A DNA stretch of 27,140 nucleotides from a virus. The translations under genes and the position numbers were made by a program. A model generated the notes under the pieces. It saw only the letters and a program-made list of their open reading frames with translations. It did no database searches and was not told the DNA's origin. The stretch's first letter is position 1. Each line of letters opens with the position of its first letter. This document shows positions 1 through 27,140 of this stretch, piece after piece. The DNA lies in the IMG/VR virus record IMGVR_UViG_3300023243_000229, positions 1-27,140 of that record. One strand, written 5' to 3'.

Positions 1-26
1 CCTTCGAGTGGAAGTTGCTTTGTCAT
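1..26 (-). CDS. Start of a gene running off the left edge
   Basis: An ATG at 26-24 opens a frame MTKQLPLEG that leaves the window. It begins 11 bases after the stop of the topoisomerase large subunit. In T4-like genomes the other topoisomerase II subunit (gp52) is a plausible neighbour, but eight or nine codons are too few to identify it. Gene status rests on position and strand only. Confidence 0.4.
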
Positions 27-37
27 TCTTTATACCC

Positions 38-1828
38 TTAAATTTTCATTATGTCGAAAGGAGCACTTTGTAGTAACTGCTCTTTGCGATAATCGATTGT
101 ACTACTACTAAACCAATTTGTAAAGAGGTCAGTGTCAGCAATACTTACGGTCGGCAACATTTCTGCCATTGTGTCTGCGTCGATGATGTGCTTTAAGTCT
201 TTCTCACTCCAACTACCCAAGCCTTTTACATAGCTTACGTCTAGCTTGTGATCAATCTTGTTTACATCTGCAAACGTGTATGCCCATTCTTTAACAATGT
301 TGTTCTTCTTGCCAATTGCAATAGGTGTGCGTAGGATCTTCATCTTGCCATTATTTAAATGCTCCGGAAAGTACTTAAACATAAACAACGATACTAGTCC
401 TGTAATACGCATGCCATCTGCGTCAGCGTCAGTTGCTAAACAAATCTCTGCTTCTGGAAACATTGTAATAATGCTGTACAGTTCGCTAAGTTCTTTGTTC
501 GCCATAAACTTCTGATGCGACACTTCTAGTACATTAAGCGGAACACCTTTGAGTGCATAAAACGCATTACCTTTGCGTCCTAAACATTTAATCAAGCCAC
601 CACTTGCTGAGTCACCTTCTACAACAAAGATCCTGTCAGTGTTGCGTCCAATAGCTGCAAAGTACTTGTCGCTTTTAACTTTCTTTGCTTTCTCTAGTTT
701 GCCTAAGTCTTTCTTAGCATTAAGATCATCTTGCAATCTAGTGTAAGCACAAATCTCATCAATAAGCTCTGCGTTCTTCATTAGCTTTGCAACAACTTTG
801 CTTACGTCAAAGTCGCCAATAGCATCGCGGCATTCTGCATTTGAGTTTGTTACACGCTCTTTAGTTTGCGAGTCAAACTTTAGTGCTGGGAAGCCGTTTA
901 CAATAGCATGTACTCGCAGGTGTTGCTTCAAACGTGCCGCACTAATATCTACTTTGCGTCGACGCTTTAGTACTTCACGTAAGTTACCAATCACTGCACT
1001 AATAAAGAAGTCAATGTGTGTGCCGCCTTTAACACTCAAGCCATTTACAAGCGAGTGTGATTGGAAGCTGCCGTCTGACTTAGTAATACCAAATACTGCT
1101 TTCTCTGTATTGAACACATCACATGTTCCAAAGTAGTCAGCAAATTTTAGTTTAATAGTTTTGCGGTTAAAGCGGAAGCGTACTGTATCAAAAGCAAGTG
1201 CTAATGAACGCACACGTTCTTCGATAATATCTGTGTGTGCTTGGTCAATATTCTCCATACCAAAGAAAGCATAGTCAGGTTGGAACTTTACAGTTGTACC
1301 TTTTAACGATGTTTCTTTAGTGCGGATACGATCAATCTGCCCGTCCTTGCCTACCATTTGTACTTGCAGTTTGCCGTCACTACTCTTAGCATCAAACTTA
1401 GTAGATGTTACAAACGTAATCATACTGCCAACTCCGTTCATGCCAATGCTTTCGCGATTGTCATCATCAAAGTTACTACCAGCTCTTGCTCGCGTAAATG
1501 CACTTACCATTTGGTATTCTTTACCATCCGGAGTATCAATCTCTACACTAGGAATGCCACGACCGTTGTCGCTTACAACAATAGTACCGTCAGCTTCAAT
1601 GTCTACATCAATACGTGTAGCAAACTCGCGGTTAGTGCGAACGTGTTCGTCTACACTGTTGTCAATAATTTCGTTGATAACTTTTAACAAGCCGCCTACG
1701 ATGTTTACTTTTTTAAACTCTGCGTTGATAAAAGATACTTCTTCTTGTACAACCTGCGAGCCGCCGTACATGGAAAAGCGTTTGCGGATGTGTTCTGCAT
1801 CCGATAATAGTTTAAAGTTATCAGTCAT
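38..1828 (-). CDS. DNA topoisomerase II large subunit (T4 gp39/gp60-like, fused)
   Basis: ATP-hydrolysing and TOPRIM subunit of a T4-type type II topoisomerase, which relieves torsional stress during phage DNA replication. The 596 residues begin with a GHKL ATPase: EIIDNSVDE near residues 53-61, DNGRGIP at 87-93 and GMNGVGS at 129-135. The TOPRIM domain follows with VEGDSASGG near 404-412 and the acidic DADAD near 465-470. In T4 these parts are split between genes 39 and 60; here they form one uninterrupted frame, as in many marine relatives. The ATG follows AGAGG with six bases between. A sigma70-type promoter lies 30-58 bases upstream. It is followed by a short gene start at the window edge. 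Confidence 0.95.
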   Translation of the reverse strand: MTDNFKLLSDAEHIRKRFSMYGGSQVVQEEVSFINAEFKKVNIVGGLLKVINEIIDNSVDEHVRTNREFATRIDVDIEADGTIVVSDNGRGIPSVEIDTPDGKEYQMVSAFTRARAGSNFDDDNRESIGMNGVGSMITFVTSTKFDAKSSDGKLQVQMVGKDGQIDRIRTKETSLKGTTVKFQPDYAFFGMENIDQAHTDIIEERVRSLALAFDTVRFRFNRKTIKLKFADYFGTCDVFNTEKAVFGITKSDGSFQSHSLVNGLSVKGGTHIDFFISAVIGNLREVLKRRRKVDISAARLKQHLRVHAIVNGFPALKFDSQTKERVTNSNAECRDAIGDFDVSKVVAKLMKNAELIDEICAYTRLQDDLNAKKDLGKLEKAKKVKSDKYFAAIGRNTDRIFVVEGDSASGGLIKCLGRKGNAFYALKGVPLNVLEVSHQKFMANKELSELYSIITMFPEAEICLATDADADGMRITGLVSLFMFKYFPEHLNNGKMKILRTPIAIGKKNNIVKEWAYTFADVNKIDHKLDVSYVKGLGSWSEKDLKHIIDADTMAEMLPTVSIADTDLFTNWFSSSTIDYRKEQLLQSAPFDIMKI

Positions 1829-1857
1829 GAAATGCCTCTGTTTTATAGTATATGCTT

Positions 1858-1886
1858 ATTATATAGCCATATAATGAAAAAGTCAA
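1858..1886 (-). promoter_or_regulatory. Sigma70-type promoter of the topoisomerase gene
   Basis: On the minus strand TTGACT (1886-1881) is separated by 17 bases from TATAAT (1863-1858). The expected start is near 1851, giving a leader of about 23 bases before the ATG at 1828. The -35 box lies inside a hairpin at the end of the preceding gene. Unlike most promoters here it has no extended -10 TG. Confidence 0.8.
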
Positions 1887-1903
1887 GAATTACTTGACTT
1901 TTT
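1877..1903 (-). terminator. Hairpin with T-run overlapping the next -35 box
   Basis: Perfect inverted repeat with 11-base arms AAAAAGTCAAG and CTTGACTTTTT around a five-base loop. Read on the minus strand it ends in five T, so it can act as a weak AT-rich Rho-independent terminator for the ligase unit. It contains the stop codon of the 80-residue protein and the -35 box of the topoisomerase promoter. Confidence 0.6.
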
Positions 1904-2125
1904 GAGTGCATCAATGATGTCTTTTTGTTCTTGTTTAAAGCTTGCATACTGCATACGAACAAGCTCAACTACTAAATCAACTAGTATTGCAGCAGGCGCA
2001 ATACCAATGCCGCCATCTACAAACATTTCAGCAAGTAAGCCTATTGTGAAATAAGCAATGTAACGATACGTATATGGTTGCATGCCCGTGAAGTTCCATT
2101 TAATGAAATGCATTAAGTGCTTCAT
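1883..2125 (-). CDS. Small membrane-associated phage protein, 80 aa
   Basis: Unrecognised protein. A moderately hydrophobic stretch at about residues 23-55 (YIAYFTIGLLAEM and a second patch IGIAPAAILVDLVVELV) suggests one or two membrane segments, followed by a charged tail rich in K, E and Q. The ATG follows AGGAAAAAGAT, a good ribosome site. It is the last gene of the ligase unit and its stop codon lies inside a terminator-like hairpin. Function unknown. Confidence 0.7.
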   Translation of the reverse strand: MKHLMHFIKWNFTGMQPYTYRYIAYFTIGLLAEMFVDGGIGIAPAAILVDLVVELVRMQYASFKQEQKDIIDALKKSSNS

Positions 2126-2147
2126 ATCTTTTTCCTAATTTTGTTTG

Positions 2148-2297
2148 TTATCGAGTGGCTTCGTCGAGTGAAGTGGCTACATAGTTAACGCCATTTTTTA
2201 CTCTGTCACCTGCATCTGCAATAGTGTTAGTATCTAGTATGCCGTAGCCAACTAACCCTACTACTAACAATGCGCCAATAAAAATACCTTTAATCAT
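2148..2297 (-). CDS. Single-pass membrane miniprotein, 49 aa
   Basis: A short frame starting MIKGIFIGALLVVGLVGYGI, so residues 4-20 form a hydrophobic segment or uncleaved signal, followed by a soluble tail rich in D, N and T. Its ATG shares an A with the TAA of the preceding 36-residue gene (TAATG), which implies translational coupling. The 22-base gap to the next gene fits operon spacing. Unrecognised; reality is inferred from the tight tiling. Confidence 0.7.
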   Translation of the reverse strand: MIKGIFIGALLVVGLVGYGILDTNTIADAGDRVKNGVNYVATSLDEATR

Positions 2298-2407
2298 TAG
2301 GTGTTATCTCCATCGGTATAGGTTAGTTTTGATTTATCAAAAATATCACTATCTTTCATTCCAATCAATTTTTTGAATCGTTTCCATACTGCTTTTAATT
2401 TATTCAT
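2297..2407 (-). CDS. Basic miniprotein, 36 aa
   Basis: Short frame starting MNKLKAVWKRFKKLIGMKDS: a strongly basic amphipathic N-terminal half and an acidic, polar C-terminal half. It begins at a TAATG overlap with the DNA ligase stop and ends with a TAATG overlap with the next gene, so it is tiled exactly between two genes. No family recognised. The coupling on both sides is the main evidence. Confidence 0.65.
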   Translation of the reverse strand: MNKLKAVWKRFKKLIGMKDSDIFDKSKLTYTDGDNT

Positions 2408-3762
2408 TATATCTTCTCTCCTGGCTCAAAGCCTCGGAATGTTTTAAATCGTGGAAAACGCAAACTATAAATTCCGTCTTGATTCTGTGTAACAGCGTCA
2501 GCTCTTACTTCAACGAGATTGCCAAGAAGAGCATCACGACTAGACCAATAGTCGTCCCTATGAACATCAGTGAAGCCACTACCGACATTAACGAAAATAC
2601 TTTTACCATCGTCGACTCCTTCGCAGACAATCGCTCCAAGTCTGCCTTCATTACGTCCAGTACCTTCTTCAACATCTACAACCTCCAATGTTACTTCAAT
2701 AAACGGCTTTGCTTTAAGCCAAGCGTGAGTTCTTTTACATTCATACGGAGCATCTGGATCTTTAATAAGAAGACCTTCATAGCCGCCGTCTACAGCCGCC
2801 TTATTAAGCTCAACAAAGCGAGCTTCGCCTTCTTTTGAATCTAAATCGACATCTTCCCATTCGCATGCTTGTACGTGCTGAAGTAAGCTCTCGTTCTCCA
2901 GTACCCAATACTTAACTAAGTTACTGCGAGTAGTCTGCGGTGTGTTCCACGATCCTTTAAGAAAGTCTACTAGTGGGATAAAATCAAACAAGTGTAGTAC
3001 TGCATCAGTTGCTTTCTTGCCATCTTTACGTTGCAACTGCTTCATAAGATCCTGGAAGTCTGCACTCATCACTTCGCCATCTAGCACACAATCATATGGT
3101 GCAGGCTTTGCTGCCAGTACTGCTTCAATCTCTTCAACAATGTGTGGAAAGTTATGGAACTGTCTGCCGTTACGACTAAACAGTTCTACCTTACCTGCGC
3201 GACATACAGCCAGTACACGTACACCATCCAGCTTAACTTCGATTTGTTTTATGCCAACCATCTTCTTTTCGTGGTTAGCACTGTCATGTGCAAGTTGGCA
3301 TCCAAAGATTGGAATAGCGTATTGCGGAAACTCTTTGGCTACTTTGTTAACAGTCTTTTCGCTCATGCCGCATCGTAAGTCTTTGATTAAGATGCGTCTG
3401 TAAAACATATTCCACTGTTCAGTAGTAGCAACACTCATTGCAAGTTCAATTGCATCACGTGCCGCGTGTCCTGTAAGCTCTCGATTAATAAGTTGGAATG
3501 CTAGTGATTTGAATGTTATCCAGTCCAAGCCTTGTCCACTAAGTACGTCTGAACGCTCCGGAACTTTCTTAACTCCAAATGTTACAAGCGGATCAAGTGC
3601 CATCGTAATGCCTTCAAAGAACTCATCAAGTCCTTCCTGCATTGCTTCTAGTAGAATTGCTTGTTTAGCGAGCTTGCTATTGTCAGCTTCTAAATGTTTG
3701 ATAATTTCTTGTGGTTGCATTCGCATGTAGTCACCTGCTGTTGTAAATTTCATATCGTTCAT
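2407..3762 (-). CDS. ATP-dependent DNA ligase (T4 gp30-like)
   Basis: Seals nicks in phage DNA using ATP. The 451 residues are slightly shorter than T4 gp30 (487). The nucleotidyltransferase core is visible: adenylated lysine in EVKLDGVR (about residues 173-180), LDGEVMS downstream, EGLLIKD and the WLKAKPF lysine motif before a C-terminal OB-fold region. The N-terminal 170 residues are helical, as in gp30. The ATG follows AAAAGGGC. A strong promoter lies at 3794-3822. It heads a unit with two miniproteins and an 80-residue protein. Confidence 0.95.
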   Translation of the reverse strand: MNDMKFTTAGDYMRMQPQEIIKHLEADNSKLAKQAILLEAMQEGLDEFFEGITMALDPLVTFGVKKVPERSDVLSGQGLDWITFKSLAFQLINRELTGHAARDAIELAMSVATTEQWNMFYRRILIKDLRCGMSEKTVNKVAKEFPQYAIPIFGCQLAHDSANHEKKMVGIKQIEVKLDGVRVLAVCRAGKVELFSRNGRQFHNFPHIVEEIEAVLAAKPAPYDCVLDGEVMSADFQDLMKQLQRKDGKKATDAVLHLFDFIPLVDFLKGSWNTPQTTRSNLVKYWVLENESLLQHVQACEWEDVDLDSKEGEARFVELNKAAVDGGYEGLLIKDPDAPYECKRTHAWLKAKPFIEVTLEVVDVEEGTGRNEGRLGAIVCEGVDDGKSIFVNVGSGFTDVHRDDYWSSRDALLGNLVEVRADAVTQNQDGIYSLRFPRFKTFRGFEPGEKI

Positions 3763-3773
3763 TATATTGCCCT

Positions 3774-3799
3774 TTTGCCTAATTGTTATATATAGTATA
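3774..3799 (-). repeat. 26-base promoter/leader repeat, copy 1
   Basis: The segment from the -10 box into the leader of the ligase promoter matches 10677-10702 with one mismatch in 26 bases. The shared leader core on the minus strand is TATATAACAATTAGGCAAA. It spans the -10 and initial transcribed region, so both units would share the same mRNA 5' end. Confidence 0.8.
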
Positions 3800-3822
3800 A
3801 CACCTAAATGCCACTATGTCAA
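3794..3822 (-). promoter_or_regulatory. Sigma70-type promoter of the ligase unit
   Basis: TTGACA (3822-3817), a 17-base spacer and TATACT (3799-3794), with an extended -10 TGT directly before the hexamer. It lies 11 bases beyond the stop of the preceding gene, so it starts a new unit. Confidence 0.88.
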
Positions 3823-3832
3823 CCATTTAGAT

Positions 3833-4051
3833 TTAACGCTTGTATCGTACATTGTATCGTACATCTTTGTTCATTTCATTCATAATACGATCTGCTTCAA
3901 TCCTAGTATTATATTTTACTTCATCTATTGCAATAGTATCAAATACGTTGCCCCAGAATTTACGTGCCCACGGAGTTAAATTGTCCCGTTCTAGAACAGC
4001 ATGTACATTTGCTTTACGTTCTAACTGCGTCATTTCATCAAATGGCATCAT
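3833..4051 (-). CDS. Hypothetical phage protein, 72 aa
   Basis: Soluble protein rich in charged residues with no recognised domain; it contains LERKANVHAVLERDNLTPWA and a basic C-terminus. The ATG follows GAGGTGAAAC, a strong ribosome site inside the overlapping zinc-ribbon gene (14-base overlap). It is the last gene of the alarmone-hydrolase unit, directly before the ligase promoter. Confidence 0.75.
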   Translation of the reverse strand: MMPFDEMTQLERKANVHAVLERDNLTPWARKFWGNVFDTIAIDEVKYNTRIEADRIMNEMNKDVRYNVRYKR

Positions 4052-4181
4052 GTTTCACCTCTTTGTTTTCTCTGGTATACCATTTTAAACCGCACTCTGC
4101 TCCACAGAATATGTGTTGCTTTCCTGCTGAATAATACGGTGAGTATAAGTATGCTTTGCCACATTCACTACACTTATTCAT
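4038..4181 (-). CDS. Zinc-ribbon-like miniprotein, 47 aa
   Basis: Short frame beginning MNKCSECGKAYLYSPYYSAG. Two cysteine pairs, CSEC (residues 4-7) and CGAEC (26-30), form a probable four-cysteine zinc site. It overlaps the upstream gene by eight bases (ATGAATAA) and the downstream gene by 14. Such treble-clef or FCS-like fingers bind nucleic acid or protein; the partner here is unknown. Confidence 0.75.
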   Translation of the reverse strand: MNKCSECGKAYLYSPYYSAGKQHIFCGAECGLKWYTRENKEVKHDAI

Positions 4182-4359
4182 GTTTCACCTTCTCAAATTT
4201 GCGGCGGCTCTTGGACCATTGCTTCATAGGCTTTGAAAACATAATCTCTTCAGTTGTACCTTGCCTAATGTAGCCTGCCAAGTTGCCGCCATCGTTAACA
4301 ATATATGTGTGATTCTGAACGAGTGTGTCCCATACTGTCACTTCTTTAAGATATTGCAT
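4174..4359 (-). CDS. Conserved small phage protein, 61 aa
   Basis: Contains HTYIVNDGGNLAGYI followed by a basic tail (KQWSKSRRKFEKVK). Similar short proteins with NHTYIVND and a basic end occur in other phages as far as I recall, without known function. The beta-rich first half and basic tail could suit nucleic-acid contact, which is inference. The start forms a TAATG overlap with the upstream stop. Confidence 0.7.
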   Translation of the reverse strand: MQYLKEVTVWDTLVQNHTYIVNDGGNLAGYIRQGTTEEIMFSKPMKQWSKSRRKFEKVKHE

Positions 4360-4655
4360 TATGCTTTCTTCTTTGCTGGTTTAGTAAATCCATCTCTTGG
4401 GTTGGCGTTTGCTGCCATAGAGCTTTTAAAGCCTCGCTTTATTCTATTAAGCCTCGATGGATCTGCGCCTGAGACAGTTTCTATTGCCCTAGCAACAGCC
4501 GCTAGTTCTAAGTCGCGTGTAGGTGAATTTGACCATTTTTGCTTCTTAAGAACAATGTCATACAATTCATACTGCCTTTCAAGACTTAACGGTCTGATTA
4601 AGTTCCTTGCTTCTTCATCGTAATTACGATTATCTTCCTTTGGTATATGTTTCAT
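4359..4655 (-). CDS. Hypothetical phage protein, 98 aa
   Basis: Predicted soluble and helical, with a lysine-rich C-terminus (TKPAKKKA). No recognised domain. The ribosome site is weak (GAGAAA). It sits between a 49-residue basic protein and the 61-residue conserved protein in the alarmone-hydrolase unit and couples to the latter by TAATG. Confidence 0.7.
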   Translation of the reverse strand: MKHIPKEDNRNYDEEARNLIRPLSLERQYELYDIVLKKQKWSNSPTRDLELAAVARAIETVSGADPSRLNRIKRGFKSSMAANANPRDGFTKPAKKKA

Positions 4656-4673
4656 ACTGTATTTCTCAGTTAG

Positions 4674-4823
4674 TTAGTCATCCCACACAATTTTAGTGTG
4701 CTTAATTTTCTTCTTCATCTTATTTTTAATTACTTTGGGACGGAAGGGACCTTGTGGATCCCTTACCGCCTTTGCTTCAAAGTTGCGTACTTTCGGTGCT
4801 TGCGGACGTCGAGTACTTTTCAT
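4674..4823 (-). CDS. Basic miniprotein, 49 aa
   Basis: Highly basic frame starting MKSTRRPQAPKVRNFEAKAV with a lysine cluster near residues 35-45. It starts in an ATGA overlap with the stop of the HD hydrolase. Its composition resembles small RNA-binding or ribosome-associated proteins, but no family is recognised. Tiling and coupling support it as real. Confidence 0.7.
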   Translation of the reverse strand: MKSTRRPQAPKVRNFEAKAVRDPQGPFRPKVIKNKMKKKIKHTKIVWDD

Positions 4824-5320
4824 TGACCTAGTGCTTCGTGTGCGGCGTAGTGGATAGCACTACCTTTGACTTTGTCCAACACTTGGATAAGCAACAGCAT
4901 TTCTTTGCGGTACACTACATTAAAGCTAGGATCATTGTCGCCAATATCATGAGCGTTGTCTATGATGTCAGCACACTTAACAAACTGAGCTTCGTATGTT
5001 GCATCTGCACTATGCTGTCTATCCATTGCTTTACGTACTGCACGATTGCCATCTTCTGGCACACTAACATCAGTAAGACCATCAACGATAAGTGCAACAG
5101 CTGGTCCGAACATATCTTGTATATCAACAATGCTTACACCAGTGTCTTCAACAACATCGTGCAAGTACGCCGCAGAGATCATATCGTCAGTACCACCAAA
5201 CTTTGCAACAGTTGTTGCAACACGAATAGGGTGTACAATGTATGGCTCATCTGTGTATTTGCGCATCTGACCAACAGCAGCGTGAGCAGCAGTTGCGTAT
5301 GTTAATGCTTGATTTTTCAT
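4820..5320 (-). CDS. Small alarmone hydrolase, HD domain (SpoT/Mesh1-like)
   Basis: Probable (p)ppGpp pyrophosphohydrolase. The 166 residues cover just the HD hydrolase domain, as in Mesh1-type small alarmone hydrolases; no synthetase, TGS or ACT domain follows. Metal and substrate motifs are visible: YIVHP (residues 27-31), LHDVVEDT (53-60) and KCADIIDN near 115-122. The order matches the RelA/SpoT hydrolase fold. The ATG follows AGGGTAAGG, with a strong promoter just upstream, so it heads its unit. The expected effect is loss of stringent-response alarmones during infection. Related HD nucleotidases are possible alternatives. Confidence 0.85.
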   Translation of the reverse strand: MKNQALTYATAAHAAVGQMRKYTDEPYIVHPIRVATTVAKFGGTDDMISAAYLHDVVEDTGVSIVDIQDMFGPAVALIVDGLTDVSVPEDGNRAVRKAMDRQHSADATYEAQFVKCADIIDNAHDIGDNDPSFNVVYRKEMLLLIQVLDKVKGSAIHYAAHEALGQ

Positions 5321-5350
5321 TGCCTTACCCTTGTTTTTGCAATTTATACA

Positions 5351-5372
5351 ACTATTATAGCACTATTATAGC
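5351..5372 (-). repeat. Tandem 11-base repeat duplicating a -10 box
   Basis: ACTATTATAGC occurs twice head to tail (5351-5361, 5362-5372). Each copy gives TATAAT on the minus strand. Only the proximal copy is 17 bases from the -35 box; the distal one lies in the spacer. Confidence 0.85.
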
Positions 5373-5382
5373 ACTTTGTCAA
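5354..5382 (-). promoter_or_regulatory. Sigma70-type promoter of the alarmone-hydrolase unit
   Basis: TTGACA (5382-5377), a 17-base spacer and TATAAT (5359-5354), with an extended -10 TGC. It matches the full consensus at both hexamers. It lies immediately after a Rho-independent terminator. Confidence 0.9.
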
Positions 5383-5383
5383 C

Positions 5384-5409
5384 AAAAAAGAGGCAGTTAA
5401 GCCTCTTTT
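5384..5409 (-). terminator. Rho-independent terminator after the ClpP/macro unit
   Basis: Nine-base arms AAAAGAGGC and GCCTCTTTT around loop TTAACT, running into six T on the minus strand. It overlaps the stop codon of the 57-residue cysteine protein. The -35 box of the next promoter begins one base after the T-run, giving a compact stop/start module. Confidence 0.9.
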
Positions 5410-5581
5410 ATTTGTCTAAATTGCAGTTAGTCTTAGTAAAGTTCTCGCACTTTACAATTTTAATGTGATCGTGATGTTCTATAATGCGCATGTTTTTAAA
5501 TTCAAGGCTTGAACAGTTGGCATTTTTACGATTACAAACGCAACACATACCGCCTTTTGGTTGATATTGATTATTTGTCAT
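5408..5581 (-). CDS. Cysteine-rich small phage protein, 57 aa
   Basis: Contains GGMCCVCNRKNANCSSLEF and a later cysteine in KIVKCENF, a likely zinc-binding arrangement seen in small proteins of other phages. The start at 5581 is preferred over a longer frame because it forms an ATGA overlap with an upstream frame and the longer frame adds only low-complexity basic residues. Function unknown. It is the last gene before the terminator at 5384-5409. Confidence 0.7.
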   Translation of the reverse strand: MTNNQYQPKGGMCCVCNRKNANCSSLEFKNMRIIEHHDHIKIVKCENFTKTNCNLDK

Positions 5582-5721
5582 TGTAGTCCTGATTCCCTGT
5601 CGTGTGCGGCAAACCATTCATCAACGGTATATATGATCGGCGCGTAATACACCCCTTCATCACAAAAATCATACGACTCAAACGTGGTTCCGCTTATAGT
5701 AATAAAATCTTCCTCACTTTT
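5578..5721 (-). CDS. Open frame without AUG; likely frameshifted second half or non-AUG gene
   Basis: A 47-codon frame from 5721 to a TGA at 5580-5578 that overlaps the next ATG as ATGA, the usual coupling in this genome. Its sequence (SGTTFESYDFCDEGVYYAPI and beyond) looks protein-like, but no ATG, GTG or TTG occurs before residue 24. It is in the -1 frame relative to the 44-residue protein that ends inside it. One added A in the AAAA run at 5718-5721 would fuse both into one 83-residue protein. Alternatively, translation may begin at ATT behind AGGAAG. Confidence 0.5.
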   Translation of the reverse strand, partial: KSEEDFITISGTTFESYDFCDEGVYYAPIIYTVDEWFAAHDRESGLQ

Positions 5722-5828
5722 ACATATTCCTTACCACTAGATTGCAAGTAAGCCTCAATGTCACGATCCATATGAACTGTATATCGCCCATCAATATGTT
5801 CTAGTGGTACATAAATTATTTTACTCAT
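5694..5828 (-). CDS. Small conserved phage protein, 44 aa, possibly truncated by frameshift
   Basis: Starts SKIIYVPLEHIDGRYTVHMD after the initiator. This opening resembles the N-terminus of a phage protein type I have seen, often longer (IYVPLE..RYT). The ATG at 5828 lies in an eight-base overlap with the upstream stop and has GAAAGGA upstream. The frame ends abruptly with KILLL, while the -1 frame continues open to the next gene, so this product may be a truncated piece. Function unknown. Confidence 0.6.
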   Translation of the reverse strand: MSKIIYVPLEHIDGRYTVHMDRDIEAYLQSSGKEYVKVRKILLL

Positions 5829-6084
5829 TGGCGTTTCCTTTCTTGTTTTCCCAACTGCTATAGTAGTCGTACTGTGTTTGTTTGTTTTCTCCAACATTCC
5901 ATACTCTTGTTAATGTCTGAGACCACGACGTTTTTGATCCAAAATTGTTACTATGACATAATGGCTGCGCTGGGCCTTCACAACACCAACCGTCAGCTAA
6001 CATTAATTCAACCACACGCGAAAGATTTGCTGAATGTTCTTCCTGTACAATCTCGTATGAATGTGTAACAGTTGTATCTGTCAT
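5821..6084 (-). CDS. Hypothetical phage protein, 87 aa (DUF1737-like start)
   Basis: The N-terminal half (YEIVQEEHSANLSRVVELML then ADGWCCEG) has the pattern of the short DUF1737 fold, where a helix and the GW turn follow a beta strand. The C-terminal half is aromatic-rich (YDYYSSWE). It starts in an ATGA overlap with the macro-domain gene. The family assignment is tentative and no function is known. Confidence 0.65.
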   Translation of the reverse strand: MTDTTVTHSYEIVQEEHSANLSRVVELMLADGWCCEGPAQPLCHSNNFGSKTSWSQTLTRVWNVGENKQTQYDYYSSWENKKGNANE

Positions 6085-6608
6085 ACAATTTCACCATTAG
6101 CTGGAACATCTTCTGCACTAAGTACACATATAATAGGGTCTATGTTAGTTATTTCCTCTTCAATGATTTGTGAAATAATTTCCCAATCTCCACCTGCTAT
6201 GCCTGCTCCCATTTTTGGTAGGCCTATAGTAAAACCAGCCGGTAGACTTGTAATTGACACATTAAACGCTCGCAATGAATGCCGCAATGCCTCGTATCGC
6301 TCCAATCCGTCATATATTGAACCAACATCTAATACTGTTGTTTTACCAGGATAGTATTGTCCATAAAAATTTATAATGGTGCCAGACACCCCACCAGTAC
6401 GCGCTACGAGCGCACACGTCCAATTTCCTAGCTTTTTAATACCCATAGCCATGGTTTTGTTATCAACTGCTCTAGCTTCTGGCCACCTGTTTGCTATCAC
6501 TGGTGCAATACCACTTCCCATTTTGCAAAAGCAATTGCATTGATGTCCCATCATGTCTACGTCACAATCATCAAATGCAGTTATTAAGCTTTTAACTTTA
6601 TATTTCAT
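6081..6608 (-). CDS. Macro-domain protein (ADP-ribose binding/processing)
   Basis: Macro domains bind ADP-ribose and may hydrolyse ADP-ribose-1''-phosphate or remove ADP-ribose from macromolecules. The 175 residues make a single domain: GHQCNCFCKMGSGIAPVIA near residues 21-39 (binding loop), NFYGQY near 80 and IGLPKMGAGIAGGDW near 128-142 (phosphate loop). This resembles Poa1p-like ADP-ribose phosphatases. The ribosome site AAGGATT precedes the ATG. T4-like phages often carry ADP-ribosyltransferases, so a processing enzyme would fit, although no transferase is visible in this window. Confidence 0.88.
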   Translation of the reverse strand: MKYKVKSLITAFDDCDVDMMGHQCNCFCKMGSGIAPVIANRWPEARAVDNKTMAMGIKKLGNWTCALVARTGGVSGTIINFYGQYYPGKTTVLDVGSIYDGLERYEALRHSLRAFNVSITSLPAGFTIGLPKMGAGIAGGDWEIISQIIEEEITNIDPIICVLSAEDVPANGEIV

Positions 6609-6611
6609 TTT

Positions 6612-6767
6612 TTAATCCTTTATAATATCTTCGTAATTAAAGTGGTCGCATAAGTCGTCATCGCCGAGGATATGATCTATTACATCATCTTCTTCCTCAT
6701 AGACACTAATATCAAATTTAGAAATTAGTATAGGAAAAAGGTCCCATGATTCAGGTAGCTTTATCAT
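6612..6767 (-). CDS. Acidic miniprotein, 51 aa
   Basis: Very acidic frame with opening MIKLPESWDLFPILISKFDI and then clusters of D and E (EEEDD, GDDD). It overlaps the upstream gene by 17 bases and ends four bases before the macro gene's ATG, so it fills the gap exactly. Acidic phage miniproteins can mimic DNA or inhibit host enzymes, but that is only a possibility. Ribosome site weak (GGAA). Confidence 0.6.
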   Translation of the reverse strand: MIKLPESWDLFPILISKFDISVYEEEDDVIDHILGDDDLCDHFNYEDIIKD

Positions 6768-7107
6768 TTCCATCTCTTATTTCGGTATACCAGCCCATCT
6801 TGTATTCGTCAACAACATCTACACTGTTGATACGATCATAACGGAAACTGCGCCAGCCTTCTGCATTAACGTCCCATACATTTACAACAGCATCTGACAT
6901 TTCACGAACCTTCTTTTGACTTAACGGGTCAACTTTAGCTGCTCGAGGCTTCATGTCTTCTCGTAGTGTACATGTCATTACACGCTTGTCACCACTGATC
7001 TTATTAAAGTCAACTACTATTACATTTTGTTCAAGTAGTCCTTTTAGATCCGCTTTGGTTGGAATACCTTTAATAGCTGCAACTGTATTACTTACTGCGT
7101 TGTTCAT
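6751..7107 (-). CDS. SH3-like beta-barrel small phage protein, 118 aa
   Basis: Contains KRVMTCTLREDM (near residues 42-53) and VNVWDVNAEGWRSFRYDRI (near 76-94), the signature of a common phage family annotated as SH3 beta-barrel fold protein (DUF2693-like); function unknown. I place the start at 7107 because AAAAGGAG lies just upstream. An in-frame ATG at 7161 would overlap the ClpP stop but encodes the ribosome site as KEQ. It follows clpP in the same unit. Confidence 0.8.
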   Translation of the reverse strand: MNNAVSNTVAAIKGIPTKADLKGLLEQNVIVVDFNKISGDKRVMTCTLREDMKPRAAKVDPLSQKKVREMSDAVVNVWDVNAEGWRSFRYDRINSVDVVDEYKMGWYTEIRDGNDKAT

Positions 7108-7160
7108 CGTTTGCTCCTTTTGTTTCACTTCTAACCAACATATATCCAGCCACTGGCTCA

Positions 7161-7778
7161 TTAGCGTTTCTCAACAACTTCGTCTGCAAGTCCATGCTCG
7201 ACTGCTTCTTGTGCTGTAAGGAATGTATCAAACTTCATAGTTTCAAACAGTTCATCATATGTCTTACCAGCTGTGTTATGGCGTACATAAAGCTCTGTAA
7301 GGCGCTTGTTAACCTTCTTAGACTCTTCAAATGCTCGTGCAGCATCTTCAAACTGTAGCTCTTGTACGTGTACGCTACCGCTTGTGCCGCGTGTGCCTGA
7401 GCTTACTCTGTGAATCATTGTACGTGCTTCTGGCAGTACAACACGCTTGCCTGCTGTGCCTGCTTGTGCAAGGAACGATCCCATGCTACATGCTTGACCC
7501 ATTACAATTGTGCGCACATCGCATTTGATGTACTGCATGGTGTCGTAGATAGCCAGTCCTGCTGTTACAGCGCCGCCTGGTGAGTTGATGTACAAGTTAA
7601 TGTCCTTGCCAGGCTCTTCGCTTTCTAAGAACAACATCTGTGCTACAATCAAGTTAGCCATGTTATCTTCTACAGGACCGTTAAGCATAATAATGCGGTC
7701 TTTCATTAAGCGGCTGTAAATGTCATACGAGCGTTCGCCATTTGATGTTTGCTCGACTACCATAGGTACTAGTGGCAT
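7161..7778 (-). CDS. clpP: ClpP-like ATP-dependent protease proteolytic subunit
   Basis: Serine peptidase forming the barrel that degrades substrates delivered by Clp ATPases. Start at 7778 has AAAGGAAG upstream; the longer frame only shadows the neighbour. In the 205 residues the triad is visible: Ser98 in GQACSMGS, His123 in MIHR and Asp184 in KFDTFL. Spacing from Ser to His (25) equals E. coli ClpP, while His to Asp is 61 instead of 49, implying about 12 extra residues in the handle region. [19 protein letters not shown] is typical. No ClpA/ClpX ATPase is in the window, so a host or distant partner is needed. ClpS is encoded at 20841-21140. Confidence 0.93.
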
Positions 7779-7779
7779 A

Positions 7780-8007
7780 TTAATATCTTCCTTTGTTAGT
7801 GTTAAATTGTTTTGGGCCGTCGGTAGTAAATTCCATACCAAGCGCATTACCGACATATGTTTGGCCATTCCAACGCATGTGGATTTTGTTGCTTGCAACG
7901 AAAGCATCAAGTGATTCGTTTACTCTTACGTTGTCGACTTCGCACTCAACTTCCTGCTCGTTGCGAGTGTTTTTAAGCATTGCTGTCTTACCGAAATAAC
8001 TGTCCAT
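7780..8007 (-). CDS. Hypothetical phage protein, 75 aa
   Basis: Small beta-rich protein ([20 protein letters not shown]; later [11 protein letters not shown]) with no known domain; similar short proteins occur in other marine phages as far as I recall. The ATG follows GAGGTAGAT. Its stop is one base from the clpP ATG and its last codons form the clpP ribosome site, so the two are coupled. It is first in the unit under the promoter at 8042-8070. Confidence 0.75.
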
Positions 8008-8041
8008 ATCTACCTCAAGTTTGCTACTAATAATTAATACT

Positions 8042-8070
8042 AGTATAACAAACTATGTGGTAGATGTCAA
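8042..8070 (-). promoter_or_regulatory. Sigma70-type promoter of the clpP/macro unit
   Basis: TTGACA (8070-8065), a 17-base spacer and TATACT (8047-8042), preceded by extended -10 TGT. It lies ten bases beyond the stop of the preceding gene. Confidence 0.88.
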
Positions 8071-8079
8071 GCAAATTCT

Positions 8080-8343
8080 TTATAGATTCCTTATTACTTC
8101 ATCAGCCCCTTTGAGGCGAAGATTAAGAACAAAGTTTTCAACAAGTAACTTAGTAGTTGTTGCTAAACTAATGTGAAGACGCTGGTCCTCATCCATTGCT
8201 GCCATTTGTTCAAGTAAGTTAGAAGCCATCATTTGATATGCTTGTTCCTCGGTGACTTTAAGTTGACCCCAATCAATTGGGTCAGCTGTATCACATTCCC
8301 TTGCTAAGTCTACTAGCCAATCAACTTGTTCTTGTGTTATCAC
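8080..8343 (-). CDS. Hypothetical phage protein, 87 aa, GTG start
   Basis: Helical acidic protein (TEEQAYQMMASNLLEQMAAM; later KLLVENFVLNLRL) without a recognised domain. It starts with GTG in a TAGTG overlap with the previous stop, so translation is coupled. It ends the TilS unit just before the clpP promoter. Confidence 0.7.
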   Translation of the reverse strand: MITQEQVDWLVDLARECDTADPIDWGQLKVTEEQAYQMMASNLLEQMAAMDEDQRLHISLATTTKLLVENFVLNLRLKGADEVIRNL

Positions 8344-8561
8344 TAGTGCATGACCCTATGATCACTTTGATCTGAGTCTCCGTTAGGGTCAATTCCAAAC
8401 TTCTGAATACACATATCTACAATGCCTTCAGGAATGTCTTGATGGTCCATACCTTTAGGAACCCAGATTCCTTTGAGCATTCCGTCACTGCCTACAATTA
8501 ATCCGTAGTCTGTTGTGTCTAATGATTGTTTAAATTCTAGTGTTATCTGCTTGTGGCTCAT
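8343..8561 (-). CDS. Conserved small phage protein, 72 aa
   Basis: Begins with a beta strand (ITLEFKQSLDTTDYGLIVG), then GMLKGIWVPKG and a short helix. I recall similar small proteins in marine phages, none with known function. Ribosome site GGAGAATACC lies just upstream of the ATG. The stop overlaps the GTG of the following gene. Confidence 0.7.
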   Translation of the reverse strand: MSHKQITLEFKQSLDTTDYGLIVGSDGMLKGIWVPKGMDHQDIPEGIVDMCIQKFGIDPNGDSDQSDHRVMH

Positions 8562-8587
8562 GGTATTCTCCTAGTTGTAATATTGCT

Positions 8588-9013
8588 TTACTCGGAGGAT
8601 TCGTATCGTACAAACTCTCCGTCTTGGATCTTAAATACGTCTACTTCACCGCTACTACGAATGTATGCGCGGCCACCGTCAATCATCTTGTCTTCGATTA
8701 CTTTGTAATCGTGTCGATGTTGACTGTAATAGTATTTACCTTTTGACTCAATCATTCCAAAGTCAAACGACTCTACTATGTCAGCATTACAAATCATTAC
8801 TCGTGCATCGCCAGCATAAGGATTACTGTATATTCCAAAGTAGTAATTACCAAACTCAGGATGAGGAGTTTCACGATAAAAGATGTCAGCGGCAAAGTCT
8901 CCGCCTTCCTGAGTTGCTGTTGTGCATATGTACTTTACAAGTACACCGTCTTTTTCTGTGTATAACTGTTCTGCTTTTTTTGTGTTAAACAGTGGCGAAT
9001 GTTGTATATTCAT
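8588..9013 (-). CDS. Hypothetical phage protein, 141 aa
   Basis: Predicted beta-rich soluble protein with many aromatic residues (FGNYYFGIYSNPYAGDARVM and SKGKYYYSQHRHDYKVI). No recognised family. It overlaps the end of the TilS-like gene by 29 bases in another frame; the start at 9013 is supported by AAAAGG nine bases upstream. Its role is unknown. Confidence 0.75.
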   Translation of the reverse strand: MNIQHSPLFNTKKAEQLYTEKDGVLVKYICTTATQEGGDFAADIFYRETPHPEFGNYYFGIYSNPYAGDARVMICNADIVESFDFGMIESKGKYYYSQHRHDYKVIEDKMIDGGRAYIRSSGEVDVFKIQDGEFVRYESSE

Positions 9014-9611
9014 CTTGTTTTACCTTTTTAGCGATAGTCTTATGGATACCAGGATTAACTTTTAATACGCTTGACATCATATCATGTCTAATGTAATTAC
9101 GAGTATAACATGTATCTGCGTTGCTGTCATCCTCAATATGTGGAACATTGTTTAGTCTTGCCCAAAGTTCTAAGTCGCGTTTGCGATTTAAACGAAACGG
9201 ACGAAAGATCCTATCATTACGACTGTAGGGGATAATCTTTCCTGTACCATGCATACTGCTCCACACCCAGGTTTCTACACAATCATCTAAATGATGTCCT
9301 GTAATGACGTCTCGTTCAGTACATCGTTCTAACCAATCGTAACGAACATTACGCCAGTATTCTTCTTGACTTTCACTAGCGTCTTTTACTCTAGTGTTAG
9401 TTGGAATATTAGTTAGCCAAGGAATGTCTTTTTCCTTACAATACTTTTCAACAAACTGCATTGCCTTGTGTCCGTGTTCAGTACCGTGATTAAAGTGTAG
9501 TACAAATACATCGTGCTTACGACTTAAGAAGTCAACTACTGCCATACTGTCAACACCTCCACTACAGGCAACATAAACTTTACGAGGCAATTTACCTTGT
9601 AGTTTAATCAT
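8985..9611 (-). CDS. tilS: TilS-like tRNA(Ile)-lysidine synthase, catalytic domain only
   Basis: PP-loop ATPase related to TilS, which converts C34 of tRNA-Ile2 to lysidine so that AUA is read as isoleucine. The 208 residues contain SGGVDS (17-22), GHHLDDCVET (about 107-116), then DDSNADTCYTRNYIRH near 160-175, the TilS-specific N-terminal pattern. Typical bacterial TilS proteins are far longer and have C-terminal tRNA-binding domains that are missing here. It may be a minimal TilS or a related tRNA thiolase/PP-loop enzyme; HLDD and TRNxIR favour TilS. The gene starts with an ATGA overlap with a membrane miniprotein. Confidence 0.85.
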   Translation of the reverse strand: MIKLQGKLPRKVYVACSGGVDSMAVVDFLSRKHDVFVLHFNHGTEHGHKAMQFVEKYCKEKDIPWLTNIPTNTRVKDASESQEEYWRNVRYDWLERCTERDVITGHHLDDCVETWVWSSMHGTGKIIPYSRNDRIFRPFRLNRKRDLELWARLNNVPHIEDDSNADTCYTRNYIRHDMMSSVLKVNPGIHKTIAKKVKQDEYTTFATV

Positions 9612-9706
9612 ACAAAAACATACCTAAGTGTAAAGCCAACAATACAAAAAATTATACACACAATGCCGAAGATTGCCTTTGCTTCATCGTGTTCCTCTTC
9701 AGTCAT
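9608..9706 (-). CDS. Single-pass membrane miniprotein, 32 aa
   Basis: Tiny frame: an acidic start MTEEEHDEAKA followed by a hydrophobic helix IFGIVCIIFCIVGFTL and a short basic end. It overlaps the upstream stop by eight bases and the tilS start by ATGA, so it is coupled on both sides. The predicted topology is N-terminus soluble, C-terminus anchored. Function unknown. Confidence 0.7.
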   Translation of the reverse strand: MTEEEHDEAKAIFGIVCIIFCIVGFTLRYVFV

Positions 9707-9899
9707 CGTTGGCGTTCCACTTGAGAATTTCAACTTCTCCATCGTCTAGTTTTTTATGACGCAAGAATCCTTTGTCAATTAATGCATCAATTGTTGCTTC
9801 AGTTGCATTTTTAAAGTTTTGTCCTAGAAACAAATAATACGTAGCAAACGATCCTGCTAGATACGCTCCGAGTAACCACATTGTATTTTCAGTAAACAT
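9699..9899 (-). CDS. Small membrane protein, 66 aa
   Basis: One transmembrane helix near residues 8-25 (WLLGAYLAGSFATYYLFL) followed by a soluble part with KNATEATIDALIDKGFLRHK and an acidic tail. Start supported by AGGTATAATA. It lies between the 251-residue unknown and a 32-residue membrane miniprotein, so two adjacent genes encode tiny membrane proteins. Function unknown. Confidence 0.75.
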   Translation of the reverse strand: MFTENTMWLLGAYLAGSFATYYLFLGQNFKNATEATIDALIDKGFLRHKKLDDGEVEILKWNANDD

Positions 9900-9903
9900 A
9901 TTA

Positions 9904-10659
9904 TTATACCTTGTATAGTTTTACATAATTAAGACGTGTTTCGTTTGCACTAAACAACTTATTTTGTGCTTGTGCTTTTACTTTACCTTTGATACGTTTC
10001 ATAGCACCTACGTCATGCTCGTACTTATTCATAAAGCTAATTAAGTTTCCATCTATTACTGCGGTATAGTTATAGCTTTCCCATTGTGTGCTAAAACGCT
10101 TGTCTAGTATCTTAGCAACACCTTCGACTATATCTGCTACGTTACCCAAGTGCTTACTGTCACGATACTCTACACGGATCTCTTTCTTTAATCCGCTTTC
10201 GTGCTTGTCGCGTCTTACAAATTCTGGAATATATGCAACACGACCTAAGTTGCTAAACTTCACTGTGTCCTGTGACACTGTAGAAATCATGTCTTTCTTA
10301 AAGTCGTCTAAGTCACCAAGCCCAAGCATTATGTAACGCTTCATCCACTGCTGGATTTCTGCAACTTGTGCATAGTCTTCTTCAGTAGGCACAGGGCGTA
10401 TAAAGTCCATAGGTAACATGCCCGGACGTTGTTCAAAAGCAAACTTAACAAGTTCTTTGTTAGCAAACTGTGTTAAGTTTTCTTCACAACTAAAGCGACG
10501 AGTGTCTTTTAGGTAGGCGCCATTAATACGAAGTGCAGCACATGCAACAGCAAGTGCGTCTTGTATACTAACAGCAGGGTGCTTCCTTGCCCCAGTAGGC
10601 GCAAGCTCATGTCGCAATTCAACTTCAAGTTCATCGCGTTTAAATGCTTGTTTGCTCAT
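9904..10659 (-). CDS. Conserved hypothetical phage protein, 251 aa
   Basis: Soluble protein of unrecognised family. Seen features: an early alanine-rich helix (SIQDALAVACAALRINGAYL), a central segment with TVKFSNLGRVAYIPEFVRR and a basic, helical C-terminus (GKVKAQAQNK). It is the first gene under the promoter at 10697-10724, ahead of two membrane miniproteins and tilS. The ATG has AGAGGCGCACC upstream. Nothing reveals a catalytic site. Confidence 0.8.
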   Translation of the reverse strand: MSKQAFKRDELEVELRHELAPTGARKHPAVSIQDALAVACAALRINGAYLKDTRRFSCEENLTQFANKELVKFAFEQRPGMLPMDFIRPVPTEEDYAQVAEIQQWMKRYIMLGLGDLDDFKKDMISTVSQDTVKFSNLGRVAYIPEFVRRDKHESGLKKEIRVEYRDSKHLGNVADIVEGVAKILDKRFSTQWESYNYTAVIDGNLISFMNKYEHDVGAMKRIKGKVKAQAQNKLFSANETRLNYVKLYKV

Positions 10660-10676
10660 GGTGCGCCTCTGTGTTG

Positions 10677-10702
10677 TTTGCCTAATTGTTATATACAGTA
10701 TA
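10677..10702 (-). repeat. 26-base promoter/leader repeat, copy 2
   Basis: Matches 3774-3799 except for one base. It includes the -10 box and the first part of the leader of the 251-residue gene. The leader then diverges before each gene's own ribosome site. Confidence 0.8.
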
Positions 10703-10724
10703 GCATCTATACACTAGATGTCAA
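10697..10724 (-). promoter_or_regulatory. Sigma70-type promoter of the tilS unit
   Basis: TTGACA (10724-10719), a 16-base spacer and TATACT (10702-10697) with extended -10 TGC. It is the only promoter of the set with a 16-base spacer. The -35 box overlaps the 3' end of the HNH gene. Confidence 0.85.
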
Positions 10725-11175
10725 GACCTTTTTTACCTAAAAAGTCACCTTCGATGTAAGTCTTTGCCATGTGACACAATACACATAATGTATTGATATT
10801 GTCTTTGGTGTCTTTACCGCCTTGACTCTTTAAGTGAATATGATCTCCGTGCATTACACCACGCATGGCTCTATTTCTAATAAAAGCATCTTCAACATGT
10901 CCAAAGCGTACTTCGTCAGTGCGTGGATCATATCCACAATTGGTACATTCCCATCCTCGGTAGAACGTATGTGGACGTTCAGGTTTGCCCATTCCGCCAT
11001 AAGGACTACATTCTAGTTGATGATCTCTGCACAGTATGTTGCTGCCTGGACCATCGTAAATGCTAAGTGGGTTACTGCAATCTTCTAGCATACAAGTTGG
11101 AGCAGCGCGATGCTGCTCCTTTAGTATCGCATTGCTCTTTAGATTATCGTTGCGCGGATCTCGTAAAGTTTTCAT
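10714..11175 (-). CDS. HNH endonuclease
   Basis: DNA nuclease of the HNH/His-Me finger type. The catalytic region near residues 110-142 reads HGDHIHLKSQGGKDTKDNIN then TLCVLCHMAKT: H-D-H at its start, the asparagine and the last histidine, with CxxC knuckles (CTNCGYDP near 75 and CVLC) for structural zinc. The start at 11175 makes an ATGA overlap with the ParB-like gene. A stand-alone HNH gene like this may be a homing endonuclease or a host/competitor DNA nuclease; no intron or split gene is seen beside it. Confidence 0.85.
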   Translation of the reverse strand: MKTLRDPRNDNLKSNAILKEQHRAAPTCMLEDCSNPLSIYDGPGSNILCRDHQLECSPYGGMGKPERPHTFYRGWECTNCGYDPRTDEVRFGHVEDAFIRNRAMRGVMHGDHIHLKSQGGKDTKDNINTLCVLCHMAKTYIEGDFLGKKGLDI

Positions 11176-12332
11176 TTCCACAAGTCCTGCTTGATAACTG
11201 TATAACCATTGTTAGGTGTATACGTAGGAGTTTTCAACTTAGTACTTAATTTCATTTGTGCAATTAAGAACGGAATACCTGTGCGCATCTCTGTGCTGAA
11301 TCCTTTAAGCCCAAACTCTGCATAGCTGTCTGGGTTAGCATTAGCGTACCATCGAGTGTAGCTCATCTTAACCTTGTCCCAGAACACACCGGTTTCGCCA
11401 AAGTTAGCTTCGAAGTAATCTTTGGTAAATGACACCATCTCCAACAAATACTTCTTGTCTACTTTAATGTCTTGCTCATAGCACAAGTTAAAGTATTCGT
11501 ACAACTGCCTTGCTTCTTTAGCACGTACAGGACGTTCCTCGTTCAAGTATGCCCAGTAGTCTGCAAACATACGTGTTACTTCTGGGTGCTTACGAGTTTT
11601 TAGACCTTTACTCATTAGCGTGTCAGCTAACAAAGTAAATGCACCTGGTGCATCTTCATCACCAAACTTTGAATTAGTAGCAAATAATCCTGCTGCTTTA
11701 AAGTAATCATTTTTTAGTGCAGTGTCTAACCATTCTTGGTCAGTTGCACCATCTACTTTTACGCCGAATACCATCTGCTTGTAAGTATCAATAAAGTCCA
11801 AGCTTTCTTTAGCATCGCCATTAAGCAAAATAAAGTTTCTGCGAATTTCTAGTTTCTGGTGCGAACTATAAACAACAACAGGAACCATTGCTGTTGCAGT
11901 ACGTTCGCCAAACACTTTAGTAAGGATAATAAACAGTGCAATGCTAGTGTGCTGGCCATCCCATGCAATGTACTTTCCTGGGCGGTTCGGGTCTTCATAT
12001 ACTTGAATTGACATTACCATGCTTTCACTAAAGTATGATAGGATTTTTAGTATATGACGCATGTTAAGCTCACGTTGCATAGTTTCATCAATTAAGATGC
12101 AATCCATGATAACTTGTATTGCTTTACATAGTCCAATTTGTTTAAATTCTGTCCAGCCACGTGCTGCTGGAGGACTACAGTTGCGACGACGAAACTCGTC
12201 TACTACTGCTTCTAGCTGTGCTTTGAATTGAGGGGATTTTGCAATTGCTTTTTCTAAGCGTTCTTGCAGTGTTACGAAGTTGCTCTCTGATACATCATAG
12301 AGATCGTTGATCTTTTGTGCGTGGTTGTTCAT
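11172..12332 (-). CDS. ParB/DGQHR-like domain protein, 386 aa
   Basis: Central motif YIAWDGQHTSIALFIIL (about residues 116-132) followed by VPVVVYSS and EIRRNFILLNGDAKESLDF, the layout of the ParB-N/DGQHR superfamily. It could bind nucleotides or DNA or act as a nuclease. The N-terminal 100 residues and the C-terminal 200 residues are helical and not recognised. The start is supported by AAAGGAAAC. It forms a two-gene unit with the HNH endonuclease, suggesting a DNA-related role. Confidence 0.75.
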   Translation of the reverse strand: MNNHAQKINDLYDVSESNFVTLQERLEKAIAKSPQFKAQLEAVVDEFRRRNCSPPAARGWTEFKQIGLCKAIQVIMDCILIDETMQRELNMRHILKILSYFSESMVMSIQVYEDPNRPGKYIAWDGQHTSIALFIILTKVFGERTATAMVPVVVYSSHQKLEIRRNFILLNGDAKESLDFIDTYKQMVFGVKVDGATDQEWLDTALKNDYFKAAGLFATNSKFGDEDAPGAFTLLADTLMSKGLKTRKHPEVTRMFADYWAYLNEERPVRAKEARQLYEYFNLCYEQDIKVDKKYLLEMVSFTKDYFEANFGETGVFWDKVKMSYTRWYANANPDSYAEFGLKGFSTEMRTGIPFLIAQMKLSTKLKTPTYTPNNGYTVIKQDLWK

Positions 12333-12402
12333 CTTAGTTTCCTTTGCGCGGACATACTCGTCCTGGGTTTTTTAAGTTGTAAACTTTATTGCTTACTATA
12401 CT

Positions 12403-12431
12403 AATATAGCATTGTTTTAGGCAGTTGTCAA
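12403..12431 (-). promoter_or_regulatory. Sigma70-type promoter of the ParB-like/HNH unit
   Basis: TTGACA (12431-12426), a 17-base spacer and TATATT (12408-12403) with extended -10 TGC. The -35 box overlaps the last codons of the SWIM gene. The leader is about 65 bases, longer than most here. Confidence 0.85.
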
Positions 12432-12674
12432 GAACTTTTCTTCAAAATCATCTGAAAAAATGTCTCTCCATTTCTGTGCTACTCCTTCTGTGTGCTTGCA
12501 TTTGCCACGGAATGTAAATCCAGGACAATCACAAGTAAAGCCTTTGTCAGTAATAGCAACAGTATAAGTATTGCCCTTACTACCTTCGATCGGATATTCA
12601 AGTCCTACTGCCCAATGTGTTTTGAAGTCAAAGAGATCAGTAGGCTTAAAGTGTTTGGTTGCAAATTTACTCAT
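12417..12674 (-). CDS. SWIM zinc-finger protein, 85 aa
   Basis: Contains CDCPGFTFRGKCKH, the CxCx(n)CxH zinc pattern of SWIM domains (Cys48, Cys50, Cys59, His61), preceded by the usual beta hairpin NTYTVAITDKGFT. SWIM fingers bind DNA or proteins. The start at 12674 overlaps the end of the SprT-like gene by eight bases; a longer in-frame reading only shadows that gene. Together with SprT it may form a DNA-repair or protein-processing pair, which is inference. Confidence 0.85.
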   Translation of the reverse strand: MSKFATKHFKPTDLFDFKTHWAVGLEYPIEGSKGNTYTVAITDKGFTCDCPGFTFRGKCKHTEGVAQKWRDIFSDDFEEKFLTTA

Positions 12675-13140
12675 TGATCTGTGTCCATGTTTTTTTACCA
12701 TAGTCGTTCTTTTCGCACCATGTAATAAACAATGCATGTTCACGACCCATTGCATCCCATTCCCAAGGGCTTTCCCAATAGCTAGGATGCTTTGACATCC
12801 ATTTGCCTTGCCAGCGTGTCTTGTCAGTAAGTTGACTTTCGTATAACTCGCCGCGAGCATATTGCTTTACATGCACCATTTCGTGACATAAAGCAACAAG
12901 CAACGTTCGGAGTTTTGATTTGGAGCATACTTCAACTTCAAAGTAGCGAGGACGATCTGAGCGTTCGCCATCATCTACCAACGGTAAACAATAGCCAAGG
13001 GCTTTGCCTTTTAAGTCTGCTATCTTTACATTTACATGTATACCTAGCATACGAGGCAAAAGCTTCTTTTGACAAAACTTAACTGCACTTCTGACGTACT
13101 TTTTCTGCGACTTAGAGCCGCCTTGAATAGTAACTCTCAT
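12667..13140 (-). CDS. SprT-like zinc metallopeptidase
   Basis: The 157 residues contain the zinc-protease helix HEMVH (His86, Glu87, His90), preceded by LRTLLVALC and followed by WQGKWMSKHPSYWESPWEWD, like other phage SprT-type proteins. The eukaryotic relative SPRTN cleaves DNA-protein crosslinks; the phage role is unproven. Ribosome site AAGGGCAAG. It heads a two-gene unit with the SWIM protein under the promoter at 13176-13204. Confidence 0.85.
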   Translation of the reverse strand: MRVTIQGGSKSQKKYVRSAVKFCQKKLLPRMLGIHVNVKIADLKGKALGYCLPLVDDGERSDRPRYFEVEVCSKSKLRTLLVALCHEMVHVKQYARGELYESQLTDKTRWQGKWMSKHPSYWESPWEWDAMGREHALFITWCEKNDYGKKTWTQINE

Positions 13141-13175
13141 TGCACTTGCCCTTGTGTTGTTTAACTTATACTACT

Positions 13176-13204
13176 ATTATACACTCAGAACAGCTATTAG
13201 TCAA
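13176..13204 (-). promoter_or_regulatory. Sigma70-type promoter of the SprT-like unit
   Basis: TTGACT (13204-13199), a 17-base spacer and TATAAT (13181-13176). The TG of an extended -10 directly abuts the hexamer instead of being one base away. The -35 box lies in the loop of the hairpin at 13191-13210. Confidence 0.82.
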
Positions 13205-13210
13205 TAGCTG
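13191..13210 (-). terminator. Perfect hairpin at stop codon overlapping a -35 box
   Basis: Arms CAGCTATT and AATAGCTG (eight bases) around a four-base loop that contains part of the stop codon of the preceding gene and part of TTGACT. There is no long T-run, so it may be an attenuator, mRNA 3'-end stabiliser or operator and not a true terminator. Confidence 0.5.
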
Positions 13211-13598
13211 ATTTGCCTATATCTGACTCATATGTAGGTGGCTCATAGCCTTTGAGTGTATTTTTTACGTCATCTGGGGTTTCTGATAAACGTTGAGCTC
13301 GCAACTGGTAAGTTAAGTTCACTAGCTTAATGACACTGCCTGGTCCATCCCAAACTTCGTTCATCACTTCGTTAATATCTTCCAACGGAATTGCTTTAAT
13401 ATGGCCTCTGCGAGTTTCGCCAAGCTGTTTACGGAAGTATTCCAATAAGAACTCTACATGCGGTTCAGGTATTCTAGAGTGGTCACTAAATGCAAATGTG
13501 CCAGCAAACCCATTAATGCTAAACGGATCGTCTGTAGGCATATTTGCCCAATAAGTACTAACTGCTCGTGGAGTTATTGCTCTTTCTTCGGTATACAT
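13197..13598 (-). CDS. Hypothetical phage protein, 133 aa
   Basis: Unrecognised soluble protein; it contains INGFAGTFAFSDHSRIPEPH, a helix HVEFLLEYFRKQL and GPGSVIKLVNLTYQLRAQRL. It stands alone under its own strong promoter (13634-13662) and ends in a hairpin, so it is a single-gene unit. The ATG follows GAGAATACACACT, a moderate site. No motif suggests a reaction. Confidence 0.75.
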   Translation of the reverse strand: MYTEERAITPRAVSTYWANMPTDDPFSINGFAGTFAFSDHSRIPEPHVEFLLEYFRKQLGETRRGHIKAIPLEDINEVMNEVWDGPGSVIKLVNLTYQLRAQRLSETPDDVKNTLKGYEPPTYESDIGKSAID

Positions 13599-13633
13599 AG
13601 TGTGTATTCTCTTAATTGTATGATTGAGTAACT

Positions 13634-13662
13634 ATTATAACACAGGTTTAGGAGCTTGTCAA
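13634..13662 (-). promoter_or_regulatory. Sigma70-type promoter of the 133-aa gene
   Basis: TTGACA (13662-13657), a 17-base spacer and TATAAT (13639-13634) with extended -10 TGT. This is a full consensus match at all three elements. It lies directly after the IF-1 stop codon. Confidence 0.9.
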
Positions 13663-13663
13663 C

Positions 13664-13882
13664 CTATAAACGGTAAGTAACTCTGCCTTTTGTCATGTCA
13701 TATGGTGTCATTTCGATACGTACTTGATCGCCTAATACCAAGCGTATTCTGTTCTTTCTTAGTCTTCCGCTAGTATAGCACACTACAATGTGTCCATTTT
13801 CTAGTTCTACTTTGAATGATTGTCCTGGAAGAACATCTATAATTTGTCCTTCAAACTCTATTACATCATCACTCTTTGACAT
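13664..13882 (-). CDS. infA: Translation initiation factor IF-1
   Basis: IF-1 occupies the A site of the 30S subunit during initiation together with IF-2 and IF-3. The 72 residues equal the length of E. coli IF-1 and align along the whole length: [30 protein letters not shown] and TKGRVTYR match VELENGH, SGKMRKNYIR, TGDKVTVELTPYD and SKGRIVFR. It is thus an intact OB fold. The ATG follows AAGGAG with four bases between and overlaps the AbrB-like gene by 14. It is the last gene of the phosphoesterase unit. A second initiation-related gene, bS21, is at 22338-22571. Confidence 0.95.
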
Positions 13883-14060
13883 CTGGCTCCTTCTTGCTAA
13901 TTGAGATTTGACCGTCTTCTACGGTAATTTTTAAAATGTCACCTTCTGTCCATCCCATACGTTCTGAGATTTCAGGTGGAATGTTCATATTGACATTTTC
14001 TGGATCACCTTCAATATCTTCAAAGATGTCTTCTACTTTATATGTAATTATTTTGCTCAT
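13869..14060 (-). CDS. AbrB/MazE-like swapped-hairpin DNA-binding protein, 63 aa
   Basis: Residues 22-55 ([20 protein letters not shown] then [15 protein letters not shown]) form the looped-hinge/swapped-hairpin fold of AbrB, SpoVT and MazE proteins, usually dimeric DNA binders or antitoxins. The N-terminal 20 residues are acidic. No toxin-like partner is adjacent: the next gene is IF-1. GGAG lies 11 bases before the ATG. A role as a small phage transcription regulator is plausible. Confidence 0.8.
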
Positions 14061-14839
14061 AATATATTTATCTCCATATGTTGAGGACTAGCTTGCATTA
14101 CATTAAACGCATACCCACGAATAGGATACACGTAAGTTACGTTTGAGCTTACTTTAATTTTACCACAAGCAGCAAATGCATTCCATGCCGGAACTCCATA
14201 TTCGTTGGCACCAAGAACCACTCGCATTAGATAATTATTTGGAGTTTTCCAAAAATAGTGAATTTCATTGTTGCCATTTGATTTAATTTTGAATTTGTCT
14301 ACAAACTCAACAACTCCGTCAAATTTAGGATATTCTAAAGATTTATTTTTAGGAACACTTTTACACCCTTTCATTACATGCTCTAGCGAACGATTCTGTT
14401 CGTAGATACGAACAAGGCTAACTAATATTTTTACGTGTTCTTTATTAATCTTATTACGATTCTCAATTAAATCGTCTACTGCTAACATATACTCGCTAAC
14501 AAACTCGCCTTTGATTCGACGCATAGTATGCTTCTTGGCAAAGTAATCGTAAATCTCAGCAGCCTGTGCTTGATGTTCAATATTAATTTTAGTTGTACTG
14601 TCAAGCTGTTTGCCCACTCGTTCGAGTGTTTCATAAATTTCAACTCCAGATTTTCCTGCTTCATGCATCGCAACTACAATAGCCAGCGGAGGAGTAGTAA
14701 ACTCTAGATATTCGATAGGTTTTTCTGTTTTACTGTTGTCAATAGTATCCCATTCGTCAATCCAAACTGCTGTTGCTTTTTTACCAAAGATACTTTTACC
14801 AGATTGTCTTGCTGTCATTACTGCTAGTGAAGTTCCCAT
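14057..14839 (-). CDS. Unknown phage protein, 260 aa, with RQSGKS near the start
   Basis: Start at 14839 chosen because it lies 11 bases after the previous stop with AAAGG upstream; the longer frame to 14959 shadows that gene. The opening TSLAVMTARQSGKSIFGKKA, followed by TAVWIDEW, superficially resembles the lysine-containing RQxGKS loop of terminase ATPases, but no full Walker A or B pair or nuclease domain is present. The rest is mixed helix and strand, ending with QHMEINIL. Function unknown. Confidence 0.75.
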   Translation of the reverse strand: MGTSLAVMTARQSGKSIFGKKATAVWIDEWDTIDNSKTEKPIEYLEFTTPPLAIVVAMHEAGKSGVEIYETLERVGKQLDSTTKINIEHQAQAAEIYDYFAKKHTMRRIKGEFVSEYMLAVDDLIENRNKINKEHVKILVSLVRIYEQNRSLEHVMKGCKSVPKNKSLEYPKFDGVVEFVDKFKIKSNGNNEIHYFWKTPNNYLMRVVLGANEYGVPAWNAFAACGKIKVSSNVTYVYPIRGYAFNVMQASPQHMEINIL

Positions 14840-14850
14840 TGTTTTTGCCT

Positions 14851-15237
14851 TTATGCTGCTAATAAGTTTTGTGCTAAATTCATTGCTGTTGCTGTTGCTG
14901 GGATAACACTGCCCAGCATTACTGCCTTGTCGTTCCAATAGATGCCTACAAGTGTCCAACTAGTTGCTCCTAGTAGATAACAACCTTGTCCGTATACACC
15001 AAAGCCTGCACTTTGTAAAAAGATACCACCTACTGCAAAGACTACACCTATCCACTTTAGATAACTGTCAGGGCCTCCTGTGGGAGTACTAGGAGCAACA
15101 ATCTCAAACTGATGTTGCATGTCCTCTAGCTCTTTTTGTAGTCGTGCTTTTTCCTTGCTCAATTCCATAGCAAGGGTTGCTGCCTTGCTCATAGTGCTTT
15201 CAGCTTGGTATTCTTCTTTGGTAGTAGTATCGTCCAT
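14851..15237 (-). CDS. Coiled-coil membrane protein, 128 aa
   Basis: Acidic N-terminus, a coiled coil near residues 17-45 (LAMELSKEKARLQKELEDMQ), then hydrophobic segments near 60-80 and 83-100 (IGVVFAVGGIFLQSAGFGVY) and a last weakly hydrophobic region. The ATG at 15237 shares a base with the stop of a 21-residue peptide (TAATG) and has AGGATA upstream. Topology suggests a cytoplasmic coiled coil anchored in the inner membrane. Function unknown. Confidence 0.75.
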   Translation of the reverse strand: MDDTTTKEEYQAESTMSKAATLAMELSKEKARLQKELEDMQHQFEIVAPSTPTGGPDSYLKWIGVVFAVGGIFLQSAGFGVYGQGCYLLGATSWTLVGIYWNDKAVMLGSVIPATATAMNLAQNLLAA

Positions 15238-15302
15238 TATCCTGACTCTATCATTGCTAATACAATTCCGCCTACCCATAAAATTACTAATAACTCAATC
15301 AT
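15237..15302 (-). CDS. 21-residue transmembrane peptide
   Basis: A 22-codon frame beginning MIELLVILWVGGIVLAMI: nearly the whole product is one hydrophobic helix. It starts in an ATGA overlap with the upstream gene and stops in a TAATG overlap with the downstream gene. Such double coupling makes chance unlikely, but no ribosome site independent of coupling is evident. Function unknown. Confidence 0.6.
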   Translation of the reverse strand: MIELLVILWVGGIVLAMIESG

Positions 15303-15544
15303 AGGTCAACTCCAAAATGTTGTTTCACTGCTTGAGAAAAGTTGTTGGCTTGAAACTCACCAGCATCTAGGTGCTCGTATGTTTGACCTTCATTCTGAAT
15401 TGCTTGAATACATTCCTCTACAATCAACTGGGCGAACTTTTCTAAATGCTGATCTGTTCCTGCAATCACACTCCACCCAAATGACTTATCCTCAAATAGT
15501 CTAATCTGAGCTTGTTCGGCAAGTAGTTTAATACGTTCGTTCAT
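15299..15544 (-). CDS. Small conserved phage protein, 81 aa (paralogue of 15782-15997)
   Basis: Begins MNERIKLLAEQAQI, has KFAQLIVEECIQAI mid-way and ends VKQHFGVDL. The gene at 15782-15997 has the same start (MNERIRELLKQ), mid motif (FVELIVEECADVM) and end (IKEHFGVEE), so the two are diverged tandem copies. The ATG at 15544 is chosen on this basis; the longer frame is a shadow. This short helical family is common in phages and its role is unknown. Confidence 0.78.
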   Translation of the reverse strand: MNERIKLLAEQAQIRLFEDKSFGWSVIAGTDQHLEKFAQLIVEECIQAIQNEGQTYEHLDAGEFQANNFSQAVKQHFGVDL

Positions 15545-15785
15545 CGTAGTGCCTGTTATCATAAAAAATAAACTCAAAGTTGTATCCAAACAACCCAATG
15601 TCAAAATTAAAGCCGGCGTGGTCTTGTTTAAAGCTAGTAATCCCAAAACTAAATTCAAATATGCAGTTGTTCCTGTACAGTGCAACTTCAATAGTTTTGT
15701 TTTCAGTGACTGTAATTGCTTTATCAACAATTACCGCATGCCGTTGAAGCCATGGGTTTCTTAGAGCAAATCCAATGTAAATCAT
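15528..15785 (-). CDS. Conserved small phage protein, 85 aa
   Basis: Beta-rich protein starting MIYIGFALRNPW with aromatic repeats later (FEFSFGITSFKQDHAGFNFD and IGLFGYNFEFIFYDNRH). I recognise this layout from other phages, where the function is unknown. It starts in an ATGA overlap with the upstream paralogue and overlaps the next by 17 bases, so it sits between the two duplicated genes. Confidence 0.75.
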   Translation of the reverse strand: MIYIGFALRNPWLQRHAVIVDKAITVTENKTIEVALYRNNCIFEFSFGITSFKQDHAGFNFDIGLFGYNFEFIFYDNRHYDERTY

Positions 15786-15997
15786 TCTTCAACTCCGAAA
15801 TGTTCTTTGATCACATCACCGTCTTTAGCGTTACCGTTTTCATCACGCCCATCCATTACATCAGCACATTCCTCTACAATCAACTCGACGAACCTAGCCA
15901 AATCCTTACCAACAAGAATCGGAGTCAGTTCATTACCGTCCTCATCATATTCAAAGCCGCAACTCTGTTTAAGGAGTTCTCTAATCCGTTCGTTCAT
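15782..15997 (-). CDS. Small conserved phage protein, 71 aa (paralogue of 15299-15544)
   Basis: Helical acidic protein: MNERIRELLKQSCGFEYDED at the start, ARFVELIVEECADVM in the middle and IKEHFGVEE at the end. It is coupled to the phosphoesterase gene by TAATG. The middle insert differs from its 81-residue paralogue, where an aromatic W-containing segment is present. No catalytic residues are evident. Confidence 0.78.
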   Translation of the reverse strand: MNERIRELLKQSCGFEYDEDGNELTPILVGKDLARFVELIVEECADVMDGRDENGNAKDGDVIKEHFGVEE

Positions 15998-16851
15998 TAT
16001 ACTTCCAATACTATGTTAGGGTTCCATCCAGTGTCTTCACTGTACCCTTCGTTTTCGTAACCACGTGGATTACAAACAATTCTAGTCTCACCAATCACGT
16101 AATCAAACGGGTAATGGGTGTGACCATGTGTCCACAGTTTAACCTGCGGATGATCCAGGATAAATTCGCTCAGGTCACTATGGTAACCGCCATTCATCAA
16201 GTACTGGGACTTATAGTCCTCATGCACACTTTGAAAGCTGGGGCTATGATGCCCAACTACCACACACTTCTTGTCCTTGTGTTCAGACAGCATGAGTCTA
16301 AAGTAGCTTAGGGTTCTAGCATGTCGGGTTGCAACATCACGGGCACTCATGCGAGCAAACTCACGTTTGTCATTTCGAATGATACGAAAATCATTCATCA
16401 TGCCTTCGATGGCATGCATGGTCATTGGGTCGCCCTTGTTCAGGTCAGTCCATAATGTGCCGCCTACAAATACGACATTGTCAATGATCTTTGTATCCTG
16501 CTCCAGCATGTAGATGTTGGGATACTTTGCAATTTCGTCCCGCATGTGATCAATACTAGCATAGAACTTTCCGTTATAAAACTCATGATTTCCCATAATG
16601 TAGATAACATGGGGAAATTGGAAACTACACCGCTTCAAAAAATCTCGAAAGCGAGCGACTTTTTGCATCTTGCGACTAAGGTCCGCCAAGGTGTTGTTGC
16701 TGTACGGATCGAAATCTGCGGCATGATGGTCGTGTAGATCTTGTGCAATCATGATGTCGCCACCCAAAATTAGAACATCACAATTATCGTTATTATTAAT
16801 AACACAATCGCTAAATTCTAAATGTAAGTCTGATACAAGTTTAATTTTCAT
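15997..16851 (-). CDS. Calcineurin-like metallophosphoesterase
   Basis: Dinuclear-metal phosphoesterase, 284 residues. All motifs are present: SDLHLEF (Asp8, His10), LGGDIM near 29-34, MGNHEFYNG near 90-98, VVGHHSPS near 200-207 and WTHGHTHYP near 236-244. The layout resembles bacterial and phage single-domain enzymes acting on nucleotides, nucleic acids or phosphoproteins; the substrate cannot be told from sequence. It heads a nine-gene unit reaching IF-1. The -10 box of its promoter ends only six bases before the ATG and no ribosome site is visible, so the mRNA may be leaderless. Confidence 0.92.
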   Translation of the reverse strand: MKIKLVSDLHLEFSDCVINNNDNCDVLILGGDIMIAQDLHDHHAADFDPYSNNTLADLSRKMQKVARFRDFLKRCSFQFPHVIYIMGNHEFYNGKFYASIDHMRDEIAKYPNIYMLEQDTKIIDNVVFVGGTLWTDLNKGDPMTMHAIEGMMNDFRIIRNDKREFARMSARDVATRHARTLSYFRLMLSEHKDKKCVVVGHHSPSFQSVHEDYKSQYLMNGGYHSDLSEFILDHPQVKLWTHGHTHYPFDYVIGETRIVCNPRGYENEGYSEDTGWNPNIVLEV

Positions 16852-16857
16852 ACTTGT

Positions 16858-16886
16858 ATTATAACATAGATCAAGAAAGAAGTCAA
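16858..16886 (-). promoter_or_regulatory. Sigma70-type promoter giving a probably leaderless mRNA
   Basis: TTGACT (16886-16881), a 17-base spacer and TATAAT (16863-16858) with extended -10 TGT. The ATG of the phosphoesterase begins at 16851, seven bases after the hexamer, which is where transcription normally starts. Confidence 0.87.
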
Positions 16887-16993
16887 CCGGACGGATCTCA
16901 CCTAATCGATAAGTGATATTTTCAAAATACTTGGTAATTTGGATGTGCTAGCGGCAACAGCACTAGCAAGTAGGAGTGTAATTAAAAACTTAG

Positions 16994-17013
16994 AGCAGCT
17001 AGCGGTAGCTGCT
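16994..17013 (-). terminator. Rho-independent terminator
   Basis: Perfect eight-base arms AGCAGCTA and TAGCTGCT around CCGC, followed on the minus strand by CTAAGTTTTTAATT. It lies five bases after the stop of the exported protein at 17018. Downstream, 16887-16993 holds no gene; a second weak stem (GTGCT/AGCAC, 16945-16963) and a repeat of GCTAGCGG (16947-16954, 16998-17005) are the only other features. Confidence 0.85.
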
Positions 17014-17017
17014 TAAT

Positions 17018-17344
17018 TCAAATAAAGTCTTTAGTACTAGAAATAGTACCAGGCATCTTAAATTTAAACCCTGTACCTGTCTCTATTATACAGGCGACAT
17101 CTTTGTCAAACAATATAACGGTCCACGTCTGAGTTTCTGAGTTTACCGTTACTCCAATGTATGCTGTCTTAGACTCTTTTAACGGTATATCGCCAATAAA
17201 CATAGGATATTCATTGTATTTGGACTCTAAGTGCGGAAGTATATTTTTCGAAGAATCACATATTACTGTTTTTTTTTGTTCTGTTGGCTCTGCGAAGGAA
17301 ACACAAGAGAACATTGCAACTGTCAATATTAAATATTTGAACAT
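17018..17344 (-). CDS. Exported protein with signal peptide, 108 aa
   Basis: Signal peptide MFKYLILTVAMFSCVSFA then EPTEQKK; cleavage after SFA is likely, giving a periplasmic protein of about 90 residues with beta-rich sequence (TAYIGVTVNSETQTWTVILF). No family recognised. Start supported by AAGG ten bases upstream. It ends the unit at the terminator 16994-17013. A cell-envelope role, such as exclusion of other phages, is only a guess. Confidence 0.78.
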   Translation of the reverse strand: MFKYLILTVAMFSCVSFAEPTEQKKTVICDSSKNILPHLESKYNEYPMFIGDIPLKESKTAYIGVTVNSETQTWTVILFDKDVACIIETGTGFKFKMPGTISSTKDFI

Positions 17345-17427
17345 AATTTATTACCTTATTGTGTAAATATTTAGTTGTTTATTGCGTAGTTGTTTAATTT
17401 TCTAAACTCTACTTGTATTATTATATC

Positions 17428-17775
17428 TTACTCTTTTTTCTTGCTGCTGTATGCGTTGGCGCCAAAGAATGCCGCAACTAATGCAGAGATAGCAACAAAA
17501 TAAGTTGGGGCAATATCGCCAATGATTCCGGCTGCTTTATCAAGTCCCAGCCACGATGTAATCATGATTGTGGTTGGGTACAGTAACATTCCGGACAGCG
17601 CGAACCAGGCCATTTTGCGCATAGCATCACGCTGTGCATCTTGATCTTCTAGTTCTTTACGCTTGAATTCCAAGTGCATAGCTAGTTCTACTTTTGTAAT
17701 ATGCCCATCACCGTTTAAGTCTGCTGCTTCTATCTCACATCCCGGTTCCAGGGTTATTTCTTTTTTATCACTCAT
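17428..17775 (-). CDS. EF-hand membrane protein, 115 aa
   Basis: A single EF-hand loop DLNGDGHITKVE (residues 19-30) has Asp, Asn, Asp and Glu at calcium-ligand positions. A charged helix follows (KRKELEDQDAQRDAMRK), then two membrane segments (WFALSGMLLYPTTIMITSW and YFVAISALVAAFFGANAY). I have seen similar small EF-hand/TM proteins in marine T4-like phages; the function is not known. The 83 bases to the next gene contain AAACAACTA twice and no clear promoter. Confidence 0.8.
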   Translation of the reverse strand: MSDKKEITLEPGCEIEAADLNGDGHITKVELAMHLEFKRKELEDQDAQRDAMRKMAWFALSGMLLYPTTIMITSWLGLDKAAGIIGDIAPTYFVAISALVAAFFGANAYSSKKKE

Positions 17776-17787
17776 TCTACATCTCTC

Positions 17788-18231
17788 TTAGTTATATTTT
17801 AGAATTGCTAGAGTTGTAAATATTGCACTAATCACAAATACCACAGCTACTATTGAAATTCCTACCCACATGCATATTTCGCCAAGACGTTTTTTACGAA
17901 GGTATCTGCGCTGTGCTTCTTCTGCGTCTTCTCTGTCCTTGCTGCGTTTTATTTCAGCTTGGAATTCTAACCATGAATCCCACATGCCGGCTCGCCCACC
18001 GTAGATCATTAGTTCCTTTAACTGTGTCTCGTTTGCTGCAAGTTCCTCTGCTGCCATGAATGCTGCAATGTCCGACTTGTATCCGTGCTTATGGGCTTGT
18101 TTTTGTATCTCACGTTTGAGTCCAAAGTAAGTTGCCAGTGCCTGGCTTGCTTCCCATAGTTCTTTACCATTGGCCACAGTCTGTTTAACGATATCAAATG
18201 CAGCATTTGCTGCGGCCAGTTCAACGAGCAT
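17788..18231 (-). CDS. Conserved phage membrane protein, 147 aa
   Basis: Begins MLVELAAANAAFDIVKQTVA; helical throughout, with a charged central region (FQAEIKRSKDREDAEEAQRR) and a C-terminal transmembrane helix (ICMWVGISIVAVVFVISAIF). Proteins with this start are familiar from marine phages, function unknown. I use ATG at 18231 because GGAG lies upstream. An in-frame ATG at 18324 has no ribosome site and its extra codons cover a near-perfect DNA dyad, so that stretch looks like leader. Confidence 0.7.
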   Translation of the reverse strand: MLVELAAANAAFDIVKQTVANGKELWEASQALATYFGLKREIQKQAHKHGYKSDIAAFMAAEELAANETQLKELMIYGGRAGMWDSWLEFQAEIKRSKDREDAEEAQRRYLRKKRLGEICMWVGISIVAVVFVISAIFTTLAILKYN

Positions 18232-18257
18232 ACGATGTCTCCACCAGCTTATGCCAT

Positions 18258-18280
18258 AACGACTGTGGTCCACTGTCGTT
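18258..18280 (-). repeat. 23-base dyad in the leader of the 147-aa gene
   Basis: Symmetric about its centre in all but three single positions; the two halves are AACGAC-GTGG and CCAC-GTCGTT. It could be an operator for a dimeric protein or an RNA hairpin near the ribosome site at 18231. Confidence 0.6.
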
Positions 18281-18361
18281 TCCGACCGGACTTTTGAATG
18301 TGTAGTTTGCTGATAGGGCGGCATTTAATACCGCGGGTGTATATAACGTGTTGGACATCGA

Positions 18362-18405
18362 TTCGCTCCCGGTGTACCTTACTATTATTTAAGGTAAGGA
18401 GCGAA
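18362..18405 (-). ncRNA. Two-tier hairpin in a 214-base gap without a gene
   Basis: Outer arms TTCGCTCC and GGAGCGAA (eight bases) enclose inner arms TACCTTA and TAAGGTA (seven bases) with an eight-base loop and an asymmetric bulge. It stands between the 389-residue gene and the 147-residue membrane protein. There is no following T-run, so a plain terminator is unlikely. With the dyad at 18258-18280 it suggests a structured leader or small RNA. No promoter is seen in 18232-18445. Confidence 0.5.
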
Positions 18406-18445
18406 GATATAAACTTAGCGTTTAATCTTGTACTGGATTAAAACT

Positions 18446-19615
18446 TTAGAATTGAGGCTCGGGCTTTGGGCTAGACACCATAGAGGTGCCCTGCATTGCG
18501 GTGGTGTTTTTTGACGGAGGAACACTTACCGGTGCTGCTGGCACGGGCGGCTGAGATGATAGGCGTTTTTCTTTTCTATACACCTTTTTCTCTTTGTCAG
18601 TCATCGATGATAGTTTTGTTTTTTCCTCATCTTCAGATGAAAACATCTTAATAGCAGATTGCACATCAGCATCACTATCTAGCCATTTAACTTTACGACC
18701 TTCACTTGTTGTATTTGTTTCTGCTCGAACGTTTTTGAATCCTACATCATTTCTACCATTCATGAAGCGCATAACAAGGTAAGGCTGATCTGGTCCTGTT
18801 GGCGTTTGTCCGTTAGCATACATTCTAGTAGCAGACATTTTACCGTTAGTAATTGTAGCCTCGCCAATCAATACGGCATCAACATTTGAAAAACCACGCT
18901 TGCCGCCGAATTCTTTTCCAAACACAATCTTGTTAGCAACGTCGGAAGATATGTGCAGACCAAAGCTCATCCCCTCTTTAAATGTTCCGCCGTTAACTTG
19001 CTTAATTCTGTCCATCCATTGTTTAATTTCTGGCATATTCATTAGATGCTGCCAACCTCCCCAACGGAACGGCTCACCTTTTAAACTAACCCATGCCCGG
19101 GGAGTGCCGTCTGGATCTAGTACAGTCATATCACTCTTTGGTGCACGACCGTTTACACTACCTTTTTCTTTTTCTACAGATCCAACATTTACAACAGTAT
19201 CGCCTACTTTAAGTTTAACTGACGGTTGACCAGCTTTAGCATCTTCAAGCTGAGATTGTATTTCACCAATTTGCCCCTGTTCGATCTTTTCACGTTGACC
19301 AGCTTCTTCTCCGCCAAATTCTTTGGTTTTAAGTATGGCGCCGAAGGGAATTATAGGATAGGTTGTATCTGTAGTTTTCAGTTTTAGATTAGAAGTAGGG
19401 TTTTCGATCCACTGTTTAACTCTTTCAAATTCAACAGGGTCTATAACAATATCAATAAATCCAGCTTTGGTCTTAACTTTAAAAGGAGTTCCCTGTTCGA
19501 TCTTTCGCAAAAAGACAGGGACTCTATCCTTTTTTGTACCCTTGTACTTAAATAGGCCGGTAGTGCCCAATGGGGCTTCGTCTAACTTTATGTCAACAAA
19601 TTCAAAAAATCTCAT
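18446..19615 (-). CDS. Unknown phage protein, 389 aa, possible PD-(D/E)xK-like core
   Basis: Starts MRFFEFVDIKLDEAPLG. The middle part has PKSDMTVLDPDGTPRAWVSL then KGEPFRWGGW, in which SDMTV and VSLKG could be the Asp and Lys strands of a PD-(D/E)xK nuclease fold; this is weak pattern matching. The C-terminal 70 residues are low-complexity, rich in S, P and T. No ribosome site precedes the ATG; TATAAATA lies seven bases upstream. It follows the bilin reductase by ten bases. Function unknown. Confidence 0.7.
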   Translation of the reverse strand: MRFFEFVDIKLDEAPLGTTGLFKYKGTKKDRVPVFLRKIEQGTPFKVKTKAGFIDIVIDPVEFERVKQWIENPTSNLKLKTTDTTYPIIPFGAILKTKEFGGEEAGQREKIEQGQIGEIQSQLEDAKAGQPSVKLKVGDTVVNVGSVEKEKGSVNGRAPKSDMTVLDPDGTPRAWVSLKGEPFRWGGWQHLMNMPEIKQWMDRIKQVNGGTFKEGMSFGLHISSDVANKIVFGKEFGGKRGFSNVDAVLIGEATITNGKMSATRMYANGQTPTGPDQPYLVMRFMNGRNDVGFKNVRAETNTTSEGRKVKWLDSDADVQSAIKMFSSEDEEKTKLSSMTDKEKKVYRKEKRLSSQPPVPAAPVSVPPSKNTTAMQGTSMVSSPKPEPQF

Positions 19616-19625
19616 AGTATGTTAT

Positions 19626-20309
19626 TTATACTATTTCAGGGAACAGGCATTCTTGTATAAAATGCTTAACATCTTCTTCACTAAGCCCTAAACTAACCAT
19701 TACCCGTGGTGTATGAGGATTACATTTCTGATTTTGTGCATAGTAGTTCTGCGCTGCTGTAGTATCCTCAGCAGTGTTATTTGTTTCTGCTACTGTGCTT
19801 AGATAATGCGCTATTGTAGTTTGAGCTAAATTTGCAATTTGATCTAGTTCTGCTTCATCGCTTACATTACCTGCGGCTACCATACTACCGCTAAAAATGT
19901 TAGTAGCCCATTCAGGTAGCGCACGTTGCTTGCGCCATTCTAGTTTAGCAACTTCGTCATGAAACCAATCCATCATAGGATGTTCGGGATCACCTGCTTT
20001 TGAGTAATCGTGGAAGCAGCCTGTGATCTTATTTTTACCAGCAATAACATCAAATCCATAAATTGGAGCTGGGTTATGTGTATGAGGGAAGATACAACAG
20101 TGCATCATCCATAGCCCTTTAGTTAGTCTTGCATCCACAACATCAATATGGGCACGACGATAAGCGTCACTGACCCACACTCGGTTTACCCAACCTGGTT
20201 GGTTGAAGCGATCCATGCTAGGCTCGAACTTTTCTGCGCCTGTTCTTGCGAACTCGCTGATCAGCAGGTCTTGGATTTCAATTAGTCTATCCCAGACCTT
20301 ACTCTCCAC
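19626..20309 (-). CDS. pcyX: Ferredoxin-dependent bilin reductase, PcyX/PebS-like
   Basis: Reduces biliverdin IXa to a phycobilin with electrons from ferredoxin. The 227 residues fit the family size. Recognisable parts are KGLWMMHCCIFPHTHNPAPI then YGFDVIAGKNKITGCFHDYS; Asp87 in GFD is the candidate for the conserved proton-donating aspartate. The C-terminal NYYAQNQKCNPHTPRVM and FIQECLFPE are also typical. It starts with GTG inside the last codons of heme oxygenase (11-base overlap), so both are coupled. PcyX from oceanic phages makes phycoerythrobilin; PcyA- or PebS-type activity cannot be excluded. No ferredoxin gene is in the window. Confidence 0.88.
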   Translation of the reverse strand: MESKVWDRLIEIQDLLISEFARTGAEKFEPSMDRFNQPGWVNRVWVSDAYRRAHIDVVDARLTKGLWMMHCCIFPHTHNPAPIYGFDVIAGKNKITGCFHDYSKAGDPEHPMMDWFHDEVAKLEWRKQRALPEWATNIFSGSMVAAGNVSDEAELDQIANLAQTTIAHYLSTVAETNNTAEDTTAAQNYYAQNQKCNPHTPRVMVSLGLSEEDVKHFIQECLFPEIV

Positions 20310-20844
20310 GATACAAATCCGTCATCATCTTAATGGCAAACTCAAACGCCATGCGGGCTTCGTCGCCTAGGTCGTCTGTTAGTGTTGCACGGATAGCACT
20401 CTTCATAGCATCACCATTTTCAAAGTCGTAAAATTTACCGCTTGAAATATGTGCTACTTGCTTCTTAATGATTTGACCACCAAATAGGTCGCCCATATGT
20501 CGGCAGTATAAATGCGCTTTAACAAGATGCTTACGTTCCGGATTATTGCCTAGTTTATGCAGGTATGCCTGATACTCTAGAGCAGCATCAGTTAGATAAC
20601 AGTAGCTACCGTCATCTAGTTCTAGAAAGTCTGCATGAATAGCATGTAGACGAGGAAGGTCGGGCATCGTGTCGAGGAATCCTTGACGAGTACAATACCA
20701 TTCAATTGGGTCGTACACTGCCATTAAGTTATAGAGATAGTTTCTATAATCTTCTCGTTCAATCTTACCACTAAGCAACATCTTGGCAAACTTTGTTTTT
20801 TCTGCTTCGTGATGCAGATCACTGGTAATATCTTTTAAGCTCAT
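20299..20844 (-). CDS. Heme oxygenase
   Basis: Opens heme to biliverdin IXa, CO and Fe(II) using O2 and reductant, supplying the substrate of the overlapping bilin reductase. In 181 residues the family motifs are clear: LHHEAE at 10-15 with proximal ligand His11, the partner helix near 36-50 (YLYNLMAVYDPIEWY) and distal helix MGDLFGGQ (117-124), whose glycines make room for heme and O2. It is slightly shorter than cyanobacterial HO1. The ATG overlaps the ClpS stop (ATGA) and has AGGTGGAG upstream. Unit order is ClpS, heme oxygenase, bilin reductase. Confidence 0.95.
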   Translation of the reverse strand: MSLKDITSDLHHEAEKTKFAKMLLSGKIEREDYRNYLYNLMAVYDPIEWYCTRQGFLDTMPDLPRLHAIHADFLELDDGSYCYLTDAALEYQAYLHKLGNNPERKHLVKAHLYCRHMGDLFGGQIIKKQVAHISSGKFYDFENGDAMKSAIRATLTDDLGDEARMAFEFAIKMMTDLYRGE

Positions 20845-21140
20845 TCTTGCTCCACCTGGACTTTTAAAGGGCTGCCGTTTGCACGAGCGATGTCTGTAGC
20901 TTCAATTCCACGTTGTTCTGAAATTTCATATGAATACACACCGGCGACGCCACTGCCAGTATTATGAATTTCCATAGTGATTTCAGTAGCACGTTTTTCA
21001 TCGTGCTTAAATACTTTTGTTAACAACAGAATGACCAACTCCATTGGTGTCTTATCATCATTTAGTAAAATTACTTTCCACATCTTAGGTGGCTGCAATA
21101 TTACTACAACTTTCTCGTCTTGTTTAACTTCTGCGGTCAT
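20841..21140 (-). CDS. clpS: ClpS, N-degron adaptor of the Clp protease
   Basis: Delivers proteins with destabilising N-terminal residues to ClpAP/ClpCP. The 99 residues match the family: LLNDDKTPMELVILLL (Asn27, Asp28, Asp29 form the alpha-amino pocket), MEIHNTGSGVAGVYSYEISE with His59 of the pocket, and a flexible N-terminal extension of about 20 residues used to engage the ATPase. Ribosome site CCGGAGAACAT. ClpP is encoded 13 kb downstream; no ClpA is seen, so a host ATPase would be needed. It lies directly before heme oxygenase. Confidence 0.95.
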   Translation of the reverse strand: MTAEVKQDEKVVVILQPPKMWKVILLNDDKTPMELVILLLTKVFKHDEKRATEITMEIHNTGSGVAGVYSYEISEQRGIEATDIARANGSPLKVQVEQE

Positions 21141-21171
21141 ATGTTCTCCGGTACTGTTTTTATTTCTGCTA

Positions 21172-21465
21172 TCAAATATTCTCTAGATTGGGAATACTTG
21201 ACCACTTTTTAAGTTTTTCTATTTTAGCTCGTTTTGCTGAATGTAGATTGCCCCAACTAACAACATTATTAATCATTAGGATATCAATCATAGCTAACAT
21301 ATCACCCAGTTCTTCTTCTAGGTGTTGCACATTAGTTTGTCCTGTGCCGTTTTTAGCATTATCTGCACCAAACCGCCTAATCTTACTCACTGCTTGAATA
21401 ACTTCTGCGGCTTCCTCCTGGAGGATATCCATTACTTCGCTGTTATCGCTTACTGTTACATTCAT
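21172..21465 (-). CDS. MazG-like nucleotide pyrophosphohydrolase
   Basis: All-alpha NTP pyrophosphatase signature: ILQEEAAEVIQAVSKIRRFG (near residues 14-33) and HLEEELGDMLAMIDIL (near 48-63), giving the ExxE...ExxD metal site. The 97 residues make one MazG-like unit. Phage MazG enzymes hydrolyse (d)NTPs and have been linked to alarmone or host nucleotide-pool control, without settled function. The start overlaps the upstream stop (ATGA). An alarmone hydrolase elsewhere in the window points to the same theme. Confidence 0.88.
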   Translation of the reverse strand: MNVTVSDNSEVMDILQEEAAEVIQAVSKIRRFGADNAKNGTGQTNVQHLEEELGDMLAMIDILMINNVVSWGNLHSAKRAKIEKLKKWSSIPNLENI

Positions 21466-21716
21466 TTTGTTTCATCCGGGGTTTCTGGAAAGTGTCCAAT
21501 AATCAAATCCAGTGCTGCAATAGTCTGCATGTTAAGTCCTACATCTTCTATATGCATCCAATAACCGTCTGGATTGCTATCACTTTTTGGATTCTTTTTC
21601 CATTGCTTGATTTCTTTTTTAAGATAAGCACGGTATTCTTTTAGATTGAGACACGTAATACGATCAGCAGTCTCGCCGTCGATCCACTGATATGGTTTAT
21701 GTTTAGCTTTGCTCAT
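21462..21716 (-). CDS. Hypothetical phage protein, 84 aa
   Basis: Charged helical protein (LKEYRAYLKKEIKQWKK) followed by SNPDGYWMHIEDVGLNMQTI. No recognised domain. It is coupled to the exonuclease stop by ATGA at its start and to the MazG-like gene by ATGA at its end, so it belongs to the nucleotide/exonuclease part of this unit. Confidence 0.72.
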   Translation of the reverse strand: MSKAKHKPYQWIDGETADRITCLNLKEYRAYLKKEIKQWKKNPKSDSNPDGYWMHIEDVGLNMQTIAALDLIIGHFPETPDETK

Positions 21717-22285
21717 CGTGTGCTCGCAAAAGGTGCAATATAAGTACCGTTGATCATTGTGCTAGTACGCAATGTTTGATATACTGTTTGTACACCCTTG
21801 GCTTGATCAACTGCATCAGCTAGAGCGTTGTGTGCAGTAACAGTGGCACGATTTGGATTGATACCAATATCAAACAATGTTCGAGTGTCACGAGCTTCCC
21901 AGAAGCTCCAGGGAATAGCTTTACCAATTTTTCGGAAGTACCACTCTAAGATAATCAAGTCAAATCCTACACCATGGCTCCATACTCTCTTCCCGCCCCA
22001 ACAGAACTTGTAAAGTTTTGTCATTGCGTCTTCGATAGAGATACGATCAGTAGGATCAAAGGCTGCTTCTTGTGCGGCAGGACTTTGCTTGGACCACCAG
22101 TCTAGTGTACTTTGACTGACTGATGCACCAATCTTATCGCAACTGTCAACGTCAACTTTAATGTAGAACTTTTCCATTGTACTTTCACCACCAAATGGAT
22201 CAAACTTAACCGCACCAATAGTTAATATAGTTGCTGTAGGGAGAACGTCTAGCGTTTCCAAATCAATCATTACGTCTGAATTCAT
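21713..22285 (-). CDS. DexA/Rv2179c-like 3'-5' exonuclease
   Basis: DEDDh nuclease. Exo I: MIDLETLDV (Asp8, Glu10); Exo II: WSHGVGFDLIIL (Asp near 108); Exo III: AHNALADAVDQAKGVQ (His and Asp near 154-159). The length (190 residues) is close to T4 DexA (227), whose family includes RNA exonucleases such as Rv2179c, so DNA or RNA may be the substrate. It is the first gene after a strong promoter, with a 20-25 base leader. It would take part in host nucleic-acid degradation or recycling. Confidence 0.9.
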   Translation of the reverse strand: MNSDVMIDLETLDVLPTATILTIGAVKFDPFGGESTMEKFYIKVDVDSCDKIGASVSQSTLDWWSKQSPAAQEAAFDPTDRISIEDAMTKLYKFCWGGKRVWSHGVGFDLIILEWYFRKIGKAIPWSFWEARDTRTLFDIGINPNRATVTAHNALADAVDQAKGVQTVYQTLRTSTMINGTYIAPFASTR

Positions 22286-22312
22286 ACTATCACTTTCTAT
22301 AGGTTAAGTTAT

Positions 22313-22341
22313 ATTATAACACCGAAGCAGGGAAAAGTCAA
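22313..22341 (-). promoter_or_regulatory. Sigma70-type promoter of the DexA-ClpS-bilin unit
   Basis: TTGACT (22341-22336), a 17-base spacer and TATAAT (22318-22313) with extended -10 TGT. The -35 box overlaps the stop codon of bS21. The seven tightly spaced genes from 22285 to 18446 would be expressed from here. Confidence 0.87.
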
Positions 22342-22571
22342 TACATTTTTTTAGGCAATTGGGCATCATGCAAATTCTTACGCCAGCGAGCTTTAGCAGC
22401 ACCTTTTTTGCGTTTGCGTTCTGTTGTAGGTTTTTCGTAGAATTCTCTAGCACGTAGGATATCTAGTGTTCCTGCTTCTTCCACTTTATTTTTAAATCGG
22501 CGTAGAGCCTGATTAATGTTTTCGTGTTCTTTTACCGTTACTCCGGTACCTTTCAATTTATTTCTTATCAT
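22338..22571 (-). CDS. rpsU: Ribosomal protein bS21
   Basis: Small-subunit protein next to the anti-Shine-Dalgarno end of 16S rRNA, needed for initiation on many mRNAs. The 77 residues show the family layout: [20 protein letters not shown] (about 10-29), then [20 protein letters not shown] and an arginine/lysine-rich helix. It has about ten extra N-terminal residues ([10 protein letters not shown]) compared with bacterial S21. It overlaps the upstream gene by 14 bases. Phage-encoded bS21 is known, including from pelagiphages, and may replace the host copy on ribosomes. Confidence 0.94.
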
Positions 22572-22959
22572 AATAGTTTTTTGCTCTCTCCAGAAGCGAT
22601 AAAATGTGATCTGCAGTATATATAGCCGAATCGTTGGCCAGGACTAGAGATTTTAAATTGCCAAAGTAATAAGAATTTGGCTGGGCAGCGATATAGCCGA
22701 TAATTAACTCAATTGCACCATTTGCTGCTGCATCTGCGTTAAAAATTATAATATCGCTTTTCGATTTCTTGTCGAGTAGCCATTCAATACTATCGCCCAT
22801 TTTCCAAGCATAGGTAATTATTGAATATTTTGTATCAGCAGTAAGTAATGCATTAGAAACAACTAGCGATTGGTCATTAGATAATTCTACTAACAATACT
22901 CGAATACCGTCAATCAGTGAATCGTCAGGCGCAGTTACTACTAAAATTTTATCGGTCAT
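22558..22959 (-). CDS. Conserved phage protein, 133 aa (Rossmann-like)
   Basis: Alternating strands and helices: [40 protein letters not shown], then [15 protein letters not shown] recognise the layout as a conserved protein of marine T4-like phages with no known function. The pattern suggests a small alpha/beta domain, not an enzyme I can name. It is coupled to the membrane protein (ATGA) and overlaps bS21 by 14 bases. Confidence 0.78.
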
Positions 22960-24383
22960 TCTCCGCCTTTCTTAGACTGTACTCGATTCCACATACTACT
23001 TTCGGTTTGCTCAGCGTTTTGCTGATAACCTTCAATTGTTTTTTTAACCTGTTCACCGTCAACCCGTTCCATATACATTTCTGGTTTAATATGGTTCATT
23101 GATACTTGTTCAGCTGCCCACTTTGCTGCTTCGATTGCCGCTTCGTTGTCTGTGACAAACTCTAGTTCGGATACTGGCATGTATTTTTCCCAAGGTAGAA
23201 CGGCGATTACTCCTTTGTCAAACAGTTTACGCTGATGTTTTAAAGAAGTAGCTGGATACTCAGCTTTCCATTTTGCCATAGCTGATTTTTCAATTGCAGA
23301 TACTTGGTTTAAAATTTCTTCGTCTTCATCTTCTTTTTCTAACTCAGCTATATCGCCAGACATTTCATTCCATTCGTCTAATGGTTTCTTTTCATCAAAG
23401 ACAGACTCTTCTTTGCTAAACATCCATTCAGGTTCTGTACGTTCATTTACTTCAGGTTCAAGTTCTGCAAGTTTTGCGTTAGCTTCTTCTGCTAAGTCAA
23501 CAGGTTCTATGACAGGTTCTGGTGTAGTTGACACTACGACTTTCTGGCGTTGTTCTTCCTCTTCACGAGCACGCCGGAACCATTGGAAACTGTATTGACT
23601 TGACAGTAATAAGATAACTGCTAGTGGATCAAATACTGCAACAATGATAATAATCACCCAGGTCACTGCTTTTTCCAGCACGTTGGCATCAGGGTTATCA
23701 CCGTAGACAAACGCCGCAATGTATTTGATAGGACCAACTTCTGCTTCTACCTTGCGTACTTCTGCGGCTATAGGCGCACGTTGTTCTTGCAGTGATATAA
23801 TCGCTGTTTGGGCTTGCTCTATTTGCTTAGTCAATTCTGCACGATCTTTTGATTGACTACGACGAGTTCTTAATGCAAGCTCTGCGGCACTCCGGGTATA
23901 AGTGCGGCCATCACGCAGTTTGATTTCTCTGTCACTGCCGTTTGCTTGAATACCAGTAACAGCATCGTCCATCTGTTTAACTAAGCTACGAGCATTTTCG
24001 ATGTTCTCACGCTCGATCTTGATCTTCTCGTCATATAGGGCGATACGACTTTGCACGTCGCCGCCTACTAGGCTTTGATCGCTGTGCGCTTTTGACAAAA
24101 ATCCAAAGATACCTAAACTTGTTATAACCATTAAGGTAGCAATAGCAACTGTTAAGTACGTTCTGATTAGGATAGGAGCGCGACTCCAATTGGTCTTTAG
24201 CCACACAGTAGCTACTAGTTTGCTAACCTCAAGCACTACTCCCATTATTATGATAGGAAGTACAGCAGCCGAAAAAATTGCCACCAGACCTGCTACACTA
24301 TACCAAATGGCCACCGCAGATATTGTTAATCCGCAGAGTAGCGTAAGATACGCTATAATTTTATCGCTTAAATTTACTTTCAT
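22956..24383 (-). CDS. Large membrane protein with coiled coil, 475 aa
   Basis: Three hydrophobic segments in the first 105 residues (about 9-38, 40-55, 75-97), a long coiled coil (about 115-215, such as DEKIKIERENIENARSLVKQ), another membrane pair near 240-265 (VTWVIIIIVAVFDPLAVILL) and an acidic C-terminal cytoplasmic part of about 200 residues. Similar proteins are common in marine T4-like phages and unexplained. The arrangement would put the coiled coil between membrane domains, perhaps a sensor or scaffold at the inner membrane. It lies downstream of three envelope proteins. Confidence 0.8.
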   Translation of the reverse strand: MKVNLSDKIIAYLTLLCGLTISAVAIWYSVAGLVAIFSAAVLPIIIMGVVLEVSKLVATVWLKTNWSRAPILIRTYLTVAIATLMVITSLGIFGFLSKAHSDQSLVGGDVQSRIALYDEKIKIERENIENARSLVKQMDDAVTGIQANGSDREIKLRDGRTYTRSAAELALRTRRSQSKDRAELTKQIEQAQTAIISLQEQRAPIAAEVRKVEAEVGPIKYIAAFVYGDNPDANVLEKAVTWVIIIIVAVFDPLAVILLLSSQYSFQWFRRAREEEEQRQKVVVSTTPEPVIEPVDLAEEANAKLAELEPEVNERTEPEWMFSKEESVFDEKKPLDEWNEMSGDIAELEKEDEDEEILNQVSAIEKSAMAKWKAEYPATSLKHQRKLFDKGVIAVLPWEKYMPVSELEFVTDNEAAIEAAKWAAEQVSMNHIKPEMYMERVDGEQVKKTIEGYQQNAEQTESSMWNRVQSKKGGE

Positions 24384-24392
24384 AGCTAGTAT

Positions 24393-24824
24393 TTATTCCC
24401 TAAACCAGTTCCAGCGATCTTGAACTTCGCTATAACATGCAGTTGCACTCATGATTTTTTCTACATTGTACGCAATTGCCTGTATGTGCATTCTACGACA
24501 ATACCCATCACTACGCGGCCAAGTCATTACAGGAGTAACTGCTCCGCTTGCTTCATTTTCGTACCACCGAACAGTTTGTCCGTTTTCAGCTCGCATTACT
24601 GCCTGGTTAACAGCAGTATCGTATACTTCTTTTTGAACACTATCGAGTTTACGAAACCAACTAAATGTCATGTCAGACAATTGGTTTGCAAACCCACCAC
24701 TTCGATAGTTGATAAAACTAGGGTTGTCTAGCTCACTCGCTACTACCGAAGTACTAGCGACCAGAATTAACAATTTCCCAGCTACCATCAGGCTTTTGAC
24801 AGCTGATACCTTTGCGTTGAACAT
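24393..24824 (-). CDS. Exported protein, 17-kDa surface-antigen-like, 143 aa
   Basis: Signal-like start MFNAKVSAVKSLMVAGKLLI then LVASTSVVAS. The C-terminal part (GQTVRWYENEASGAVTPVMT, then DGYCRRMHIQAI and TACYSEV) has the layout of the Rickettsia 17-kDa surface-antigen C-terminal domain. ATG at 24824 is used with GGAAG upstream; an in-frame TTG at 24836 is the alternative. It overlaps the preceding lipoprotein gene by 71 bases, unusually long here. A role in modifying the infected cell surface is inference. Confidence 0.65.
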   Translation of the reverse strand: MFNAKVSAVKSLMVAGKLLILVASTSVVASELDNPSFINYRSGGFANQLSDMTFSWFRKLDSVQKEVYDTAVNQAVMRAENGQTVRWYENEASGAVTPVMTWPRSDGYCRRMHIQAIAYNVEKIMSATACYSEVQDRWNWFRE

Positions 24825-25074
24825 CTCTGCTTCCAATCTTTGTCCAGTAAGTAAACTCTCCGCAGTTCTGAGCCATGCCCATGCGCACTGTGGTAAGTCG
24901 TTTAATTTGATCGTCCGTACACTCTAGTGTAGTCTCGCTGTTAACAGTTTCTTTGTTAACAGTTTTGATTGTTTGACTAGTATGACAGTACTGTGGTTTC
25001 TGAGCAACTACCTTTGGTGCTGCACTACACCCAACTAAGGATACTGCCACTAATAGAACAGCTATCTTAATCAT
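24754..25074 (-). CDS. Lipoprotein, 106 aa, surface-antigen-like end
   Basis: Lipobox VSLVGC with Cys16 after a short hydrophobic signal, so the product is an outer or inner membrane lipoprotein. It contains ETTLECTDDQI and ends with CQKPDGSWEIV, a typical end of 17-kDa surface-antigen domains. Start and preceding stop overlap as TAATG. Functions such as superinfection exclusion are possible, but nothing in the sequence proves them. Confidence 0.8.
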   Translation of the reverse strand: MIKIAVLLVAVSLVGCSAAPKVVAQKPQYCHTSQTIKTVNKETVNSETTLECTDDQIKRLTTVRMGMAQNCGEFTYWTKIGSRDVQRKGISCQKPDGSWEIVNSGR

Positions 25075-25559
25075 TACTGTGCTCGCTTAGATTGGGCTTC
25101 ACCAATCAACTGATCAAACGTTGATTTCTTCATTTCCAATCGGACATAGGTATAGTGTCGTCCGGCCATTGTAAAGTGACCTTTCTCACTTTTAACGTGT
25201 TTACGAATAGCAGTATCTGCAACCTTGTAAGAAATAAATGTACGAGTAGTTTTCTTATCGTTATTAATTTCGATTACAGTTTCACTGTTAACAGTACCGT
25301 TGACCCGTTTTGCAAAATTGTTCATTGCAATAGCATCCATCTGCTCTTCAGCGGCTTGTGCGTATGAGCTTTCGCCGGCACCGCAGGCATAGACATAATC
25401 TTCACTCCACCAAAACCAACCCTTGACGCCTTCTTGGGCGCAGTCTTGATACCAACTAGGTTGAGCATAAGTTTTACGGTCGGGGATATCTTTCATTGAA
25501 GAACAACCAGTAGAAAATACTGCGGTTGCCAACATGCCTACTAAAATTGCCTTTTTCAT
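25074..25559 (-). CDS. Lipoprotein, 161 aa, LPP20-like
   Basis: Signal and lipobox MKKAILVGMLATAVFSTGCS, Cys19 the lipidated residue. The following part (YACGAGESSYAQAAEEQMDA, IAMNNFAKRV, then KTTRTFISYKV) resembles LPP20-type lipoproteins. ATG at 25559 is chosen with AAAGGTCAG upstream; the longer frame to 25622 would start inside the promoter. First gene of a unit of envelope proteins and bS21. Function unknown. Confidence 0.82.
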   Translation of the reverse strand: MKKAILVGMLATAVFSTGCSSMKDIPDRKTYAQPSWYQDCAQEGVKGWFWWSEDYVYACGAGESSYAQAAEEQMDAIAMNNFAKRVNGTVNSETVIEINNDKKTTRTFISYKVADTAIRKHVKSEKGHFTMAGRHYTYVRLEMKKSTFDQLIGEAQSKRAQ

Positions 25560-25593
25560 ATACTGACCTTTCTGTGTGTGTTTCAGTATTAAC

Positions 25594-25622
25594 AGTATAA
25601 CACCAAGGTTGCTCAATGTCAA
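25594..25622 (-). promoter_or_regulatory. Sigma70-type promoter within a large palindrome
   Basis: TTGACA (25622-25617), a 17-base spacer and TATACT (25599-25594) with extended -10 TGT. The whole spacer and -35 box lie within the inverted repeat 25598-25633, so this promoter is a strong candidate for repression or other control. Confidence 0.88.
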
Positions 25623-25633
25623 CCTTGGTGTTA
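25598..25633 (-). repeat. Perfect 14-base inverted repeat over a promoter
   Basis: Arms TAACACCAAGGTTG and CAACCTTGGTGTTA, loop of eight bases. It is placed seven bases after the stop of the membrane protein and covers the promoter spacer and -35 box. No T-run follows on either strand, so an operator fits better than a terminator, though RNA hairpin formation at the end of the upstream transcript is also possible. Confidence 0.8.
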
Positions 25634-25639
25634 ACCAAA

Positions 25640-25948
25640 TTACTTAAAGAAGATCAAGGACATTAATCCAGCTTGTACCATAAATCCAAATCCAATAGTA
25701 ACTATATTAAGCATATCTTTTTGAACAGCGGCTTTAACAAACAACAATGCTAGCCCTGTCCAAACTAACAATACTACATCAACGCCCGGTAATCTATCAG
25801 TTAACCCGGCCATTACAGCTAACAGACTTGGTATAGTTGCAGAATGCAATATAATTACCGCTAACCATCCAAATGTTTCTGCCGAAATTGCTGAAATCTT
25901 ATTGCCGATAAAATCTTTAAATTTTAAAATATCAAAATCTTTAATCAT
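25640..25948 (-). CDS. Small membrane protein, 102 aa, three helices
   Basis: Hydrophobic segments near residues 26-46 (WLAVIILHSATIPSLLAVMA), 54-70 (VDVVLLVWTGLALLFVK) and 80-101 (NIVTIGFGFMVQAGLMSLIF). It starts in an ATGA overlap with the SleB-type hydrolase. Proximity to a wall hydrolase and the small size suggest a holin-like role, but T4-like lysis genes are usually organised differently; conserved membrane protein is the safe call. Confidence 0.75.
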   Translation of the reverse strand: MIKDFDILKFKDFIGNKISAISAETFGWLAVIILHSATIPSLLAVMAGLTDRLPGVDVVLLVWTGLALLFVKAAVQKDMLNIVTIGFGFMVQAGLMSLIFFK

Positions 25949-26499
25949 ACTTTTTTCTCTCTTTCTCGGTAAAAAATGTGTTGTCCAATTTGACCTATTT
26001 TATCTAGTCGCCATTTTGGATTAACATAAGTGGCATGATAATACAGGGCATCTTTAAGAAGATCTAGTCTAAAGTCTTCTAGTAGAACTTTTTTAGCAAC
26101 AGCATAACTTTCAGTATATGCATCCTTGCCAACTGGTCTGCTTCTGTGTACTGAATCACATGCCCATGAAAACTGACATACTACTCTTTCCATAAACACA
26201 TTCTTTTGGTAAACAACCCCGCATACACCTTTACCAAATTTACCCGATGCTACTCTATTCATAGTAACTTGGGCAACCGCAACTTTACCTTCAAAGGGCT
26301 CATAACCCGCTTCTCGATAGATGTTGATCGCAAGGCAATCTAGTTGCTGTTCGCGAACTTTAGTCGACACAACATCTTTTGATGGGCCTACCTCAGCATT
26401 TTTAAGAACATCAAATTTCTGTTCGGTTACGGCGTGAACCAACCAAACTACTACTACAAATCCTATAAACAAGGATATCAATCTCAGTGACTTTTCCAT
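25945..26499 (-). CDS. SleB-type cell-wall hydrolase with membrane anchor
   Basis: Peptidoglycan hydrolase of the SleB/CwlJ (Hydrolase_2) family, 184 residues. An N-terminal membrane segment (LRLISLFIGFVVVVWLVHAV, about 4-23) is followed by the domain: DCLAINIYREAGYEPFEGKV with the catalytic-type glutamate, AVAQVTMNRVASGKFGKGVC, and CQFSWACD. The start is ATG 26499; an in-frame ATG at 26514 would translate the ribosome site AAAGGAGG as KGG. A lysis or wall-remodelling role is likely, held at the inner membrane with the domain in the periplasm. Confidence 0.88.
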   Translation of the reverse strand: MEKSLRLISLFIGFVVVVWLVHAVTEQKFDVLKNAEVGPSKDVVSTKVREQQLDCLAINIYREAGYEPFEGKVAVAQVTMNRVASGKFGKGVCGVVYQKNVFMERVVCQFSWACDSVHRSRPVGKDAYTESYAVAKKVLLEDFRLDLLKDALYYHATYVNPKWRLDKIGQIGQHIFYREREKKV

Positions 26500-26519
26500 A
26501 AGTCCTCCTTTCATTTGGT

Positions 26520-26794
26520 GTTGTATTGCTACAACATTACATTAAGGGAGTAACTTCACGAGGCTCTTAGGTGAACCCTGGGTTCGTGTAGTTGTCTCCA
26601 TTGGACGCACAATCTCATAACTTGTGTGCCTTTGTCGAACTTGACCGCCCGAATCTCACGGGTTTCCAATTGGCCAAGACTCGCAGGTTCTTTTCAGCTT
26701 GTGACATACTTCGAACCAACTATCTTAGTTTCTTTGCGAAACAGTTAATATATATATCTCATACTCCGAATAGATAGCGTAAAACAGTTGGTTA
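26520..26794 (-). ncRNA. Hairpin-rich non-coding stretch, candidate structured RNA or leader
   Basis: This stretch of about 275 bases has no convincing gene. Minus-strand pairings: a 14-base stem (26780-26793 with 26714-26727, two G-U pairs) that overlaps the upstream stop codon; adjacent hairpin GTTTC-GCAAA-GAAAC (26742-26728); a nine-position stem 26584-26592 with 26553-26561 (one mismatch) around GAACCC-GGGTTC (26573-26585); and GTTGTA-GCAA-TACAAC (26535-26520) with a GNRA loop 20 bases before the SleB start. Their density suggests RNA structure; no known class is recognised and no promoter is clear. Confidence 0.5.
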
Positions 26795-27140
26795 TCGACG
26801 CATCCTTGCAATATCTTCGATATCTTCAGAACGAAATACTGGAACCGCATTTGACTTGTGTAGCTGCCCGATACCGATCATTTTATCGCCTGTGTAAACA
26901 GGAATCGGTTTAAGAATAGCGTAGCCGCCGGTTGTATTTTTACTAGGAATATGGGCAGTTGTGTTTCTCCCTGCCGGGATCGTTAGATTATATTCACTGG
27001 ATAAACTCGGGGCTCTCATTGCTCGAGTGCGTTTCTTATCTTCAGTCTCAACACCCCAACGCTTCTGTAGGTCTTTCCAAGATTCTTCTTGTTCGCGAGC
27101 TTTTCTGGCATGTTCGGCGGAAGCAAATTTTTTCTTGCCT
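26792..27140 (-). CDS. Conserved phage protein, 5' end outside the window
   Basis: The frame is open to the window edge, 115 codons, with no stop upstream of the internal ATG at 27019; that ATG is therefore unlikely to be the start. It begins GKKKFASAEHARKAREQEES, a basic and charged helix, and ends with YAILKPIPVYTGDKMIGIGQ and KSNAVPVFRSEDIEDIARMR. I recall the C-terminal pattern (GIGxxHKSNxVPVF and IAKMRR) in other phage proteins without a known role. Confidence 0.8.
   Translation of the reverse strand, partial: GKKKFASAEHARKAREQEESWKDLQKRWGVETEDKKRTRAMRAPSLSSEYNLTIPAGRNTTAHIPSKNTTGGYAILKPIPVYTGDKMIGIGQLHKSNAVPVFRSEDIEDIARMRR

Follow-up and report, generated by a model that had tools for sequence, protein, structure and literature searches.

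Loci that pair a heme oxygenase gene with a bilin reductase gene, hemO-pcyX and hemO-pcyA/X-valaS, have been published for marine and freshwater phages (PMC11480375). The carriage of heme oxygenase and bilin reductases by phages that are not photosynthetic has been called enigmatic, and iron supply has been proposed as a role of phage hemO (PMC11480375). An earlier note on the DNA described here had ascribed the combination of heme oxygenase and PcyX to uncultured oceanic phages; the combination is indeed known, but not only from there, since it also occurs in freshwater and in the isolated pelagiphage Mosig. ClpS is not mentioned in the text of the main paper on hemO and pcyX (PMC11480375), and no paper linking ClpS or chaperones with a phage heme oxygenase was found in the open-access literature searched, subscription journals and preprints being outside the scope of this search. 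Thus, the view that a direct link of ClpS to heme oxygenase and PcyX had not been described agrees with this literature: while hemO-pcyX is already known, its joining with a proteostasis operon appears to be undescribed in what was searched.

The DNA analysed, called the window in its full length, is a virus record of 27,140 bases with the gene content of a large tailed phage, including a topoisomerase II-like subunit, an ATP-dependent DNA ligase, S21, MazG and ClpP. Its minus strand carries, in the order of transcription, clpS, a heme oxygenase (HO) gene and a bilin reductase gene. ClpS, the N-degron adaptor of ClpAP, is encoded at 20841..21140 (99 amino acids; PF02617 ClpS, 93.3 bits), HO at 20299..20844 (181 amino acids; PF01126 Heme_oxygenase, 76.4 bits) and a pcyX-type ferredoxin-dependent bilin reductase, with a GTG start, at 19626..20309 (227 amino acids; PF05996 Fe_bilin_red, 45.9 bits), all three scores lying above the curated Pfam cut-offs. 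The stop codon of clpS and the start codon of the HO gene overlap in an ATGA (20841..20844, minus strand), with a GGAG a few nucleotides 5' of the HO ATG, and the HO gene and pcyX share 11 nucleotides (20299..20309, minus strand) with a GTG restart that has no clear Shine–Dalgarno sequence. Three overlapping genes at these positions, the ATGA and the 11-base overlap with its GTG restart had all been reported in the earlier note, and the sequence bears this out, with the genes on the minus strand. We infer that the cassette genes are co-translated, and the overlaps make a coupled stoichiometry of ClpS, HO and PcyX plausible.

Upstream on the same strand lie genes for a MazG-like pyrophosphohydrolase (21172..21465; PF03819), an 84-amino-acid open reading frame with no assigned function that overlaps its neighbours on both sides (21462..21716), an Rv2179c-like 3'-5' exoribonuclease (21713..22285; PF16473) and a ribosomal protein S21 homologue (22338..22571; PF01165), the last two being upstream neighbours conserved by synteny. 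The array from the exonuclease gene to pcyX is preceded by a putative promoter, TTGACT-17-TATAAT with a TG (22313..22341, minus strand); this is a consensus match only, the best (11/12) of 17 promoter-like sites in a window in which shuffled sequences led us to expect 15.5. On the 3' side of pcyX, a phrog_13937 gene (18446..19615, minus strand, 389 amino acids) is not kept beside pcyX in most relatives. Outside the cassette, the window encodes ClpP (7161..7787, minus strand) with intact Ser and His motifs, which is the likely protease partner of the cassette ClpS. Elsewhere in the window, an HD_4 domain protein (4820-5320) resembles small ppGpp hydrolases and may counter the stringent response, and a PP-loop ATPase (ATP_bind_3; 8985-9611) is similar to the tRNA-lysidine synthetase TilS.

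By tree, active-site signature and fold model, the reductase is PcyX, as the earlier note had proposed, and it does not fall outside the bilin reductases. Its best match in the PDB is 5owg, i.e. PcyX_EBK42635 (E 3e-69), compared with E 3e-13 for PcyA, and a maximum-likelihood tree places it on the PcyX side (support 99/95), where Mosig, 5owg and every cassette sequence also fall. PcyA of Synechocystis and its counterparts from four cyanophages are on the opposite side of this tree, with PebS as the outgroup; as long branches separate PcyA, PcyX and PebS, only the side and not the deep branching is used here. An identity as PcyA is excluded by the match strengths and the tree. According to the literature, PcyX lacks the Glu76 of PcyA, and a role has been assigned to its Asp55; in the window reductase, an Asp replaces Glu76, and the equivalents of His88 and Asp105 are retained. 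The resulting Asp-His-Asp signature (D56, H70, D87) is found in all 30 PcyX-side rows of the tree alignment, as against E-H-D in all five PcyA sequences. Among fold matches of the AlphaFold model (pLDDT 92.6), 5owg ranks first. The enzyme thus carries the signature of a phycoerythrobilin synthase and is predicted to convert biliverdin to phycoerythrobilin. With 50-52% identity to Mosig PcyX, its position in the tree and its clpS context, it belongs to a clade separate from that of the hemO-pcyX pelagiphages (Mosig/EBK42635). Plasmid-borne relatives of the window reductase were not found. The region 19626-20309 also matches PDB entries 8xks and 8xqw, a PcyA-like subunit in the Chlamydomonas FtsHi motor complex, which is a precedent for a bilin reductase homologue attached to an AAA+ machine.

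The HO of the window is short (181 amino acids) but has HO-1-type motifs and, in its model, an HO fold: both the proximal-His motif HHEAE and the distal-helix motif GDLFGGQ are present, and the top 50 fold matches of the AlphaFold model (pLDDT 88.8) are all heme oxygenases with a TM of about 0.8. Among 218 distinct HO sequences, the exact motif is missing in eight, three of which read GDLSGGR or GDLSGGK. When linked at more than 60% identity, the HO sequences form three families and one singleton, and these are shuffled relative to the reductase. Where two loci have PcyX at least 85% identical, their HO is less than 50% identical in 227 of 497 pairs, and on an approximate (FastTree) PcyX tree of 104 rows the HO family switches at least 25 times. 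HO families below 50% identity beside nearly identical PcyX indicate that the position of the slot is kept while its alleles are exchanged. In one relative, a 515-amino-acid open reading frame whose start resembles an FAD-dependent (halogenase-like) enzyme lies between the HO gene and pcyX (L048:4503-6050).

ClpS of the window matches E. coli ClpS with E 3.5e-19. The N-degron pocket of the E. coli protein, which we take to consist of N34, D35, D36, T38, P39, M40, V43, M62, V65, H66 and L99, is reproduced in the window protein except for a Thr at M62 and an Ile at V65. In a set of 164 distinct ClpS proteins from cassettes, the equivalents of Asp35, Thr38, Val43, His66 and Leu99 never vary, those of Asn34 and Pro39 each do so in a single protein, Met is retained at the Met40 position in 153, and Thr stands at the Met62 position in 125. 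At E79 and K84 (E. coli numbering), the positions that contact ClpA, all 164 proteins have E and 161 have K or R, the window protein having E72 and R77. The retention of both the pocket and the E79/K84 positions argues that ClpS is under selection as an adaptor, and each of 16 long relatives described below has a single ClpS. In the window protein, LQPP stands before the core (for Pro24-Pro25 of ClpS, see PMC9663308).

The pairing of clpS with hemO-pcyX is an old and conserved feature of many uncultured freshwater and marine phages (labels that reflect our reading of the surrounding IMG/VR records), usually together with heat-shock chaperones. A scan of IMG/VR with the window reductase gave 381 relatives, and the best 79 loci nearly all read S21-exonuclease-MazG-(two genes)-clpS-HO-pcyX, where the two genes between MazG and clpS, present there in most relatives, encode DnaK (PF00012) and an IbpA-like Hsp20 (PF00011). 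In a scan started from ClpS, DnaK, Hsp20, ClpS, HO and PcyX were all present in 67 of the best 80 loci, and the end of the contig cuts most of the others; each of these lists is made up of the best 80 from its scan, close relatives included, and is not a random sample. After de-duplication, 103 of 104 loci have clpS, HO and pcyX on one strand, and all 103 have them in this order. The gap between clpS and HO is exactly -4 nucleotides in 65 of the 103, and the ClpS reading frame ends in ATGA in 83. Wider spacing occurs among the 104 loci as well, with HO and PcyX more than 200 bp apart in seven and ClpS and HO more than 100 bp apart in 20.

This order is not confined to one clade. Hsp20-ClpS-HO-PcyX is kept in four contigs, marine or saline and binned with bacterial genomes (L083-L086), whose PcyX is only 52-54% identical, and a scan from one of them revealed a second clade of PcyX, at about 53% identity, in which ClpS and HO lie upstream in 70 of 74 loci, counting those of the best 80 with at least 3 kb of upstream sequence. 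In the remaining four (L213, L215, L219, L221), pcyX has neither HO nor ClpS upstream. A unique or chance arrangement is therefore rejected by the order in 103 relatives and a second clade, and the gene-order survey suggested in the earlier note has shown the cassette to be conserved rather than peculiar to one contig. In a scan of the Mosig clade, however, with 45 testable loci among the best 80, HO was present in 45/45, and adjoining ClpS, Hsp20 or DnaK in 0/45. One 6-kb contig (L137) consists of an inverted duplication of the dnaK-hsp20-clpS-HO stretch and has probably arisen as an artefact of assembly or amplification. In some relatives, the cassette is followed 3' of pcyX by a curli module with CsgF, CsgG, curlin-repeat and FecR-domain proteins (L006:8555-12518, also L002, L048 and L071). 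A curli cluster is known from pelagimyophages (PMC7029224); a link to the clpS-HO-pcyX cassette is not known to have been described.

The usual unit is therefore dnaK-hsp20-clpS-HO-pcyX, of which the window contains a reduced form that lacks both dnaK and hsp20. The cassette of the earlier note, clpS-HO-pcyX, stands, but is part of this fuller unit, which the note did not contain, and neither did it contain the clpP of the window. The MazG-clpS junction without dnaK and hsp20 recurs in a second IMG/VR contig that is 99.5% identical and may represent the same population of viruses; with this proviso, the shared junction speaks against an assembly slip as the cause of the missing genes. Another relative (G012/L141) also lacks dnaK and hsp20 at this junction. 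DnaK was present in 14 of 17 records, and none was found elsewhere in the three without it (the L001 contig, G012 and G013).

A wider proteostasis set emerged from 16 cassette-carrying contigs of 99-364 kb, which may themselves be incomplete. ClpA (Clp_N) is encoded in ten of them, usually in a DnaJ-peptide deformylase-ClpA block, which is conserved in L181, L182, L185, L187 and L180 (e.g. L181:2403-6074), and ClpP in 13; the window itself encodes ClpP and no ClpA in its 27 kb. The best NCBIfam match of the phage ClpA is TIGR02639 ClpA with 880 bits, below the curated cut-off of 993, E. coli ClpA is the PDB entry that it matches best, and both Walker A motifs and the ClpP-docking IGF loop are present in nine out of nine complete copies. 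With ClpA, ClpP and ClpS all encoded among the relatives, phages of this kind could produce a ClpAPS protease of their own. GrpE was not found in any of the 16 contigs. Leucyl/phenylalanyl transferase was likewise found in none, which speaks against a complete N-end rule pathway on the phage.

The same 16 contigs were searched for partners of tetrapyrrole metabolism. A ferredoxin, i.e. a phage-encoded electron donor for PcyX, is encoded in none, and the light-harvesting set of cyanophages is missing as well: psbA (Photo_RC), phytochrome (PHY domain) and phycobiliprotein above the cut-off were each found in 0/16, with weak phycobiliprotein matches mostly in reading frames of more than 2000 amino acids. 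These absences favour heme disposal over light harvesting, and those of phytochrome and phycobiliprotein weigh against the idea, raised in the earlier note, that the phage protects a bilin-binding target. 5-Aminolevulinate synthase (valaS) is encoded in five of the 16. In L171 (G011:328683-332228), this gene adjoins clpP, another neighbourhood of tetrapyrrole and Clp genes. In one relative, DnaK shares 70-72% identity with beta/gammaproteobacterial DnaK from a plasmid collection, which suggests a proteobacterial host.

What, then, could join these genes? The reading we favour, although tentatively and with rather less than even confidence, is that the conserved operon, reduced in the window, joins N-degron and protein quality control to heme-to-bilin conversion, that is, protein dismantling to heme disposal. 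During infection, Hsp20/DnaK and ClpS-ClpAP would take apart selected or damaged proteins of the host. The heme released in this process would be toxic and iron-rich, and HO would open it to biliverdin, CO and Fe2+; that the phage may release heme from host proteins had been suggested in the earlier note. PcyX, with host ferredoxin, would then reduce biliverdin to the pink pigment phycoerythrobilin, thereby relieving HO of its product and disposing of it, and the phage would gain iron as well as protection against free heme. The conserved order in both clades, the intact ClpS, the phage-encoded ClpA, ClpP and DnaK, and DnaJ and peptide deformylase near ClpA all count in favour. The more specific proposition that the N-degron protease is functionally coupled to heme catabolism, with ClpS-ClpAP and DnaK/Hsp20 stripping host hemoproteins and HO-PcyX from the same message clearing the heme to phycoerythrobilin and recovering iron, we consider somewhat unlikely; an action of ClpS on heme proteins is its predicted link. 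Nearly as likely as the favoured reading is a shared timing, in which the sets dnaK-hsp20-clpS and hemO-pcyX are simply wanted simultaneously, with no common substrate. Hsp20 and ClpS are adjacent in PA5oct and close in Phosso without HO as a neighbour, so that ClpS may be a member of the chaperone set alone; HO-PcyX occurs without ClpS in all 45 Mosig-clade loci, so that heme disposal does not need ClpS; and the spacing between the cassette genes is wide in the minority of loci given above. However, timing alone would need neither an ATGA overlap nor a fixed order, whereas a translational overlap is kept in most relatives and the order in two deep clades.

ALA synthase in five long relatives also counts against the favoured reading, as it adds tetrapyrrole rather than just removing it, and if iron were the sole aim HO alone would do. 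Its presence counts in favour of a control of heme supply, in which phage ClpS would steer ClpAP to or from the enzyme with which the host forms 5-aminolevulinate (HemA or ALAS) and HO would remove existing heme. There is a precedent in Arabidopsis, where ClpS1 binds GluTR at its N-terminus, and in the turnover of bacterial GluTR by Clp and Lon proteases (PMC6597238). Yet a phage ALA synthase would work against any shut-down of heme synthesis, and valaS is absent from most of the long relatives examined, which makes this the least probable of the explanations considered. Only slightly less improbable is that phycoerythrobilin is itself the goal, as the chromophore or ligand of a bilin-binding protein, either of the host or of the phage and unrecognised there, in light sensing, photoprotection or signalling, with ClpS and chaperones aiding turnover of the apoprotein. 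D-H-D in every PcyX-side sequence examined does suggest selection for a defined bilin product, and related phage enzymes make PEB or PCB, the PCB of phage CB_2 assembling phytochrome (PMC11480375). Still, bilin-binding partners and psbA are missing in the long relatives, incomplete as these contigs may be, and the relative's DnaK being nearest to beta/gammaproteobacterial DnaK points away from cyanobacterial hosts; a use as chromophore is thus disfavoured.

Overall, two large PcyX clades have these genes fixed behind clpS and heat-shock chaperones, and the clade studied biochemically lacks these companions. This offers a lead that phage bilin synthesis is tied to protein turnover rather than to light harvesting, and it points to a near-complete phage-made ClpAPS/DnaK network.

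Among known systems, hemO-pcyX of the pelagiphages (Mosig; PcyX_EBK42635; PMC11480375) is similar in its overlapping gene pair, its enzyme families and the PcyX signature, and published loci include valaS, as do some of the long relatives here. In loci of the Mosig clade, however, the pair has no clpS, hsp20 or dnaK beside it, and in Mosig itself its companions are 2OG-Fe(II) oxygenases and a putative ferrochelatase. The freshwater phage CB_2 is likewise a large freshwater phage with hemO and a bilin reductase (hemO-pcyA*; PMC11480375), but its enzyme is a true PcyA without the Asp55 of PcyX, whereas the window enzyme has this Asp and groups with PcyX. The jumbo phages PA5oct and Phosso share Hsp20 near ClpS, with S21 in PA5oct, and a phage ClpA elsewhere, yet their clpS has no adjoining heme oxygenase or bilin reductase. 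The moraphages (PMC12619734), which are aquatic jumbo phages, also have DnaK, DnaJ, Hsp20 and ClpA, but their DnaK is of the Bacteroidota type, and the words heme, bilin and curli are absent from the paper describing them. E. coli ClpAPS, finally, is matched in the pocket of ClpS, the IGF/IGL docking loop of ClpA and the Ser/His motifs of ClpP; it differs in that the proteins described here are phage-encoded, have Thr at the Met62 position in most cassette ClpS and are accompanied by leucyl/phenylalanyl transferase in none of the 16 long relatives.
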